NCBI GenBank assembly: GCA_028285415.1
Contig: JANQPF010000009.1
Span: 372,001-436,000 of the forward strand
DNA from: Pseudomonadales bacterium
GTDB taxonomy: Bacteria; Pseudomonadota; Gammaproteobacteria; Pseudomonadales; Azotimanducaceae
Length of the DNA: 64,000 bases
Direction: 5' to 3'
The position numbers and the translations under genes are program-made. Positions 1-64,000 of this stretch are shown in pieces. The notes beneath the pieces were generated by a model, which ran no database searches, was not told the DNA's origin, and saw nothing but the letters and a program-made list of their open reading frames with translations. How positions within the stretch are numbered: position 1 is the first letter of the stretch; every line of letters starts with the position of its first letter.

Positions 1-451
1 CAAAATAGATGAAGCTGAACGGCCGGGCTCGATCGCTGGCGGTGCGGAAGTGATAGTACTCGGTCCAGTTGACGCCATCGCCCACCCGATAGGTGTAGAG
101 CGTATCCGGCTCCAGGTCTGTAAACGTGACGCTGTGGTAGTGCGCCTCGTTGAGGTCGCTCTGCAGATGGCTGGTCTCGGCATCGAACGTCTGCGGCTCC
201 AGCGCCCTGCCGTTGGCATTTGCTATCGCCAGATGCGCTAGACCTTTCTTGACCGAGGTATCTGTTCGCCAGGTAACGGACTGAGTGGTCGCCGGATCGT
301 CTTGCCAGGTCAGAACGACTCGGTCAGGCAGCGGCGTGGGGGCATGGGCGGCTGACGGCGCGTACTGAACCGCCTGCCCATCCTCATGGGCACTGACCTG
401 CCAACAGCAGACACAGGCGACAACCACGAGCCATTGTTTGATTGGGCGCAA
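1..451 (-). CDS. Purple acid phosphatase-like metallophosphoesterase, N-terminal part (cut by window edge)
   Basis: Reading the minus strand gives an open frame that leaves the window at base 1, so only about 150 N-terminal residues are visible. They begin with a signal peptide (KQWLVVVACVCCW near the start) followed by a fibronectin-like domain with WRTDTS, the stretch DLEPDTLYTYRVGDG and YYHFRTASD. This is the usual N-terminal domain of purple acid phosphatases and PhoD-like enzymes, and the last visible residues (FSFIYF) are where the metal-binding domain would begin. No in-frame ATG fits. A TTG at 451 places a basic residue and the hydrophobic core correctly and is my chosen start, but it is uncertain. 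The product is probably secreted or periplasmic. It lies 29 bases downstream of the ThuA-like gene on the same strand. Substrate unknown, catalytic domain not visible. Confidence 0.75.
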   Translation of the reverse strand, partial: MRPIKQWLVVVACVCCWQVSAHEDGQAVQYAPSAAHAPTPLPDRVVLTWQDDPATTQSVTWRTDTSVKKGLAHLAIANANGRALEPQTFDAETSHLQSDLNEAHYHSVTFTDLEPDTLYTYRVGDGVNWTEYYHFRTASDRARPFSFIYF

Positions 452-480
452 AGTCTGCCCAACGACTGCCTGAGGAACCA

Positions 481-1230
481 CTACGCTGCGAGTTCGCCCA
501 CGCTCCACTTGAGTCCGCGGCGCAGGAGCTCGTAAAAGTCCGGCACCGTCCAGGCGCCCCGCTCCATCTTCGGATACACCTCCACCATGGGCTGCATGTC
601 ATATTTCGAACGCGCATGGCCAAGCGTCAGGAACAACACCTCACCTTCGCCGAATTGGCGCAGGTACATGATGGGATGGTCGCGTTCTTCGACCGGCGTC
701 TCCACATAGCCGGGGCATTCGCCACCCCAGCGTGTGGTCAGCAGAACCTCAACGTCGTCGTAGAACTCCGAGACATAGAGTTCGTCCTCGACCAGCATCG
801 GGTCGATGCCCGCGACGAGAGGGTGATCCTCCTTGCCCGGCTCGATGTTGACGGGGTAATACTCGATGGCGGGGTGGCCAATGAACTGACTGCCGAGCAT
901 ATGCATGAACTTCGGCGCCGTGCGCGGACAGGTTACACCCTCGTCGGTGAACTCGAGAATCGAGTTAGTCGCGTGCAAGGCAAACCACTTGTGTCCCGAC
1001 TTCAACCACGCCTCCAGCCGCTCGGTTTCTTCCTCCGTCGGGACAACGTCTACCGTGTAGGTGACGAGGATGTCCGCCGCGGTGATCTCGTCAATCTTGG
1101 AATAGTCTTCGCCGACGTTGACGCGGAATCGCTGGTCCTCGGCGAAGAGTTTCAACATCTCCAACCGAACAAAATCCATATCGTGGTATTTACCGCCACA
1201 TACGAAATAAACGCTGATGGGTCCTGACAT
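481..1230 (-). CDS. ThuA-like domain protein
   Basis: A 249-residue cytoplasmic protein with the glutamine-amidotransferase-like fold of the ThuA (trehalose utilisation) family. Diagnostic stretches are VYFVCGGKYHD at the N-terminus, a conserved FALHATN segment near residue 85, and the C-terminal GEGEVLFLTLGHARS, which corresponds to the family's G-R-V-F-Y-x-x-x-G-H motif. Family members are associated with sugar or glycoside metabolism but their reaction is poorly defined. The start is supported by a purine-rich GGGGGAAG about six bases upstream of the ATG. It probably shares a transcript with the crotonase and TIM-barrel genes upstream, which suggests a carbohydrate-related role; this is inference from context. 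Confidence 0.8.
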   Translation of the reverse strand: MSGPISVYFVCGGKYHDMDFVRLEMLKLFAEDQRFRVNVGEDYSKIDEITAADILVTYTVDVVPTEEETERLEAWLKSGHKWFALHATNSILEFTDEGVTCPRTAPKFMHMLGSQFIGHPAIEYYPVNIEPGKEDHPLVAGIDPMLVEDELYVSEFYDDVEVLLTTRWGGECPGYVETPVEERDHPIMYLRQFGEGEVLFLTLGHARSKYDMQPMVEVYPKMERGAWTVPDFYELLRRGLKWSVGELAA

Positions 1231-1338
1231 GTTTCTTCCCCCTGTCTGAATACGCCCAAGATTTTGACAGCATCAACGATCCGAATCGAGCCCTTCGACC
1301 TGATTCTCCAAGGAACGTCAACTTCCCGGCCGTCACGC

Positions 1339-2211
1339 TCAATTGTCGTCCGGCCGTTCCCCATAATCCTGCCAGGGACGGTCGCGTTCTCGAATCGTCT
1401 CTCTGAACCCTTTGGTCCGGAAGTCCTCGGTCCAGCGATAAGCCTCCTCGGTATGGCGGGTGATGCCATCAAAGAGCGTACCCAGCAGCTGCGTGGTGCC
1501 CAGCCCCATGTTTTCGTAAGCCTGATTGATCAGAAGCTTGTTCAGTGCCAGCTGGTTGGCCGGAATGTTCCGGTAGAGCTTCGCCTCCGCTTCGATGAAC
1601 TCGGAGAGCTCATCCGCCGGGACCACATGGGAAACGAGACCAATGCGATAAGCCGTCTGCGCGTCTATCGCGCGTCCGGTCAGGAGAAACTGCTTCGCAT
1701 GTTCGAGCGTCAGCCGATACACCCACAGCATGGTCGTTGGCGTTCCGTACACACGACTCGGCGCATACCCGATGTGCGCATCCTCCGCCATGTAAAGCTG
1801 ATCGCAGCACAAGATGAGATCCGTGGCCCCGCCAATGGCCCAGCCTTTGATCTCACCCAGAACCGGCTTCGGACATTGCCAGATGCGCATGAACCGACGC
1901 ACGTTGTTCCCCATGAACGCCAGATCCCGCACCGGATCCCACGCCCCTTCTCTATGCTCCACCCGCGGCGCGTCATAGGGTGTATCCCACTCACCCGAGG
2001 TATTCGTCAGATCGTAGCCGGCAGTCAGCGTGTCGCCGACGCCGCGCAACACAACGGCAGACACGTCTCTGGAACGGCTGGCCTTGTCGATGCCATCTTC
2101 TATGCCCTGGATGACGTTGTTGGTAAGCGTGTTTTTCTTTTCCGGCCGGTTGATGGAGATGATGGCAATGCCATCTCTTTCCTCGTAGAGCGTTTCCTCC
2201 TGTGCAGACAC
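1339..2211 (-). CDS. Enoyl-CoA hydratase/isomerase (crotonase) family protein
   Basis: A 290-residue crotonase-fold protein, presumably acting on an acyl-CoA thioester in the cytoplasm. The oxyanion-hole segments are visible: TAGYDL at residues 63-68 and GWAIGGATD at 123-131, followed by CCDQLYMAEDAHIGYAPSR. The two catalytic glutamates of classical enoyl-CoA hydratase appear replaced, the first by Asp131 and the second by Ser152 in the APSR stretch. Simple hydration of crotonyl-type substrates is therefore doubtful, and it may be an isomerase, hydrolase or atypical member. The gene starts with GTG after a G-rich ribosome site. It lies between ThuA-like and TIM-barrel genes on the same strand, with short gaps. 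Confidence 0.85.
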   Translation of the reverse strand: MSAQEETLYEERDGIAIISINRPEKKNTLTNNVIQGIEDGIDKASRSRDVSAVVLRGVGDTLTAGYDLTNTSGEWDTPYDAPRVEHREGAWDPVRDLAFMGNNVRRFMRIWQCPKPVLGEIKGWAIGGATDLILCCDQLYMAEDAHIGYAPSRVYGTPTTMLWVYRLTLEHAKQFLLTGRAIDAQTAYRIGLVSHVVPADELSEFIEAEAKLYRNIPANQLALNKLLINQAYENMGLGTTQLLGTLFDGITRHTEEAYRWTEDFRTKGFRETIRERDRPWQDYGERPDDN

Positions 2212-2247
2212 CGCAACCCCCGTACCCTTGTTGAGACTGGCTTCGCG

Positions 2248-3219
2248 CTAAACGAATCGCTCGAGAAGCTTCCGGGTGGCCAGGATTCCCTCGCCCTCGC
2301 TGAGGGTGCGTCCCTCGTACTCGATGCCAATATCGCCCGAATAGTCCGCCTCCCGCACAATGTTCATCATGCGCTCGTAGTCGATGGTCGTCTCGTCACC
2401 GGACGCATTGAACGCATAACTTTTGGCGCTGACCGCCTTCGCAAACGGCATCAGCTCGGCGACACCCTGGTAACGATCGTATTGCGGATCGTCAGCTTGT
2501 CGAGGCGTGGAGTTCGGCAGCAAACGGAAGTTGCCAAAGTCCGGCAGCGTACCGACGTTGGAACGGTTGACGCTGCGCATGACCCCGGCAAGCCACGCGG
2601 CGTTGCTCGACAACCCGCCATGGTTCTCGACCAACACGTTCAAGCCGTGGCCAGCCGCCATCTCACCGAGCACGCTGAGCGACTCGGTCGTACGCTCGGC
2701 CATCTCGTCGGCTCCGCCTTCACCGTAGAGGTTGACCCGTATCGCGTGGCATCCCAGCTGTTCGGCTGCACTCAGCCATGGCCGGTGACTCTCTATGGCC
2801 TCAGCGCGTTCCGTCGCATCGGGCGCTCCGAGTGAACCGAGCAAATCGCACATGATCAGACGCGACGAAACCCCCGAGTCGCTCGCCCGTTGAGCAAGTT
2901 CGCCGAGATAAGCTTCGTCTCCGGCACGGCCCAGATAAAACGTGTTCACATACTCCACCGCATCGAGGCCAAATTCTTCGCGGGCAATCTGCGGGTAGTT
3001 CAGTGGATCCTCGCCCTGCAGCGCACTGTCAGGATCGCTCATCAACGTGCCGAAAAGCTGGCCGAAGCCGGCTTCCAGACTCTTACCAAAAAACCTTCTG
3101 TGCAGTGACCACTGCGCGAGGGAGATTCGCAACGTCGGGGCTCCTTTTGCTCCGTAAGCGCTCAGACCGCCAAGCACCGTTGTGGCGAAGCCAGCCTGTA
3201 TGAAAGCTCGTCTTCTCAT
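2248..3219 (-). CDS. Tat-exported sugar phosphate isomerase/epimerase-like TIM-barrel protein
   Basis: A 323-residue protein of the xylose-isomerase-like TIM-barrel family (AP endonuclease family 2). It begins MRRRAFIQAGF, a twin-arginine signal with RRxF followed by a hydrophobic segment ending near AYGAKGA, so it is probably exported folded. Family-like stretches include ISLAQWSLHRRFF after the signal, the central GCHAIRVNLYGEG and VLVENHGGLSSN, and a C-terminal DIGIEYEGRTLSEGEG, which supply acidic and histidine metal ligands. I chose the ATG at 3219 rather than an upstream TTG because GGGGAGG lies just before it. Its exact substrate cannot be told from sequence. It leads the minus-strand set that also holds the crotonase and ThuA-like genes. 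Confidence 0.8.
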   Translation of the reverse strand: MRRRAFIQAGFATTVLGGLSAYGAKGAPTLRISLAQWSLHRRFFGKSLEAGFGQLFGTLMSDPDSALQGEDPLNYPQIAREEFGLDAVEYVNTFYLGRAGDEAYLGELAQRASDSGVSSRLIMCDLLGSLGAPDATERAEAIESHRPWLSAAEQLGCHAIRVNLYGEGGADEMAERTTESLSVLGEMAAGHGLNVLVENHGGLSSNAAWLAGVMRSVNRSNVGTLPDFGNFRLLPNSTPRQADDPQYDRYQGVAELMPFAKAVSAKSYAFNASGDETTIDYERMMNIVREADYSGDIGIEYEGRTLSEGEGILATRKLLERFV

Positions 3220-3297
3220 TCGCCTCCCCAATCCACTGAAACGTAGCGACTATACGTCGGGAAAGGACAATCCGCGAGACGGCTCGAGCGTGACAAG

Positions 3298-4962
3298 CTA
3301 CTCGGGATAGGCCATACCACGCTCGCTCCCGGCAGTGCCCGCGCTGATCTCGAGCACCGTGTGCCCATGATGCACGCGGCCGAATTCGTCCACCGCACGC
3401 ACGGTTACCGTATGCGTTCCCGGCGCGATGGCGTCGTCGAGATCCGCCTCGAAGAGATGCGTCGACGGCTGGGCTTGAACCCAGCTCTTCTTCACATCGC
3501 GATTGCGGCTGAACTGCTCGAGGATGTAGGGATCGTTGCGCAGCACGCGTTCCAGCGGCTGGTACTCCCCGTCGTTGATCCGGTAGGAGACCTGGGACTT
3601 CGGACCCCCATCAAACAGATTGACCAGAATCGAGGCCGCGGCTACTTCATCGCCCGACATGCGGCCGTCGAGAAGCTGCCCCTCCTTGAAATCGCGCACA
3701 CCGTCCGCGCGCAGACCATGGTGGGCCACGTCGAACATGATGCGCATCTGGAAGTCAGCGGGCTTGCCAGCACCTTTGAAGCGAACAGCGAGGTCCGTCC
3801 CGTCCACTTCCAGGATGTGGTATCCATTGGGCGTGCCGTCGCGCTGATCGGTGATGGCTATGCCGCGTTCGTCAAACGGACCACTCCACCAGGAGCCAGA
3901 CACCGTTGCGAGGACATGGTGATGAAACGTTCCCGGTCCCGGGAATCCTTCTTCCTCGCCAAAATACACATGGTCGGTGGTATGCGTGTGCCCCGCTACG
4001 GAGTACAGGTTCGGGCGACCTGCAAGCAGCTTGAAGAGGCGGTCACGGTTCTTCGTGCTGTAGGCGCCGCTCTCACTGCCGAGCGGCGCATGCGTGGCGA
4101 TGAACACCAGCCGATTCTCATCAACGTACTCGAGCTCATTCTCCAGCCAGCGCAGCTGATCCCTCGTTAAACTCGCCTCATAGCCGCCGCTGCCGCGAAC
4201 GTCTCCCGGGTCAGCCTCGCCGTTGCCGTTGTATTCGATGTTGTCCAGCACGACAAAAAGCGCGTCGGCATATTCGAACGCGTAGTACGGCGGTCCGAAG
4301 AACCGCTTGAAGGTTTCAAGCGAGTACTTGTCGTCAGCCGCTTCGAAGTTCAGCTCGTGGTTGCCCGGAACGTTGTACCAGGGGATGCCGATTCTTGCGA
4401 TCAACGCGTTGTAGCGCGGAAACATCGAAAGATCGTCAAAGAGGATGTCGCCCATGGTCATGCCAAACGCAGCGTCCGTGCCGATCAGCTCAGCCACGAC
4501 ATCGTCGCGGATGTAGTCCAGCTCGCGATCGGTCTGTGGCTGGGTGTCCGCAAAGAGGATGGCTTCGAATTGATCTGCCTCAGGACGCGCAACGAGGGGG
4601 AAGTTGATCTCCGCCGGCAGCGGACCCGTCGGTTCGATACCGGCATAACGAAATCCGGCGGGCGAACCCTGCGGCTGATGGATGTAATAAAACTGCGGCA
4701 GCATGTGCAGATTGACCGGCGTCGCATAGCCACGGGGCTTCGTGATGAAGATGATCGCCTCGTCTCCGACCTCCAGCTGATACCGTCCATCTGCATCTGT
4801 CGTGACAACGTCCAGTCCGTTGCTGACCCTGACGTTCTCGAGTCCCGTCTCACCGGCATCAAGCTCCCCGTTCCTGTTTTCGTCCACAAAAACGCGTCCA
4901 GTGGCCGCGCCGTTGGCAGCCGGTAAAACCATGAAAAACAAAAGAAAAACAAGAAACCGCAT
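3298..4962 (-). CDS. Secreted calcineurin-like phosphoesterase with N- and C-terminal accessory domains
   Basis: A 554-residue metallophosphoesterase. Residues 1-19 form a signal peptide. Residues 20-90 resemble an SdrD-B/CNA-like beta domain with a calcium-loop-like DENRNGELDAGE. The catalytic domain carries D139 and Q141 (FADTQ), GDILFDD at 171-177, GNHE at 200-203, a His at 291 in ATHAP, and GHTH at 324-327, giving a near-complete binuclear metal site. The C-terminal 150 residues (from DGTPNGYHILEVDG) match the extra domain typical of this subfamily. It is expected in the periplasm or outside the cell, hydrolysing phosphate esters, substrate unknown. A GAGGGGG ribosome site precedes the ATG. 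It is divergent from the GMC gene across a 163-base gap. Confidence 0.88.
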   Translation of the reverse strand: MRFLVFLLFFMVLPAANGAATGRVFVDENRNGELDAGETGLENVRVSNGLDVVTTDADGRYQLEVGDEAIIFITKPRGYATPVNLHMLPQFYYIHQPQGSPAGFRYAGIEPTGPLPAEINFPLVARPEADQFEAILFADTQPQTDRELDYIRDDVVAELIGTDAAFGMTMGDILFDDLSMFPRYNALIARIGIPWYNVPGNHELNFEAADDKYSLETFKRFFGPPYYAFEYADALFVVLDNIEYNGNGEADPGDVRGSGGYEASLTRDQLRWLENELEYVDENRLVFIATHAPLGSESGAYSTKNRDRLFKLLAGRPNLYSVAGHTHTTDHVYFGEEEGFPGPGTFHHHVLATVSGSWWSGPFDERGIAITDQRDGTPNGYHILEVDGTDLAVRFKGAGKPADFQMRIMFDVAHHGLRADGVRDFKEGQLLDGRMSGDEVAAASILVNLFDGGPKSQVSYRINDGEYQPLERVLRNDPYILEQFSRNRDVKKSWVQAQPSTHLFEADLDDAIAPGTHTVTVRAVDEFGRVHHGHTVLEISAGTAGSERGMAYPE

Positions 4963-5125
4963 GACGTAACCCCCTCTAATCGAACATCAACCGTAGCAGA
5001 CTTGAATGAAAGGGAGATTAACACTTCACCGGCGTCCTGCCCGGTAAAATCGCTGCGCCGCGTCGACGCCGCGCGATAAGCTGAGTATCGTTACTGAAGG
5101 GCCGTGGGAGAAAGAGGGACAGCCT

Positions 5126-6745
5126 GTGACCGATTCCAGTAATACTGACGACGTCGTCGACGTGCTGATCATCGGCGCTGGCGCGTCCGGCGGGGCGTTT
5201 GCGTGGTCCATGGCAGACACACGCATGCGGATCGTCTGCCTGGAACAGGGTGACTGGATGAGTCCGTCAGAGTACCCCAGCAACCGCTCGGACTGGGAGT
5301 TGCTGGGACACGGTCCGTTCAGCATCGATCCGAACGTGCGGGCTCGCGATACCGATTATCCGATCAACAACAACGATTCGCCGATCACCGTCGTGAACTT
5401 CAACGGCGTCGGCGGTGGGACCGTGCTGTACGCTGCACACTTTCCACGCCTGCACCCGTCTGATTTCCGGGTACAGAGTCTCGACGGCGTGGCAGCGGAC
5501 TGGCCAATCGACTACGACACGCTGGATCCCTATTTTGCTCAGAACGATCAGATGATGGGCGTCTCGGGCCTTGCCGGTGACCCGATGTACCCGCCGAAGC
5601 AGCCACCGCTCCCGCCCATCCCCATGGGTGCTGTCGGCGAAGTGGTCGCGCGGGGCTACAACCGCCTCGGCTGGCACTGGTGGCCGTCCGACAGCGCCAT
5701 CATTTCGCGGCCGTACGAAGGCCGCGACCGCTGCCTGAACCTGGGACCCTGTCTGTCGGGATGCTCACAAGGCGGCAAGTCGAGTACCGACATCACGTAC
5801 TGGCCCGAGGCGATCCGTGCCGGAGTAGAGCTGCGCACCCGCTGCAGGGTGCGCGAGATCACCGTCAACGCCGAAGGCATGGCCGACGGCGTCATCTACT
5901 ACGATGAGGACGGTAACGAATGCCGCCAGCGGGCTGAGGTGGTTGTGCTGGCTTGCAATGGTATCGGCACGCCGCGAATACTTTTGAACTCACGCTCTAC
6001 GGCCTTTCCCGACGGTCTCGCCAACAGCTCCGGCTTGGTCGGCAAGAATCTCATGTTCCACCCCGTGGGCTTCGTTCAGGGCGTCTTTGAAGAACGCCTG
6101 GACAGCCACAAAGGACCCATGGGTTGCTGCATTCTCAGCAAGGAGTTCTACGAAACGGATGCCTCGCGTGGCTTCGTGCGCGGCTACAACATGCAGATCA
6201 CCCGCGGCAGCGGGCCGTTCAATACGGCGGCCCAGGGGTTTGCCTCCGGCAACATTCCCTGGGGGAAAGACCATCACGCCGCCTTCGCCAGATATTTCGA
6301 CCACGTTGCGAACATCGGCATCCTCTGCGAAGACCTGCCCGAAGAGCACAATACCGTGACGCTGGATCCGGAGCTGGTCGATGCTGACGGCATTCCCGCG
6401 CCGAAGATCAACTACACGTTGAGCGAGAACAGCGCACGCATGCTGGAGCATGGCCTCGACCGCGCAGAGGAGGTCATGCAGGCCGCCGGCGCGATCGAGA
6501 TCAATCGCAGCGGCCTGGTCAATCAATCCGGCTGGCACAATCTCGGCACCGCACGCATGGGCGACGACCCGCGCACTTCAGTGGTCAACGCCTGGGGTCG
6601 ATCTCACGACGTGCGCAACCTGTTCGTCATCGACGGTAGCGTGTTCGTCACGTCCGGTGGCGTCAATCCAACCAGCACCATCCAGGCACTCGCACTCTAC
6701 ATCGCCGACACGATGAAAAAGAACCTGGCGAATCTGTTCGACTGA
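5126..6745 (+). CDS. GMC-family FAD-dependent oxidoreductase
   Basis: A 539-residue flavoprotein of the glucose-methanol-choline family. The dinucleotide fold is at residues 13-41 (VLIIGAGASGG, ending in the ribose-binding E40). GVGGGTVLY, the Cys-rich NLGPCLSGCSQGGKS and the C-terminal GTARMGDDPRTSVVN and GGVNPTST follow. SGWHNLGTARMG supplies the catalytic His, and VNPTST the usual second residue (Asn). The Cys-rich motif is characteristic of the membrane-bound gluconate/sorbitol dehydrogenase-like branch, which agrees with the downstream subunit-3-like gene ten bases away. GTG is the start, with GAGGG seven bases upstream. It likely oxidises an alcohol or polyol and passes electrons to a partner. 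No cytochrome c subunit is encoded nearby, and no clear Tat signal is visible on this subunit. Confidence 0.9.
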   Translation: MTDSSNTDDVVDVLIIGAGASGGAFAWSMADTRMRIVCLEQGDWMSPSEYPSNRSDWELLGHGPFSIDPNVRARDTDYPINNNDSPITVVNFNGVGGGTVLYAAHFPRLHPSDFRVQSLDGVAADWPIDYDTLDPYFAQNDQMMGVSGLAGDPMYPPKQPPLPPIPMGAVGEVVARGYNRLGWHWWPSDSAIISRPYEGRDRCLNLGPCLSGCSQGGKSSTDITYWPEAIRAGVELRTRCRVREITVNAEGMADGVIYYDEDGNECRQRAEVVVLACNGIGTPRILLNSRSTAFPDGLANSSGLVGKNLMFHPVGFVQGVFEERLDSHKGPMGCCILSKEFYETDASRGFVRGYNMQITRGSGPFNTAAQGFASGNIPWGKDHHAAFARYFDHVANIGILCEDLPEEHNTVTLDPELVDADGIPAPKINYTLSENSARMLEHGLDRAEEVMQAAGAIEINRSGLVNQSGWHNLGTARMGDDPRTSVVNAWGRSHDVRNLFVIDGSVFVTSGGVNPTSTIQALALYIADTMKKNLANLFD

Positions 6746-6755
6746 GGAGCGCTCA

Positions 6756-7205
6756 ATGTCTGGAATCATCGGCACAGATCATCCACTCACCGAATCTCAG
6801 CAGGCGGTGTTGACGGCACTGCTGAATACGCTGATCCCGCCGAGCGACGATGGCCGCCTGCCGGGCGCCGGCAATCTGGATCTGCTCGATTTCATGGAAA
6901 GCGCGCTCAATCCCGACTTCAAAACCGTTGTGCAGGAAGCCATCCATACGCTCGGCGAGGAATTCGCCGACACCACCCCGGACGTGCGGGCAGAGCGCGT
7001 CTCCGCGTTCAACGCCGGTCACCCCGCCCTCTTCGCCGAGATTTATCAGCAGGCGCTGGCGGTCTACTACCGGCAGGATGAAGTGCTGCGCGGCATCGGC
7101 AGTGGTGAAGGTCCGCCCTTCCCGCGTGGCAACGACGTGGCCGACGGCGACATGACGCTGCTCGACCCGGTCATAGCCAATCCAAAACCTTACCGTTCCG
7201 CGTGA
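6756..7205 (+). CDS. Gluconate 2-dehydrogenase subunit 3-like protein
   Basis: A 149-residue helical protein following the GMC gene by ten bases, with a GAGGAG ribosome site. The opening LTESQQAVLTALLNTLIPP, where a helix leads to LIP and then an acidic or glycine loop, is the recognisable core of the small subunit (subunit 3) of membrane-bound gluconate and fructose dehydrogenases. In that family this subunit assists assembly or export of the flavoprotein subunit. Unlike many relatives it has no visible twin-arginine signal, so this GMC/small-subunit pair may stay in the cytoplasm. The short C-terminus (PYRSA) ends before a convergent hairpin. Confidence 0.75.
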   Translation: MSGIIGTDHPLTESQQAVLTALLNTLIPPSDDGRLPGAGNLDLLDFMESALNPDFKTVVQEAIHTLGEEFADTTPDVRAERVSAFNAGHPALFAEIYQQALAVYYRQDEVLRGIGSGEGPPFPRGNDVADGDMTLLDPVIANPKPYRSA

Positions 7206-7259
7206 GGACAGACACGCAATCGGAGCGTTCGTGAGTATCGTTGAGAGACTGCCTGCTGA

Positions 7260-7287
7260 CGCCCGGCCACAAGAGATCCGCCGGGCG
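7260..7287. terminator. Hairpin between convergent genes, possible bidirectional terminator
   Basis: CGCCCGGC at 7260-7267 and GCCGGGCG at 7280-7287 form a perfect 8-bp stem with a 12-base loop. It sits in the 123-base gap where the GMC/subunit-3 pair and the SnoaL/efflux operon converge. There is no T-tract on either side, so termination is suggested only by position and symmetry. Nothing else is visible in this gap. Confidence 0.45.
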
Positions 7288-7328
7288 CGAGCTGGCTGAT
7301 CCCTGCAAACTCTTCGAGTAACGACGCC

Positions 7329-7877
7329 TCACTCCAGCGGCTGTCGGCTCTCGACGCTGTCGACAAGCAGCACCCGCCTGGCAATTTTCCAACCGAGATT
7401 GGTCTTGCGCCAGCTGTTGCGATACACACCTGAACTCACGACACGGGGTACCGAATCCGACGCTGTCTGATGCGTGATCAGAACAACGTTCTCCGTCAAC
7501 GCGGAGTCGACGGTCATTTCGATGAAAACAATCGCCGACATATGGTGGCGGGTCTGACGGTCCGCCAGACGTCCTTCGTGGGAGGTTTTTGCATAATCCA
7601 GCAGCGCATCGCGTCCTTCGAGGCGGGATTTCAGTTTCCCGTGCAACCAGCGTTCGATGACCACGTCTTCGGTGAAAAGACTCACGAATCCGGGTGCATC
7701 TTTGGCATCCCAACGGTGGGCGTATTGGGCGATGGCATCTTCAATGGCAATACGGTCGGCAATCGCGTATGAACGCCGTTCGCTCGCCGCGCCCTCGGCA
7801 ACCGGGCCGCTGAAACTTCCAAGGATTGCGCACATCACCAACACGCATACGGCGCCCCGTTTCCGGTTGTCGTTCAA
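7329..7877 (-). CDS. SnoaL/NTF2-like protein with signal peptide
   Basis: A 182-residue protein of the SnoaL-like polyketide-cyclase/NTF2 fold. After a hydrophobic export signal (about residues 10-30), the segment AIADRIAIEDAIAQYAHRWDAKD and FTEDVVIERW are typical of the family's first helices and strand. The N-terminus begins with a TTG whose last bases overlap the stop of the outer-membrane channel gene (TTGA), so it is the last cistron of the efflux operon and probably translationally coupled. Similar folds act as isomerases, cyclases or ligand binders. A periplasmic ligand-binding or modifying role linked to the pump's substrate is a guess. Confidence 0.75.
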   Translation of the reverse strand: MNDNRKRGAVCVLVMCAILGSFSGPVAEGAASERRSYAIADRIAIEDAIAQYAHRWDAKDAPGFVSLFTEDVVIERWLHGKLKSRLEGRDALLDYAKTSHEGRLADRQTRHHMSAIVFIEMTVDSALTENVVLITHQTASDSVPRVVSSGVYRNSWRKTNLGWKIARRVLLVDSVESRQPLE

Positions 7878-9247
7878 AGCTGCCAGCTCTGTCTGCAGTT
7901 CAATCCATCACCGCACATCGGTTGACCAATGGACTCCGTGGCTCTGATCCACAGCGTGATGAGCTCACGCCGTTCCGAGACCAGGAAGCGATCCGCCTCC
8001 TGCAAACCACGCAGCGCCGTCAGGACATCGAGGTAGTTCTGATCGCCCAGGACGTACCGGTTACGCGCTGCGTTCAGCGCCTGCTGGGCATGACTGCGAC
8101 GTGATGCCAGGGTGGCGATGATTTTCTGCTGCTGCTGATACTGCCACTTGAGCGTTGTCACTTCTTCCAGAGCCGTCAGCCACAGCTCGAGATAGCGCTG
8201 GCGTTCCTCTTCCAACTCATGGAGCGCCCGCGCTTCGAGACCGCGCAGGCGCCCACCGGTAAAAATCGGCACAGCCAGATCCAACCCGTAGCCAACCCAT
8301 TCGGTGGTCACCGCCTTGTCCGCCAGCGAGCTCAGACTGGCGGTAACCTGCAGCGCGGGCAGGCGTTCTGCAAACCGAATCCCGGCACGCGCTGCCGCCT
8401 GGCGCAGGCGCGCGTACCCCGCGCGAATATCCGCGCGGTGACGAATCAGGTCTTCCGGTGTGCCACCAGCAACGTCTTCCGGGGCAGCAGGTACCTCAAC
8501 CCGAGTGACTCGAGACACGGCATCCGGCACCTCACCCAGCAACACGTCCAGGCTCTTTTCGAACACCTCCTGGCGCGTGTCGTTGACGAGCTTCAGCTGC
8601 TCGAGCACCGTCGTCTGCTCGCGCTGCTGATACAGCTCGTTGGCAGGCGCCTGGCCGAGACGGAAGCGCGCTTCGATCAGCCGTTCCAGGTCTCTGCTGA
8701 CCTGTATCTGTGCTGCGAGCAGCAAGCCCTGCGTTCTGAGCTCCACAATCTGATAGTAAGCTTCCGCAATCGATGCGCTCAGCGCCAGCTCGACCGCTTG
8801 ATGCTCAAACCACCGCTGTTCACGAAACTGCCGGGCATCCTCGATCTCGAGCCGCCGCTTACCCCACAAACCGGCATCCCAGCTCAAACCGAGCGCACCG
8901 AGGTCCGTTCGCGTATCGGGGTCTGGTTCCGAAAACTCTCTCACTTCCCGCGTGGCGCTGCCGAACAAAGACGGCCAGCGGGCAGACCGGGCTACGGCCA
9001 GATCCGCTTCGGCTTGCGCCAGTCGCGCCAGTGCAATTTGCGGAGAAGGGCTACTCTCGAGGCCGGCGGAGATCAAACCATGCAGCGCGTCGTCATCGAG
9101 GTCATCCCACCAGGGCGCGATCGTTTTGCGCGGCTCACCGTCTGACAGCGCAGCATCGAGCACCGTCTCCGGCACTATCTGGACGTCCGGCGCGGAGACG
9201 CAGCCGGCAACCGCAAAGAACGCCGTCACCAGCGCGAGCGCTCTCAA
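7874..9247 (-). CDS. Outer-membrane efflux channel lipoprotein (TolC/NodT family)
   Basis: A 457-residue outer-membrane factor with a lipoprotein signal (FFAVAGC, acylated Cys at residue 16). Two long helical-hairpin repeats typical of TolC-type channels are visible: one around LARLAQAEADLAVARSARWPSL, the other around YARLRQAAARAGIRFAERLPAL. Such proteins form trimers that give an RND pump a path through the outer membrane. It starts with TTG overlapping the RND gene's stop (TTGA) and its own stop overlaps the SnoaL start. The tight packing says that the three pump parts are made together. Confidence 0.9.
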   Translation of the reverse strand: MRALALVTAFFAVAGCVSAPDVQIVPETVLDAALSDGEPRKTIAPWWDDLDDDALHGLISAGLESSPSPQIALARLAQAEADLAVARSARWPSLFGSATREVREFSEPDPDTRTDLGALGLSWDAGLWGKRRLEIEDARQFREQRWFEHQAVELALSASIAEAYYQIVELRTQGLLLAAQIQVSRDLERLIEARFRLGQAPANELYQQREQTTVLEQLKLVNDTRQEVFEKSLDVLLGEVPDAVSRVTRVEVPAAPEDVAGGTPEDLIRHRADIRAGYARLRQAAARAGIRFAERLPALQVTASLSSLADKAVTTEWVGYGLDLAVPIFTGGRLRGLEARALHELEEERQRYLELWLTALEEVTTLKWQYQQQQKIIATLASRRSHAQQALNAARNRYVLGDQNYLDVLTALRGLQEADRFLVSERRELITLWIRATESIGQPMCGDGLNCRQSWQL

Positions 9248-12200
9248 ACCGCCACCCCACCATCCCCCGCCGGCGGCACCTCACCTTGGGGCGCGACCCG
9301 CCCGCGCTCCAGGGAAACCACTATGCAGGGCAACAGAATCAGCACCACCGGAATCGAAAACAACATTCCGAAGCCAACCGACACGGCAATCGGTCGCATG
9401 GCGGCGGCCTGGATGGACGTGGTCAACATGAGCGGCGCAAGACCAACCAGCGTCGTGACGCTGGACAGAACGATGGGACGGAAGCGATCGCGCACTGCGG
9501 CGACCATGGCCGCCTCTGGCGTCGCGCCTGTTTGCAGCCCTTCCGTGTAACGCAGGTGCAGCAACAAACCGGCGTTGATGACGAGACCGCCAAGCGCAAG
9601 CAGTCCGAGAAAGCTTGCCGCGCTGAGGTCGATGCCAAGGAGGATGTGCCCCAGCAACGCCCCGGTGGCACTCAAGGGAATGGTCGCAAGCAGGAGAGCA
9701 CTGTGACGCAAACTGCGTGCATAGGCGCCTATGAGCACAAAAATGGCAGCGAGAACGCCAACGGTCGCAAGCATGAGGCTCGACTCCGTCTCGGCATCTT
9801 CGTCTGTATCAATCGCTTCGTCCCAGGTTTTGAGACCGGGGAACTGCGCTTCCAGATCCGGCAGAAGCTTTTCACTGACAAGATCGTCAACGAGACCTGG
9901 CGAGGTAACGCGCCTGTCAATGGAGGCCTCAACGCGTTCTATGCGCTGGCCGTCGATGCGCCTGAGCTGCACCGCGCCGCGTTCCCAGTGGATCCTGGCA
10001 ATATCGCCCAGCGCCGCCTGACGGCCTTCGCTGGAGGTCAGAATGAGACCACTCAAATCCGGGAGCACCTGTGAATCTCCATGGTCGCCCCTGATCATCA
10101 CGCGCACTTCGTTGGTACCGCGCGTGAGGCGCGTCGCTTCCAGCCCGTCGAGTTGGGCCCTGAGACGGCTGGAGATTTCAGACTCGTCGAAGCCCAGAGC
10201 CCGGCCCGCCATGGTGAGCTCAAACCGAACCTCCGATCGAAAGGCGTTGCCGCTATAGGAAATCTGGCCGACACCGCCTATTTCCTGCAGCCTGCGCACC
10301 AGCAACTCCGCGGCGCTGCGGCTGACGGCAGAGTCCGCGTGGGCAATCTCCACGGTAATGTCCCGACCGTCTCCCGGCCCCTGCAGATAGTCGATGGAAA
10401 GCTGGGTGAGCTTGGCAGGCTGTCCGATCAGATCGCGCCACTGCGCGGCAAACTCACCGGTGGTAAACGGCCGTTCCGCGGGCGGCACGAGGCTGAACGT
10501 GACCGATCCCTGGTGGCTGGCTGGCGAGCCCAGCTGCATGTAGATCCCTTTGATGTCCGCCTCATCACCCAGCTTCTCGAGCACCTGATAGCCCAGCCGC
10601 TCAATCTCGTCCGCCATGCCATCCACCTGGCTGTCAGAGGCGCCGGGATTGAGCGCATAAATCGCGGAGACCTGCTCGCTCTCGAACCCCGGCTGCAGCG
10701 CAATGGGGATCCGTCCGCTGGCTACCCAGCTCACTATACCGGCGGCAATCAGCAGGCCCACGGCAATGACCAGCCCGCGATTGGCAAGGCACGACTCCGC
10801 CCACGGCACAAAATAGCCCTCCCGCAGACGTTCGAACCGCTGCTGCACCCAGCGCTGCTTCCGACCGGTATCGGAAGCAGTTTCTTTGCTGTAGGCCAGG
10901 TGCGCCGGGAGAATCCACAAAGCTTCGGCCAGAGAAATGAGAAACACGCAGGTGGTCACCACGGGGATGGCCAACAGAAACAAGCCCAGCTCGCCGGGCA
11001 TGAAGAAAATGGGCGTAAACGCGATGATGTTCGTTGCGATGGCAAGCGATATGGCGGTGCTGAAGCGCGCGAGCGTATCCGCTGCCGAGTCCAGCGGCGT
11101 CATGCCCGCCTGCATGCCCGAGTAAATCGACTCTCCAATGACCACCGCGTCGTCGACCACCACCCCGATGACAATGATGAATGCAAAGACGGAAATGAAG
11201 TTGATGGTGTACGGCGTCATGGCAAATAGAGCCACCCCGCCCAGCATGGCAACCGGGAGACCAACCGCCACCCAGAAGGCGACCCGCGCTTCGAGCACCA
11301 GAAATAGGAGTATCAACACAAGCGCCAGACCAATGAGCGCGCTATCTGCCAGGATGCCTACCCGATCGGCAAAGCTTTTTGCGTCGTCGTCGAAGATGAC
11401 GGCACCGCCGGCCGGCATTTCCGCCTCAATTTCAGCCAGCAATTCACGAACGCTTTCCGACACTTCGCCGGGGCTCGCCACGCCCGAACCGAAGACGTTC
11501 ATCATGACGCCGAGGGAACCGTTGATGCGATAGCGCTTCCCATGCGGGCGGAATCCATTCTCGACGGTGGCTATCTCCGCCAGTGTCAGGGGTACGCCCG
11601 TTGGCGATTCGACGATCGCAATGTCTGCAAACTCGTGCGCGTACTGCCGGTCGAGCCCCGTCGCCAGGCCGTACTCACCCGTGGAGCTACGGATCGCACC
11701 GCCGGAAAGCTCAAAAGACGCCCGCCGAATGCGTTCCGTGACGTCACGCAGCGAGATACCAAAGAGGCGCGCACGTTCCGGGGACACGCGCACCGCAATT
11801 TCAGGCTCACCGGCACCGTCGACTTCCACCTGTCCAATCGCGGGCAGGCTCAGCAACCGTTCCCTGGCAAGCTCGGAGAAGGTGTGCAGCTCAGCCTGCG
11901 ATTCGAAACCGTAGAAACCGAGCTCAATGTCCTCACCGTCATCCCGTACCTGAATGATGGTGGGCGGTTCCAGATCGGCGGGCAGAGCGCTGAGGCCGTC
12001 GATGGCACTTCGGATCTCGTCGAGCGTGCGCTGCGCATCCGCGCCGTCCTCGAGCATGACAAAGATGTTGGCACCGCCCGATTGAATTTCACTCACGATC
12101 GTGTGGATATCCCGAAGCGTATCGATGCTCTGCTCCATCGGCTGCACCACTTGAGCTTCCACCTCCGAAGCCGTGGCCCCGCGAAACTCGGCGCGGATCT

Positions 12201-12348
12201 CAATGGTGTCGAGCACCGCGGTCGGGAAAACTTCCTGGCGCATGTTGAAGACGGCAATCACACCGCCGATGAGGAACACCCACATGAGCAGGTTCGCTGC
12301 AGTGGGATTGTGCAGAAACCAGAAGCCCACCGACTGACGCCCGGCCAC
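9244..12348 (-). CDS. RND efflux pump, inner-membrane transporter (HAE1-like)
   Basis: A 1034-residue RND transporter with twelve expected membrane helices and two large periplasmic loops. The first helix (ANLLMWVFLIGG), the TM4 motif IGVVVDDAVVIGES with the proton-relay aspartates D399 and D400, and the second-half VGLAPLMLTTS segment identify it. The family exports drugs, detergents, lipids or metals by proton antiport. The divergent sequence and the lack of heavy-metal-type signatures favour an organic substrate, not determined. It begins with GTG directly abutting the membrane-fusion gene's stop, and its stop overlaps the channel gene's start. Confidence 0.93.
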   Translation of the reverse strand: MAGRQSVGFWFLHNPTAANLLMWVFLIGGVIAVFNMRQEVFPTAVLDTIEIRAEFRGATASEVEAQVVQPMEQSIDTLRDIHTIVSEIQSGGANIFVMLEDGADAQRTLDEIRSAIDGLSALPADLEPPTIIQVRDDGEDIELGFYGFESQAELHTFSELARERLLSLPAIGQVEVDGAGEPEIAVRVSPERARLFGISLRDVTERIRRASFELSGGAIRSSTGEYGLATGLDRQYAHEFADIAIVESPTGVPLTLAEIATVENGFRPHGKRYRINGSLGVMMNVFGSGVASPGEVSESVRELLAEIEAEMPAGGAVIFDDDAKSFADRVGILADSALIGLALVLILLFLVLEARVAFWVAVGLPVAMLGGVALFAMTPYTINFISVFAFIIVIGVVVDDAVVIGESIYSGMQAGMTPLDSAADTLARFSTAISLAIATNIIAFTPIFFMPGELGLFLLAIPVVTTCVFLISLAEALWILPAHLAYSKETASDTGRKQRWVQQRFERLREGYFVPWAESCLANRGLVIAVGLLIAAGIVSWVASGRIPIALQPGFESEQVSAIYALNPGASDSQVDGMADEIERLGYQVLEKLGDEADIKGIYMQLGSPASHQGSVTFSLVPPAERPFTTGEFAAQWRDLIGQPAKLTQLSIDYLQGPGDGRDITVEIAHADSAVSRSAAELLVRRLQEIGGVGQISYSGNAFRSEVRFELTMAGRALGFDESEISSRLRAQLDGLEATRLTRGTNEVRVMIRGDHGDSQVLPDLSGLILTSSEGRQAALGDIARIHWERGAVQLRRIDGQRIERVEASIDRRVTSPGLVDDLVSEKLLPDLEAQFPGLKTWDEAIDTDEDAETESSLMLATVGVLAAIFVLIGAYARSLRHSALLLATIPLSATGALLGHILLGIDLSAASFLGLLALGGLVINAGLLLHLRYTEGLQTGATPEAAMVAAVRDRFRPIVLSSVTTLVGLAPLMLTTSIQAAAMRPIAVSVGFGMLFSIPVVLILLPCIVVSLERGRVAPQGEVPPAGDGGVAV

Positions 12349-13467
12349 CTAACCCTCCGCGACTTCGACCAGCGCCCCGTCGAAGAGGCCAATCGGGCGT
12401 TCGACGATCAGGGCGTCGCCGGCAACGAAGTTATCCTCGACGCTGACGCTCTGACCCTCGATCTCCACCGGGAAAAGCTGATGACGCTGCGCGCGGCCGT
12501 CACGATAAACCCAGATCAGGTTACCGCTGATGATGAGGTCCGCCGGGACGAGGACAAGCGCCCGCTGCTCGTGAGCGACCAACCTTGCCTCCAGATGCAT
12601 GCCGTATGCCCACCCGTTGTGCTCGAGAGGCTGATCGATGCGCACACGCACCGTCGCCAGCCGGGTATCGTCGGTCAGATTCCTGACAATCCCTTCGAAC
12701 GTCCCGACAACCGGCGCCGCCTCCAGATCGTGCACGGGTCGAAGCTCGATCCGATCGATCCCCGCATCAAGGAGACGCACCGTTTTCACAGGGACCTGGA
12801 GCTCAACCACCGCAAAGTCGAGTGGGAAGAGCGTTGCGGTGACTTCTCCCACGGACAACACCTGGCCGGTTATCGCGTTTGCTTCCACAACCGTTGCCGG
12901 CCAGGGCGCTGTGACTGCGGTTCGCTCGAGGGCAAGTCTGGCGCTGTCGAGTTCCGCGCCAATGGCTTTGCGGCGCGCCACCGCTTCGGCGCGCTGCGGC
13001 GCGCGGAGCGCGAGTGGATTCGCTGGCAGTTCTTCGTCGTGGTTTTCCTGCCACGCGGCCCACTCGAGGCGGGCTATTTCGGAACGGCCGGCTTCGATGT
13101 CGATGTTGGCTTCCGCCTGAGCAAGGCGTGCCTCGGCATTGGCAACCGCAATCGCATAGTCACGCTCGTCGATCCTGAGCAGCAGATCTCCTCGAGCCAC
13201 CTGATCGCCCGCCTCCAGATGTTCACTGACCCAGGTGATCTCTCCGGGCACCTGTGTGGTGAGCTGCAGGGATTGTCTCGGCGACAGGACACCAAACGCG
13301 GTAACGGTGTTCCGGGCGACAGTACGGTCGAGCTCGCCGATCGAAACACGAGGCTTCTCATCAGGAAGGCTCGCCTCGAGCGGTTCCGGGCCGGTCAGCA
13401 CAATCAGCACGCACGCGGCAATGCCGACGCAGCATGCCAACCCGATTTTCAAGCGAGACTGTTGCAT
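12349..13467 (-). CDS. RND efflux periplasmic adaptor (HlyD/AcrA family)
   Basis: A 372-residue membrane-fusion protein. It has one N-terminal membrane anchor (residues 8-25), a split lipoyl-like domain (PGEITWVSEHLEAGDQVARG, then later APWPATVVEANAITGQVLS), a coiled-coil hairpin around residues 110-185 rich in Ala, Glu and Arg, and a beta-barrel ending before PADLI. It links the RND pump to the outer-membrane channel in the periplasm. The ribosome site (AGGGG) is unusually close to the ATG. The gene follows the histidine kinase by about 48 bases on the same strand, so pump expression is probably controlled by this two-component pair. Confidence 0.92.
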   Translation of the reverse strand: MQQSRLKIGLACCVGIAACVLIVLTGPEPLEASLPDEKPRVSIGELDRTVARNTVTAFGVLSPRQSLQLTTQVPGEITWVSEHLEAGDQVARGDLLLRIDERDYAIAVANAEARLAQAEANIDIEAGRSEIARLEWAAWQENHDEELPANPLALRAPQRAEAVARRKAIGAELDSARLALERTAVTAPWPATVVEANAITGQVLSVGEVTATLFPLDFAVVELQVPVKTVRLLDAGIDRIELRPVHDLEAAPVVGTFEGIVRNLTDDTRLATVRVRIDQPLEHNGWAYGMHLEARLVAHEQRALVLVPADLIISGNLIWVYRDGRAQRHQLFPVEIEGQSVSVEDNFVAGDALIVERPIGLFDGALVEVAEG

Positions 13468-13515
13468 ACCCCTCAGGGTAGCGGTCGGACGGTTAACGTT
13501 GGGTTAACGCGGGCG

Positions 13516-14847
13516 TCAGAAACGCACCGTTGTCATGCGACCGCGGGGCGCCTCCGTGGTGCCATAGCGCCAGCCAAAGCGTTGGCAGATGAGTGCCACC
13601 AACTCCAGACCCAGACCAAATCCATATTCGTCGTCGGGCTGAACGCTGTCATCCGTGGTGCTCGAGTTCTCGACGGACACTTCTCCGGTTGCCACCGCAA
13701 TCCGCACCGTGCCGTCCGGGGTGTACTGAAACGCGTTCCTCACGAGATTCGACAACACAATGCGGACCGCTGCCGCCGGCGCATTCGTCTCGCCGCTGCC
13801 GTTTATCGTCAAAGAGAAGTCACGCTCGTCCAGCAGATACCTGTAGTGCTCAACAATCCGGTCGAGTTCAGCGCGCAGGTCAATCTGTTCCGACTTCGGC
13901 AGATTATCCGATTGCCGGTTTACCCAGAGCAGCGTCTCCATCAGAAGCTGCACGTCATCGAGCGCGCGGTACTGGCGGACGAACGCCGCCTGTTCAGCCT
14001 CGGAACGCTCCGGCCGATCTGTCAGGCGATCAATGAGCTCGACGTTGGAGGACAGGATGGCAATTGGCGTGCGCAGTTCATGACTGGCATGACGTAGAAA
14101 GAGTTTCTCCTTGGTCACCCCTTCACGCATCCGCTCAAACGCATACTGGATCCGCCGCGCCAACGCATCGAGCTCACGGAAACGCAGGTTCGGCAGCTCA
14201 GCATCAACATTTTCAACGCTTTGAGCATCGCTCCACGCATTGAGCTTGCGCACCGGCGCTGCGACGGTGCGTACCAGCAGGATGAAGACAAGCAGCAACA
14301 ATCCCGAAAACAGGCTGCCAATCGCCACTGCAAACTGGTCGGTGAATTCCAGCTCCTCGTATATTCCCTCGGTCCCTACAACGCCATGAACGAGGTAGAG
14401 CCATTCACCGGTCTGTAGCTCGTAGGGGTACAGGAAGATGAGCTCACAGGTTCCTTCCGGGCAGAAATCGAACGTATCGATCGTAAACTGCTTCCTGTCG
14501 AAGGCGTCGAAGTCCAAATTGGTATAGTGCAATACCTCGCCGTGCCTCAACCTGCGCACCGGGAATACGCTCAGAACGTGCGCCGGAATGTCAGAGAGAT
14601 CAGAGTATCCGGCAAGGCTTGGACCCGCCGGCAGTTCCGGCATCTCGCCCGCAATCGTCTGCTCCTCGTACGTCTGCGCGGTGCGCTCCAGGAAGAACTG
14701 AGTCCGCAAGTCGATGCCAATTTCCAGGTAGTACTCCATGAGCTCGGTGTAGGCAAATACCAGGACAATTGAGCACCCGGCGAACCAGAGCAGCAGATAG
14801 CGCCGCAGGCTCGGTAACGGTCGCGGCTGTTTTTGAACTTCAGTCAT
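13516..14847 (-). CDS. Sensor histidine kinase
   Basis: A 443-residue membrane sensor. It has a first membrane helix near residues 15-32, a periplasmic sensing region of about 135 residues, a second helix (FSGLLLLVFILLVRTVAAPV), a HAMP-like linker, a dimerisation/phosphoacceptor motif HASHELRTPIA, an N-box NLVRNAFQYTPDG and a G-box FGLGLELVALICQRFGW. I chose the ATG at 14847, which overlaps the response-regulator stop by eight bases, over an upstream one deep in that gene. It phosphorylates the adjacent response regulator. The signal is unknown; the adjacent efflux genes suggest an envelope stress or a toxic compound. Confidence 0.92.
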   Translation of the reverse strand: MTEVQKQPRPLPSLRRYLLLWFAGCSIVLVFAYTELMEYYLEIGIDLRTQFFLERTAQTYEEQTIAGEMPELPAGPSLAGYSDLSDIPAHVLSVFPVRRLRHGEVLHYTNLDFDAFDRKQFTIDTFDFCPEGTCELIFLYPYELQTGEWLYLVHGVVGTEGIYEELEFTDQFAVAIGSLFSGLLLLVFILLVRTVAAPVRKLNAWSDAQSVENVDAELPNLRFRELDALARRIQYAFERMREGVTKEKLFLRHASHELRTPIAILSSNVELIDRLTDRPERSEAEQAAFVRQYRALDDVQLLMETLLWVNRQSDNLPKSEQIDLRAELDRIVEHYRYLLDERDFSLTINGSGETNAPAAAVRIVLSNLVRNAFQYTPDGTVRIAVATGEVSVENSSTTDDSVQPDDEYGFGLGLELVALICQRFGWRYGTTEAPRGRMTTVRF

Positions 14848-15520
14848 TCGGCACGCGAAGCGCAACGCCATGCGTCGCTATCGTCTGGATGAGCTTGGTC
14901 GAAAACGGTTTGTCGACCTGCTGGCGGAGCTTGTGGAGATGCACTTTCAACACGTTTGAATCCGGCATGTCCGTATCACTCCAGATGGCGCTCTGCATCT
15001 TCTCCCGACTGACGACGCTGGGTGACTCGCGCATCAAGAGTTCGAGCAGCTTCCAACAAGTTGGCGTCAAGCTGAGTTCCCGGCCTTCCCGACTGACGGT
15101 TTTCGACGACAAATCCATGACAATTGAACCCACTGAGAGCCTCTGTGCCAGCGAGCTCTTGCGTTTGGCAAGGGCCTTCACACGCGCGGTCAGCTCGCTG
15201 AGCTCGAAGGGTTTGACCAGATAATCATCGGTCCCTGCATCGAACCCAGCGAGCTTGTCTTCCAGCGTGTCTCTTGCGGTAAGCATCAGCACCGGAACGT
15301 CGACACCCTGGTTGCGCAGCGCTTCGCAGACTTCCAATCCACTCATGCGCGGCAAGTTGATATCGAGCAGGATCGTCGAATACTCATTGGTCAGCGCAAG
15401 CTCCAGACCCTGCGGACCGCTCGAGGCGTAGTCACAGACGATGCCCTCGAGGTCAAAAAAAGCGATCACCGTCTCCGCAAGCGAAACGCTGTCTTCGACC
15501 AGTAACGTACGAATGCTCAT
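14840..15520 (-). CDS. OmpR-family response regulator
   Basis: A 226-residue two-domain regulator. The receiver domain has acidic D10, phosphoacceptor D53 (LLDINLPRMSG), T81 and K103 (YLVKPF). The C-terminal winged helix carries SLTPTCWKLLELLM and SNVLKVHLHKLRQQV. The ATG at 15520 starts exactly at the receiver domain; an open frame extends further upstream but shows no domain. It overlaps the kinase gene by eight bases and heads the six-gene efflux operon, so it probably activates its own operon. It is divergent from an SDR gene across 81 bases in which I see no convincing repeat. Confidence 0.93.
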   Translation of the reverse strand: MSIRTLLVEDSVSLAETVIAFFDLEGIVCDYASSGPQGLELALTNEYSTILLDINLPRMSGLEVCEALRNQGVDVPVLMLTARDTLEDKLAGFDAGTDDYLVKPFELSELTARVKALAKRKSSLAQRLSVGSIVMDLSSKTVSREGRELSLTPTCWKLLELLMRESPSVVSREKMQSAIWSDTDMPDSNVLKVHLHKLRQQVDKPFSTKLIQTIATHGVALRVPND

Positions 15521-15601
15521 GCCCGACAGTATAAAGACGACATGCAGGGATAAGTCCAGCTTCGTACAATCGAGCCACATTCTTCGAAGATAAGGTTCGT
15601 C

Positions 15602-16468
15602 ATGGACATCGCCGTTGTTACCGGAACGAGCACTGGCATCGGGCTCACCACATCTCTGCATCTCGCACGGAACGGTTATCGAGTATTTGCCGGCATGCGC
15701 AACGTGGCGAAAGGTGAGGCGTTGCAAACCGCCGCAGCGGAAGAAAATCTTCCCGTCGAAGTCATCCAGCTCGACATTTGCGACCAGGCCTCCGTCGACG
15801 CGGCATTTGCGACCGTGAAAGCCAGCGGTCCCGTCGATGTGCTCGTCAACAACGCAGGGATAGGCGGTGCGAGCCCACTTGAACTCACGCCGGAAGATGA
15901 ACATCGCCAGATGTTCGAAACAAATTATTTCGGAGCAGTTCGATGTATTCAGGCTGTGCTGCCCGAGATGCGCGAACGAGGCTCAGGCTGCATTGTGAAC
16001 ATCACCTCGGCGGTGGGACTGCAGGCGACGCCCAATCAGATTCCGTACTCAGCGTCCAAGTGGGCGCTGGAGTGCCTCGGCGAAGCCCTCGCACACGAGG
16101 TCTATCGATTCGGCGTGCGCGTGGTAAACGTCGAGCCCGGGGTGATCATGACCAACATCTTCGAGAATTCCGCCGAGCAGACGCGCTACGACAAAACCTC
16201 CCCGTATCAGCCGATCATGCGCCGGAACGGCAAAGTGTTTGCGGCAGGGTTCCAGCGCTCGGTCCCGCCCGATCTGGTGGCCGAAGCCATCCTCGACTCG
16301 ATACGGACCGAAAACTACAAGCTCAGGTGGCCAGTCGGTCCTGACGCCGAGGGTTTCATGGCCGCCCGCCATACGGTAGCCGCCGAAGACTGGATTGCCA
16401 TGGGCGCGGACCTATCCGACGAGGAGTACAACGAGAAGTTCAAGGCGTACTTCGGTATAGCGCTCTGA
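15602..16468 (+). CDS. Short-chain dehydrogenase/reductase
   Basis: A 288-residue classical SDR. The cofactor motif TGTSTGIG lies at residues 7-14, LVNNAGIGG near 87-95, and the active-site YSASK (Tyr and Lys four apart) is preceded by INITSAVG supplying Ser. After the catalytic region come VEPGVIMTNIF and a C-terminal extension of the type seen in longer SDRs acting on hydrophobic alcohols or ketones. Substrate unknown. The gene is divergent from the response regulator and faces the HDOD gene, with an 11-base gap. Confidence 0.88.
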   Translation: MDIAVVTGTSTGIGLTTSLHLARNGYRVFAGMRNVAKGEALQTAAAEENLPVEVIQLDICDQASVDAAFATVKASGPVDVLVNNAGIGGASPLELTPEDEHRQMFETNYFGAVRCIQAVLPEMRERGSGCIVNITSAVGLQATPNQIPYSASKWALECLGEALAHEVYRFGVRVVNVEPGVIMTNIFENSAEQTRYDKTSPYQPIMRRNGKVFAAGFQRSVPPDLVAEAILDSIRTENYKLRWPVGPDAEGFMAARHTVAAEDWIAMGADLSDEEYNEKFKAYFGIAL

Positions 16469-16479
16469 TCGATGCGAAC

Positions 16480-17319
16480 TCAACCAAATGAGCTGCGCGC
16501 TTCTTCCACCTGCTCGGTCAGTTTTTCCAGCTGATACGCGTTCATGCTGAGGTCAACGCCTATTTTCGAAAACACCGGCGCGTCTGCCCAGGGTTCGTCG
16601 CAGAGCGGGGTTTCCGGACCCGTGCGATTGAGCAGCAGGAGCGCCGCTGATACGAGGTCAACGTAGTCCACCTCGGTCGTCTGCCTGAGCGGCGACATGT
16701 AGCCTTCGGGCACGCAGATGATCTCCTCGGAGAAATCCCAGCGCGTGAGGATCATTGTGCCGATCGTCGGATGGATGCTCTCGATCACACGATCCAGCAT
16801 TTTGGCATCGTCCAATAGCTGATCGCGCTCTTCAGCCCAGCTTAAAATGGGTAGCACGCCAATGGCGTGTGTGAGTCCTGCGAGCGTTGCCTGATCAGGG
16901 CGCAGATCGGTAAACCACTTGGCCAGAATTGCGCTCCAGGCCGCGGCGTCCGTAGAAGTTTTCCAGATCTCCCGCATTTTGTTGTCGATGAGCTCCGACG
17001 TCGCCTGAAACATCTGCTTCATCGCGAGGCCGGTCACGATGTTGGCCGCCTGGTCCACGCCGAGTCTGCCGATCGCCTGCGCCAGGTCGTCAATGGCACG
17101 CGCGGCCATGAACATCGGCGAGTTGGCAGTTTTGACCAGCTGAGCGGCGAGGCCAACGTCTTTGGAGATGACCTCAGCCAACGAGGCTGCGCTCACGGAC
17201 TTGGACTGCGCTTCATCGCGAATCCGCAACGCCACTTCAGGCAGCGTCGGCAGATCCAGCTCATCTGCCTGCAACGCCTGCCCGATATCCGTTGTTATCT
17301 GTTCTGCCAGTTCCGCCAT
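16480..17319 (-). CDS. HDOD domain protein
   Basis: A 279-residue cytoplasmic protein with an HDOD domain. It opens LPTLPEVALRIRDEAQSKS, continues with SKDVGLAAQLVKTANS (the family's D-P-x-L-x-x-x-L-L-x-x-A-N core), IDDLAQAIGRLG, and a later LAGLTHAIGVLPIL. HDOD proteins resemble HD-GYP phosphodiesterases but lack metal residues and act as signalling scaffolds. No HD or GGDEF domain is fused. I chose the ATG at 17319 because an upstream GTG has no ribosome site, while GGAG lies nine bases before the ATG. A nearby partner is not evident; the next gene on the strand is an MFS carrier. Confidence 0.85.
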   Translation of the reverse strand: MAELAEQITTDIGQALQADELDLPTLPEVALRIRDEAQSKSVSAASLAEVISKDVGLAAQLVKTANSPMFMAARAIDDLAQAIGRLGVDQAANIVTGLAMKQMFQATSELIDNKMREIWKTSTDAAAWSAILAKWFTDLRPDQATLAGLTHAIGVLPILSWAEERDQLLDDAKMLDRVIESIHPTIGTMILTRWDFSEEIICVPEGYMSPLRQTTEVDYVDLVSAALLLLNRTGPETPLCDEPWADAPVFSKIGVDLSMNAYQLEKLTEQVEEARSSFG

Positions 17320-17426
17320 ACCGCTGAGCTCCGAAGTTGTCACTTCAGTATAGACAACGCTCACAGATCGCACGGCAATCGGGTGTCATCGTGAGGGATA
17401 TCCATGCGCCCCCCCGAACCTCGGGT

Positions 17427-18671
17427 TCAACCGGCGACGGGACTGCCCTGCCGCTGCCGATCGATGCGCAAAAGCGATACCGAGGTCAGCGCAACGAGGT
17501 AACCCACAAGGTGCACATAGAAGACAGGCAGATACGTACCCGTGTTGTCGAAAATCAGCGTAGCCAGGGGTAAACCAACCAGGTTGAACGGCATGATCAT
17601 CGGCATCATCGCGCCCATCGCCGAGGCAAACGCAACCCGGCCGAAACGTTCGGCAATCAAAACCGACCAAAGCGGCGCCATGCCGCCATAGCCGAGACCA
17701 AACAGAAAACCACCGGCGCTCAAACTGATCTGATCGGTCGCAAACAGGAGCACTGCAACGCCGCTTGCTTGTAACAGAATGGCAGACGCTACGACAAAAC
17801 GCTGGTTGAAGTGATCGGCGAGGATGCCAAACGTCGGCTTCGCCAATGCACCCATGAACGTAGTCACAGCGACCACGCTGGACGCCTCCATTGGCGTGAG
17901 CCCAAGATCCGTGGCGTGCGACGGCATCGCAAGCACTACAGACGCAATGCCCATGAAACACGGCCCCATCGTCAAGGCGATACACCAGAAATCACGGTTG
18001 CCGAGCGCACGTGTGAACGTCCAATCGGCGCCGTCGTGACGCTCGGGTGGCAGCGGTGAGTCTCTACCATCCGGGTGCAACCCGATGTCCTCGGGTCCGC
18101 GTACCGTGCAGAGCCATATGGCTGGCAACAGCACCGCTGCAGCGCCGATGCCACACACAATGAAGGACACCTGCCAGCCGTAGGTGAGCAGCACCCAGGT
18201 CACAACCGGTACCAGCACCGTGGCGGAGATGGTAATGCCAAACTGTGAAATACCCATGGCCGTGCCACGGCGTTCCGCAAACCAGTTGGCCAGCAGCATG
18301 TTGGCGGGAATGGTACCCAGGAGCACCATGCCTATCCCGACAAGCCCGCCGAACAGGAGATACAGCTGCCAGAGCGCCGTGATCTGCGAGAGGAGCAGAA
18401 AGCCGATCATGAGTGACGCGGCACCCAACGTCAGCAACCAGCGCACGTCGAACCGTGCAAAAGCCCGCCCCGCGGCGGGGCTCAGCACCGCCACGACAAT
18501 CGATTGAATGGACAGCGTCAGAGCAACGTCGAAGCGGTCAGCGCCTAACATCTCGGTCATGGGCTTGAGGTAAACCCCAAAGGCGTAGTACGCCAATCCC
18601 ATCGCCACAAACTGCAGCACGAACGTGAACGCGACGATAATCCAGCCGTAGAAGAAGGGGGTGCGGGACAT
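17427..18671 (-). CDS. MFS transporter
   Basis: A 414-residue inner-membrane carrier with twelve predicted helices (the first is FFYGWIIVAFTFVLQF). The loop 2-3 area and the cytoplasmic loop AGRAFARFDVRW fit the major facilitator family, of the oxalate/formate or monocarboxylate-like branch. The N-terminal FFYGWIIV stretch is typical of that branch. A TTG six codons upstream is possible, but the ATG fits the first helix better. Substrate unknown. It is on the same strand as, and upstream of, HDOD; the amidase gene lies 74 bases further upstream. Confidence 0.85.
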   Translation of the reverse strand: MSRTPFFYGWIIVAFTFVLQFVAMGLAYYAFGVYLKPMTEMLGADRFDVALTLSIQSIVVAVLSPAAGRAFARFDVRWLLTLGAASLMIGFLLLSQITALWQLYLLFGGLVGIGMVLLGTIPANMLLANWFAERRGTAMGISQFGITISATVLVPVVTWVLLTYGWQVSFIVCGIGAAAVLLPAIWLCTVRGPEDIGLHPDGRDSPLPPERHDGADWTFTRALGNRDFWCIALTMGPCFMGIASVVLAMPSHATDLGLTPMEASSVVAVTTFMGALAKPTFGILADHFNQRFVVASAILLQASGVAVLLFATDQISLSAGGFLFGLGYGGMAPLWSVLIAERFGRVAFASAMGAMMPMIMPFNLVGLPLATLIFDNTGTYLPVFYVHLVGYLVALTSVSLLRIDRQRQGSPVAG

Positions 18672-18744
18672 TCCGGAGCCGTTGCTCAAACGCCTAGCAT
18701 ATACTCGGCAAGACGGCTCAGGAAGGAAGGATCACGTCGCGCGC

Positions 18745-20199
18745 TCACTCGAAGCCCGGCGGTGGCGTAAATCCGCCAATTTCCTCGCTGATCAGGCGCG
18801 CAATTTCGATGCTCTGATGGTCCCGGTAAGGGCCACACACTGCCTGCAGGCCGATCGGCAGTCCCGTGGTCGACGGTCCCGTCGGAAACGCCGTGCTCGG
18901 CAGGTACGAGGCAATGATCAGACCCGCCCAGAAAATCGGTTCAAAATAGGGGCGCTCGGCGCCGTCTACCTCGATGGTCCGCTCCGTCATGGGACGGTGG
19001 TCATGTTTGATGGCCGGCACCGTAAACTGGGGACAAATGAGCACGTCCCACTCTTGGAAAAACGCATCCCACGCCAGACGCAGCTTCTCCCGCCGGAAAT
19101 TGTGACGAATCCAGTCCCGGTGCAGCATGACCGCTGCACGCGCGTTGACGGCTTCCGTGGAGCTGTCGTCGGCAGCAAAACCCGCAGCAAACTTCTGCAT
19201 CATTGGCACCCCCTCGGCGGGCTGAGCGCTGGACATCACCGCCGTCAGGAGACTCTGGTAGGTCATGTGGGCTTTGCGCGCGTCGAAGTCCGGGCGCGCG
19301 GTATCCGAAACGGTGGCCCCCAGCGCCGCCAGCTTGTCGGCGACATTCGCGACGCGATCCGCGGTTTCGGCACTCACGGGTGCCATCTCGTCCGTCGGCC
19401 ACACGGCAACGCGCAGCTCGCTCAAGTTGGAGAAGGCGGGCGAAGGCAGATCCAGCTTCCAGCCAATGGCTTCACGTTCCGAGGGACCTGCCATGACGTC
19501 CAGAGCCAGCGCCAGGTCCGCCGCATCCCGCGCCAGTGGCCCACAGACGGAAAGGTCGGAATCCGGCACGCCGGCAAAGAGCTCATGACCCTCCTGAGGC
19601 ACGATGCCCCAGGTGGGTTTGTGGCCATAAACTCCGCAGAAGTGGGCCGGCGTGCGGATCGAGCCGCCGATGTCGGAACCCGCCTCGAGCGCGGCAAAGC
19701 CGGCCGCAACAGAGGCGGCGCTGCCGCCTGAAGATCCGCCCGGTACACATTCTGCGTTCCACGGGTTGTTGGTCGTGCCGTAAATCTCGTTGTAACTCTG
19801 AAAATCCGCCAGATCGATCGGCACATTGGTTTTGCCCAGAAACACAGCGCCGGCATTCCTGAAGCGCTTTACCGCCAGCCCGTCCGTCGCTGAGACATTG
19901 TCCTTGTAGGCCGGGATACCCCAGGTGGAAGGCGTATCGCGCATCACGTACGACTCCTTGATGGTCATCGGGACGCCGTGGAGCGGACCCAACGACTCTC
20001 CCCGTGCGAGAGCCTCATCAGCAGCTCTGGCTTCTTCCAGCGCGCTATCGAAGGTGCGCACGACCACCGCGTTCACCGCGCCGTCCAGACGCTCGATGCG
20101 ATCGATGTAGTGCTGAGTCAGCTCCACCGAACTGATTTGTTGATTGGCTACCCGCTCAGCCAGCTCCCGAGCACTGCTGAAGGTCAATTCGTCACTCAT
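18745..20199 (-). CDS. Amidase (amidase signature family)
   Basis: A 484-residue cytoplasmic amidase. The catalytic Ser-cisSer-Lys arrangement is visible: Lys in VPMTIKES, then GGSSGGSAASVAAG, then GSDIGGSIRTPAHFCG carrying the nucleophile Ser. The C-terminus contains the usual GLPIGLQAVCGPYRD. It hydrolyses a carboxamide, but the sequence does not tell which one. I set the start at the ATG at 20199, where the family domain begins (SDELTFSSARELAER); the open frame extends 48 codons further but contains no domain. It is divergent from a lipoprotein gene across 129 bases. Confidence 0.9.
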   Translation of the reverse strand: MSDELTFSSARELAERVANQQISSVELTQHYIDRIERLDGAVNAVVVRTFDSALEEARAADEALARGESLGPLHGVPMTIKESYVMRDTPSTWGIPAYKDNVSATDGLAVKRFRNAGAVFLGKTNVPIDLADFQSYNEIYGTTNNPWNAECVPGGSSGGSAASVAAGFAALEAGSDIGGSIRTPAHFCGVYGHKPTWGIVPQEGHELFAGVPDSDLSVCGPLARDAADLALALDVMAGPSEREAIGWKLDLPSPAFSNLSELRVAVWPTDEMAPVSAETADRVANVADKLAALGATVSDTARPDFDARKAHMTYQSLLTAVMSSAQPAEGVPMMQKFAAGFAADDSSTEAVNARAAVMLHRDWIRHNFRREKLRLAWDAFFQEWDVLICPQFTVPAIKHDHRPMTERTIEVDGAERPYFEPIFWAGLIIASYLPSTAFPTGPSTTGLPIGLQAVCGPYRDHQSIEIARLISEEIGGFTPPPGFE

Positions 20200-20328
20200 G
20201 GCTTTCCCCCGCTGTCCGCCGCCGAGTTTAGCCCACATTGAAATGAGGCGTCTCACCCAACCGTCAGGGACTTCAATTTCTCCGATCCAACCGCCACAAT
20301 TAACGCGTTCCATTAACGGAAAACCATC

Positions 20329-21465
20329 GTGAACACAGATCAATCAATTCTCTGTGGGCGAAAAGGATCCTCTGCCCTGTTCAATCTGCTCGGCGTAGCA
20401 GCGCTTGCGGTGCTCCTGGCGGGCTGCGGCGACTCGGAACCGGACACCTCAGGCGTTGATATCAAGCGCACACCTTCAGGCAAACCCGACTTCAGCGGCG
20501 TTTACGACACCGGCACGCTGACGCCGCTGCAACGTCCGGAGTGGCTGGGAGAGACCGAGTATCTCTACCCGTGGTTCGCAAATACGCTCAACTGGGCATT
20601 CGAAGTGGCGGCAGACTGGGCGCGGACCAGCGAGAGCGATCCGGATCGGGAGGCACCGCCTGCCGGTGGTGACGGCAACAATACCGCGGGCGCGGGGGGC
20701 GTTGGTGGCTACAACCTCTTCTACATCGACCCAGGCAGCTCACTTGGAGAGATCGAGGGCCGGATACCAACTTCCATCATTTACGATCCGCCCGACGGAC
20801 GTCAGCCTGCCACGCTGCCTGCCGTGCAGGGTCGCATGGGGAACGTCTACCAGAGCTTCATTCACGAAAATACCGGTGAAGCAACTTGGCTCGACAGCGA
20901 CGGCCCCGGACCGTTCGACGGACCGGAAAGCCTGGCGCCTTCGGAGCGCTGTCTCATCTCTTTTGGCGCCACCGTGCCCACCATTTCGAGCCTCTACAAC
21001 AATCACAAGCGCATCGTGCAGACTGATGACTACGTCATGATTCTTCAGGAAATGGTGCACGACGCCCGCATCATTCGCATGTACGGCGAGCATACGCCGG
21101 ATATCAATCGCAAGTGGCTCGGCGATTCCATCGGCCGCTGGGAAGGCGACACGCTGGTCGTCGAGACACGCGGCTTCCGCGAACTCAGCAGCCTGCCGGG
21201 CGCGGACGAGAATCTGCACGTTGTGGAGCGGTTTTCGCCGATGGCGGATGGCAACATCCTTTATGACTTCACCGTGACCGACGAAACCGTGTGGGAAGCG
21301 TCCTGGAGCGGACGCTACGTGTGGCAGTCGAAGCCCCAAGACCACGTCTACGAATACGCGTGTCACGAGGGGAACTACGCGATGGGCAACATTCTGCGCG
21401 GCGCCCGTCTCCTCGAGAGCGAGTACGGCCAGGAGGAGTCCGTCCCCGTCAGCGGCGGTAACTAG
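20329..21465 (+). CDS. Conserved hypothetical lipoprotein
   Basis: A 378-residue protein with a lipoprotein signal (VLLAGC, acylated Cys33). After the Cys, KRTPSGKPDFSGVYDTG leads into a region with SIIYDPPDGRQPATLP and later SERCLISFGATVPTIS, LGDSIGRWEGDTLVVETRGF and ERFSPMADGNILYDFTVTDET. I recognise this as a recurrent exported family of unknown function found in environmental Gram-negative bacteria; the role is unknown. It starts with GTG, supported by a weak GGA. The downstream epoxide-hydrolase-like gene is 39 bases away on the same strand and may be co-transcribed. Confidence 0.75.
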   Translation: MNTDQSILCGRKGSSALFNLLGVAALAVLLAGCGDSEPDTSGVDIKRTPSGKPDFSGVYDTGTLTPLQRPEWLGETEYLYPWFANTLNWAFEVAADWARTSESDPDREAPPAGGDGNNTAGAGGVGGYNLFYIDPGSSLGEIEGRIPTSIIYDPPDGRQPATLPAVQGRMGNVYQSFIHENTGEATWLDSDGPGPFDGPESLAPSERCLISFGATVPTISSLYNNHKRIVQTDDYVMILQEMVHDARIIRMYGEHTPDINRKWLGDSIGRWEGDTLVVETRGFRELSSLPGADENLHVVERFSPMADGNILYDFTVTDETVWEASWSGRYVWQSKPQDHVYEYACHEGNYAMGNILRGARLLESEYGQEESVPVSGGN

Positions 21466-21504
21466 GGATACGTCGGATATGACGCGGCCGCGGGCGTTGA
21501 GCGT

Positions 21505-22521
21505 ATGAGACGTGTCCTGACCATCTTCTTGAGCCTCGTCGGTATCGTGCTGATCGGCGCACCTCTCGTGCTCTGGATCGGCTCCTACGCATCGCTGGAT
21601 CACGACCTCGCGCACACTACACGAACCGCCGGGCTGGCTCCGTTCGATCCCGCCGGAGCCGGCGGCGAGACGCCAACCCTGTCAGTTGTAGAGGCCGGGT
21701 CAATGACGTTTCGGGTCCGCAGCGCCGGATTCGATAACAATCGGGGCAACGTCATCCTGCTGCACGGGTTCCCCGAATCCTCCGCGATGTACGCGCCGAT
21801 GATGCCGAAGCTTGCGAGCGCCGGTTTCCGCGTGGTGGCGTTCGATCAGCGCGGCTACAGTCCCGGTGCAAGACCCGATCAGCTGGAGGCCTATGCGATA
21901 GACAGGCTCATCGGCGACGTCTTTGCCGTCGCCGATGCCGTGGGTTTCGACCGGTTCCATCTGGTGGGCCACGATTGGGGCGCGGCCGTCGGCTGGTCGC
22001 TCGTTTTTCAGGACACCTCCCGGATTGAAAGTTGGTCCGCGCTCTCCATCCCGCATATGGGTGCTTACGCCGAAGCCATGACGGTGGATGAAGATCAGCA
22101 GGAGCGCAGCGCCTACGTCGGTTTCTTCCGCATGCCGTGGCTGCCCGAAGCCATCTTCAGTTTCAACGGTTTCGCCATGCTGCGAAATGGCGTTTATGCC
22201 GAGCATGGTGACGATATCGTTCAAGAATACTTGGACCTGTTTGCGGAGCCCGGCGCACTGACCGCTGCCCTCAACTGGTATCGAGCTTCCGGTTTGACCG
22301 GTGTGGAAGGGACCATGGAGGTCAACACGCCCACCGCGTTCATCTGGGGTGCGGAGGATCCCGTTGTCGGTCAACGCGCGCTCGAGACGCAGCGTCAGTA
22401 CTTTGCGGGGAATCTCTGGGAGACGGAGCTCGATACGGGGCACTGGCTGATGGAGACCAAATCCGCCGCCGTCACCGAGGCGGTGCTCTCACACATCGAA
22501 CGAACGACTGCTCAGCCCTGA
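21505..22521 (+). CDS. Alpha/beta hydrolase, epoxide-hydrolase-like
   Basis: A 338-residue protein with an N-terminal membrane or signal helix (residues 8-25). The hydrolase core shows ILLHGFPESS (HGxP oxyanion motif), FDQRGYSPGARP, then VGHDWGAAVGW, in which the nucleophile is Asp as in epoxide hydrolases and haloalkane dehalogenases. An acid candidate lies in WGAEDPVV and the base His in DTGHWL. This favours an epoxide hydrolase over a serine esterase. It ends overlapping the convergent metallo-hydrolase gene by ten bases. Confidence 0.85.
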   Translation: MRRVLTIFLSLVGIVLIGAPLVLWIGSYASLDHDLAHTTRTAGLAPFDPAGAGGETPTLSVVEAGSMTFRVRSAGFDNNRGNVILLHGFPESSAMYAPMMPKLASAGFRVVAFDQRGYSPGARPDQLEAYAIDRLIGDVFAVADAVGFDRFHLVGHDWGAAVGWSLVFQDTSRIESWSALSIPHMGAYAEAMTVDEDQQERSAYVGFFRMPWLPEAIFSFNGFAMLRNGVYAEHGDDIVQEYLDLFAEPGALTAALNWYRASGLTGVEGTMEVNTPTAFIWGAEDPVVGQRALETQRQYFAGNLWETELDTGHWLMETKSAAVTEAVLSHIERTTAQP

Positions 22522-23678
22522 GGCGACGATCGTCGCGGTGCGCGGTCGAAATCGCCGGTAGCCACAATTGGGGCCTGATCCGCGGGTTGCCATTCCACGT
22601 CGGGCCACCACTTCTCCTGCGCGTCATCTCTTTGCATGTCCACGGGAAGCCCGGGACGTGGCGTGATCACCCGATAGCCGTATTTGTCAGCTGCCGCCAG
22701 CACCCGCTCCACCGGCTCGGTCCACGCGTGGCGGGCGAGATCAAAGAGTCCCCAGTGCACCGGGAGCAGCACGTCGCCGCGCACCCAGTTGTGTGCGAGC
22801 ACCGCCTGCTCCGGCCCGATGTGCCAATCCGGCCAGTCCGCGCCATAGGCGCCCACCTCAATCAACGTCACGTCGAACGGCCCCAGCCGGTCACCAATGT
22901 CTTTGAGCTCAGGAAAGAGGCCCGTATCGCCGGAAAAATAGACTGCATGGGATTTGGAGTGAAGCGTAAATCCCATCCAGAGCGTGCGGTCATTGTCGAT
23001 CAGTATTCGACCGGAGGCGTGTCGCGCAGGGGTTGCCGTCAGCCGAATGCCGGCAACGTGAGTTTCATCCCACCAGTCGAGCTCGGTGATCTGCTCGGGA
23101 GGAACGCCCCAATATTCCAAGTGGGCGCCTACCCCAAGCGGCACGACAAATTGCCCGACGCGCCCGATCAGTGCTTTGATCGTCCGCGTGTCCAGGTGAT
23201 CGTAGTGGTCGTGGGAGATGAGCACCGCGTCGATCTGCGGCAAGTCCACCAGTGCAATCGGCGGCGGGTACCAACGTTTCGGTCCAAGCCAGGTATACGG
23301 TGAGACACGATCAGACCAGACCGGATCGGTAAGAAAGCGCTTGCCGTCCATCTCGATGAGCGCAATGGAGTGACCAAACCAGGTGATGCGCAACGGCCTG
23401 CTCTGTTCAAACACACGCGGATCCGTTTGCACGGCTGCCGGAGCCTGCCGGGGCTTGGCAAACTCGCTCCCGTCCAGCCAGCGTTCCGGCGCGTCCAGGA
23501 ACGGGTTGTAGAGCGCAATGCCGTTCACAAAAACGCCATCATGCCAGTTGGCTGAGCGCTGCATGCGTTCGAGCCGCTCACCCGAGGCGGCGCGGCCGAA
23601 CGCATCCCAGCCGTCGGCGATCATGAAGGTGGTTGGCGCAAGCAAAGCAAGCGCGCTCAGGCTCAGCGCCTTGCGCAT
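22512..23678 (-). CDS. Metallo-beta-lactamase-fold hydrolase (UlaG/NAPE-PLD-like)
   Basis: A 388-residue protein with an N-terminal hydrophobic signal or anchor. The metal-binding HDHYDHLD follows VLISHDHYDH; further ligands lie in TPARHASGR, YFSGDTGLF and LLPVHWGLFDLARH. The combination of a single fold with WFGHS and the VHWG motif is typical of the branch that includes UlaG and N-acylphosphatidylethanolamine phospholipase D. It probably hydrolyses a phosphodiester or lactone in the envelope, substrate unknown. It is the last gene of the minus-strand set headed by the SDR at 27227, eight bases after the DUF385-like gene. Confidence 0.87.
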   Translation of the reverse strand: MRKALSLSALALLAPTTFMIADGWDAFGRAASGERLERMQRSANWHDGVFVNGIALYNPFLDAPERWLDGSEFAKPRQAPAAVQTDPRVFEQSRPLRITWFGHSIALIEMDGKRFLTDPVWSDRVSPYTWLGPKRWYPPPIALVDLPQIDAVLISHDHYDHLDTRTIKALIGRVGQFVVPLGVGAHLEYWGVPPEQITELDWWDETHVAGIRLTATPARHASGRILIDNDRTLWMGFTLHSKSHAVYFSGDTGLFPELKDIGDRLGPFDVTLIEVGAYGADWPDWHIGPEQAVLAHNWVRGDVLLPVHWGLFDLARHAWTEPVERVLAAADKYGYRVITPRPGLPVDMQRDDAQEKWWPDVEWQPADQAPIVATGDFDRAPRRSSPQG

Positions 23679-23685
23679 GGATGAA

Positions 23686-24120
23686 TCAAACGTCCAGATC
23701 GATCACTATCAGATACGCATTTAACCAATCAGGCAGCCATTTCGGAACATTCGGACGCAAGCGTTCAAACACCTCACGGGTATATGCCGGGTCATCCATC
23801 ACGGTTCGCGCCCGGCCGGTGAACGCTTCCCCTTGGATGAACACCTCAACAGGCACATCCCCATCGCGAAACGCCCGCCACCACCGGCCGTCCGCACCCG
23901 CAAACACCTGATCGCCCTCCCGCAGGTAGTTGACCGGCAGTTCGCGGCCGTCCGGAAAAGTCAGCAGCATGACCAAATTTGCGCGTTCGCTGTCAGGACT
24001 GTCACGCAGTTCCTGGGTCACTTTCGGATTGACGCTGAAAGCGTAGTACGCCCGCGCTCCCAGAAGCAGCACAACCAACACAACAGCAATGATGGCGGGG
24101 ACAATCAATATCCACTTCAT
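23686..24120 (-). CDS. Membrane-anchored DUF385/nitroreductase-like protein
   Basis: A 144-residue protein. Residues 1-25 form one membrane helix (ILIVPAIIAVVLVVLLLGA). The rest resembles the split-barrel flavin/deazaflavin-binding fold: LPVNYLREGDQVFAGADG, then RWWRAFRDGDVPVEVFIQGE. Family members bind FMN or F420. The membrane anchor is unusual. Whether it binds F420 cannot be told from this sequence. It sits 34 bases after the 3-hydroxyisobutyrate-dehydrogenase-like gene and eight bases before the metallo-hydrolase gene. Confidence 0.6.
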   Translation of the reverse strand: MKWILIVPAIIAVVLVVLLLGARAYYAFSVNPKVTQELRDSPDSERANLVMLLTFPDGRELPVNYLREGDQVFAGADGRWWRAFRDGDVPVEVFIQGEAFTGRARTVMDDPAYTREVFERLRPNVPKWLPDWLNAYLIVIDLDV

Positions 24121-24154
24121 GAGTATTGGGCCTGTCTATTTAGTGATTCAAGGA

Positions 24155-24967
24155 TCAACCCGAGATTTCCACTTCAGATCGACCGGCATCAAAGCACTGT
24201 TGCACCATCGGCAGGGAAACACCCAGCGCGTCAGCCAGCTGCAAGCACGTTGATACGTCTTTTTCCGGCATGCCCTTCATCTTCAATCTTCCCTTTGGCA
24301 TCGGAAAATTCCCCGAGACGAAACTGCGTCCTGTGGAACGATTCAGGATTGCCATGAAGTTGTCGAGGTCCATTCCATACGTCGCCACGAGATCACGCAC
24401 TTCGAGCAGCAGGCTGAACGTACTGAGGGAAATCGCATTGTTCGCGAGCTTCATGACCTGACCGGAACCGATGTCACCACAGCGCATGACGTTGCCCAGC
24501 GGGGCAAGCACCTCCTCACAGCGGGCGACGTCCGTTTCGGCACCACCAATCATCAGCGATAGCGTGCCATCGACGGCACCCTGCACCATCCCACTGAGCG
24601 GACAGTCGAGTACGGAAATTTCGATTTGCGCGGCTTCTGCTGCCAGTGTCTGGCAGTAGCCAGGAGAGATTGTGCTCATGAGGAGCACAATGGATCCGGG
24701 CTTCATCACCGCCAGCGCACCCCTTTCGCCGCGCAGCACCAGGTCGTTCTGCGGCTCATCGAACACACATGACATGACAACGTCCGCTTGCTCGCCAACT
24801 TCGCGTGCATTCGAAACTTCAACAATGCCATGGGGCAGCAAACGCTCCATCGCCTCCCGGCTCCTGTTCACATAGCTGACTACGCGAAAGCCAGCACCCA
24901 GGAGGCGGGCGACCATGGGTTCACCCATTGCCCCCAGACCGATGAACCCGATGGTTGGTTTCGTCAT
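24155..24967 (-). CDS. 3-hydroxyisobutyrate dehydrogenase family NAD(P)-dependent oxidoreductase
   Basis: A 270-residue enzyme with a Rossmann domain (IGFIGLGAMGEPMVARLL, residues 5-22) and the family catalytic Lys in GQVMKLANNAIS. DCPLSGMVQGAVDGTL corresponds to the substrate-binding D-A-P-V-S-G-G-x-x-G-A loop, here changed to DCPLSGM. It probably oxidises a beta-hydroxyacid or reduces a semialdehyde. The start overlaps the SRPBCC gene's stop by four bases (ATGA), so the two are probably translationally coupled. Confidence 0.88.
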   Translation of the reverse strand: MTKPTIGFIGLGAMGEPMVARLLGAGFRVVSYVNRSREAMERLLPHGIVEVSNAREVGEQADVVMSCVFDEPQNDLVLRGERGALAVMKPGSIVLLMSTISPGYCQTLAAEAAQIEISVLDCPLSGMVQGAVDGTLSLMIGGAETDVARCEEVLAPLGNVMRCGDIGSGQVMKLANNAISLSTFSLLLEVRDLVATYGMDLDNFMAILNRSTGRSFVSGNFPMPKGRLKMKGMPEKDVSTCLQLADALGVSLPMVQQCFDAGRSEVEISG

Positions 24968-25449
24968 GGCAGGCCTCCTTCAAGTCTGATTTTCAATGCG
25001 GCCAATCCCTCAGCGTAGAGCACCTCGACGTAAGACGGGTCGTAAAACAGCACCCCTACCCCACGATATTCTTCGTGTTGTATGACCCGGGTCCCTGCCG
25101 CCGTTCGTTCCAGGCGCCACTCATGATCCGCCGTGAGCACGCCCGGGAAGCCCGCGCGCTGATGCAGCTTCTCGTTCGGTATCATCTCCTCGACTACGGC
25201 TTCAACGGGCGTAAAGCTGCCGTCCTCCAGCTGCATGCTGATCGTCATCGTGGCGCCTTCGGCGAACGTGCCTGCAACGGACTCGAAAATTGGGTTCCAC
25301 GAACCATACGTGGACGTATCCGTAATCACGCTCCAGACGTCCGAAGGGGGAGCGGCTATCTCCAGTTCTGCATGTACGGACTTGCGCGGCAATAAAACTG
25401 CAAGTACCACCGCAAGCAGCAGAATGCCGCCAACAAGCCAATAGTTCAT
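24964..25449 (-). CDS. Membrane-anchored SRPBCC (START-like) protein
   Basis: A 161-residue protein with an N-terminal hydrophobic helix (GGILLLAVVLAVLLP) and a START/polyketide-cyclase-like beta-grasp. After the anchor comes VHAELEIAAPPSDVWSVITDTSTYG, with SWNPIFESV and the later ADHEWRLE typical of the family. Such domains bind hydrophobic ligands. I placed the start at the ATG at 25449, which begins directly at the anchor; an upstream in-frame ATG lies within the aldo/keto reductase gene. It precedes the 3-hydroxyisobutyrate-dehydrogenase-like gene. Confidence 0.8.
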   Translation of the reverse strand: MNYWLVGGILLLAVVLAVLLPRKSVHAELEIAAPPSDVWSVITDTSTYGSWNPIFESVAGTFAEGATMTISMQLEDGSFTPVEAVVEEMIPNEKLHQRAGFPGVLTADHEWRLERTAAGTRVIQHEEYRGVGVLFYDPSYVEVLYAEGLAALKIRLEGGLP

Positions 25450-25474
25450 GGGTTGTTCTTCATTGGGGAGCTTC

Positions 25475-26443
25475 CTAGAACAAATTCGCTCTGGGTGTGT
25501 AGTGAGCTTGCAGACGTTCAACCTCCGCATCACTCAGAGTGATCTCCACCGCGGCAACCGCGTCTTCAATGTGCGCTGTCTTGCTGGCGCCGATGATGGG
25601 TGCTGCGACAACCGGATTGTGCATGACCCAGGCCAGCGCAACCTGAGCCCTTGGAATCTCACGCTCAGCGGCGATGGCGGCTACTTCCTGAGCAATGACC
25701 TCATCGCGCGAGCGATCGAAACGTCGACCGGTGAGCGGGTCCACCTCGTGGCGCGGTGTCGACTCATCCCAATCCCGCGTCAGGAGGCCACGCGCCATAG
25801 GACTGTACGGGATCGCCCCGACGCCCTGGTCTGAACAAAGCGGCAGCATTTCCCGCTCTTCCTCCCGCTGCAGCAGACTGTACTGATTCTGCATGCTCAC
25901 GAACTTGGGAAAGCGATTGAGCTCAGCGACGTACTGCATTTTGCTGAACTGCCAGGCCCACATGGAGGAAGCGCCGATATAGCGTACCTTCCCCGCAGCG
26001 ATCGCATCCTCGAAAGCCCGCATGGTCTCTTCGACCGGCGTGTTCTCGTCAAAGCGATGAATCTGATAGAGATCGATGTAGTCGGTCCCCAATCGTCTGA
26101 GACTGTGATCCAGCTCAGTCAGAATCGCTTTACGGGAAAGGCCCATGGCGTTGCGTCCACGACGCATCGGGAAGTAAACCTTGGTTGCGATCACCACCTC
26201 GTCCCGGTCCGCCATTTCACCGAGCAGCCTGCCCGTAATCTCTTCGCTGGTACCCTGACTGTAAGCATTGGCGGTATCAAAGAAGTTGATACCGAGCTCC
26301 AACGCCCGCTCGATGAGCGGGCGCGTTTCCGTCTCGCCCAGGCTCCAGTCATGGATGCCGGGTGTCTCGTCACCGAAGTTCATGCAGCCAAGGCATACTC
26401 TGGAGACTTCGAGGCCCGAGCGTCCCAGTCTGGTGTATTCCAT
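25475..26443 (-). CDS. Aldo/keto reductase
   Basis: A 322-residue aldo/keto reductase. The catalytic tetrad is visible: Asp and Tyr in FFDTANAYSQG, Lys in VVIATKVYFPM, His in DLYQIHRFD. The C-terminal GASKTAHIEDAVAA supplies the NADPH 2'-phosphate contact. ATG at 26443 has GGGAG upstream; a longer frame is open but has no family sequence. It follows the SDR gene by 31 bases in the divergent set next to the TetR gene, and a related enzyme lies at 28987-29994 on the other arm. Confidence 0.92.
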   Translation of the reverse strand: MEYTRLGRSGLEVSRVCLGCMNFGDETPGIHDWSLGETETRPLIERALELGINFFDTANAYSQGTSEEITGRLLGEMADRDEVVIATKVYFPMRRGRNAMGLSRKAILTELDHSLRRLGTDYIDLYQIHRFDENTPVEETMRAFEDAIAAGKVRYIGASSMWAWQFSKMQYVAELNRFPKFVSMQNQYSLLQREEEREMLPLCSDQGVGAIPYSPMARGLLTRDWDESTPRHEVDPLTGRRFDRSRDEVIAQEVAAIAAEREIPRAQVALAWVMHNPVVAAPIIGASKTAHIEDAVAAVEITLSDAEVERLQAHYTPRANLF

Positions 26444-26474
26444 CGTCACTCTCCCTGAAAGCTGTTCTCTGTAA

Positions 26475-27227
26475 TCAGTGCAACGTACGGCCACCCGCCA
26501 CCAGCAGGTAGGTCCCCGTGACGTAGCTGGCGCCCGGGCTCGCAAAGAACGAAACGGCGTGCGCGATCTCTTCAGGCTCACCTATGCGGCCCATGGGAAT
26601 GGAGGCAATGGAGGCCTGTATGTGCTCTTCCGGCATTTGGTCCGTGAGTCCCGTACGGATCACGCCCGGACAGATGGCATTTACTGTAACGCCGTAGGGC
26701 GCCATCTCGAGCGCCAGCGATCGCGTAAACCCGAGCAGCCCCGCTTTTGCCGCAGAATAGTCCGTAAATCCCGGCCCACCACGATACGCCTGCTCTGAGG
26801 ACGTGGAGATGATGCGCCCTTGCCGTCGCGCTTTCATGTCGCCAACTACCTCACGCGTGCAGTCCGCAACGGCCCGCAGATTGAGTGCCAGCACCTCGTC
26901 CCACTGCTCCACGTTGGCGTTGGGGAAGCTCCTCGTCCCCGCTCTGGCCGGACCACCGGCGTTGTTGAACAGCACGTCAACCGGGCCCAGCTCGTCGGTG
27001 ATCCGTCCGAAAGCCGCCGAGATGTCGCTACGCTCCAGCAAATCGGTGGGCACGGACAGGGCTTGTCCTCCCTGCGCCTCGATCATCGCTTGGGTTTCGA
27101 GAAGCCCAGCTTCGTTCATGTCCAGAAGCCCTACCACCGCGCCATCATGAGCCAAGCGCAGAGCGGAGGCTCTGCCGATGCCGGAAGCGGCGCCGGTTAC
27201 CACGGCGACTTGTCCTTTCAATTCCAT
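26475..27227 (-). CDS. Short-chain dehydrogenase/reductase (FabG-like)
   Basis: A 250-residue classical SDR: TGAASGIG near residues 10-17, NNAGGPA near 86, a catalytic Ser in TSSEQAYRG, and Tyr and Lys in YSAAKAG. The C-terminal GTYLLVAGGRTLH ends like FabG relatives. The ATG at 27227 is placed at the family N-terminus (MELKGQVAVVTG). It is the first gene of the minus-strand set and its promoter region holds a long inverted repeat shared with the TetR gene, so it is probably repressed by that regulator. Confidence 0.92.
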   Translation of the reverse strand: MELKGQVAVVTGAASGIGRASALRLAHDGAVVGLLDMNEAGLLETQAMIEAQGGQALSVPTDLLERSDISAAFGRITDELGPVDVLFNNAGGPARAGTRSFPNANVEQWDEVLALNLRAVADCTREVVGDMKARRQGRIISTSSEQAYRGGPGFTDYSAAKAGLLGFTRSLALEMAPYGVTVNAICPGVIRTGLTDQMPEEHIQASIASIPMGRIGEPEEIAHAVSFFASPGASYVTGTYLLVAGGRTLH

Positions 27228-27250
27228 ATGAACCACCCGAACATTACAGA

Positions 27251-27293
27251 TTGTCACTATTTGTAAGATTGATACTATCTTACAGATAGTGAC
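27251..27293. promoter_or_regulatory. Long inverted repeat between divergent SDR and TetR genes (likely TetR operator)
   Basis: Left arm 27251-27269 and right arm 27277-27293 pair almost perfectly: TTGTCACTATTTGTAAGAT against ATCTTACAGATAGTGAC, one mismatch in seventeen, with a 7-base spacer. On the minus strand a TTGACA (27303-27298) lies at its edge, a plausible -35 element of the SDR operon promoter. Location and symmetry are typical for binding of a TetR dimer or pair of dimers controlling both directions. Confidence 0.75.
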
Positions 27294-27355
27294 ATATTGT
27301 CAAGCCGAAGCCGTTCGTTAGAATAGGTCCTTGATTAACACACTTATCACGTCTC

Positions 27356-27940
27356 ATGACCGATACGAGAACGAAGATTGTCGATGCTGCCACACGCACG
27401 TTTGCGAAGTATGGCGCTCGGAAAACCGCCATGGCGGACATCGCCGAAGCCGCCGGCGTTTCACGGCAGACGCTCTATGCGCTCTTCGGCAACAAAGACG
27501 ATCTGGTTGCCGCAACCATCACCTATATCGCGGAGCAGAACTTCAACAACGTCGAAGAGGGACTGAAGGCCTGCACGTCTCTCGAAGAGGAGCTGGATGT
27601 CTATTTCACTAAAACCATTGTGAGCTCATTCGAGCTGATTGAAGGTTCCGAAGATCCCGAGGACATCATGAGCGGTCATAGCGATGCCGGGCGCAAAGCC
27701 ATCGAAGCAGTGAAGGCACAACACACGAAGCTCGTCTCGCGATTGCTTGCACCCCACAAAGCTCAGATAGAAGCTTCCGGTCATACCGTGAATCACCTCG
27801 CGCACTTCTGCGTGACCTGCGCAAGAGGGTTCAAATACAGCGCCAGAAACAAACGTGACTTGAACGTGCTGCTGAACGCGCTGAAAACCAGCGTCTTACT
27901 TGCAGTCAACGGTTCCGGCAAACGCCGGCACGTTGCCTAG
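27356..27940 (+). CDS. TetR-family transcriptional regulator
   Basis: A 194-residue regulator. The N-terminal helix-turn-helix is clear: ATRTFAKYGARKTAMADIAE, AAGVSRQTLYALFGNKDDLV (residues about 11-53). The C-terminal ligand domain is unspecific. It is divergent from the SDR at 26475-27227 across a 128-base gap that contains the inverted repeat, and it is followed by an epimerase-like gene 21 bases downstream. It likely represses both arms in the absence of a ligand that the enzymes act on. Ligand unknown. Confidence 0.9.
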   Translation: MTDTRTKIVDAATRTFAKYGARKTAMADIAEAAGVSRQTLYALFGNKDDLVAATITYIAEQNFNNVEEGLKACTSLEEELDVYFTKTIVSSFELIEGSEDPEDIMSGHSDAGRKAIEAVKAQHTKLVSRLLAPHKAQIEASGHTVNHLAHFCVTCARGFKYSARNKRDLNVLLNALKTSVLLAVNGSGKRRHVA

Positions 27941-27961
27941 CCGGCAAGCCGGAGACATCGT

Positions 27962-28945
27962 ATGAACAACACCAAAAGCATCTGTATCGCAGGCGTCAGC
28001 GGCCTGGTCGGCGCCAATCTGACAAAAACGGCACTCGAGCTCGGGTATCGGGTGCACGGTACGCTGAGGGACAGCACCGACACGTCGAAAACCGCGCACC
28101 TGATGGCCCTTCCGGGGGCTCGCGAGCGTTTGACGCTCTTCAGCGCTGACATGGCGGAACCGGGCGCGTTCGATGCAGCGGTGCAAGGCACAGACGCCGT
28201 GTTCATTGCCTGCTTGATTCCCACCTACGCCGGCCCTACGGGCAAGCCAGCCCGGGAAATGGATGATGCCGAAGGTGAGCGGGACATTGTCATGCCAACG
28301 GTCGATGGCTGCTTGAACATCCTCCGCTCCGCCGCAACGGCAGGTATTGCCGACGCGCTGATCTGCAGCAGCACCAGTAGCACAAATCCGAAAAGCCCCG
28401 TGCCGAAGAAAAACGAGATAGATCACTGGTCCGACCGCGCCTTTCAGTACGAGCAGAAGAAGTACACCTCTGCTGCCAAAACGGTCATGGAGGCTGCCGC
28501 GATGGATTTCGCCGACGCACACAACATGCGTCTCTGCATTTTCCTGCCGACGCTGATGCTGGGACCGGCTGTGCTGCCGGAGCATGCAAGGAACGGTTTC
28601 CAGGGGATGCTCGGCAAAATGATGCAGGGTGAGCCGTCGCGTCACGTACAAATTCCCAACGATTCCTCTTCGATGATCCACGTCGAGGATCTTGCAGCGC
28701 TCTTTTTCGCCGCCTACGAAAATCCCGACGCCAGCGGCCGGTATTTCGGGGTCTACGACAGCTGGCACTTCGCGGACATCTATGCTGAGCTTGCCCGTCT
28801 GCTGCCGGACACACCGATGCCGGAGCCGCTCGATGAGCCACCCGCAGCACCCACCGGTTTCGACTTCACCCGCCGCGACAGCCTCGGGGTCACGCTGCGC
28901 GATATTCCCACCATTCTCGAGCAGACTATCGAGAGCATGCGGTAA
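27962..28945 (+). CDS. NAD(P)-dependent epimerase/reductase-like extended SDR
   Basis: A 327-residue extended SDR of the dihydroflavonol-reductase/NmrA-like type. The cofactor site is CIAGVSGLVGANL near residues 9-21. In the active-site region, KKYTSAAKTVMEAA, the Tyr stands five positions before the Lys instead of the usual four, so the catalytic pair may be altered or the alignment shifted. A ribosome site (GGAG) precedes the ATG. It follows the TetR gene by 21 bases, so it is probably in its regulon. Substrate unknown. Confidence 0.78.
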   Translation: MNNTKSICIAGVSGLVGANLTKTALELGYRVHGTLRDSTDTSKTAHLMALPGARERLTLFSADMAEPGAFDAAVQGTDAVFIACLIPTYAGPTGKPAREMDDAEGERDIVMPTVDGCLNILRSAATAGIADALICSSTSSTNPKSPVPKKNEIDHWSDRAFQYEQKKYTSAAKTVMEAAAMDFADAHNMRLCIFLPTLMLGPAVLPEHARNGFQGMLGKMMQGEPSRHVQIPNDSSSMIHVEDLAALFFAAYENPDASGRYFGVYDSWHFADIYAELARLLPDTPMPEPLDEPPAAPTGFDFTRRDSLGVTLRDIPTILEQTIESMR

Positions 28946-28986
28946 CCGCCTGCTGAACGAACGACTGCCTTCGAAAGGAGACCAAC

Positions 28987-29994
28987 ATGGAACGCAGACG
29001 CATGGGCCGCTACGGCCTCGAAGTCCAATCCCTGTGCCTCGGGACGATGACGTTCGGACTGCAGGTGGACGAACCCGCATCACACGACATCCTCGACAAG
29101 GCGTTTGAGCTCGACCTCCGTTTTCTCGATACCGCCGATGCCTATCCGATGGGCGGCGGCAGGGACCAGACCGGCGATACCGAAGCTATCATCGGTCGCT
29201 GGATGAAGGCGCGCGGCAACCGCCAGGACATTGTGCTCGCGACAAAATGTTTTGCACCCACCCGGCGCGGTCCCAACGCCTGGGGGCTCTCACGTCAGCA
29301 CATCATGGAAGCGATCGACGCCAGTCTGACTCGACTCGGCACGGATCACGTCGACCTCTACCAGGCCCATGGGTTCGATCCGAACACCCCGATCGAAGAG
29401 ACGCTGCGCGCCTTCGAGGATATCGTTCGCGCCGGCAAGGCACGCTACGTCGGCTGCTCAAACTATCCGGCCTGGCGTCTCGGTGAAGCGCTGCGCGCGG
29501 CCGAGCGGATTGGCGTGACGGGCTACGTGAGCGTACAGCCGCGCTACAACCTGCTGTACCGGGATATTGAGGTCGAGCTCCTGCCCCTCTGCCAGGATCA
29601 GGGCGTGGGCGTGATTGTCTACAACCCGCTGGCTGGTGGATTCCTTTCCGGGAAATACAAACCAGGCCAGGGAGTCGAGGCAGGTACCCGGTTTGCGGAC
29701 AACCTGGGCGGGCAGCGCTATCAGGGTCGTTACTGGCAGGAAAGCCATTTCCACGCCGTCGAGACGTTGAAGGCGGTCGTCGAAGCCAGAGGGCTCAACA
29801 TGGTTTCCGTTGCGGTTGCCTGGGTGCTCGCGCAACCCGGCATTACCTCAGCCATCATCGGCGCGTCGCGACCGGAGCAGCTGGACGCCAACGTGGCGGC
29901 GCTGGAGGTTGAGTTCGACAGCGAGCTCACCGAAGCCTGCGAGGCTGCCTGGTGGTCGCTACCCCGCAGACCCGTCGAGGAAGGCTACCGCTAG
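28987..29994 (+). CDS. Aldo/keto reductase
   Basis: A 335-residue enzyme with the family tetrad: Asp and Tyr in LDTADAYPMG, Lys in VLATKCFAP, His in DLYQAHGFD. It shares sub-motifs (TRRGPNAWGLSRQHI and PNTPIEETLRAFED) with the reductase at 25475-26443, so the two are homologues on opposite sides of the same regulatory region. GGAG precedes the ATG. Its stop overlaps the end of the convergent selenoprotein gene by four bases. Confidence 0.92.
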   Translation: MERRRMGRYGLEVQSLCLGTMTFGLQVDEPASHDILDKAFELDLRFLDTADAYPMGGGRDQTGDTEAIIGRWMKARGNRQDIVLATKCFAPTRRGPNAWGLSRQHIMEAIDASLTRLGTDHVDLYQAHGFDPNTPIEETLRAFEDIVRAGKARYVGCSNYPAWRLGEALRAAERIGVTGYVSVQPRYNLLYRDIEVELLPLCQDQGVGVIVYNPLAGGFLSGKYKPGQGVEAGTRFADNLGGQRYQGRYWQESHFHAVETLKAVVEARGLNMVSVAVAWVLAQPGITSAIIGASRPEQLDANVAALEVEFDSELTEACEAAWWSLPRRPVEEGYR

Positions 29995-31118
29995 CGCGCC
30001 AGACCTTCGGTATGCTGCGCGGTGGCAAACGCCGTCAGGTTGAGATCTTCGCGAACCTGCTGGCCCAGTTCCGACGTGGTGTCGTCGTACGGAATGCCGA
30101 TGGAGTCGGCAATACGCACCATGCGTTGAAAGTTTGCGGCAACGCCGGCCGCGTCCACGAGCACGGCCGCGCCGGCCGCATCGGACAGCGCCTGACGCGC
30201 GCCAGGCAGCAACGCTTCATCACGCCTGGCGAGAGCTTCGGCAAATTGCATGAGCTCTGCGCCGAACTCGATACCCTTGTCCGCACTCGCGGCGTCTCCG
30301 CCGACGCCTTGAATGTCGATGTCTGTTTCACTGGACTGCGCGCTCGCACGGAGCATCGATGCATGTGCATTGGTTCAGTAGAAACACTCGTTGACCGCTG
30401 ACACGCGCCCCGCAACCAGTTCCATCTGCAGGCGATTGATCGACCGCGTGTCGTCTTTGAAATAACCGCGCATCTTCTCGAGCGCCAGGTACTGCACGGC
30501 GGCAATTTCCCGCCATTCGCGCAAGGCGTCCGGGACCAGGCTCAACGCACGCACCACATTGGGTGCCCAGCCGGACGCCCACAAGTCGGCTTCGTCGCCA
30601 ACGGCTCCCGCGGGAGCCACCGTAGGCACAAAGCCGATATCGTCGCTGAGGTGGGGCGGCGCGTATCCGCTCGGCGCTCCGGGCTGCGCCTGGGGCAACG
30701 TTTCGACCGGCATACCCAACGCGCGGTGAAACTCATCGATGCTGAGCACGGCAACGACAATGCCCACGAGCTCAACGTAAGCGCCTTTGCCCAAACCGTT
30801 GGCGGCATTGTCATCGATGTACGCCTGGGTAATGCGGGTCTGATCCGTTACCACCCGGTGCGCGGCATCGACAACGCGGCCGGGCAACGCGCCGCTGTGG
30901 GTGTGTTCGCCGGGAAAGTTGTAGGGTGAAAGCGCCTGTTTCCGCGCTGCACAGAACTCACAAACGAGCGCATTGCGACACTCTTGAGCAATGGCAATCC
31001 GCTCCTCACCCGTCCACCAGGTACCTGGAGCAGACAGCTTGTCCCAGTACGCTCGATAAGCCTCGCCAATATCTTCTCTGATGGGATATGGCGCATTGCG
31101 GAAATCGAAGTGTGTCAT
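29991..31118 (-). CDS. Two-domain AhpD-like selenoprotein (C-x-x-C and C-x-x-Sec)
   Basis: The gene is interrupted by one in-frame TGA at 30377-30375. Read through, it encodes 375 residues with two carboxymuconolactone-decarboxylase/AhpD-like domains. The first has a C-x-x-C at C53 and C56 (LVCEFCAARK). The second reads NECFY-TGA-TNAHAS, so the TGA (residue 248) falls exactly on the second redox Cys of the AhpD motif C-x-x-C-x3-H, giving C245-x-x-U248-x3-H252. The reading frame continues with normal sequence for 127 more residues to the true stop. A hairpin with loop CGUGC follows the TGA at the distance expected of a SECIS. GGAGG precedes the ATG, which overlaps the TetR stop (ATGA). Proposed role: peroxidase-type or alkyl-halide/thiol redox enzyme, cytoplasmic. 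A plain nonsense mutation cannot be excluded from one sequence, but the position of the TGA argues strongly against it. Confidence 0.88.
30339..30358 (-). promoter_or_regulatory. SECIS-like hairpin after the UGA of the AhpD-like gene
   Basis: On the minus strand, bases 17-24 after the TGA (CGAUGCUC) pair with bases 30-36 (GAGCGCG): seven pairs with one bulged A and one G-U, closing a CGUGC loop whose second base is G. Distance and loop agree with bacterial selenocysteine insertion elements as I know them: a short stem close behind the UGA with a G in the first two loop positions. The prediction was done by eye. Confidence 0.65.
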
Positions 31119-31729
31119 TGTGTCGCCTCCCGTGACTTTGCGGATAAAGTGGTCAGGGTTTCGAGCGCCCGACCCACCCCTTGTGTAAACGAACCACCCT
31201 GCTTGACGCGAGAAATGAGGCTGGCGCCCTGAAAGGCGGCCGTATAGAGGCGCGCCATGTCGCGAGAATCGACGCGTTCGCCAAGCTCCCCTGCCGCCTT
31301 TGCCCGCTCGAAGTTCTCGAACAGCGCATCTTCAATCACCTGCAGCTCTGCTTCGAGGAAGGCAGCAAGCTCCTGGTCGTTCATGAGTTGCGCCTGGGCC
31401 ATCGCAACGCCCAGCAGGCACCCCTTGTGCTCGGTGGCATTGAGCCTCGCGATTGTGCCGATCACAGCGTTGGCGGCGCTCATCGGTGAGTTCCGATCCG
31501 AAAGGTTGCCAAACAGCCGTTTCGTCACCGTGTCTGTGTAGCGTTGGATGGCACTGAAATACAGCTGGCGCTTGTTGCCGAACGTGTCATAGAGACTTTT
31601 TGCGCCGAGTCCCATACGGCCCTGCAAGTCCGCCATGCTGGTGGCCGCGTAGCCTTTTTCCCAGAAGAGCAGCATCGCCTCGTCGAGCGCCGCTTCGGGC
31701 AGAAACTGTTTGTCCGGTCCTCTCGCCAT
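31115..31729 (-). CDS. TetR-family transcriptional regulator
   Basis: A 204-residue regulator with an N-terminal helix-turn-helix: FLPEAALDEAMLLFWEKGYA, TSMADLQGRMGLGAKSLYDTFGNKRQLY (residues 8-56). The C-terminal region resembles the branch with the KGCLLGVAMAQ segment found in AcrR/NemR-like repressors of electrophile or xenobiotic detoxification. Its stop overlaps the AhpD-like selenoprotein start, making a two-gene unit; a perfect 12-base palindrome sits upstream, before the divergent GST gene. It probably represses itself, the selenoprotein and possibly the GST. Inducer unknown. Confidence 0.9.
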   Translation of the reverse strand: MARGPDKQFLPEAALDEAMLLFWEKGYAATSMADLQGRMGLGAKSLYDTFGNKRQLYFSAIQRYTDTVTKRLFGNLSDRNSPMSAANAVIGTIARLNATEHKGCLLGVAMAQAQLMNDQELAAFLEAELQVIEDALFENFERAKAAGELGERVDSRDMARLYTAAFQGASLISRVKQGGSFTQGVGRALETLTTLSAKSREATQ

Positions 31730-31750
31730 GTAACCAACCTACCAATAGTA

Positions 31751-31762
31751 GAATGATCATTC
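31751..31762. promoter_or_regulatory. Perfect palindrome, likely operator of the TetR regulator
   Basis: GAATGATCATTC is a perfect 12-base palindrome located 22 bases upstream of the TetR start and 72 bases upstream of the divergent GST start. Such symmetric sites between a TetR gene and its neighbour are typical operators. I see no other symmetric site in this 104-base gap. Confidence 0.6.
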
Positions 31763-31833
31763 AAGGTTTATGAGACAAGCATCGCGCTCGCGCTGGTCGA
31801 GTAGACTGGCAATAAACTGACGGACTTCGGCGC

Positions 31834-32544
31834 ATGTCTCAGCAAATGACCACACCGGCATATGAACTCTACTACTGGCCACTGCCCTTCAGAGGCTGCT
31901 TCGTCAGCTACCTCTTTGCCTATTGTGATGTGCCGCTGCTCGAGATCTCGGAGTTCGAAGCGATCGAAGAGCTGATGAGCCGGTCTCCCGAGGCGCAGGA
32001 GATCCCTTTCATGGGTCCGCCGGTGCTTCGCGATCGCGCGTCCGGGCAGACGCTGAGCCAGATGCCCGCCATCGTGATGCATGTCTCCGGCGAGCTCGGA
32101 CTCATGCCGGACGCGCCCTTCGACGTGGCGATGAGCCTGAAACTCCTGATGGACTGTAACGACATCCTGATGGAAATTTGTCGCTACAACGGCTCACTCA
32201 TGTGGGAGCGTGAAGCGTGGATCGAGTTTCGCACCGCGCGCCTGCCGCGCTGGCTTGCGATTCTCGAAGCATCGCTGCAACGGGGCCATCTCGGCGGGGA
32301 TCCGGTCACCTTCGCGGACATCGGCGTATTTGCGCTCCTGGGCAACATGACCCGATGCCTGCCGCAGCTGGATGGGGACGTTCTGCAGCACGCGCCCGGC
32401 ATTCATGCCCTCTGCGAGCGCATTGGTGCCAAACCGTCCCTCGCAGACTTCGTCGCCCTGCAGGAAACAGCCTATGGCAACGCCTACTGCGGCGGCCAGA
32501 TAGAGCAATCGATTCGTCGCATGCTCGCCATGGACGCAAGTTGA
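31834..32544 (+). CDS. Glutathione S-transferase-like protein
   Basis: A 236-residue protein with an N-terminal thioredoxin-like domain (YELYYWPLPFRGCFVSYLFAYCDVPL) and a helical C-terminal domain (WIEFRTARLPRWLAILEASL). GGDPVTFADIGVFALL matches the conserved N-capping motif of GST C-terminal domains. The N-terminus may begin at either of two Met codons five apart. It is divergent from the TetR/selenoprotein unit and may belong to the same regulon, which fits detoxification of an electrophile. A hairpin follows it. Confidence 0.82.
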   Translation: MSQQMTTPAYELYYWPLPFRGCFVSYLFAYCDVPLLEISEFEAIEELMSRSPEAQEIPFMGPPVLRDRASGQTLSQMPAIVMHVSGELGLMPDAPFDVAMSLKLLMDCNDILMEICRYNGSLMWEREAWIEFRTARLPRWLAILEASLQRGHLGGDPVTFADIGVFALLGNMTRCLPQLDGDVLQHAPGIHALCERIGAKPSLADFVALQETAYGNAYCGGQIEQSIRRMLAMDAS

Positions 32545-32556
32545 GGAGAAATATTT

Positions 32557-32571
32557 CCGCCACCCTGGCGG
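32557..32571 (+). terminator. Small GC hairpin after the GST gene
   Basis: CCGCCA and TGGCGG form a 6-bp stem with a three-base loop, directly followed by TTT. It sits 12 bases downstream of the GST stop. Weak intrinsic terminator candidate. Confidence 0.5.
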
Positions 32572-32603
32572 TTTCGCGGTTCCGGCACGCTTATAGGGAT
32601 GTC

Positions 32604-32618
32604 ACCACTGCAAGTGGT
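32604..32618. promoter_or_regulatory. Inverted repeat in the promoter region of the caspase-like gene
   Basis: ACCACT and AGTGGT form a 6-base inverted repeat with a three-base centre, 33 bases before the ATG of the caspase-like gene. It could be an operator. No regulator of this site is known from the window. Confidence 0.35.
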
Positions 32619-32651
32619 AGTCTAAACACTCGATGGAATGCGGAGGCACCC

Positions 32652-34172
32652 ATGTATCGAACAACAGGGAAGAATCGTGTCCGGCGCGGTCTGCTGGCCT
32701 TTGCCGGCCTTCTTGTGGCAGCGCCGCACGCGTTGGCAATCAACGTGTCGGTCCAGACCACAGACTGCGAGGGATCAACGGGTTTCGCCTCCTTCGAATC
32801 CACGCGTCTGGCGAAAATCCAGGATGCCCCCTGCGCAGACCCGGCCGATCGCTCGAAGAAGCTCAAGCAGGTCATGCTGCACACCGATCGCCCGCTGATG
32901 CAGTACGAAGTGATTACGGTCGATACTGCGGGCAGCGAGAGCATCATGAACCAGATCAAGGGCATCTCGGACGCGGAGCTCGAAAACCTCAACCGGCCGG
33001 ACATATTGATCGAGCAGAACACGACAACAAGACGTATCACCCCGCCACCCGCTTCGCCCACGCGGGGTACGACCGAGCAGAGCGATGTCAGCCCGCCAGA
33101 GCAGGCTGTCGCGCCGCCGCCGCAGATCGAAGTGTCCGATCCACCGATCACCCGCACCCGTTCGATGACGAACGTCATCACGGAGCCGGGGCTCACCCAG
33201 CGCCAGATCATCGGCACCGTAAGGTCCGCAAACAGCGTCGTTTCGCTGACCGTCAACGGACGCAGCCAGCAGCTTTCTGAACACGGCCTTTTCGAAGCCG
33301 CAGTCACAATGACCAATGAACGTACGCCTGTGACGATCATCGCGGTCGACAACCACGGCGCGTCGAGCAAAGTCGAGTTTCATCTCGTCAGGTCGTCGCC
33401 TGCGCCTGAAAGCAGCACCGCATCGAGCACTTTCGGCAATTATCACGCGCTGGTCATTGCCAACGCGGACTACGAAAAGCTGGACGATCTCGTCACCCCG
33501 CTGAACGACGGCCGCGAGATTGCGAGAATCCTTGCGGACAATTACGGGTTCAGCGTGACCACGCTCTTCAACGCCAGCCGCTACGACATCATGTCGACCA
33601 TGAACGATCTGCGCCGGGATCTGACCGAGAACGATAACCTGCTCATCTACTTTGCCGGCCATGGCGCATACGACAAGGCCAACAACCGGGGGCACTGGCT
33701 GCCTGTGGATGCGGAGCACAACAGCACCGCCAACTGGGTATCCACCATTGACGTCACGGACATCGTGAACGCCATGTCTGCCCGCCATATCCTTGTCGTC
33801 GCAGACTCCTGCTACTCCGGTGCGCTGACACGCTCCGAGCACACCGAGCTCGACCCGGGCATGTCGGATGACCTGCGCAGCCGGTGGCTGCAGGCCGTTG
33901 CCAAGACCCGCTCCCGCCACCTGCTCACATCGGGCGGCATCAAACCGGTCGTAGACGACGGCGGCAACGGTCATTCGGTATTTGCGAACGCCTTGATTGA
34001 GGTGCTCAGCGGCGGCGTTGGGATCATCGAAAGCTCGACGATCTATCACCAGGTGAACGCGCTGGTCAAAGAACGCTCGAAGACGCTCGCCCTCGATCAG
34101 AACCCGCGCTATGCAAAACTGAAACGCACCGGTCACGAGTTCGGCGAATTCCTGATGATCTCCAGGCAATAG
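32652..34172 (+). CDS. Exported caspase-like (peptidase C14) protein
   Basis: A 506-residue protein. Residues 11-30 form a signal peptide ending at APHALA. Residues 33-180 are low-complexity and Pro/Thr-rich without a recognised domain, and 186-246 look like an immunoglobulin-type beta domain (GTVRSANSVVSLTVNG). Residues 263-500 are a caspase-like domain with the catalytic His337 in YFAGHGAY and Cys387 in VVADSCYSG. The remainder of the fold (YHALVIANADYEKLDDL) fits. The family cleaves after Arg, Lys or Asp; specificity is not visible. GGAGG lies six bases before the ATG. The kinase gene begins seven bases after the stop, so the three genes form one unit. Confidence 0.9.
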   Translation: MYRTTGKNRVRRGLLAFAGLLVAAPHALAINVSVQTTDCEGSTGFASFESTRLAKIQDAPCADPADRSKKLKQVMLHTDRPLMQYEVITVDTAGSESIMNQIKGISDAELENLNRPDILIEQNTTTRRITPPPASPTRGTTEQSDVSPPEQAVAPPPQIEVSDPPITRTRSMTNVITEPGLTQRQIIGTVRSANSVVSLTVNGRSQQLSEHGLFEAAVTMTNERTPVTIIAVDNHGASSKVEFHLVRSSPAPESSTASSTFGNYHALVIANADYEKLDDLVTPLNDGREIARILADNYGFSVTTLFNASRYDIMSTMNDLRRDLTENDNLLIYFAGHGAYDKANNRGHWLPVDAEHNSTANWVSTIDVTDIVNAMSARHILVVADSCYSGALTRSEHTELDPGMSDDLRSRWLQAVAKTRSRHLLTSGGIKPVVDDGGNGHSVFANALIEVLSGGVGIIESSTIYHQVNALVKERSKTLALDQNPRYAKLKRTGHEFGEFLMISRQ

Positions 34173-34179
34173 ACGCTGA

Positions 34180-35805
34180 ATGGGAAACGTCGAAGAAGCA
34201 CTGACCCGGTTTTCCGCCGGGGAAATGGAGGAGGACGAACTTCGCACCATCGTGCTGACGGCGCTACAACGTGGCTCGCGAGCCGAAGTGACATCAATCA
34301 TTCAGGACGCTGCGCAGACCGAAACGCTGCAGGAAGTTTGCGCACGTCTGATGAGAGACATGCTGCAGGCTGACGCGACGCCAGAACCCCCAACCCCGAT
34401 CGCCTATGAGGGCATGGTGGTCCGAGATCGATTCATCCTGGGCAAAGAGATAGGCCGCGGCGGCATGGGGGTTGTCTATCGCGCGCGCGATCTGCGCCGC
34501 GTGGAAGCCGACGATCGACACAGTGAAGTTGCCATCAAGGTGATGAACCAGACCCTGCAGCACCACCCCGACGCACTGATGACGCTGCAGCGTGAAGCGC
34601 GGCGAGCCCAACAGCTGGCACATCCGAACATTGCCACCGTGTTCGATTTCGACCGGGAAGGTGACATCGCGTATCTCTGCATGGAGCTGCTCGAGGGCAA
34701 ACCGCTGAGCGAACTCCTCAAGGAGGAGACCCTGCGCCCCGTCGACTTTTCGCTCTCCATCATCCGCGGCATCTGTGCTGGACTCGAGTATGCGCACAAG
34801 TCAGGCATTGTTCATGCCGACTTGAAGCCGGGCAACATATTCCTCACGCGCAACAACGTCGTGAAGATTCTCGACTTCGGTCTCGCCCGCACGGTGCGCG
34901 TCTCCGACGAAACATCGGGCACGGAAACGTCGTTCGACGCCGGCCGGTGGAACGCCATGACACCGGCCTACGCAAGCCCGGAAATGTTCGCGCGCCAGGA
35001 ACCGGATCCCTGCGACGACATCTACGGTCTCGCCTGTGTCAGCTACGAGCTGCTCTCCGGCCATCACCCGTTTGAGCGCCTGACCGCAACCCGCGCCCGG
35101 GAAGACGGTTTGAGCGTCAAGCCGATACGAGGGTTGTCGCGGCGGCAGAACAAGACGCTGAAAGATGCGCTCGCTTTCGAGCGCGAAGACCGCATTGCCA
35201 CCGTCGCCGAGTTCCTGGACGGGTTGATGAAGCCGAAAAGCGCGGCGCCTACCGTCGCCGTCACGACCATAGGGGTTGCCGCGGTGCTTGCGGTCGTCGG
35301 CGTGACCTGGCTCTTCATCAACGCAGGCGGAGGCTATACCGGAGATCCGCTCGACAGTGGGCTCAATCGAGATGTGCGGGAGCTGCCCGCGACGGACGCC
35401 GAGCCAGGCGCGTCAGACCTGATCTCCGAGCCTGGCACGGACGATGCCAACTTTGACGACGTCAGCGCGCCCGAGGGGAACCTGAGTCGTGAGAGTCAGG
35501 AGAGCATTCAGCGTATTCTGGAAATTGCCGACCTGCACCTCGCGATGCGGCGTTTCGTCACCCCTTCGGGAAGTAACGCCGCTGAAGCGTATCTGGCGGT
35601 AACGACGCTCGAGCCTTCGAATCAGCGCGCCAGAAACGGCCTCGGTCAAGTGATCGACGGTGTCGTGGCCGAAGCCCGCGTGCTGGCGCGAAACGGTGAC
35701 CGTGAGGGGGCCATCACCCTGCTCGAGACCGCCCTGTCCCAACTCCCCGATGATCAGGAACTCCAGGCAGCCCAAAGTGAGCTGATGTCAGCCGACGCAC
35801 TTTGA
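34180..35805 (+). CDS. Membrane-bound Ser/Thr protein kinase with C-terminal repeat region
   Basis: A 541-residue kinase. Residues 1-75 are a helical N-terminal region. The kinase domain at 83-350 has a P-loop GRGGMGVVY at 92-100, Lys120 in VAIK, a catalytic loop HADLKPGN at 212-219, DFG at 232-234 and SPE near 266-268. The Arg before the catalytic Asp is Ala, so it is a non-RD kinase. Residues 358-381 are one membrane helix (TIGVAAVLAVVGVTWLFI). The remainder, outside the membrane, holds helical repeats (LAVTTLEPSNQRARNGLGQVI) that look like TPR. It starts seven bases after the caspase-like gene and has only a weak ribosome site; the ECF sigma gene follows. Confidence 0.93.
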   Translation: MGNVEEALTRFSAGEMEEDELRTIVLTALQRGSRAEVTSIIQDAAQTETLQEVCARLMRDMLQADATPEPPTPIAYEGMVVRDRFILGKEIGRGGMGVVYRARDLRRVEADDRHSEVAIKVMNQTLQHHPDALMTLQREARRAQQLAHPNIATVFDFDREGDIAYLCMELLEGKPLSELLKEETLRPVDFSLSIIRGICAGLEYAHKSGIVHADLKPGNIFLTRNNVVKILDFGLARTVRVSDETSGTETSFDAGRWNAMTPAYASPEMFARQEPDPCDDIYGLACVSYELLSGHHPFERLTATRAREDGLSVKPIRGLSRRQNKTLKDALAFEREDRIATVAEFLDGLMKPKSAAPTVAVTTIGVAAVLAVVGVTWLFINAGGGYTGDPLDSGLNRDVRELPATDAEPGASDLISEPGTDDANFDDVSAPEGNLSRESQESIQRILEIADLHLAMRRFVTPSGSNAAEAYLAVTTLEPSNQRARNGLGQVIDGVVAEARVLARNGDREGAITLLETALSQLPDDQELQAAQSELMSADAL

Positions 35806-35852
35806 GGTCACCCTCAGAGCGACTATGCTTCGTCGGGCAAACGGAGGGGACA

Positions 35853-36431
35853 ATGTCCACAGAAGACGAAGACAGTGCAACGGTGATTGCGTTGCTGAGA
35901 GATGCGGAATCGGGTGATCAGGCCGCTTTCAACAAGCTCGTTGGTGTTGTCTATCCCGAACTCAAACGGCTCGCTCAGTACCAGCTCGGCAAGGAGCGCG
36001 CCGACCACACCTTGAGCGCGACGGCCATCGTGCACGAAGCGTACGAGCGCCTCTCCTCCCTGGATGGCCCGTGGAACAACAAAGCCCACTTCATGCGCAC
36101 GGCAGCGCGCATCATGCGTCATCTGCTGGTCGACTATGCGCGGCGTCGCAACGCCGACAAGCGCGGCGCGGGCGCCAATCCGGTCACACTCGATGCCGAG
36201 CATCTGCAGACTCCGGCGGATCAGCTCGCCATCCTGCGCCTGGAAGACGCGCTGGAGGAAATGGCGGCCATCGATCCACGTCTCGAGCGCATCGTGGAGT
36301 GCCGTATGTTTGCCGGCCTGACCGTCGCTGAAACTGCAGAGGCGCTGGACATGAGCGTGCGCACCGTGGAGCGCGACTGGCAGCGCGCCCGGGGGTACAT
36401 CAATCGCGCGCTTGGCAACACTGGGGATTGA
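35853..36431 (+). CDS. ECF-type RNA polymerase sigma factor
   Basis: A 192-residue sigma-70 family member of the ECF type often found beside Ser/Thr kinases (I recognise it as TIGR02999-like). Region 2 includes GDQAAFNKLVGVVYPELKRLAQYQL and HTLSATAIVHEAYERL, and region 4 the segment GLTVAETAEALDMSVRTVERDWQRARGYI. I set the start at an ATG with a strong GGAGGGGA immediately upstream; an earlier in-frame ATG is unsupported. It probably directs RNA polymerase to a stress regulon, with the kinase controlling it. It is not accompanied by an anti-sigma gene. Confidence 0.9.
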   Translation: MSTEDEDSATVIALLRDAESGDQAAFNKLVGVVYPELKRLAQYQLGKERADHTLSATAIVHEAYERLSSLDGPWNNKAHFMRTAARIMRHLLVDYARRRNADKRGAGANPVTLDAEHLQTPADQLAILRLEDALEEMAAIDPRLERIVECRMFAGLTVAETAEALDMSVRTVERDWQRARGYINRALGNTGD

Positions 36432-36442
36432 GAATAGCGGGT

Positions 36443-36469
36443 AAAAAAAGGGCGCCGTTACGGCGCCCT
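36443..36469 (-). terminator. Intrinsic terminator downstream of the Yip1-like gene
   Basis: On the minus strand AGGGCGCCG and CGGCGCCCT (36469-36461, 36457-36449) form a 9-bp stem with a three-base loop, followed by a run of seven T residues. It lies 25 bases past the Yip1-like gene's stop and terminates it. The opposite strand lacks the T-tract, but the same hairpin could help end the ECF gene. Confidence 0.85.
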
Positions 36470-36493
36470 GAGCAGGTTGGTGAGAACCGTCGC

Positions 36494-37516
36494 CTACAGG
36501 CGCTCCTCAACTTCACGGTAAAGCGCATAGTTATGAGCCGTCGTTGCGTTCAAGTCTTGATGAATCCGCGCCGTTTCCAGCTGCATTTTCACCCACTGGT
36601 GCTCGGCCCAGTTGCCGCCACCCGACTTGACCACTTCCAGCTCTGCCGTGCCTAGACGCGCCATGCCGCCGATGCCACCGAGCAGATCGCCGATGGACGG
36701 ATCCTTGTCCTGATACTTCTCGCTCAAATCACCATCCAATCGCGTACGCAGCGCCTGGGTTCTCTGCATCACAGCCACATAGCCGTGCACTTGTTCCCGG
36801 GTCAGCCGGCCGTCGCGCGGCGGTTCGTAGGTGTCTTGAGTCGCCGCGTCGGCCAGCGCAGCCTGACGCTCGAGACCACCAAACATCCCCGAGGTCAGAC
36901 TGCCGCTGAATCCACTCGACGCGCGCTCCGTCGCGGCATCTTCCAGCAAGTCGCCCAGCGAAGGGCCGAAGGCGGATCCGATTGACGCCGTGACGACAAC
37001 GTTGACCACAATGGCCGCGAGAATGCTGAGAATGAAGTGCTTTGCCCTGGCGTCCTGGGGAATCTCCAGATACTGAGGGAGGAAGCGGTAAGCGAGCACA
37101 AGCGCATAGACAAAGACGATCAGGGAGATCAAACCTCCGAGCCACGGCAGCGGACTGATGGCCGTGCCAATCGCCGAAGGGATCAGCACCAGCGCAACCA
37201 CGGCATAGGCGGCATTGAAGTTCTTCTTACCCCCGAACGTTCCCGCCAGAACGTCGAATATCCAAGCGATGGCAAACGACCACCCGAGGGCCCAGGCCGC
37301 TGAGAAGAGCATCAGCATCGGCGAACCGAGCATGGAGGCGCCTGTGAAGAGCCCCAGGATTGCCGCAATCAGATACGCAGCAACCGTTACCGGCAGCACG
37401 AGCGTCGTGAAAGAACGCTGCCAGTCGGCAAGCGGTTCACGGTAGTCAGTGGCGGCACCATTCGGATCGGTGAGAACCGCGGCCACCCATTTCGTTGTGA
37501 CATTGAGATCGAACAT
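36494..37516 (-). CDS. Yip1-like membrane protein
   Basis: A 340-residue protein with about five membrane helices between residues 35 and 190 (FTTLVLPVTVAAYLIAAILG, LFSAAWALGWSFAIAW and others). It resembles YIP1-family proteins. The C-terminal 150 residues are charged and soluble, rich in Arg and Glu, ending HNYALYREVEERL. Function unknown. It converges on the ECF gene and has its own terminator; the small helical protein is 41 bases upstream. Whether it belongs to the kinase system is unclear. Confidence 0.75.
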   Translation of the reverse strand: MFDLNVTTKWVAAVLTDPNGAATDYREPLADWQRSFTTLVLPVTVAAYLIAAILGLFTGASMLGSPMLMLFSAAWALGWSFAIAWIFDVLAGTFGGKKNFNAAYAVVALVLIPSAIGTAISPLPWLGGLISLIVFVYALVLAYRFLPQYLEIPQDARAKHFILSILAAIVVNVVVTASIGSAFGPSLGDLLEDAATERASSGFSGSLTSGMFGGLERQAALADAATQDTYEPPRDGRLTREQVHGYVAVMQRTQALRTRLDGDLSEKYQDKDPSIGDLLGGIGGMARLGTAELEVVKSGGGNWAEHQWVKMQLETARIHQDLNATTAHNYALYREVEERL

Positions 37517-37557
37517 TTTTTGCTCCAGGTTTGAATCAGATACTCACAAGAGCGTGC

Positions 37558-37869
37558 TCATTCCCGGAAACCGCCATTCGAGTTGATATTTTTGATGTGT
37601 AGCTGAACCTCGTCGTCGCCCTCATACGCGTCAGCGATGCAGCGCCAACAGGTTCTACGCCAGAGACCCAGCGTACCTTCGAGCGGCACAGGTGCTTCGG
37701 ACGCAGCGAGGAGGGTCTCCAGCGCAGCACGCAGAGCATGATCGTTGCCGCACAGCGCGGTCAGACGACTCGCGCGGGCGTGCATTTCGGTATCGAGGAG
37801 CTGCTGGAAAATCGCGTCAAGCCGTTTGGCATCAACGCCGAACAATGCGGGGGCGGAGGGCGCATCCAT
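37558..37869 (-). CDS. Small hypothetical helical protein
   Basis: A 103-residue protein. LLDTEMHARASRLTALCGND and HALRAALETLLAASEAP resemble the helical segment found at the N-terminus of many Ser/Thr kinases of the ECF-linked group (there of the form E-R-x-x-F-L-x-x-x-C-x-x-D-x-x-L-x-x-x-V-x-x-L-L). Here it stands alone. The C-terminus contains an isolated C-W-R-C. It lies upstream of the Yip1-like gene on the same strand. Function unknown; a link to the kinase module is inference. Confidence 0.55.
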   Translation of the reverse strand: MDAPSAPALFGVDAKRLDAIFQQLLDTEMHARASRLTALCGNDHALRAALETLLAASEAPVPLEGTLGLWRRTCWRCIADAYEGDDEVQLHIKNINSNGGFRE

Positions 37870-37991
37870 GTGAGAGTCCCGTTTTGTTGATTGACGGTCT
37901 TTTCACAGAAAGCGTAAACGCGGGCGAAACCCGCCATCGGGACAGACCGGTTTTGCTATATTTCGATCAAAACGGGGTACTGGGGGGTCAC

Positions 37992-38999
37992 TTGAGCCAC
38001 CACACCAACGCCGAGTACGTCATTCACGGCGTGCCCATGAGTCTATTCACCCGCAAGCTCGAAGCCGCTTTCGACTTCTACGGCGTGCCCTACCAACAGA
38101 CGCGTAAAGGCACGCGGGACGGCAGCGAGCTCGAAGGACGCGCTGGTTCGCATCAGATACCCGTGCTCATCACGCCGGAAAACTGGGCCCTGGCGGACAC
38201 CACACCGGTGATCGGCACGCTGGACGAGCGGTATCCGGCGCGTCGTATGGTCCCTGCAGGACTTCCCGGACTTCTGGTGCACGTTGTCGAGGAGATCCTC
38301 GATGAGTGGGTGGCGCGGGTGATGGTCCACTATCGCTGGCACTACCCGGAAAACACCCGGGACGTGCTCGCAACCGGCTTCGGGCTTGAGCTCAGCCTGG
38401 AAGAAGCCGTCAAACACCCGGCAGCACAGTGGGGACCGCGCGCCTGCCGGGCTACCGGGACGGAGCTCATCGAGCACCAGCAAGCGGCCGAGCATGAGTA
38501 CATCACCATGCTCGATGCTCTGGAAACGCAGCTTGCCGAAACACCCTACGCGCTCGGCGATCGACCCTGCGCGGTCGACTGCATGCTGCTTGGCGGACTA
38601 CGTGCGCATACGAACCGGGATCCAATTCCAGACCTGTCTCGCTTTACCCGCGTGCTCGAGTGGAACGAGCAACAGGGTTCAGCATGGCAGGGGGACGGGG
38701 TGCTGGCAGATTTCCCCACGAGCACTCCGTTTGCACAATTCGTTCTCGAGCTCGGACGCGATCACTACGCCCCGTTTCTGCTCGGCAACGCTCAAGCGTT
38801 GGCTGCCGGGCACAAGTCGTTCGTCGTGGACACCTATGGCACACCGTGCAGCTACCTCACGCGGCCGTACCCCGAGCAATCCCGGCAGATGATTTTCGAT
38901 CGCATCCGCCATCGGTTGGACGATCGAGAACAGGCGGCAGCGCGAACCTGGCTGGAGGATGTGGGGCTGGCCGCCTGTTTCTGGCCGCCGGAGGCGTAA
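37992..38999 (+). CDS. Glutathione S-transferase-like protein
   Basis: A 335-residue GST-fold protein: AEYVIHGVPMSLFTRKLEAA with the thioredoxin-like start, HQIPVLITPENWALADTTPVIG with the cis-Pro region, and a helical remainder longer than typical (DRPCAVDCMLLGGLRAH). The open frame reaches back to 37692 but that part lacks any domain. A TTG at 37992, with a run of six G just upstream, keeps the conserved N-terminal strand intact; the ATG at 38037 would cut it. It converges with the sulfatase. Confidence 0.78.
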   Translation: MSHHTNAEYVIHGVPMSLFTRKLEAAFDFYGVPYQQTRKGTRDGSELEGRAGSHQIPVLITPENWALADTTPVIGTLDERYPARRMVPAGLPGLLVHVVEEILDEWVARVMVHYRWHYPENTRDVLATGFGLELSLEEAVKHPAAQWGPRACRATGTELIEHQQAAEHEYITMLDALETQLAETPYALGDRPCAVDCMLLGGLRAHTNRDPIPDLSRFTRVLEWNEQQGSAWQGDGVLADFPTSTPFAQFVLELGRDHYAPFLLGNAQALAAGHKSFVVDTYGTPCSYLTRPYPEQSRQMIFDRIRHRLDDREQAAARTWLEDVGLAACFWPPEA

Positions 39000-39005
39000 C
39001 GGAAG

Positions 39006-40523
39006 CTAGACCGGCGCTTTGCGCTCGAACCGCGGTTCCCTTGCGGGTGGCAACGCGTCATACAGTTGCGCAACCAGCTCGTCGCGCACGGCCGTTTCTT
39101 TCTGCCAGAGATTGTCGCGTTGTTCCGGGTCGGCCTGCAGGTTGTAAAGTTCACCCTCACTACCCTCATAGACGGCGCTTTTCTCATAGGCAGTACAGAG
39201 CCATCCGTCTTTGCGATAGATACTCTTCAGATGCATATCCACCGGGCCATGCTCCGAGTCCCATTCCGTGAGCACGTACTCGCGGTCTTCCGCCTCCTCG
39301 TCCGATTTCGGTAGCGGCTTGCCTTCCACATAGTCAGGCGTCCCGATGCCCGCAACCTCGCAGAACGTCGCCGCCAGATCCAGGTGACCAACGGGGGCGC
39401 TCACCGTCGCTGGTTTGTTGAGTTCAGCCGGCCGCCAGATGAACGGTAAGCGCATCAGCGCATCGACGTGATAGGGGCCTTTGAACAGGAGCCCAAAGTC
39501 ACCCTGAAACTCACCGTGATCGGTGGTGAAGAAAATGTCGGTATTTGCAAGCCAGCCCTTCGCCTCGAGCCAGCTGATGACCCGGCCGCACGCTTCGTCG
39601 ATCAGCTCGTTTTCAATGTGGGTCATGGCGTTGATCTCGCGAACCTGATCCGGCGTCATCTCGGCCGGCACAAACTCGCGCGGCGATTCGAGATTCGTCC
39701 AGAGGCTGCCTTCGTAGTAACCCAGCCAGTGTTTCGGCTTGTCAGCAAGGAGTGCACGCCGTTCGGCGTCCGTGTCACAGTAAAGCGACGGCAGCGGCAC
39801 GTCCCGCCAGTTGATACGTGACAGCTCCGCGGCCGGCACGTCCCAGGGATGGTGCGGATCGGGAAAGCTCATCCAGCAGAACCAGCTGTCGTCATCCTGC
39901 AGCGACTTGAGCCAGCTCAACGTGCGATCGGCGACCCAGTCCGTATGGTACAACGCGGTCGGCACGTCCATCGGCCAGACCTGACAGGCGTTTGTGCCGC
40001 CGCTGCCAACCGTGTTCTGACCTTTGTCCGTAACCATCGGATAAAACCGCGCCTTGTAGTCCGGGTGCTGGTCCGTCATCCAGCGATCATAGTGGCTGTG
40101 GCCTTCGAAAAAATGATTCGCCAGCTCCATGTGATCAAAACCGCGATGCGGTCCGGTGCTGTGCTCACGCGCCATGCGATTCTCAAAAAAATCGTCGGGA
40201 TCGCCGAGCCAGGGCTCAAAGTGCGCTTTGCCGAGGAGTGCGGTTTTGTAGCCGTGCTGCTTGAGCCAGTCGGCGATTGTTGTCTGCTCTTCCGGTAGCG
40301 AAACGCCGTTCATCCAGACGCCGTGGGTCGCCACATGCTGGCCCGTGATGATGGTCGCCCGGGCCGGCATGCAGACCACGTTCTGGTTGTGCGCCCGGGT
40401 GTAGTTGATACCTCGTTCCGCCAGCTGATCGATGACGGGTGTGCGCGCCACCTGGCCGCCGTTGCAACCCAGCGCGTCGAAACGCATCTGATCGGTAGTA
40501 ATGAGCAAAATGTTGCGGCCCAC
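39006..40523 (-). CDS. Sulfatase (type I, formylglycine)
   Basis: A 505-residue sulfatase. The N-terminal ILLITTDQMRFD carries metal-binding Asp11, and the signature C51-M-P-A-R55 has the Cys that a separate maturation enzyme converts to formylglycine. TTDHGEFQGDFG further supplies DHG metal ligands. No signal peptide is apparent, so it may act in the cytoplasm; the Asp-Gln near the start is seen in sulfatase and phosphonate monoester hydrolase relatives. A GTG at 40523 has AGGAG eight bases upstream and is preferred over the longer frame. Upstream on the strand is the TVP38-like gene (20-base gap). Confidence 0.9.
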   Translation of the reverse strand: MGRNILLITTDQMRFDALGCNGGQVARTPVIDQLAERGINYTRAHNQNVVCMPARATIITGQHVATHGVWMNGVSLPEEQTTIADWLKQHGYKTALLGKAHFEPWLGDPDDFFENRMAREHSTGPHRGFDHMELANHFFEGHSHYDRWMTDQHPDYKARFYPMVTDKGQNTVGSGGTNACQVWPMDVPTALYHTDWVADRTLSWLKSLQDDDSWFCWMSFPDPHHPWDVPAAELSRINWRDVPLPSLYCDTDAERRALLADKPKHWLGYYEGSLWTNLESPREFVPAEMTPDQVREINAMTHIENELIDEACGRVISWLEAKGWLANTDIFFTTDHGEFQGDFGLLFKGPYHVDALMRLPFIWRPAELNKPATVSAPVGHLDLAATFCEVAGIGTPDYVEGKPLPKSDEEAEDREYVLTEWDSEHGPVDMHLKSIYRKDGWLCTAYEKSAVYEGSEGELYNLQADPEQRDNLWQKETAVRDELVAQLYDALPPAREPRFERKAPV

Positions 40524-40543
40524 GTGAAGTTCTCCTGATCCAT

Positions 40544-41236
40544 TCACCGGGATTCGCGATCGCCGGCGTCACCCCCAATCCAGACCCACTCCCTCACCTT
40601 CGGAATAAAGAGAGGAAGGACAAAAACGAGTAACAGCACGCCGGCAATGGCCAGCGACTGGGTACCCGTCAGATCCAGCACGGCCGTGCCGAGAAAGGCA
40701 TAGGGCGCGGCGCGAATCGGCGCCGCCAGCGTCACGGCAAGCAAGAACTGAGCAACGTTCAATCCGACGAGACCGGCGGCCAGATGAGCGGGTGTCAGGA
40801 GGCCAATCGGATGGGCGGAAATGGCAAAAATGGCGAGCGCGCCGACCCGTTGGATGCGCTCCATCATCGCCGTGTATTGGTCCCCGAAGCGGCGTTGCAC
40901 CCAATCCGCACCGAGCTGCTGGGCCAGATAAAATAGCACCAGCGCTGACGCAACCAGACCGAGACTGCCCCAGACAATCCCACCCGTCACCCCGAAGGCG
41001 AGACCGCCCAGGATCAATATGAGATGGGAAGAGAGGCCAATGAAGAGGCGAAAGATGACCAGCAGCACGAAGACGGCCGGACCCCACCAGCCAAGGCTCT
41101 CTACCCAGCCTCGAAAGACCTCCAGCCCTTCGACCGTAAACGAGATGCCGAGCTGCTCCTGAGCGGAGGATCCGAGCAGAAAGGCGACGACGAGAAAAAG
41201 CAGCACATAGAGGCGGCGACGCCAGCGCGATGACAT
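40544..41236 (-). CDS. TVP38/TMEM64 family membrane protein
   Basis: A 230-residue inner-membrane protein with five or six helices. LGGLAFGVTGGIVWGSLGLVASALVLFYLAQQLGADWVQRRFG and PIGLLTPAHLAAGL correspond to the SNARE-associated (DedA-like) domain. Members are of uncertain function, probably related to lipid transport. ATG start. It is divergent from a SnoaL-like gene and precedes the sulfatase on the same strand by 20 bases. Confidence 0.85.
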   Translation of the reverse strand: MSSRWRRRLYVLLFLVVAFLLGSSAQEQLGISFTVEGLEVFRGWVESLGWWGPAVFVLLVIFRLFIGLSSHLILILGGLAFGVTGGIVWGSLGLVASALVLFYLAQQLGADWVQRRFGDQYTAMMERIQRVGALAIFAISAHPIGLLTPAHLAAGLVGLNVAQFLLAVTLAAPIRAAPYAFLGTAVLDLTGTQSLAIAGVLLLVFVLPLFIPKVREWVWIGGDAGDRESR

Positions 41237-41354
41237 TATTCGACCCGATCCAGCATCAGGGTTTCGAAGGTTTCAGCACTCAGAACGATTCGGCCTGGTA
41301 TCGGGATCATGTTAACCCTGGCATAGTTGAGCGACGCTACATTGAGGAACCGAG

Positions 41355-41744
41355 ATGAATCCAACAGCAGAAGAACGCGACGTGCTATTCAAGAAGTTTG
41401 GTCGCGCGTTCTTTAAGCAGGACCTGGATGCAATGTACCAGGTAGTCACCGAAGATTTCACGTACTCGATTCTGGTCAACGACGTGCCGCGCCAGATGAA
41501 AACGCGGGAAGCGGTGGCGGCCTTCTTTGACGAACGCCGGGGGATACAAAAGGATGTCCGTTTCGAAGACGTGGTGTTTCACCACGCGCCGGAAGCGACT
41601 TTCATGACCTACCGCGTGACCGGCACCGATGTCGCCAGCGGCGAGGCTTTTGAGCGCATCGGCGTGGAACGATATACTTTTCGCGACGGGCGTATTGCGG
41701 AGAAAGACGTTTACAGCCGCCCCCTCCTGCAAGCTGCCGCCTGA
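41355..41744 (+). CDS. SnoaL/NTF2-like protein
   Basis: A 129-residue NTF2-fold protein: FKKFGRAFFKQDLDAMYQVV and AVAAFFDERRG fit the family helices. GAGGA precedes the ATG by six bases. No signal is present, so it is cytoplasmic. The peroxiredoxin-like selenoprotein follows after 34 bases, so both are probably co-transcribed. It is a possible catabolic isomerase or binding protein; reaction unknown. Confidence 0.82.
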   Translation: MNPTAEERDVLFKKFGRAFFKQDLDAMYQVVTEDFTYSILVNDVPRQMKTREAVAAFFDERRGIQKDVRFEDVVFHHAPEATFMTYRVTGTDVASGEAFERIGVERYTFRDGRIAEKDVYSRPLLQAAA

Positions 41745-41778
41745 CCGGGGTTCAAGAACGAACACAGAGGAGAACATT

Positions 41779-42366
41779 ATGAAGTTAGGACGGTATTTAC
41801 GGCGATCCCTGTTCGCGGTTGCTCTCGCCGGCATGACACAATTTGCCGTCGCGGATTCGGAGTATGCGGCGGCGTGGGGTCCTAGCGTTGGATCCATGGC
41901 ACCGCTATTGTCCGCCAATGACCAGGCAGGCAATCTGCAGACCCTGGAGACGCTGCGCGGGTCCAACGGCTTGTTATTCGTTTTCAATCGATCCGTCGAC
42001 TGGTGACCCTTCTGCATCCGTCAGTTCGTGAAACTGAATGATCTCAAAGACGAATTCGAAGCCATCGGCGTAGGCGTTGTGGGCATGACCTACGACACAC
42101 CGGAAATTATCCAGGCGTTCCACGAAAAGTGGGAAATCGACTATCCCGTTCTGAAAGACGTCGATCGCCAGCACGTTGAGGCCTGGGGCATCCGCAATGA
42201 GGAATACGGCCCGGGCACCTTTGCCTACGGTGTGCCTCTGCCCGGAGTTGTGCTGATCTCGCCCGAAGGCGAAATCCTCGCCAAGTGGGCTGAGCGAGGC
42301 TATCGCTCTAGAGCGGACTGGTCGATGGTTCTGGAAGAAGTTACTGCAGCAGTGGGCGGCGAATAG
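41779..42366 (+). CDS. Periplasmic peroxiredoxin-like selenoprotein (Sec-x-x-C)
   Basis: The gene is interrupted by one in-frame TGA at 42004-42006. Read through, it gives 195 residues: a signal peptide at 1-25 (RRSLFAVALAG, cleavage after AVA), then a thioredoxin-like domain (LETLRGSNGLLFVFNRSVDW) whose active-site stretch reads W-TGA-P-F-C. Homologous redoxins have W-C-P-F-C here, so the TGA at residue 76 stands for the reactive peroxidatic Cys, leaving C79 as resolving residue. The frame continues with the expected alpha/beta sequence (VVGMTYDTPEIIQAF, GVPLPGVVLISPEGEIL) to a normal stop. A hairpin with loop CGUGA starts 14 bases after the TGA. AGGAGA precedes the ATG. Proposed function: periplasmic peroxide or disulfide reductase. 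Confidence 0.9.
42021..42037 (+). promoter_or_regulatory. SECIS-like hairpin after the UGA of the peroxiredoxin-like gene
   Basis: UCAGUU and AACUGA make a perfect 6-bp stem closing a CGUGA loop; the loop begins 21 bases after the UGA and has G at its second position. This agrees with the bacterial SECIS pattern and with the loop predicted after the other Sec codon in this window. Done by eye. Confidence 0.7.
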
Positions 42367-42387
42367 CCTTCTCACTGAGAGTTAATC

Positions 42388-42801
42388 ATGAGTAAAACCC
42401 GGAACATCGTCTGCTGGGTGGGCATCGTCATTCTTGGCCTTGCCCACGGTCTGCTGGAAGACATCCTCTTCATCTCAGTTCTTGTCCCCTACATGCCACC
42501 GAGCTGGGACCTGACTGGTGATCTCTTCTTTCTTTTTACCGTGCCGCTGGCGCAGCTGATGGCGTTTGCCATCACCGGGACCATCGGCTGGTTTCTACTG
42601 GATCTGCGCCATACGCCACGTCTGATTACGTTCTGGGCGCTCTGGAGCATCGCGCGCACGGCTTTTTTAAACTTCGCGCTGAACCCGATTCAGGACATTG
42701 CAATCTACCTGGCCTGGATTGCGCTCTGGTGTTTCCTCTACTGGCTGCTTGCCCGCGTCGTCGGGAATCGGCAGACCACGGCAAGCGGGAGCGCGGTCTA
42801 A
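42388..42801 (+). CDS. Hypothetical membrane protein
   Basis: A 137-residue protein with four predicted helices (VCWVGIVILGLAHGLLEDILF, FFLFTVPLAQLMAFAITG, FWALWSIARTAFLNFAL, AIYLAWIALWCFLYWLL). I do not recognise the family. It follows the peroxiredoxin-like gene by 21 bases on the same strand and could be a membrane partner of that redox protein, but this is only from position. Its stop lies inside a hairpin. Confidence 0.65.
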   Translation: MSKTRNIVCWVGIVILGLAHGLLEDILFISVLVPYMPPSWDLTGDLFFLFTVPLAQLMAFAITGTIGWFLLDLRHTPRLITFWALWSIARTAFLNFALNPIQDIAIYLAWIALWCFLYWLLARVVGNRQTTASGSAV

Positions 42802-42814
42802 CTCAACCGCGCTC
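42789..42814. terminator. Hairpin between convergent genes
   Basis: GAGCGCGGT (42789-42797) and ACCGCGCTC (42806-42814) form a perfect 9-bp stem with an 8-base loop over the stop codon of the membrane protein and before the convergent carrier gene. It has no T-tract; a terminator is the most likely role. Confidence 0.5.
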
Positions 42815-42820
42815 TGCGCG

Positions 42821-44212
42821 CTATCCAGATATCGCCTCCCGCAGCTCCCGCCGCTTGAGGGCGGCAATGAGGTTGGCATGACGTTCGTTCGTCACCGGGT
42901 AGCTCCACACCAGATACGAAGCCAGAAGAAAGAAAAACGTGGGAATCACCGCGTATTCGATGCGGATCATCCAGAGTCCTGCATCGTTGACCGGCTCACC
43001 GGGGGCGTAACCCGTCAGGTTCAACACCTGCAGGGCAATGAACATGCCGATGGCAATGCCAATCTTGTCGACCGCCCCGAACACCGCAAAGAAAATGCCC
43101 GCCCGTTTCTGTCGAGTGACCGCGGTATCCACATCCACGACGTCGGCGATGATGGCGAGCGGCAGGTAGGCAAACGCCCCGAAGCTTGCCCCTTTCAGGA
43201 CGTAGAAGATAAGAAACGTGTTGTAGTCGCCGGCCCCCAGGAAGGCGGTCGCCAGAACCATCAGCCCGGACCAGGTCATCGCAATCGCCAGGGATCGGTG
43301 CTTGCCGTACCGCCTGGCGAGCCACTGCCAGAGCGGGATCGCAGCAACCCCCATGAGATAGTAGAAAATGAAGGTCCGGCCGATTCGATCCCCGGCCTGC
43401 AGAACATCGTCCATGAAGAAAACGACCACCGCGTGTCGGGAGGCTTCCCCGATGACAATTGCCAACGCCACGTAGAGCATGCGCCGGAACGGGCCAATCT
43501 TCAGAATGCTCGTGAGCGCTTTCCACCACTTCTGCCGCTTCTGAGGGACTTCGATGTCCCGCTCGGGAACGAGAAGGAGCAGCACGGCGACGACAATCGG
43601 GAACACGACCAGGAGGGTCATGCCAATGCCGCCCAGCACGTCGCCGGATCCAGGCGTTTCCAGCACCTCCTGGAAAAACCAGATTACGACCGACGCACCG
43701 AGGAGCCCCGCGATGGTCCAGACCTGACGCACAGCCGTTATCCGCGCCCGATCCATATAGTTGTCCGTGAGTTCTGCACCCCAGGCGCCGTAAGGGAGGA
43801 CCATGACGGTCCAACCGAAGTACACCACCATGTTCCACACCAGCATGTACCAGATGTCCACCGGTGGGTCCGGCAGGAACAGCTTGTAGATGCCAAACAT
43901 CATGATCGGCAGGCCCAGAACGACGAACGGGCGCCGGCGTCCAAAGCGGGTATGCGTACGATCGGACAGCCAACCCATGAGCGGGTCCGTGACGAAGTCG
44001 GTCAAGCGCGACACCAGAAGAACGGTGCTGATCGCCGCGAGACCCAGACCGAGCTCACCCGCATAGTAGGGATGCAGGAACAACGTCATTGGATAGCCGA
44101 GAATGGCGATCGGAAAGCCGAGGCTGCCGTACGCAACGAGCGTGCGGACATCGATGCGACGTCGGGTGTTGGTGTTCGTCGTGCTTTCCACGGTTGCAGG
44201 CGTCGGTGACAA
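42821..44212 (-). CDS. GPH-family (sugar/cation symporter-like) MFS carrier
   Basis: A 463-residue, twelve-helix carrier of the glycoside-pentoside-hexuronide family. LLVSRLTDFVTDPLMGWLSDR contains the family's conserved R-x-x-D-x-x-x-D-P loop, and RFGRRRPFVVLG the second. LPYGAWGAEL supports it. Such carriers take up sugars or sulfonates with a cation. Start is a TTG; a GTG seven codons later is possible. It is divergent from the HCCA-isomerase-like gene. Confidence 0.88.
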   Translation of the reverse strand: MSPTPATVESTTNTNTRRRIDVRTLVAYGSLGFPIAILGYPMTLFLHPYYAGELGLGLAAISTVLLVSRLTDFVTDPLMGWLSDRTHTRFGRRRPFVVLGLPIMMFGIYKLFLPDPPVDIWYMLVWNMVVYFGWTVMVLPYGAWGAELTDNYMDRARITAVRQVWTIAGLLGASVVIWFFQEVLETPGSGDVLGGIGMTLLVVFPIVVAVLLLLVPERDIEVPQKRQKWWKALTSILKIGPFRRMLYVALAIVIGEASRHAVVVFFMDDVLQAGDRIGRTFIFYYLMGVAAIPLWQWLARRYGKHRSLAIAMTWSGLMVLATAFLGAGDYNTFLIFYVLKGASFGAFAYLPLAIIADVVDVDTAVTRQKRAGIFFAVFGAVDKIGIAIGMFIALQVLNLTGYAPGEPVNDAGLWMIRIEYAVIPTFFFLLASYLVWSYPVTNERHANLIAALKRRELREAISG

Positions 44213-44289
44213 CCCGTCTGTCTTAGTGCGTCGCTTTATCGTAACTTTGACAAGTCAATCAATGGAAGCATCTGCAGGAGAACCCTTCG

Positions 44290-44937
44290 ATGACCGAAAC
44301 CGTCGATGTCTACTGGTCGTTTCGCAGCCCCTACTCCTATCTCGTCACACCCGATCTGGTGCGTCTTCGCGACGACTTCGACGTCGACGTCTGCCTGCGC
44401 ATCGTCTACCCCGTGGCCATCCGCAATCCGTCACTGGTGTTCGATTCTTCAAATCCGCACAAAACGCGCTACATCGTGATGGACTCGCGGCGGCGGGCAG
44501 AGTTCCTGGGCTTGCCTTTCAGAATCCCCGCTCGTCCGGATCCGGTTGTGCAGGATCCCGCGACCATGGCCGTAGCAGACGAGCAGCCCTATATTCACCG
44601 GCTGAGCGCCCTCGGCGTGGAGGCGCAGCGTCGCGGCAAAGGCCTCGAATATGTCCTCGAGGTATCGGCTCTGATCTTTGATGGGACCGAAGGCTGGGAT
44701 GAGGGCGATCATCTCGAGCAGGCGGTTGCCCGAGCCGGCCTGAACCTCGACGATCTCGATGCTGCGATCGACGGCGGTGACCAGCTGGAAGAGGTTGAGC
44801 GCAACCAGCAAGCGCTTGACAAGGCAGGCCACTGGGGTGTGCCCACGATGGTCGTGAACGGCGAACCGTTTTTTGGCCAGGATCGCATCGACACCTTGCG
44901 TTGGCGTCTCGATCAGCTGGGCTTGGCCCGAACCTGA
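44290..44937 (+). CDS. DsbA-like protein (2-hydroxychromene-2-carboxylate isomerase family)
   Basis: A 215-residue kappa-GST/DsbA-fold protein. VDVYWSFRSPYSYL has the serine-containing active site of HCCA isomerases in place of a C-x-x-C. VEVAGHWGVPTMVVN-like sequence near the C-terminus (HWGVPTMVVNGEPFFGQDRID) completes the cis-Pro loop. Family members isomerise naphthalene or polyaromatic pathway intermediates with glutathione, or handle other aromatics. AGGAGA precedes the ATG. The acyl-CoA dehydrogenase follows by 31 bases. Confidence 0.88.
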   Translation: MTETVDVYWSFRSPYSYLVTPDLVRLRDDFDVDVCLRIVYPVAIRNPSLVFDSSNPHKTRYIVMDSRRRAEFLGLPFRIPARPDPVVQDPATMAVADEQPYIHRLSALGVEAQRRGKGLEYVLEVSALIFDGTEGWDEGDHLEQAVARAGLNLDDLDAAIDGGDQLEEVERNQQALDKAGHWGVPTMVVNGEPFFGQDRIDTLRWRLDQLGLART

Positions 44938-44968
44938 CGCATCCCACAACCCGACTTTTACGAGATCT

Positions 44969-46165
44969 ATGAGAATCACAAAAAACGACACGGACGAATC
45001 GTTCCGCCAGGATGTCCGGGAGTTTCTGGAATCTTCGCTCACCGAAGAGCTGCGAGAAGCCGGGCGGAAAAAGACCAGCATCTGGCAGGAGCCGGAATCC
45101 GCCGCCGCCTGGCAGGACATCCTCTACAAGAAAGGCTGGCTGGTGCCTGACTGGCCGGAAGCATACGGCGGCACCAACTGGTCGCTCACCCAGCGCTACA
45201 TCTTCGCGCAGGAGTGCGCCCGCTACGACACCCCGGGTATTGCCCCCATGGGTCTGAAAATGTGCGGCCCCATGCTGATCGGCTACGGAACCGAAGAGCA
45301 AAAGGCCCACTATCTGCCGAGGATACTGTCCGGCGAGGACATCTGGTGCCAGGGTTACTCTGAACCCGGCGCCGGCTCGGACCTGGCGTCGCTCAAGACC
45401 GCCGCGGTATCGGATGGTGACGATTACATCGTCAACGGCACCAAAATCTGGACCAGCTTCGCCCAGCACGCCAACATGATCTTCGCCCTGGTGCGCACGT
45501 CCTCGGAGGGTAAGGTTCAGCAGGGTATTTCGTTCCTGCTGATCGACATGGCAAGCCCCGGCATCACCGTCAAACCCATCATCAATCTGGAAGGCAGCCA
45601 CGAGCTCAACCAGGTGTTCTTCGACAACGTGCGCGTCCCCAAGGCCAACCGCGTCGGCAAAGAGAACGACGGCTGGTCGGTCGCAAAATACCTGCTTCAG
45701 TTCGAACGGTTTTCGATGTCATCCATCGAGCTTCGCCGCCTTTTGAGCCGGATGCGGAGCATGGCGGAAGAAGCCAACGATGCAGGCATCGCCCTGGCGC
45801 AGTCCGCTGACTTTCGCAGCAAAATGGATGCGCTGGAGATCGACTGCGAGGCCATCGAAGTGTCCGAGCAGCGCGTGCTGGCTCAGCTGGACGCCGGGGA
45901 AACACCCGGGACCGTGTCGTCGGTCCTCAATGCCATCAGTTCAGAAACGCTGCAGCGGGCAGACGAGCTTGCCCTCGAGGTCTGTGCCTACTACGGCATG
46001 GTTTATCAGCCCGAAGCCCTGGAGGTAGCGGGTGCCGCGCCTGTCGGTCCCGAAAGCTATCTGCCGCTCATGCCAAGCTTTCTCAATAATCGCATGCGCA
46101 CCATCGCCGGCGGCTCGGCAGAAGTGCAGCGCAACATTGTCGCGAAAGCGATACTGCAGCTCTGA
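44969..46165 (+). CDS. Acyl-CoA dehydrogenase
   Basis: A 398-residue flavoprotein of the acyl-CoA dehydrogenase family. WCQGYSEPGAGSDLASLKTAA contains the FAD-contacting strand, VNGTKIWTSFAQHAN the second motif, and SFLNNRMRTIAGGSAEVQRNIV the C-terminal helix region. The catalytic Glu is not confidently placed by eye. The ATG at 44969 fits the family N-terminus; 32 extra codons are open upstream. It dehydrogenates an acyl-CoA in the cytoplasm and pairs with the HCCA-like gene. Confidence 0.92.
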   Translation: MRITKNDTDESFRQDVREFLESSLTEELREAGRKKTSIWQEPESAAAWQDILYKKGWLVPDWPEAYGGTNWSLTQRYIFAQECARYDTPGIAPMGLKMCGPMLIGYGTEEQKAHYLPRILSGEDIWCQGYSEPGAGSDLASLKTAAVSDGDDYIVNGTKIWTSFAQHANMIFALVRTSSEGKVQQGISFLLIDMASPGITVKPIINLEGSHELNQVFFDNVRVPKANRVGKENDGWSVAKYLLQFERFSMSSIELRRLLSRMRSMAEEANDAGIALAQSADFRSKMDALEIDCEAIEVSEQRVLAQLDAGETPGTVSSVLNAISSETLQRADELALEVCAYYGMVYQPEALEVAGAAPVGPESYLPLMPSFLNNRMRTIAGGSAEVQRNIVAKAILQL

Positions 46166-46201
46166 TCACTTGCGTTTCACACCCTCCAGAAATGCGCGGT
46201 C

Positions 46202-46825
46202 TTAGTTCTCGATAGCACCAAATAGATAGGTACGCATATACGCGCGCCGCTCTTCGTTGGAATCAGTCAAGGCACTCGGATGAGAAAGCAACCATACGTG
46301 TTGGTAGGTGAGCCACCTTATTGTCTGTTCGAGATCGAGATCGGGCTTGATGAGCTTGTGTTTGCGGTAGTCTTCGAGGATCGGCAGCCAGAGGGATCGG
46401 TTCGCCTCGGCAATCTCCGTTGAGGCCAGCACTAGCTCTCCGATACCGGGAATTTTTGACGGATCGAACGTGTTGCCAAGCAGCACATAGTTGAGCGCAA
46501 GCTCGTGCTCTGCCATGAACATGTCTGTCAAATTCTCGATTGAGGTCGCACGCTCATGCATCTCACGAATGGCAGGATGGTGATTGCTGCGGATTTCGTG
46601 GGCAAGGAGCGCGGCCAGCAGCTCCTCTTTATTCTTGAAGTGTTTGTAAACCGTCGATCGCACCACCCCCGCTTCGCGCGCGACATCCTCCATGGTGATC
46701 TTCGAGATCGGTAGCGCCTTAAACAGGTTCATCGCGGCAAGGAGCACCCGCTCGCGCATGGGGGGAATCTGTTCAATCACGCTCTGCTCTGCCAACACAA
46801 GTTTCTTCCAACGGCTGCCAGACAT
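46202..46825 (-). CDS. TetR-family transcriptional regulator
   Basis: A 207-residue regulator. The helix-turn-helix reads LLAAMNLFKALPISKITMED, VAREAGVVRSTVYKHFKNKEEL (residues about 27-72). The C-terminal domain is unspecific. It converges with the acyl-CoA dehydrogenase gene (36-base gap) and is divergent from the membrane protein at 47006; the inverted repeat 23 bases upstream is a probable binding site. Confidence 0.9.
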   Translation of the reverse strand: MSGSRWKKLVLAEQSVIEQIPPMRERVLLAAMNLFKALPISKITMEDVAREAGVVRSTVYKHFKNKEELLAALLAHEIRSNHHPAIREMHERATSIENLTDMFMAEHELALNYVLLGNTFDPSKIPGIGELVLASTEIAEANRSLWLPILEDYRKHKLIKPDLDLEQTIRWLTYQHVWLLSHPSALTDSNEERRAYMRTYLFGAIEN

Positions 46826-46847
46826 TTATACCCCGATTTGACTACAA

Positions 46848-46871
46848 AAGACAATATTAGTATTTTGTCTT
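46848..46871. promoter_or_regulatory. Inverted repeat upstream of a TetR gene
   Basis: AAGACAA (46848-46854) and TTGTCTT (46865-46871) form a 7-base inverted repeat with a ten-base centre, in the 180-base gap between the TetR gene and the divergent membrane-protein gene. The gap is AT-rich around it. Candidate operator of the regulator. Confidence 0.55.
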
Positions 46872-47005
46872 CTCATGCGGAGCGACGGGAAGGCGGAATG
46901 ACGGAAGAGGGACAAGCGTTGTGAACCTGACAGTGAGTCAAGTGAATCCCGGCAGGGACGCAACGCACGCGCATCGGATCGATGCCTACACCACCGGCAC
47001 CTGAG

Positions 47006-47716
47006 ATGGAGACGTACGAAGCGACCGCGGCACTTGCCGCTATCGACGAAAACGTCGTCTGGATACTGGCGTTCTTTGCCATCGCTGCGGTCGCGACGTT
47101 CGTCTACCTCGTGCAGTCCTTCAAGCTGGCACGCGCGCACGAGGCCTATTCCTCGGCACTGCCGGCAGTTGGCTGGTTTGCCGTGCACGACCTGCATTTT
47201 GTCTTTCTGTACGAGCTCTGGTTCGACGTATACGACCACTGGTGGGTCAAAGCCTGGTGGGTGGCCCTCGTCTTCACGACCCTCATCGAATTTGCGCTGG
47301 TGGGGATGATCATCAAGTACGGACGTAAGGAGCTTGCCCCCTGGGCCTCGCAGAAAGCGTTCTTCGGACTGGTTGCGCTGGGCACCGTTGCCATTGGCGT
47401 CATCTGGCTGCTCGTCAAAGCATCGATCGCCGACCCGCTCTGGCTCATTTCATTCCCGATCACGGCGTTCTGGGCGGTACCTTTCAGCACCGCACTCATG
47501 CTGAGGCGAAACTCTCAGCGCGGCCAATCGATCACCCTGCCGATCTGCAGCGTGTTCATTGTCGGTGCGTTTCAGGGCGCGCTGTGGCTCATCGACCCGT
47601 TCTTTCGCTCGCCGTTCTTTCTCATGTTCACCACGATGGGCATCTCCTGGGCTTTGGTGAACGTCTGGCTGCTCACGCGTCTCCCAGCCTTCCCGGCACA
47701 GGAACAGTACGCATGA
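47006..47716 (+). CDS. Hypothetical polytopic membrane protein
   Basis: A 236-residue protein with six or seven helices (VVWILAFFAIAAVATFVYLVQSF, WVALVFTTLIEFALVGMI, LVALGTVAIGVIWLLVK and others) and aromatic loops such as FLYELWFDVYDHWWVKAWW. I do not recognise the family. The next ATG upstream (46982) is also possible. It starts the plus-strand set with the DUF385, P450 and CmcJ-like genes, and is divergent from a TetR gene. Confidence 0.7.
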   Translation: METYEATAALAAIDENVVWILAFFAIAAVATFVYLVQSFKLARAHEAYSSALPAVGWFAVHDLHFVFLYELWFDVYDHWWVKAWWVALVFTTLIEFALVGMIIKYGRKELAPWASQKAFFGLVALGTVAIGVIWLLVKASIADPLWLISFPITAFWAVPFSTALMLRRNSQRGQSITLPICSVFIVGAFQGALWLIDPFFRSPFFLMFTTMGISWALVNVWLLTRLPAFPAQEQYA

Positions 47717-47748
47717 GTGCCTTGTTAACCGTTTAGTAGAGGTCATCT

Positions 47749-48195
47749 ATGACTGAACCGAGAGATTACTCATGGATTCGAGAGCATACCGCGCTCTATT
47801 TACAAGACCCGGAACGCGCCCATGACTGGGACGCAACGCACGCAGGCGGCACTGGCCTGGTCCCAACGCTGCTGCTCACTACCGTCGGCAGAAAATCGGG
47901 AGAGCAGCGTCCAACCCCCCTGCTCTACCAACCCACCGGCAGCGGTTTTGTCATCGTCGCAAGCCGCGGCGGTTCTGATCACCACCCCGCCTGGTTCCTG
48001 AACCTGCTCGCAAATCCGGATTGTGAGATTCAGGTCGGCAAGTTCCGCTACACCGCAACAGCGCGCGTGCTCACCTCAGAGGAGCGCGGGCCGTACTGGG
48101 AGTGGATGGTGCGGTTCTGGCCGGATTACGCGAGCTACCAGGCACGCACCGAACGGGAAATCCCCGTGGTTGTCCTCGTCGCAGAGAGCAAGTGA
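47749..48195 (+). CDS. Deazaflavin-dependent oxidoreductase/nitroreductase family (DUF385) protein
   Basis: A 148-residue split-barrel protein. LLTTVGRKSGEQRPTPLLYQ and GSGFVIVASRGGSDHHPAW, then NLLANPDCEIQVGKFRY, are the classical DUF385/DDN motif set: a G-R-x-S-G-x-x-R turn, S-x-G-G and W-x-x-N-L. Members use F420 or related cofactors to reduce nitro or other substrates. The P450 gene begins two bases after its stop. It is homologous in fold to the anchored protein at 23686-24120. Confidence 0.88.
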   Translation: MTEPRDYSWIREHTALYLQDPERAHDWDATHAGGTGLVPTLLLTTVGRKSGEQRPTPLLYQPTGSGFVIVASRGGSDHHPAWFLNLLANPDCEIQVGKFRYTATARVLTSEERGPYWEWMVRFWPDYASYQARTEREIPVVVLVAESK

Positions 48196-48197
48196 GA

Positions 48198-49409
48198 ATG
48201 AACAATACGAACCTTTTCAACCCGCTGGATCCCGCGCTCGCGGTCAATCCCTACCCCACCTACGCCGCTCTGCGAAAGCAGGATCGCATCCAGATGTCTG
48301 CCATCGGCGCATACGTCCTGACCCACTACGAAGACGTGAAGCAGATGTTGAACGATGGCGCGACGTTTCAGCATCAGTACGTGGCGCAACAGAAGCAGCG
48401 CACTGGAGAGAACGTCGAAGACGAGCCGTACTTCGATTACTTCCGCCGCATGATCTTCGTCTCTGACGGCGAAGACCACCGACGTCTACGCAAGCTGGTG
48501 GCCAAAGCGTTTACGCCACAGCAGCTCACAGACCTTCGCCATAAGGCCCAGATCTTTGCAACCGAACTCTACGCTGAAGGGGCCAGGCAAGGCGGCATGG
48601 ACTTCGTCTCTGAATTTGCCTTCCCCTTTCCTCTCAAGGTCATCGGCACCATGCTGGGCATACCGGATGCCGACCACGCGGAAATTGGGGGCTACGCCAC
48701 GGCGTTGAACCCGGTGCTCGAGTTTCTGCCCATGTCGCCAGAGGTCCTTGCGAAGGCGAACCAGGCTGTGGAAGTCCTCGCCGAATACTTCACGAAGATG
48801 GCGGAGGAACGGAGAAAGCATCCGACGGGCGACCTCTTTTCGGCGCTGGTTCACGCGACGGAAGACGGCGACACGCTGACTAACGAAGAGCTGATTGCCA
48901 ACGCCATCCTGCTGTACGTCGCCGGTCATGAGACCACCGCTGGCGGCACCTCGTTGGCACTGTACGCGCTTCACAAGAATCCAGACCAGTTCAATTTCCT
49001 CAAACGGAATCCCGACTCAATACCCGGCGCAATCGATGAACTCCTGCGCTACGACACGCCCGGTCAAGGCACGGGTCGGGTGGTCATGCAGACAGTCTCA
49101 ATCGGTGATCACACGATCGAACCAGGCAACTTCGTGCTCGGCTACATCGGTGCTGCGAACAGAGACCCCGAGATTTACGACGCTCCGGACGCGCTGAACT
49201 TTCAGCGCGACTTCACGAAGACAAGACCCCTCACGTTTGGCGGGGGTGGACATCTCTGTGTGGGTCGCAATCTCGCGCGCCAGGAATTTGAGATCGCGTT
49301 TACCACTCTCCTCACCGAGCATCCCTCGGTACGCGTGCAGGGGGATGGCTGCGCCTTCAGAGACACGCCGCTCATGCGAGGACTCAAAGCACTGCCGATT
49401 GAATGGTGA
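48198..49409 (+). CDS. Cytochrome P450
   Basis: A 403-residue soluble bacterial P450. The I-helix oxygen-activating motif AGHETT is at 242-247, the E-x-x-R pair at E281 and R284, and the haem-binding FGGGGHLCVGR has the ligand Cys354. It starts immediately after the DUF385 gene; the frame extends further upstream into that gene, but the ATG at 48198 fits the family. Electron donors are not encoded nearby. It likely hydroxylates a hydrophobic substrate; the identity is unknown. Confidence 0.95.
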   Translation: MNNTNLFNPLDPALAVNPYPTYAALRKQDRIQMSAIGAYVLTHYEDVKQMLNDGATFQHQYVAQQKQRTGENVEDEPYFDYFRRMIFVSDGEDHRRLRKLVAKAFTPQQLTDLRHKAQIFATELYAEGARQGGMDFVSEFAFPFPLKVIGTMLGIPDADHAEIGGYATALNPVLEFLPMSPEVLAKANQAVEVLAEYFTKMAEERRKHPTGDLFSALVHATEDGDTLTNEELIANAILLYVAGHETTAGGTSLALYALHKNPDQFNFLKRNPDSIPGAIDELLRYDTPGQGTGRVVMQTVSIGDHTIEPGNFVLGYIGAANRDPEIYDAPDALNFQRDFTKTRPLTFGGGGHLCVGRNLARQEFEIAFTTLLTEHPSVRVQGDGCAFRDTPLMRGLKALPIEW

Positions 49410-49463
49410 TCGTTACCTGACACAGTTGGTATGCTGTGGCCTTTCGTATCTGCTGGTGAACCC

Positions 49464-50417
49464 ATGGGCTTGTCGGGCTTACTGCACTTTCTGACACCGG
49501 AGACGGACTCGTCCCTCTATCGGAACGATCGCGTGCGCATGACGCGGGACGACCGCGGCAATTTCGTCGACAGTGAAGGCGTTGCCACCGAACCACACGA
49601 GCTATCGGTCAGAGACGCACGCCAGCTCTCATCAGCGGGTTCGATGACGCTCGAGCGCAACGGCTTCGAGCTTCGAGCAGCGCCCGTGGCGGACTACGAC
49701 TTCCTCGATCACCAGGAAGTGATCACCGGATACTACCGCGACTGCGAGCAACTGGTCGCGGATGCAACCGGGGCGCGCGTGTGGGCTTTCGACCACAACA
49801 TCCGCTCCGCCGGCGGCCAGGCAGAAAAGCGTCAGGTGAAAGGGGGACAGGACGTGCAGGGACCGGCGCACATCGTGCACGGTGACTATACGCTCCGCTC
49901 TGCCCCCGAACGGCTCATGCAGTTGACGAGACCGGCCAGCATCAACGACACACTCAGAGACGTCATACCCGCAGGCCAGGGTTTGATTCCAGAAGACGTC
50001 GCTGAGGACGCAGTCGCCGACGGCGGCCGATTCGCCATCATCAACGTGTGGCGCAACATTGATACCGTCCCGGTTGCCACGCATCCGTTGGCACTCTGCG
50101 ACGGCCAGAGCGTCGAGCCGGAGGATCTCGTCGTCTTCGAGATTCACATGCCGGACCGGATCGGCGAAAACTACTGGGCAAAGTTCGACGCACGCCACAC
50201 GTTCTACTGTTACCCGGAGATGACACGCGACGAAGCTTTGCTCATCAAACAGTGGGACTCGGCGGGGTTACTGGCGCTCAGCGACGGGAAACAAGCGGAC
50301 CATGCAGGAGACGGTCCCTGCACGTTCAGCTTCCATAGTGCGTTTCACGACCCCGACACACCTGGCGATGCGCCTGATCGCTGGAGCATAGAAGTGCGCT
50401 GTGTGGCGCTTTACTGA
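49464..50417 (+). CDS. CmcJ/NvfI-like oxidoreductase
   Basis: A 317-residue protein with the CmcJ/NvfI pattern: AHIVHGDYT supplies a metal-type His, FAIINVWRNIDTVPVATHPLALCD is the family W-R-x-I-x(5)-P-L-A-x-x-D stretch, and the C-terminus has FYCYPEMTRDEALLIKQWDS with HSAFHDPD. The family contains hydroxylases or methyl/carbamoyl-pathway proteins of antibiotic and meroterpenoid biosynthesis. Position after the P450 suggests a shared substrate. An ATG 11 codons upstream is equally possible as the start. Confidence 0.8.
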   Translation: MGLSGLLHFLTPETDSSLYRNDRVRMTRDDRGNFVDSEGVATEPHELSVRDARQLSSAGSMTLERNGFELRAAPVADYDFLDHQEVITGYYRDCEQLVADATGARVWAFDHNIRSAGGQAEKRQVKGGQDVQGPAHIVHGDYTLRSAPERLMQLTRPASINDTLRDVIPAGQGLIPEDVAEDAVADGGRFAIINVWRNIDTVPVATHPLALCDGQSVEPEDLVVFEIHMPDRIGENYWAKFDARHTFYCYPEMTRDEALLIKQWDSAGLLALSDGKQADHAGDGPCTFSFHSAFHDPDTPGDAPDRWSIEVRCVALY

Positions 50418-50475
50418 TCAAACGGCTCCCGGATTAGGATGCGCCCCTCAGTTGAACACGATGTAGTCTTTATTC

Positions 50476-51399
50476 ATGACCAATGAACTTACCCGTCTGA
50501 TCGAATCTCCCGTCGGCGCCGATGAAATCGACGAACTCGGCCACCTCAGCGTGCCCTTCTATGAAGCGCGGGCGATAGCCGCCTGCCAGAAGCTCGCCGA
50601 GCGCCATCGGCTCGATATCGCAAGGGCTCGCAGTCACGGCATCGAATTCACGCTGGTGGATGCCTACCTGCGCAACCTGCGCGAGCAGTTTCTGGGCGCA
50701 CCTCTGTTGGTACGCGGCGGAGTCCTCGCAGTCAGCGAGACGCGCCTGCAGTGTTATCAGGAGCTGATCAACACGGAGACCGATGAGCTGTCTGCCACGT
50801 TCGTCTATACGTTCGAGCTGCAGCGGCAGACCTCGCGCGAACCACTGCCGTTGCCCGATGAGGTGATTGAGAGCGCAACCGATGGAGTCATCCCCTGGCC
50901 GGAACATGGCCGCCCACGCACCATCGACCTCAAGCACATGCCCGCAATGCCGGATCTTGCGACCCTTCAACAACTCGACCTTGCCCTTAACCAGCCTTTT
51001 CCGATCGACGCGGAGGCATGCGACGAAACCGGGCTCTATCTCGCGGAACGTTTTTCACACCTGCCCTACAGCGGTGAGCGGGTGGACGATCCCGGCGCGC
51101 AGTGGGTATTCGAGACGGCGGATGGACACCGGCTCGGCATGGCTGATCTCGAATCGCGCCAGATGCTCTTCAGCCTGCCGCGGGCTGGCGAGCGCGTTCA
51201 GGCCTTTCGCGCCGAAGTGGAGATCGGGCGCAAAACCTTCTATCGCAACCACTGGGTCTACAGCCTCGACAGCGGCCGGCTGATCAGCTTCACCTCACTG
51301 GTGTCGGTTGCGCTGGACCTGGACGCACGTCGCGCCGTCGAGATTCCACAAGACATGCGCGCCGCGCTCGAGCGGCGATATCACCCTGAGCTACGCTGA
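50476..51399 (+). CDS. Double hot-dog-like thioesterase family protein
   Basis: A 307-residue cytoplasmic protein. VGADEIDELGHLSVPFYEARAIAAC resembles the hot-dog thioesterase N-terminus in which a D-x-x-G-H precedes N and Y. A second half (RVDDPGAQWVFETADG onwards) is consistent with a second hot-dog-like domain. Its exact function is unclear; acyl-CoA thioesterase or acyl-transfer activity is most plausible. ATG start. It is the last gene of the plus-strand set with the P450 and CmcJ-like genes, and it converges on the M20 peptidase. Confidence 0.65.
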   Translation: MTNELTRLIESPVGADEIDELGHLSVPFYEARAIAACQKLAERHRLDIARARSHGIEFTLVDAYLRNLREQFLGAPLLVRGGVLAVSETRLQCYQELINTETDELSATFVYTFELQRQTSREPLPLPDEVIESATDGVIPWPEHGRPRTIDLKHMPAMPDLATLQQLDLALNQPFPIDAEACDETGLYLAERFSHLPYSGERVDDPGAQWVFETADGHRLGMADLESRQMLFSLPRAGERVQAFRAEVEIGRKTFYRNHWVYSLDSGRLISFTSLVSVALDLDARRAVEIPQDMRAALERRYHPELR

Positions 51400-51408
51400 C
51401 ATCAGGCA

Positions 51409-52827
51409 CTACCGGTACGGATTAGCGGCCAGCGTCTGCATCAGGCGCTCCCAGTAGCCGAGCGATGCGTAAAACGTCTCCACACCAACCTTCTCGTTGA
51501 GTCCGTGGGCGAACGCCTGCTGGGGAATCATGAACGTGCCGGACGAGCCGTACACGGGGATACCGACTGCGCGAAACTCTTTGCCATCCGTGCCGTAACT
51601 CGCCATGAACGGTATGAGCTTCACGTCCGGATACTCCCGAATCGAAGCGCCAATCGCTGTCACCACATCTTCCCGCATGGGTGATGCCGGGGCCATGCCG
51701 CCAACTCCCAACGGGGTGAGGACCACTTCATCATCACCGATCACCACGGTCAGGGTTTCATAAACTGCTTCGGGATGGACGCCAGGCATGATCCGACAGT
51801 TGACGACGGCGCTGGCAGACTGCGGCAATGCGTTTTCCGCATGGCCACCTTCCAGCATCGTCGCGACGCAGGTGGTTCGTATCACCGTACCCAGGAGCGG
51901 ATGGCCGCTAAGCGCATCAGCCGCCTCCGCGTTTTGAGGATCTGCGACCAAGGTTTTGATCACACCCGCGGTGTACGGGTCTGAGATGGCAGCGGCGGCT
52001 TCCAGCATACCGACAGAGATTTCGTTCAGCATGGTCGGAAACTTGAACGCCCGGATTTTCAAGAGGGCTTCCGCCAGCTGATAAATGGCGTTGTCGTCCC
52101 GCGGCGCGGAGCTGTGGCCGCCAGGATTGCGCACGGTGAACCGCCAGGATTGATACGTTTTTTCCGCACCCTGAATGTAATAGCCAAGAGGGGAGCCATC
52201 CTCGGCCAGCACGCCGGAAAGCGCATCAGCGTTTATGGCGTACTCGATGTTGATCGTGTCGCGCAGCTCATTCGCAAAATGCCGCGCCGACAGCATGCCG
52301 GTTTCTTCGTCTCCAGTGAGCATGAGCACCATATCCCGCTCGGGAACGTACCCTTCCTGCTTGAGCTTGATGAACGTGGACGCAAGCGCAACAACGCCCG
52401 CCTTGTTGTCCGCGGTACCGCGGCCGATGAAGTAGCCGTCACGCTCGGTCAGGGTGAACGGGTCGAGCTCCCAGTCTTTGCGCAACGCGGTGACGACATC
52501 CATGTGTGCGAGATAACCAATACCGGGCACGCTGTTGTTGCGGCCCGGATAGCGCACCATCAACGAGACGATGTTGTCGTCAATTGGCACTTCGGTGACA
52601 TGCTCATCGGCAAAGCCGGCCGCGCGGAAACGGTCTGCCAGATACCTCGCCATGACCGGGGTTTCCTGCTTGATCACCGACGTATCCATCGCAATGACGT
52701 CAGCGAACATCTGACGCGCCATGGCTTCGTGATCCGACAAAGACGAATGGTCCTGGGCGTTGGCAACGTGTGCGGTCACTAACAAACCCGCCAGCCACAC
52801 CCATCTTGTTTTAGTGCAAATCTTCAT
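51409..52827 (-). CDS. Exported M20-family metallopeptidase
   Basis: A 472-residue zinc peptidase with a signal peptide at 1-21 (WVWLAGLLVTAHVANA). Metal ligands: the H-x-D in LAHMDVV, the bridging Asp in GTADNKAGVVA, and Glu pair in GDEETG. SYGTDGKEFRAVG and HGLNEKVGVE complete the site. It cleaves N-terminal or dipeptide residues in the periplasm. The ATG at 52827 begins at the signal; earlier codons are inside the upstream leader and lack a domain. The alpha/beta hydrolase is 54 bases upstream on the same strand. Confidence 0.9.
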   Translation of the reverse strand: MKICTKTRWVWLAGLLVTAHVANAQDHSSLSDHEAMARQMFADVIAMDTSVIKQETPVMARYLADRFRAAGFADEHVTEVPIDDNIVSLMVRYPGRNNSVPGIGYLAHMDVVTALRKDWELDPFTLTERDGYFIGRGTADNKAGVVALASTFIKLKQEGYVPERDMVLMLTGDEETGMLSARHFANELRDTINIEYAINADALSGVLAEDGSPLGYYIQGAEKTYQSWRFTVRNPGGHSSAPRDDNAIYQLAEALLKIRAFKFPTMLNEISVGMLEAAAAISDPYTAGVIKTLVADPQNAEAADALSGHPLLGTVIRTTCVATMLEGGHAENALPQSASAVVNCRIMPGVHPEAVYETLTVVIGDDEVVLTPLGVGGMAPASPMREDVVTAIGASIREYPDVKLIPFMASYGTDGKEFRAVGIPVYGSSGTFMIPQQAFAHGLNEKVGVETFYASLGYWERLMQTLAANPYR

Positions 52828-52880
52828 ATCCCCTGTTACCCGTTCAATCGTAAGTGATGCGCCGCGACGGTTGTTCCCGA

Positions 52881-53846
52881 TCAAGCCCGACAGTACCGAT
52901 CATAAAAATCCGCGTACTGATCGTAAGTGAACGCCACGGCATCGGCGCTGACCCCCGTTTCAGCCAAGATATCGAAGCCGTGAAAACACCCTTCGTATTC
53001 TTTGAACGCAACCTCGACCCCAGCCTCTCGGAGGGCGTTGGCGTAGGCCACATTTTCTCGATAAAACGGCTCCATAGTGCCGACAAAGCTGATGGTTGGT
53101 GGAAAGCCCGAATAGTCCGCGTTGCGAGCGGGCGCTGCATACGCGGGTATGGCTTCGCCGCGTTCGTGGAGGCCGGCCAGGTAGGCGCCCCAGCCGATCC
53201 GATTGAGCTCCGTGTCCCAGACCGGCGATTTCATCGCACGCTCCGGATCGTTCGGCTGCTGATCGTCGATCATCGGATAGATTGGCATCTGAAACGCCAC
53301 GTCCACATCTCCAGTGTCCCGTGCCTTGAGCGTCACCGCCGCGGTGAGCCCGCCGCCGGCGCTGTGCCCCGCAACAATGAAACGATCGCTTCGAACGCCA
53401 AGCGCTTCGGCATTTGCCTTTGCCCATAGCAGCGTGTCGTAGCAGTCGTTGAAGCCCGCCGGGAACGGTTCCGTGTGTGCTTTGCGATAGTCGGGTGCAA
53501 TCACGACACAGGGTCGTTTGGCGATGAAGCGCTGAATGATGTCGTGGGAGATTTCAGGATTGCCGAGTATGTACCCGCCCCCGTGGATATAGAGGAGCGC
53601 GGGCAGCGTTTCCGCGGCGCCCGGGGGCTGATAGATGCGCGTGCGAATCTGCCAGCGCCCGTCGCTGCTCGGGATCATACGTTGCTCACAATCGAACCCG
53701 TCGATGTCATTCCCCTCGAGCCCGACCTTGGTGACCCAGTTAGAGAAGCGGCGAAACCATACCTTCTTCATCAAAGAGGCCATGACGCTCAGTGATCCGA
53801 ATCTCGACTGCAGATCCGGGTGGAGCATCTCTTTTGTTACCTGCAC
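52881..53846 (-). CDS. Alpha/beta hydrolase (HSL-type esterase/lipase)
   Basis: A 321-residue esterase of the hormone-sensitive lipase family. The HGGG oxyanion motif is at residues 88-91 (LYIHGGGYILG), the nucleophile Ser lies in VAGHSAGGGLTA, and the base His in CFHGFDILA. No signal peptide is visible, so it is cytoplasmic. It probably hydrolyses short-chain acyl esters. It is divergent from a DUF6356 gene. Confidence 0.9.
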   Translation of the reverse strand: MQVTKEMLHPDLQSRFGSLSVMASLMKKVWFRRFSNWVTKVGLEGNDIDGFDCEQRMIPSSDGRWQIRTRIYQPPGAAETLPALLYIHGGGYILGNPEISHDIIQRFIAKRPCVVIAPDYRKAHTEPFPAGFNDCYDTLLWAKANAEALGVRSDRFIVAGHSAGGGLTAAVTLKARDTGDVDVAFQMPIYPMIDDQQPNDPERAMKSPVWDTELNRIGWGAYLAGLHERGEAIPAYAAPARNADYSGFPPTISFVGTMEPFYRENVAYANALREAGVEVAFKEYEGCFHGFDILAETGVSADAVAFTYDQYADFYDRYCRA

Positions 53847-54055
53847 GCCGTTCGACTCCTGTCATGCTTGAAGAAGGTCGACGCCAGTGTAATCCAGAAC
53901 AATCCAACCGGCCGAATCCGAATCAGATTTTTATACCAACAACTGAAACATTTTTGTGATTATTTACCGCAAAATACGAAATCTTCGCCAAATATCGTGA
54001 AGAACTTACTGCGAAAACGACCATACTTAATCTACAGGTTGGTCGAGACCGCAAC
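53847..54055. other. AT-rich divergent intergenic region
   Basis: A 209-base AT-rich gap between the HSL-type hydrolase (minus strand) and DUF6356 (plus strand). It probably holds both promoters; I see no clear operator, terminator or small gene. Confidence 0.45.
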
Positions 54056-54358
54056 ATGTTTTCAGCATTCTCCAAGCACCCGGCTTCTGTCGGGGAAACT
54101 TACGCTCAACACTTCGTTTCAGCGACTCGATTTGCGCTGACCATGATCGTCGGCTGTGTCGTCTGCTTGATCCACGCCGTTCTACCGTTCCTCTTCGAGA
54201 AGACGGGCAGTCGCATCATCGAACACCTTCATCAAACGATGATCACCCACCGGGATAAACGTGAGGGTGCACGAACACAAGGGAGTTTCTTGGTAAGCGC
54301 TGAAAAGGCTGCTGCCTCGACAAGCGACATCGCACCTCAACTACATCGTCAGTCGTAG
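54056..54358 (+). CDS. DUF6356 family protein
   Basis: A 100-residue protein. SVGETYAQHFVSATRFALTMIVGCVVCLIHAVLPFLFEKTGS fits the DUF6356 pattern (V-G-E-x-Y-x-x-H, then a membrane helix, H-A-x-x-P-F-x-F-x-x-T-G-S). Such proteins occur near lipid or fatty-acid genes, function unknown. The last bases overlap the convergent amidohydrolase gene by ten bases. Confidence 0.78.
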   Translation: MFSAFSKHPASVGETYAQHFVSATRFALTMIVGCVVCLIHAVLPFLFEKTGSRIIEHLHQTMITHRDKREGARTQGSFLVSAEKAAASTSDIAPQLHRQS

Positions 54359-56064
54359 AACCGCACCATCGACGGCGTCTGGGTGTCTTCGCCGGATCGA
54401 ATGACTTTCCCGGGCAACGCGTTAGTGTGCTCACCGTCGCGAATTGTCTGCACACCGTTCACGAACACGTGATCAATGCCAAAGGCGTCCGCATACACCC
54501 GCGGCTCGTTACAGGGCAGGTCCGATTTCATGTATACCGGACCCGACCCCACCTCACCGGGATCGAGCACCACCAGATCCGCCAGCCAGCCTTTTTTCAG
54601 CACGCCACGTTCTTTGAGCCCGAACGCGTCCGCCGCAACCTGGGTCATCTGGTGGATCGCATCTTCCAGGGAAATGACGCCGTATTTACGGACACCGTTA
54701 CCCAGGACCTGGGTGGAAAACGCAAACGTATCGATCATGTCGAGGTGCGCACCCGCATCCGATGCACCAATCAGCGTGCGGTCGTCCGCCCAGAGTTTGC
54801 CACGGGCCTCCCATAGCGCTTCGTCGCCGCCAATCGGGGGCGGCATGAAAGACGTGCGCAGCCCTTCGCTCAACGCGAGATCAATCATGGCGTCAAAGGG
54901 GGATTTACCCTGCTCCGCCGCAATCTCCCCGACGGTTTTGCCTTCCAGATCTTTGTTAGCCTCATCAAACACGGCATGGACCGTGAGGTTTTCCCAATCC
55001 GCAAGGTTGCGCATGGGTCCACTCGAGCGCGCGCTGACGTCGAGGGCCGCGCGCTTCTCGGGGTCACGGAGGATCGCCATGCGTTCCTCGACCGACACCT
55101 GGAAGAGATCGGCCCAACCTGTCATGGCGTCAAACACAAAGCCGCCGTAAAGATTAATTCTGAGCGTAATCGGCTGCGGCACCGTCAATGCCAGCACCTC
55201 ACCGCCTTTGGCCCTCGCGACATCCGTTGCCGACAGCTGGCTTTCCATCACCCGCTCGTCACCCGCCGCCAGCACGTTCCAGTTGAGCGGCCGCTGCGCC
55301 GCAATGGACAGATCCGCCATCAGCTCTTTGATTTCCTGAGGAAAGGAACCCACGCCCGGCAGAAACTCCAGTGACGTGCCTTCGTGGTCGCGGCAGACGC
55401 CGGCTAGCTCGACCAGCTCTTCGCGGCTGGCATGACGTGACGGCACCGGCTGGCCGTCGGCGTCATTGTGAGTCACGCTGATGGTGGAGGAAAATCCGAC
55501 GGCGCCCTCCTCGAGCGATTTCCCGAGCAGCGCTTTCATCTCATCGAGCTCTTCGGGCGTGGCTTCCGAACCCACGGCCCGCTCTCCCATCACCACGCGG
55601 CGAATGGCGCTGTGTCCCGCCATGAATCCAGCGTTGACCCCGAGGTTGCCATCCAGCTTGCCGAGATATTCCCCGAAACTCTCCCAATCCCAGGGCACCC
55701 CTTCCGTGAGGCTCGACACCGGCATCCCCTCGACGCGCGCCAACATGTTGAGGAGATAAGGTGCCGCCGCTTCGGACAACGGCGCTATGGAGAAGCCGCA
55801 GAATCCACCAAACACGGTAGTGACGCCGTGGTAGCAGGATGGGCTGAGCGTGCCGTCCCAGAAGACTTGAGCATCATAGTGCGTGTGCACGTCGATGAAT
55901 CCCGGGCAGACTACGCGGCCTTCCGCATCGAGGGTCTGCCGGGCGTCTTCATCGACCTCACCCAGCGCGGCGATACGCCCGTCCTTGATGCCAACGGATC
56001 CGTTGTACGCGGGTGCACCGGTACCGTCCACAATCCGCGCGTTTTTGATCACCACATCCAGCAT
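54349..56064 (-). CDS. N-acyl-D-amino-acid deacylase-like amidohydrolase
   Basis: A 571-residue amidohydrolase of the D-aminoacylase/dihydroorotase-like superfamily. The metal-binding H-x-H is in FIDVHTHYDAQVFWD (about residues 57-71), with the segment GHSAIRRVVMG and the C-terminal GASDAGAHLDMIDTFAFS supplying further ligands. The N- and C-terminal beta domains (IKNARIVDGTG, KKGWLADLVVLDP) are present. It cleaves an amide or ester of an amino acid derivative; the substrate is unknown. The MFS gene is divergent, 189 bases away. Confidence 0.9.
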   Translation of the reverse strand: MLDVVIKNARIVDGTGAPAYNGSVGIKDGRIAALGEVDEDARQTLDAEGRVVCPGFIDVHTHYDAQVFWDGTLSPSCYHGVTTVFGGFCGFSIAPLSEAAAPYLLNMLARVEGMPVSSLTEGVPWDWESFGEYLGKLDGNLGVNAGFMAGHSAIRRVVMGERAVGSEATPEELDEMKALLGKSLEEGAVGFSSTISVTHNDADGQPVPSRHASREELVELAGVCRDHEGTSLEFLPGVGSFPQEIKELMADLSIAAQRPLNWNVLAAGDERVMESQLSATDVARAKGGEVLALTVPQPITLRINLYGGFVFDAMTGWADLFQVSVEERMAILRDPEKRAALDVSARSSGPMRNLADWENLTVHAVFDEANKDLEGKTVGEIAAEQGKSPFDAMIDLALSEGLRTSFMPPPIGGDEALWEARGKLWADDRTLIGASDAGAHLDMIDTFAFSTQVLGNGVRKYGVISLEDAIHQMTQVAADAFGLKERGVLKKGWLADLVVLDPGEVGSGPVYMKSDLPCNEPRVYADAFGIDHVFVNGVQTIRDGEHTNALPGKVIRSGEDTQTPSMVRFYD

Positions 56065-56253
56065 GTCGCATCCCCCTCTGTGCTATGCGTCGATATCGAC
56101 AAAACGACCCGTCTCAATGTTCGTACTATGCGCCCTGTTTGTAGCCAACGACAAGCCGTACCTTACATACCTCGTTCACCCACCGCGTTCGACTTGCGTT
56201 GAGGCACTCAGCACCTGACACTGCAGGTCGAAGGAATGGGGAGGAGGTATGCC

Positions 56254-57585
56254 GTGCGGCAGGTGCGCGAACGGCTGACGGAGAAGCCGTGGTACAAGTG
56301 GTACGCCGTGGGTGTGCTGACCGCCGTTTACGCGTCGAGCCAGGTTGATCGGCAGATCATGGCCATCCTGCTCGAGCCCATCAAGATTGAGCTCGAGGCA
56401 AGCGATACGCAGATGGGATTCCTGGTCGGGCTCACCTTTGCCATCTTCTACGCAACCCTCGGCATGCCCATCGCCATGCTGGCCGACCGCGTCAATCGCA
56501 GGAACATCATCACCGCAGCCATCTCCATCTGGAGCGCCATGACGGTCGTCTGCGGCTACGCCGCAAATTTTGTACAGCTTTCCCTTGCGCGCATTGGCGT
56601 TGGCATCGGGGAAGCCGGTTCCACGCCGCCTTCGCACTCCATCATTGCGGATCTCTTTTCGCCCGAACAGCGCGGCACCGCCATGGGCGTGTTCGCGCTC
56701 GGGGTCAACATTGGCCTTCTGATTGCGTATCTCGCCGGTGGCTGGCTCAGTGAAAACTGGGGCTGGCGTATGACCTTCGTTGCCGTTGGCTTACCGGGTT
56801 TGATCATTGCGGCGATACTGTACTTCACGGTGACCGAACCCGTGCGCGGCGGGGCCGATCGCGCGCAAACCCCGTCCAAACCCAAAGAACCCGCCAACGC
56901 GCCGAGCTTCAAAGCCGTTGCCGGTCATATGTGGCGCGTGCGCTCGATTCGCCATCTCTGCATCGGCGCGACGCTCGCGGGCTTCATCGGCTACGGCTTT
57001 GTGCTCTGGATGCCGTCGTTTCTCGTGCGCTCGCACGGTCTGTCACCGACCGAAGTGGGCCTGACGCTTGCCCTCATGAACGGCGTCATCGGCGCCCTCG
57101 GCACCTTTACGGCAGGCAAGCTCACGGACGTTCTGGCGCGGCGCGACGTCCGCTGGCGCGCCTGGGTGGTGACGTTAGGTAAAGGTGGGTACGTACCTTT
57201 TCTTGCCGCGGTATTTCTCGTCGACGATCTGACCACCACGCTGGTGCTCTACACCATACCGGCCTTTTTCGGGGGTTTTTACCTGGCGCCCACTTTTGCG
57301 CTGATCCAGGGCCTCGTATCGCTGCGGATGCGCGCGCTTGCCTCGAGCATTGTGCTCTTCGTGTTGAACATCATCGGGATGGGTTTCGGACCGCAGCTCG
57401 TCGGCATCATGAGCGACTGGTTTGCGCCGGAATTCGGGAAAGAATCTCTGCGCATGGCGCTGCTCGTGCTCAGCTTTGTGAACCTCTGGTGCGCTTATCA
57501 CTACTTCACCGCGGCCCGCACGCTAGGCGCCGACCTCAACGCTCAGGAGACGGAAGCATCGAAACAGGCCGGTGCAGCCGCATGA
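56254..57585 (+). CDS. MFS transporter (spinster-like)
   Basis: A 443-residue, twelve-helix carrier. ADRVNRRNIITAAISIWSAMTVVCG carries the first-loop motif D-R-x-x-R-R, and IGEAGSTPPSHSIIADLFSPEQRGTAMGVFALG is the hallmark of the spinster-like MFS branch (exporters of lipid-like or catabolic substrates). I choose GTG at 56254, with a GGAGGAGG six bases upstream, rather than the ATG six codons earlier. Substrate unknown; it lies next to an amidohydrolase and LysR. Confidence 0.9.
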   Translation: MRQVRERLTEKPWYKWYAVGVLTAVYASSQVDRQIMAILLEPIKIELEASDTQMGFLVGLTFAIFYATLGMPIAMLADRVNRRNIITAAISIWSAMTVVCGYAANFVQLSLARIGVGIGEAGSTPPSHSIIADLFSPEQRGTAMGVFALGVNIGLLIAYLAGGWLSENWGWRMTFVAVGLPGLIIAAILYFTVTEPVRGGADRAQTPSKPKEPANAPSFKAVAGHMWRVRSIRHLCIGATLAGFIGYGFVLWMPSFLVRSHGLSPTEVGLTLALMNGVIGALGTFTAGKLTDVLARRDVRWRAWVVTLGKGGYVPFLAAVFLVDDLTTTLVLYTIPAFFGGFYLAPTFALIQGLVSLRMRALASSIVLFVLNIIGMGFGPQLVGIMSDWFAPEFGKESLRMALLVLSFVNLWCAYHYFTAARTLGADLNAQETEASKQAGAAA

Positions 57586-57610
57586 TCAAACCGGCGTATG
57601 CGCCAGTTGA
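57586..57610. terminator. Imperfect hairpin between convergent MFS and LysR genes
   Basis: TCAAACCGGCG and CGCCAGTTGA pair with one mismatch and one bulged A around a four-base loop, overlapping the MFS gene end. No T-tract. Low confidence that it terminates transcription. Confidence 0.35.
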
Positions 57611-57624
57611 TGCGGGAGAGTGAT

Positions 57625-58587
57625 TCAGCCAAGCCCCTGCTCAGTCATGACTTCCCGTATGGCTGCGATGACGCCTTTGGCCAACGGCGTTTGTGCCGCG
57701 TCACTGCGCTCCACCAGCTCCATGTTGACCGTGGTGTCCAGATCCTCCGGTACAATCGTCCGCAACAGGCCGGATTGCAACGCATCGTGTAACGACGACC
57801 GGGTGGCGCAAATCACATAGTCACTCACCATTGCGAGTTCCGACATCACCCACGGGTTTTGCAAGGCAATCGCCGGGAAATTCCTATCCAGCAACTCGAA
57901 TTCCTGTGCTGATTCGAGCTTGGGCCAGATCTGCCGTTTGAAAAACTGCCCGTCATACGTGACCGTTGGGTACCGGATGAGATCCAGATGCGTCACGTTG
58001 CGCAACCGGGCCAGCGGATGCTCCGGCCGGCACGCGACGACCAGCTCGTCCGTATAAAGGTGCTGGTGCAGCGTGTCTTTGTCGCGAAACTGCGGATCGT
58101 TCGCCGCGACGAAGAAATCAATTTCCCAGGCGCGAAGTCTGTCGATGAGTTCCGCGGGCGGTGCGACAACCACTCGGATCTGCGCTTCCGGAAATCGTTG
58201 ACAGATCTTCAACATGATCGGGTTGAGTAAGTGGTTCGCCGCAAAGATCCCGACACCGAAGCGGAGATGCCCTTCTCGCGCATCTCTCATGTCTTCAACC
58301 TGCGCCTGGAGCTCCTTCATGGTCCGAATGACGCGCTCTGCCTGCTCAGCTATGAGCAGCGCAACCGGCGTGGCATTGACGCTGCGCCGATTGCGCACAA
58401 AGAGCTGCATACCAATGGTTCGCTCCGTCTTGGCAATCGACTGACTGAGCGCCGACTGGGAAATGCCCGCAAGGTCCGCCGCGCGCACAAAGCTCAGGGT
58501 CTGTGTCAGAAGAGCAATGTAGCGAAGCTCTTTGATGCTGAGCCCGGACAGGTCGGGCTCGTCCCGACTCGGAGCATTCAGTTGCAT
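57625..58587 (-). CDS. LysR-family transcriptional regulator
   Basis: A 320-residue regulator. The winged helix is at residues about 18-75 (LRYIALLTQTLSFVRAADL, AGISQSALSQSIAKTERTIG). The C-terminal periplasmic-binding-like domain has GHLRFGVGIFAANHLLN. I choose the ATG at 58587, with GGAG five bases upstream, over a GTG two codons before it. It is divergent from the TonB receptor gene; the AT-rich gap between them probably carries its binding sites. It likely controls the TonB-DUF3604 set. Confidence 0.9.
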   Translation of the reverse strand: MQLNAPSRDEPDLSGLSIKELRYIALLTQTLSFVRAADLAGISQSALSQSIAKTERTIGMQLFVRNRRSVNATPVALLIAEQAERVIRTMKELQAQVEDMRDAREGHLRFGVGIFAANHLLNPIMLKICQRFPEAQIRVVVAPPAELIDRLRAWEIDFFVAANDPQFRDKDTLHQHLYTDELVVACRPEHPLARLRNVTHLDLIRYPTVTYDGQFFKRQIWPKLESAQEFELLDRNFPAIALQNPWVMSELAMVSDYVICATRSSLHDALQSGLLRTIVPEDLDTTVNMELVERSDAAQTPLAKGVIAAIREVMTEQGLG

Positions 58588-58593
58588 GCGCAC

Positions 58594-58727
58594 TCCAGCT
58601 GTTAAATTAGCGACTCTAATATATAACTTCCAATAAATTAATAATATTTATAACTTATTGATATTTAAGGATATTTATTGAGATTTCCCGTGAGTGAGCC
58701 TAGTATCTGGCGCGAATTAGGGAGGGG
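58594..58727. promoter_or_regulatory. AT-rich divergent promoter region, LysR / TonB receptor
   Basis: This 134-base gap is much more AT-rich than the rest of the window. CAATAAAT at 58631-58638 and ATTTATTG at 58674-58681 form an inverted repeat of 8 bases. A LysR regulator typically binds such sites between itself and the target gene. I could not place -35 and -10 elements with certainty. Confidence 0.55.
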
Positions 58728-61007
58728 ATGCTCATGATAAGAAGACTCGCTGTTTGCGTGCTCGCCGGATTTTTGGTCGGCGATCTACCATTGGCTCACG
58801 CTGAAGAGGAGATGGTTCGCGACCAATCCGAATTCATCGAAGAGGTCATTACCACCGCGCGCAAGCGCTCGGAGCCGCTGCAGGACACCCCTGTCGCATC
58901 AACCGTTCTGGGTGGGCAGGCGCTGGACCTGCAGTTTCACGGCGACCTGAAGACGCTGCCGTTTCCAGCCCCCAACGTGAACATCGCCGGCGTCAGTGCA
59001 TTTCAGAACGCCATTTCCGTCGCCATCCGCGGTATCGAGAACTCCGAAATTGATTCCACCATCGATCCGGTGGTGGGTATCTTCGTCGACGGTGTTTACA
59101 TCGCACGTCCGGTCGCGAGCAGCATGGACCTCTTTGACGTCGAGCAGATCGAAGTCTTGCGCGGCCCCCAGGGCACACTGTTTGGCCGCAATACTTCGGC
59201 CGGCGCGCTACAGATTCGTACCCGCCGGCCCAGCGGAGAATTTGGTATGCGCGGTAAGGTCACCGCCGGGGAATACGGTCGTACCGACATCCGCGCGGCG
59301 GTCGACATCCCCCTGGTGACCGATCGCGTCAATGCCAAGATTGCGTTCATGAAACAACAGATGGACGGCTACTACGACAGCGCTATCAACGGTCGAGACC
59401 TGGGTGCTGAGGACATTCTCGGCGTCCGGCCGATCATTGAATTCACGCCGAACGAACGCCTCGATATCACGCTCATCGGCGAGTATCACCGCAATAAAAG
59501 CGAGCCTCTGCCACAGCAGAATGAATCGCCGCCATCTCGGCTGCTCTGTGCGCTACATGGATTTTGCGGATTTCCCTTCGGCGACGGCAACGAATTCGAC
59601 GTCGAGTCAGTTGATGTCGGTTTCATCGACGCCACCATCTGGGGATTGACGGGCGAGGCGAACTACCAGACAGACAACGGGATCTGGACCGTCATCGCCA
59701 ATTTCCGGGATACGGAAGAGGACGTCGTTTACGATCCTGATGCCGTTCTCTACCCCATGTTCCTCGTCGACCGGAAGCAGCCCCACGAGCAATGGTCCAC
59801 GGAGATTCGCTTCGCATCCACCGGGTTCGAGAACTTCGACTTCATCACCGGGGTGTACTTCTTTCACCAGGAATACGATCTCGAACGAAATACAACGCTT
59901 GGCATCACCGCGCCGGATCCGCTCACCCGCTTGCTGAGCTTCACCGGCCAGGAACACGATGCGTACTCGGTCTTTGGGGAGTTCAACTACTTCGTCAACG
60001 AATCGCTGACGCTGACCGTCGGGGCCCGCTACAGCGATGAAGAGAAAGATTTCTATCAGGAGCCATTCGGTCCAGCGCCAACCGCCGGAGCGCGTACGAC
60101 CAACAGCGAGTCGTGGAACGACTTCGGCCCCAAATTCGGCGTGCGCTATCAGTTCAACGACGATTTCATGTCCTACTTCACGTACCAGAAAGGATTCAAA
60201 AGCGGCGGCTTCAACGGACGCTGCGGGCAGACCGCCACATGCCTCCTGTCGTTCGATCCGGAAGAGGTTGACGGGTACGAAGTTGGTTTCAAGGCGGACT
60301 GGCTCGATCGGCGTTTGCGGACCAATCTGGCGTTCTTCTATTCCGAGTATCAGGATCTGCAACGAACGGCAATTGTCCCGCTACCACCCGGCGCTGCAAA
60401 TCCACAGGAAACGGTGACCGACAACGCGGCCGAGGCAACCATTCAAGGCGTGGAGCTGGAAGTCACGGCGTTGATTGGCGATCTGCAGCTGGATGTCAGC
60501 GTCGGCACCCTCGATGCCGAGTACGACGACTTCTGCGCGGATATCGATGGCGCCGAAGCTTTCCCAAGCATGCCAATGTCCGACTGTGGCGGTTCGGTGA
60601 TACAAACGACAAATCTGGGTGATCCCGGAGGCGCAGCGTCCTACCTCGTCGATGAGGACCGCACCGGCTTTGATCTCGGCCGCGCGCCGGAGCTCAACTA
60701 CTCGATCAACGCAACGTACGACACGTCGATCGGCAACGGTGGGCGCATCATTTTCAACGCGCGCTATACCTGGGTCGACGATCTGTACACGGACGATTCT
60801 GAAGTGAGTCTGCGTGAAGACACGGAGCTTCTGGACATCAGTCTCAGTTACGAAGCGCCCGACGGAAAATACCGCGTCAGCGTATACGGCAAAAACATTA
60901 CCGACGATATCTATGTCAACTCGCGCACGCTGGTCCCACCCCTGTTTGATACACGGGCCGTCAGCGCGCCAGAACGTTGGGGAGTCGAGTTTGCCTGGGA
61001 AATCTAA
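58728..61007 (+). CDS. TonB-dependent outer-membrane receptor
   Basis: A 759-residue receptor. Residues 1-25 are a signal peptide (cleavage after AHA), followed by a TonB-box-like EEVITTARKR, a plug domain (VEQIEVLRGPQGTLFGRNTSAGAL is the family's core) and a 22-strand barrel with FMSYFTYQKGFKSGGFNGR and TVGARYSDEEKDFY. The C-terminus ends EFAWEI; the usual final aromatic residue is replaced by Ile. The receptor imports a large or hydrophobic nutrient. Its end overlaps the DUF3604 start by 17 bases, so the two are coupled. Confidence 0.93.
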   Translation: MLMIRRLAVCVLAGFLVGDLPLAHAEEEMVRDQSEFIEEVITTARKRSEPLQDTPVASTVLGGQALDLQFHGDLKTLPFPAPNVNIAGVSAFQNAISVAIRGIENSEIDSTIDPVVGIFVDGVYIARPVASSMDLFDVEQIEVLRGPQGTLFGRNTSAGALQIRTRRPSGEFGMRGKVTAGEYGRTDIRAAVDIPLVTDRVNAKIAFMKQQMDGYYDSAINGRDLGAEDILGVRPIIEFTPNERLDITLIGEYHRNKSEPLPQQNESPPSRLLCALHGFCGFPFGDGNEFDVESVDVGFIDATIWGLTGEANYQTDNGIWTVIANFRDTEEDVVYDPDAVLYPMFLVDRKQPHEQWSTEIRFASTGFENFDFITGVYFFHQEYDLERNTTLGITAPDPLTRLLSFTGQEHDAYSVFGEFNYFVNESLTLTVGARYSDEEKDFYQEPFGPAPTAGARTTNSESWNDFGPKFGVRYQFNDDFMSYFTYQKGFKSGGFNGRCGQTATCLLSFDPEEVDGYEVGFKADWLDRRLRTNLAFFYSEYQDLQRTAIVPLPPGAANPQETVTDNAAEATIQGVELEVTALIGDLQLDVSVGTLDAEYDDFCADIDGAEAFPSMPMSDCGGSVIQTTNLGDPGGAASYLVDEDRTGFDLGRAPELNYSINATYDTSIGNGGRIIFNARYTWVDDLYTDDSEVSLREDTELLDISLSYEAPDGKYRVSVYGKNITDDIYVNSRTLVPPLFDTRAVSAPERWGVEFAWEI

Positions 61008-62847
61008 CGCCAAGCTGGCGCTTGCGGCAGCGTGCTGCGCCTTGTCGATCTGGGCTGGTGCCGAGACTCAGTACTCGAGCCCGGTCGGCAACGACTATCC
61101 GTTGACCGTTTTGTGGGGTGATACGCATCTGCACTCCCGCAACTCCGCCGACGCCTATTCTCTGGGGAACAGAAATCTGACCCAGGCGGATGCGTACCGG
61201 TTTGCGCGTGGCGAGCCGATGACCGCCCACAACGGCATGGAAGTGCAACTTCGAAGACCGCTCGACTTCCTGGTCGTCGCGGATCATGCGGAGTACCTCG
61301 GCGGCTACTACCGATTTGGCGTCGACGATCCCCTGGTCACGGGCACCCGGACAGGAGAGCAGTGGGCGGAGTTTGTCAGGGAGGGTAATCCGGATCGGAT
61401 GATCGCGGCGTTTACCGGCAGCATGGCCGATCCGGAAAACAACCACCCGTTTCCCGAGCACATTCGACGATCAATCTGGCAGGAGGTGGCCCAGACTGCA
61501 GATGACTACAACCATCCCGGTGAATTTACCGCCTTGATCGGATACGAATGGACCTCATCGATTGCAGGGAACAACCTCCATCGCGTTGTCGTCTACAGAG
61601 ACGGGGCGGAGAAAGTCGGTCAAATCGCGCCCTTTTCCGGCCAGGACAGCCTGGATCCCCGCGATCTCTGGAACGCATTGGCCCACTATGAGGAAGAGAC
61701 CGGCGGGCAGGTCCTGGCCATTCCCCACAACGGGAACTTGTCCAACGGCATGATGTTCTCTTCAGAGTCAGTGGATGGCGAACCGATTGACCTCGCCTAC
61801 GCAGAGCTGCGTTCCCGATGGGAACCGTTATACGAGGTCACGCAGGTCAAAGGCGATAGCGAAGCCCACCCTTTCCTGTCACCGAACGACGAATTCGCGG
61901 ATTTCGAAAACTGGGACTGGGACAACATCGGCCGGACACGCAAAAAAGAAAACTGGATGCTGAAACACGAGTACGCGCGGGGTGCATTGAAGCTCGGCAT
62001 GGCGTACGAAGCGGAGCTCGGAGTCAATCCTTTCAAATTTGGTCTCATCGGCAGCACTGACGGTCATAACAGCCTCTCTACCACGCAGGAAGATAACTTC
62101 TTCGGCAAGTTTCCCGAGTCCCAGCCGGGCGTAGCCCGTATCAAGAACGCCATGGCAAACGATCGCTTGTGGCAAAACTGGAGAATCGTTGCGTCGGGCT
62201 ACGCCGCTGTGTGGGCAAAGGAGAACACACGCGAAGCCATCTTCGATGCCATGCGACGACGTGAAGTCTATGCAACTACCGGTTCAAGAATTACCGTCAG
62301 GTTCTTTGGCGGGTGGCGCTATCCCGACGCGCTCGTCGACGAAGCCAACTGGTTGGATGCTGCCTATCAAAACGGGGTGCCGATGGGTTCTGACCTGCCG
62401 CTTCACAACGACGACACCTCAGCGCCCCGTTTTCTCGTTCAGGCCGCAAAGGATCCGGACGGACCCAACCTCGATCGTGTCCAGATCGTCAAAGGGTGGA
62501 TCGACAAAGACGGTCAACATCTCGAGAAGGTATACGACGTCGTCTGGTCGGGTGGGCGGGAAATCGATGCGAAATCCGGAAAACTCCCACCCGTGGGATC
62601 CACGGTTGACGTCGAGAAGGCCAGCTACACCAACGCGATCGGGTCAGCCGTGCTGGAGACGGTCTGGCAAGACCCCGCGTTCGATCCGCATCAGCGTGCC
62701 TTCTACTATGCGCGCGTGATCGAGATTCCGCGTCCGCGATGGACGGCGTATGACGCCGCCTTCTTCGGGATTCAACTGCCGGATGACGTTCCGACCGTGA
62801 TTCAAGATCGTGCGTACACCTCACCGATTTGGTATACCCCCCGCTAG
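60991..62847 (+). CDS. DUF3604 domain protein
   Basis: A 618-residue protein with an export signal (KLALAAACCALSIWAGA, residues 7-23) and a DUF3604 domain. LWGDTHLHSRNSADAYSLG is the PHP-like metal motif, LDFLVVADHAEYLGGYY the second and GLIGSTDGHNSLSTTQEDNFFGKF the third; together they resemble an amidohydrolase-like metal site. The function of this family is not established. The real start is a TTG at 60991 preceded by GGGGAG six bases upstream; the open frame continues back through the receptor gene. Always found beside TonB receptors in environmental bacteria, it probably processes the imported substrate. Confidence 0.9.
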   Translation: MPGKSNAKLALAAACCALSIWAGAETQYSSPVGNDYPLTVLWGDTHLHSRNSADAYSLGNRNLTQADAYRFARGEPMTAHNGMEVQLRRPLDFLVVADHAEYLGGYYRFGVDDPLVTGTRTGEQWAEFVREGNPDRMIAAFTGSMADPENNHPFPEHIRRSIWQEVAQTADDYNHPGEFTALIGYEWTSSIAGNNLHRVVVYRDGAEKVGQIAPFSGQDSLDPRDLWNALAHYEEETGGQVLAIPHNGNLSNGMMFSSESVDGEPIDLAYAELRSRWEPLYEVTQVKGDSEAHPFLSPNDEFADFENWDWDNIGRTRKKENWMLKHEYARGALKLGMAYEAELGVNPFKFGLIGSTDGHNSLSTTQEDNFFGKFPESQPGVARIKNAMANDRLWQNWRIVASGYAAVWAKENTREAIFDAMRRREVYATTGSRITVRFFGGWRYPDALVDEANWLDAAYQNGVPMGSDLPLHNDDTSAPRFLVQAAKDPDGPNLDRVQIVKGWIDKDGQHLEKVYDVVWSGGREIDAKSGKLPPVGSTVDVEKASYTNAIGSAVLETVWQDPAFDPHQRAFYYARVIEIPRPRWTAYDAAFFGIQLPDDVPTVIQDRAYTSPIWYTPR

Positions 62848-62880
62848 CCGACTTTTTGAAAGTCCAATTGGGGGGACGCA

Positions 62881-63396
62881 ATGAACGAAGACGAGCAAAC
62901 GAAGTGGCACACCAGACGTGAAATTTCCTCTTTCACGCTCAGTGATCAAGCGGTTGAAGACATACTGAACAAAGCCATGCACGCGGTTGCTTCCTGGGTC
63001 ACCAGGGACAACAAACCGGTCACGTCGATCATGAGCTATGCTTACATAGACGGGCTCGTTACCGTCACGGCAACGACAAATCGCGCGAAGTACCACGCGT
63101 GGCGCCGCAATCCCGCATCATGCTTCTGTATCTGGGATCCCGACTCGATCGGGCGTGAAGTGACGCTCCGTGGGCAGGTAGAACTCATTAAAAGTGATGA
63201 CCTGTTGCGCCGGTTTACCGAGGCGTTCCTGACGAAGCGAAACGCCGGCGTGCCTCCCTCGGTCGAAGACTTGGACGCTGAAGTGGCAAAGTTCGACGCA
63301 CCGGATCGACACATGATGCAACTGCACGTCGACAAGGTCTTGACCCATGACCTCCACGCGTTGTTCGAGGCAGAGACCAGACGTCTCCACGAGTAG
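62881..63396 (+). CDS. Pyridoxamine 5'-phosphate oxidase-like (PPOX/F420-binding-fold) protein
   Basis: A 171-residue split-barrel protein. TSIMSYAYIDGLVTVTATTNRAKYHAWRRNPASCFCIWD is the family pattern in which the strand is followed by N-R-x-K-x-x-x-x-R-x-x-P. FMN or F420 may bind. It follows the DUF3604 gene by 33 bases, with a GGGGGG ribosome site, and precedes an AraC-type regulator. Specific function unknown. Confidence 0.82.
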   Translation: MNEDEQTKWHTRREISSFTLSDQAVEDILNKAMHAVASWVTRDNKPVTSIMSYAYIDGLVTVTATTNRAKYHAWRRNPASCFCIWDPDSIGREVTLRGQVELIKSDDLLRRFTEAFLTKRNAGVPPSVEDLDAEVAKFDAPDRHMMQLHVDKVLTHDLHALFEAETRRLHE

Positions 63397-63418
63397 GAGT
63401 TTTTGCAACAATAGAAGT

Positions 63419-64000
63419 ATGAAAGACACGAAACGCTCGCCATTGGAACAAGGGCACCTGCCCTTCTTCCCGCGCTTCATCTTTCTTACGCTGCGTGATC
63501 AAGGCCACGACGAGGCAGCGTTGTTCGCCGGTCTGAACCTCACTGCCAGCCAGCTGAACGACGAACACTATCGGCTCACGAAGGAGCAGCATGAGCAGTT
63601 TGTGCTGCGTGCGCTGGAGCTGACGAACAATCCACACCTCGCGTTGGATCTGTCGCAGCATTTTGCAAAAGCGTCCAATCTGGCCGTCATGGCCATTGCG
63701 AACAGCGGGCAGGTTGCCAAAGCGCTGCACCTCCTCATGCGGTTCAACAGCATGATCACACGTACATTCACCATTCGCTCGCTGACCCTGGAGGATGAGG
63801 TGGTGATGGAAATTGATCCTCATGTCGATCATCCAAGCGTGGCCTACTTCGCCCTCGGCGCATTTGTTCTCTTCGTCGATCGGCTGTTTCAACCCGTCCT
63901 TGGCAACGAGCACATCATTCGATGCGCTCAGTTCTCAGTCCCGATGCCGGAGGGACTTGCCCAGGTGCAGAAGAGATTCGGTTTCCCCATCACCTTTGGC
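63419..64000 (+). CDS. AraC-family regulator, N-terminal part (cut by window edge)
   Basis: Only 194 residues are visible before the window ends. The fragment HDEAALFAGLNLTASQLNDEHYRLTKEQHEQFVLRALELT matches the arabinose-binding-type N-terminal domain of AraC regulators such as OruR and its relatives, as does LALDLSQHFAKASNLAVMAIANSG. The DNA-binding helices would follow outside the window. It may regulate the TonB, DUF3604, PPOX set. No good ribosome site is visible at the ATG. Confidence 0.75.
   Translation, partial: MKDTKRSPLEQGHLPFFPRFIFLTLRDQGHDEAALFAGLNLTASQLNDEHYRLTKEQHEQFVLRALELTNNPHLALDLSQHFAKASNLAVMAIANSGQVAKALHLLMRFNSMITRTFTIRSLTLEDEVVMEIDPHVDHPSVAYFALGAFVLFVDRLFQPVLGNEHIIRCAQFSVPMPEGLAQVQKRFGFPITFG

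Follow-up and report, generated by a model that had tools for sequence, protein, structure and literature searches.

An AhpD-related selenoprotein gene with an in-frame UGA codon and two predicted AhpD-fold domains

Does an in-frame UGA codon on the minus strand encode selenocysteine (Sec), and, if so, what kind of protein results? The question is raised by a locus within the window, i.e., the whole 64,000-nucleotide stretch of DNA that was analyzed (G+C content 59.8%). An initial annotation of this DNA had proposed an AhpD-like, two-domain selenoprotein, with Sec at the resolving position and asymmetric redox sites. The gene and its UGA codon are located as follows:

29991 to 31118, minus strand: selenoprotein gene of family NF041238, 375 codons, UGA read as Sec248 (NCBIfam score 450.7 bits, cut-off 175)
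30375 to 30377, minus strand: UGA codon for Sec248

The reading frame begins with an ATG at 31118, runs for 247 codons to the TGA at 30377-30375, and continues for another 127 codons, in agreement with the initial annotation. The translation contains C53-x-x-C56, C245, U248, and H252, and thus all of the motif residues that had been claimed, the first-domain C-x-x-C among them. It had also been foreseen that standard calling would split the gene, and the ORF list indeed holds two separate ORFs, divided at this TGA. From base composition, an open run of 127 codons would occur by chance with p of about 0.017. The length of the open frame was dropped as proof of recoding, since 27 TGA codons of the window (that of Sec248 included) have no fewer than 120 open codons on one side and no fewer than 90 on the other. 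Rather, it is homology that raises this TGA frame above chance, because the pieces before and after the UGA hit successive stretches of one family model.

This model is NF041238 (AhpD_rel_CFYUT), labeled "alkylhydroperoxidase-related (seleno)protein", which the joined protein matches over residues 13-365; the CFYUT motif with its Sec codon is found in the window gene. In a review from 2026, NF041238 appears under the name "AhpD-related protein (hypothetical protein 1, Sargasso Sea metagenome)" with the motif CxxU (PMC13188914). In the 2005 Sargasso Sea selenoproteome, hypothetical protein 1 is described as four CXXU sequences that lack functional evidence (PMC1088965). Given the curated model and a review that equates it with hypothetical protein 1, the family was already known, and the window gene is one more copy of a catalogued selenoprotein family, not a new kind. 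No description of the function of the family was found in the accessible portions of the literature searched.

The genome that contains the window has three full-length family copies (on contigs C2, C26, and C15) with a single TGA apiece; this number suggests that the protein is of importance to its host, a relative of uncultured gammaproteobacteria. Among the best 80 of 103 matching loci, 79 were retained; by their MAG titles, two belong to Rubrivivax, six are assigned to Proteobacteria only, and the rest belong to Gammaproteobacteria or to groups that we take to be gammaproteobacterial. A search of a plasmid collection returned no match. Three loci (L051, L064, and L070) carry two UGA-containing copies with starts 2.5-4.8 kb apart.

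The UGA itself is conserved. In 90 aligned rows picked regardless of codon, the window gene included, TGA occupies the Sec248 codon in every row, and with such conservation a sequence error at 30377-30375 is unlikely. Across 146 related genomes there are 96 family matches over the cut-off, and 93 of them have an in-frame TGA (one has a TAA as well); these matches were listed by number of stops, and the position was checked in the fetched sequences. The remaining three are two N-terminal fragments that end short of the site and one Cys form (L128, G030:C41), which has TGC at the Sec248 codon. It is the sole Cys form found, and it supplies the homolog with Cys at residue 248 that the initial annotation had named as a check. 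The genome of L128 also carries forms with UGA, as well as a selA match over the cut-off. A few copies are irregular: L081 has a second in-frame TGA at homolog codon 147, in the inter-domain linker, where a sequencing error or a broken copy is possible, and L180 (G023:C95), L138, and L139 are broken by an extra TAA or a frameshift between the halves, perhaps through assembly errors or as decaying paralogs.

Downstream of the UGA lies a candidate recoding signal:

30342 to 30354, minus strand: SECIS-like apical hairpin GCUC-CGUGC-GAGC, nucleotides 24-36 counted from the U of the UGA

Codon use in each alignment column was compared with the overall usage of the same genes (90 rows; columns filled in at least 70). 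Codons 254 and 256-259, which lie 6 and 8-11 codons past the UGA, show the five strongest synonymous constraints of the gene. For instance, CTC encodes Leu256 in 84/90 rows (20% expected), and CGT encodes Arg257 in 72/78 (18% expected). Codons 255-259 read AUG-CUC-CGU-GYG-AGC, which yields a 4-bp stem (GCUC/GAGC) capped by a loop of 5 nt; this loop begins 24 nt past the UGA. The four stem pairs hold in 104, 103, 104, and 104 of 104 distinct sequences, respectively. In the larger set of 140 rows the whole stem forms in 138, the failures being L166 and the own-genome paralog L126, and loop position 1 or 2 is a G in 139. Stem and loop G occur together at 2.0% of 40,824 codon positions (112 gene copies, true sites included). 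Published criteria for bacterial SECIS elements are a loop of 3-9 nt, a stem of 4-16 bp, a G at loop position 1 or 2, a distance of 16-37 nt after the UGA, and an energy of at most -7.5 (PMC13188914). The window hairpin falls within each of these limits, with a stem of 4 bp, a loop of 5 nt whose second position is G, a distance of 24 nt, and an energy of -9 kcal/mol (48 nt); the energy limit of -7.5 kcal/mol is reached by 121/140 rows and missed by 19/140.

Other measures of the hairpin speak against it or add little. It is less stable than most shuffled sequences (z +1.28; 185/200 fold as well), and its stem shows almost no covariation: the C27-G33 pair is replaced by U-A in 6/104 sequences, and independent columns already pair at 0.95-1.0. 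An Rfam search for SECIS gave six chance-level matches, none over the gathering score, and 7 of the 27 flanked TGA codons in the window, Sec248 included, have some hairpin of at least 5 pairs at SECIS distance. The case for a SECIS-like element is thus carried by the synonymous constraint together with the Cys-form control, as L128 is without the stem, and on these grounds the search for such an element after the UGA, which had been recommended, gave a positive answer.

The same genome encodes the machinery for Sec insertion. On contig C4, tRNA-Sec (C4:3571-3659, 73.6 bits; ARAGORN anticodon tca), selB (C4:3703-5529, 408.8 bits), and selA (C4:5568-6863, 523.4 bits) lie side by side, and selD is found on C21 (271 bits); all four score over their cut-offs. 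These are the genes whose presence the initial annotation had made a further check. The G+C content of C4 (58.7%, from 12,000 of 14,452 bases) is near that of the window. Among the 146 genomes, a selA match (E ≤ 0.001) was found in 56/62 with an over-cut-off family match vs. 26/84 without one (Fisher p 1.8e-13, kinship uncorrected). In the family-bearing genomes selA exceeds its own cut-off in 52/62, four of the 56 matches being sub-cut-off fragments, and one of the 26 matches in family-less genomes is a fragment. No selA match was found in 6/62 family-bearing genomes; four of these are 58-73% complete, and the other two are G009 (96% complete, about 520 contigs) and G031 (90%, about 390 contigs). 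At L140, the family member (G101:C321:378-1463) is closely followed by selA (C321:1813-3195), and both genes share a strand. At L001, a phage-type integrase gene (159-1418, minus strand) is directly downstream of tRNA-Sec (1498-1590, minus strand), an arrangement resembling that of genomic islands that target selC.

Family match, conserved UGA, Sec machinery, and SECIS-like element together uphold the claim of a selenoprotein, and the product of 29991-31118 is very probably genuine in this respect, with UGA248 read as Sec. Judging from conservation, decoding would proceed through SelB and tRNA-Sec, aided by the hairpin.

Immediately upstream of the selenoprotein gene is a putative regulator:

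31115 to 31729, minus strand: TetR-family regulator (ORF, PF00440), stop overlapping the selenoprotein start (ATGA)

This stop/start overlap suggests that the two genes may be co-transcribed in the window. A search of 81 related loci for this TetR protein (E 1e-8) gave no match. Window neighbors recur in 12/81 loci at 26-36% identity, in addition to one aldo/keto reductase at 76% in L090 (nine queries, of which the caspase query does not count as a test; locus flanks were unequal in length). No conserved neighborhood was found, as no neighbor cluster occurs in more than 12/79 loci, and a conserved operon was therefore dropped as a guide to function. Elsewhere in the window, at 32649-36431 on the plus strand, genes for a caspase-like (Peptidase_C14) protein, a Ser/Thr kinase with TPR, and an ECF sigma factor stand in a row.

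According to protein structure predictions, the selenoprotein has two domains:

30690 to 31118, minus strand: N-terminal AhpD-fold domain, residues 1-143, with C53, C56, H72, and H87
30069 to 30563, minus strand: C-terminal AhpD-fold domain, approximately residues 186-350, with the relay E233/C245/Y247/U248/H252

The full AlphaFold2 model (53 sequences, Cys substituted for Sec) has a pLDDT of 93.5 and a pTM of 0.93, and residues 1-143 modeled by themselves have a pLDDT of 93.3. On reading the full model, helices appear in matching order in both halves. Foldseek placed AhpD-like peroxidase-related chains at the top for the full model, with no match reaching E 0.001; for residues 1-143 the top 11 matches were all AhpD-like (E 0.02-0.14, rmsd 8-9 Å). 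By sequence the halves are barely alike; their hhalign alignment, which sets C-x-x-C opposite C-x-x-U, has a probability of 1.2% and E 0.046. Since this sequence evidence of duplication is weak, the two-AhpD-domain reading rests on the two predicted structures.

The relay residues of the C-terminal domain (E233, C245, Y247, U248, and H252) are unchanged in 90/90 rows. Their spacing is that of Glu36, Cys48, Tyr50, Cys51, and His55 in PA0269 and of Glu118, Cys130, His132, Cys133, and His137 in Mycobacterium tuberculosis AhpD (PMC3141380). Structural matches to 3c1l and other AhpD-like chains point the same way, and the AhpD profiles all score below their cut-offs (TIGR01926, 41.8 vs. 81.8; TIGR00778, 23.2 vs. 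27.8; PF02627, 22.3 vs. 23). At the position of U248 the M. tuberculosis protein has Cys133, described as the exposed Cys by which AhpC is attacked, Cys130 being partly buried (PMC6626918). The term "resolving position" for U248, used in the initial annotation, is doubtful given this placement. On the other hand, the first Cys is reported as the more important one in B. thailandensis (PMC6626918), and Sestrin2 retains the first Cys only (PMC4674687). In light of these opposing data, the first attacker may be either C245 or U248. By analogy with AhpD, catalysis of the AhpD type at U248 appears quite likely.

The N-terminal domain looks AhpD-folded without the AhpD relay, as I41 stands where the Glu is due (12 residues before C53) and K60 where the His is due (4 after C56). 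C53 and C56 are invariant in the 90 closer rows. In the set of 140 distinct rows, C-x-x-C is present in 132, among which H72 is found in 131 and H87 in all 132, the exception for H72 being L090. The eight rows that lack C-x-x-C never have H72, and only one of them (L133) has H87; R59 and R95 are each kept in only 2/8 of these, L63 and S64 in 4/8, and R40, R48, A50, L78, E116, and D128 in 8/8. Two of the eight, L167 and L171, are nested among C-x-x-C rows and carry T at 56, Y at 72, and R at 87, with C53 kept. On the tree the co-loss needs four changes, at least two of them forced by well-supported branches; L132 and L133 sit on long branches. This pattern comes from eight rows, and the alignment at position 72 is unsure where residues are deleted. 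Searches of the domain against PDB sequences and Pfam gave chance-like matches only (best, a chaperonin at 0.0031 and Glyco_hydro_115 at 0.004), and none of the zinc-family profiles matches it convincingly. The joint loss of C53/C56, H72, and mostly H87 nevertheless reads as that of a Cys2His2, metal-like unit, and we put at about even the chance that the four residues form one such site, of metal rather than redox type. The co-loss thereby predicts a metal site in a domain otherwise taken for a redox C-x-x-C domain.

Taken together, the explanation that we favor, and hold to be probable, is a Sec-containing thiol/selenol oxidoreductase in which two AhpD-fold domains are fused, the first of the metal type. 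The second domain would be the catalytic one. As in AhpD, U248, aided by a proton relay of E233, Y247, and H252, would attack a hydroperoxide or an oxidized partner protein, and the resulting C245-U248 selenylsulfide would be reduced by a cellular dithiol, regenerating the enzyme. The first domain would be a modified AhpD domain whose C53/C56/H72/H87 site, judging from the co-loss, more likely binds a metal (e.g., Zn) than serves as a redox dithiol. A bolder proposal, which we advance only tentatively, is that a duplicated AhpD domain turned into a Cys2His2 metal site that lies next to the Sec-based AhpD active site and tunes it, its C-x-x-C having no redox role, and that the substrate is perhaps not a simple hydroperoxide.

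The two sites could instead act in series, the C53-x-x-C56 dithiol reducing the C245-U248 selenylsulfide within one chain. This would account for the invariance of C53 and C56 in the closer rows and for their register with C245 and U248 in the weak hhalign match. However, the first domain has neither the relay Glu nor the relay His, and the eight rows that have lost its C-x-x-C, along with H72 and in most cases H87, still keep the C-x-x-U site, which argues that the Sec site is independent of C53/C56 in those rows. A reaction in series is therefore unlikely. For the same reasons the "asymmetric redox sites" of the initial annotation are doubtful, a metal-type first site being the better fit, and of its overall description the AhpD-like, two-domain selenoprotein stands.

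Less likely still is a substrate other than a peroxide, with the protein acting, as the debrominase Bmp8 does, as a reductive dehalogenase or other reductase of organic electrophiles built on an AhpD fold. Bmp8 chains (6ohj and 6ohi) appear at Foldseek ranks 8, 10, and 13 with a probability of 0.99, several diverged copies per genome could mean several substrates, and deiodinases use selenium. However, plain peroxidase-related chains rank above Bmp8, whose matches have E 0.25-0.33 with 13-14% identity, and no conserved neighborhood was found that points to dehalogenation, the neighbor families being unnamed. Finally, that the UGA is a true stop separating two genes or marking a pseudogene is very improbable: UGA is a stop in table 11 and an open frame past it could arise by chance, but the codon is shared by all 90 rows with protein conserved on both sides, the SECIS-like constraint follows it, and the Sec machinery is encoded in the genome. 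The additions made here to a catalogued family comprise a SECIS signal seen across the family, with the Cys form as its control, the relay assignment, which makes peroxidase activity of the family directly testable, and the four-residue co-loss.

Within NF041238, the window gene shares the whole-length match, the CFYUT motif, and CxxU, and no feature was found to set it apart from the family. Bmp8 has an AhpD-like fold in common with the window protein by Foldseek; its chain of 187 residues is about half as long, and its chemistry is Cys-based, the title of a structure entry naming a C82A mutant. Sestrins are similar in architecture: human Sestrin2 (SESN2) has two AhpD-fold domains in one chain, with the relay in only one of them (PMC4674687). 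The relay lies in the second domain of the window protein, in contrast to the first domain of Sestrin, and only the window protein has Sec. Sestrins are further marked by an N-terminal catalytic Cys and a C-terminal acidic hinge with DDYDY (PMC11429811); the window protein has its relay in the C-terminal domain, and DDYDY is absent from its sequence. Sestrin chain 5t0n_A appears at Foldseek rank 33 (404 columns, TM 0.39-0.40, E 3.1, probability 0.16, rmsd 16.1), and no evidence of common descent was found. There is also likeness to the AhpD-like peroxidase-related proteins (TIGR01926; 2prr, 3c1l, 6k40) and M. tuberculosis AhpD, with which the second domain shares its predicted fold and five-residue relay, and from which the window protein differs in that Sec replaces the second Cys and an additional N-terminal AhpD-fold domain, devoid of the relay, precedes it.
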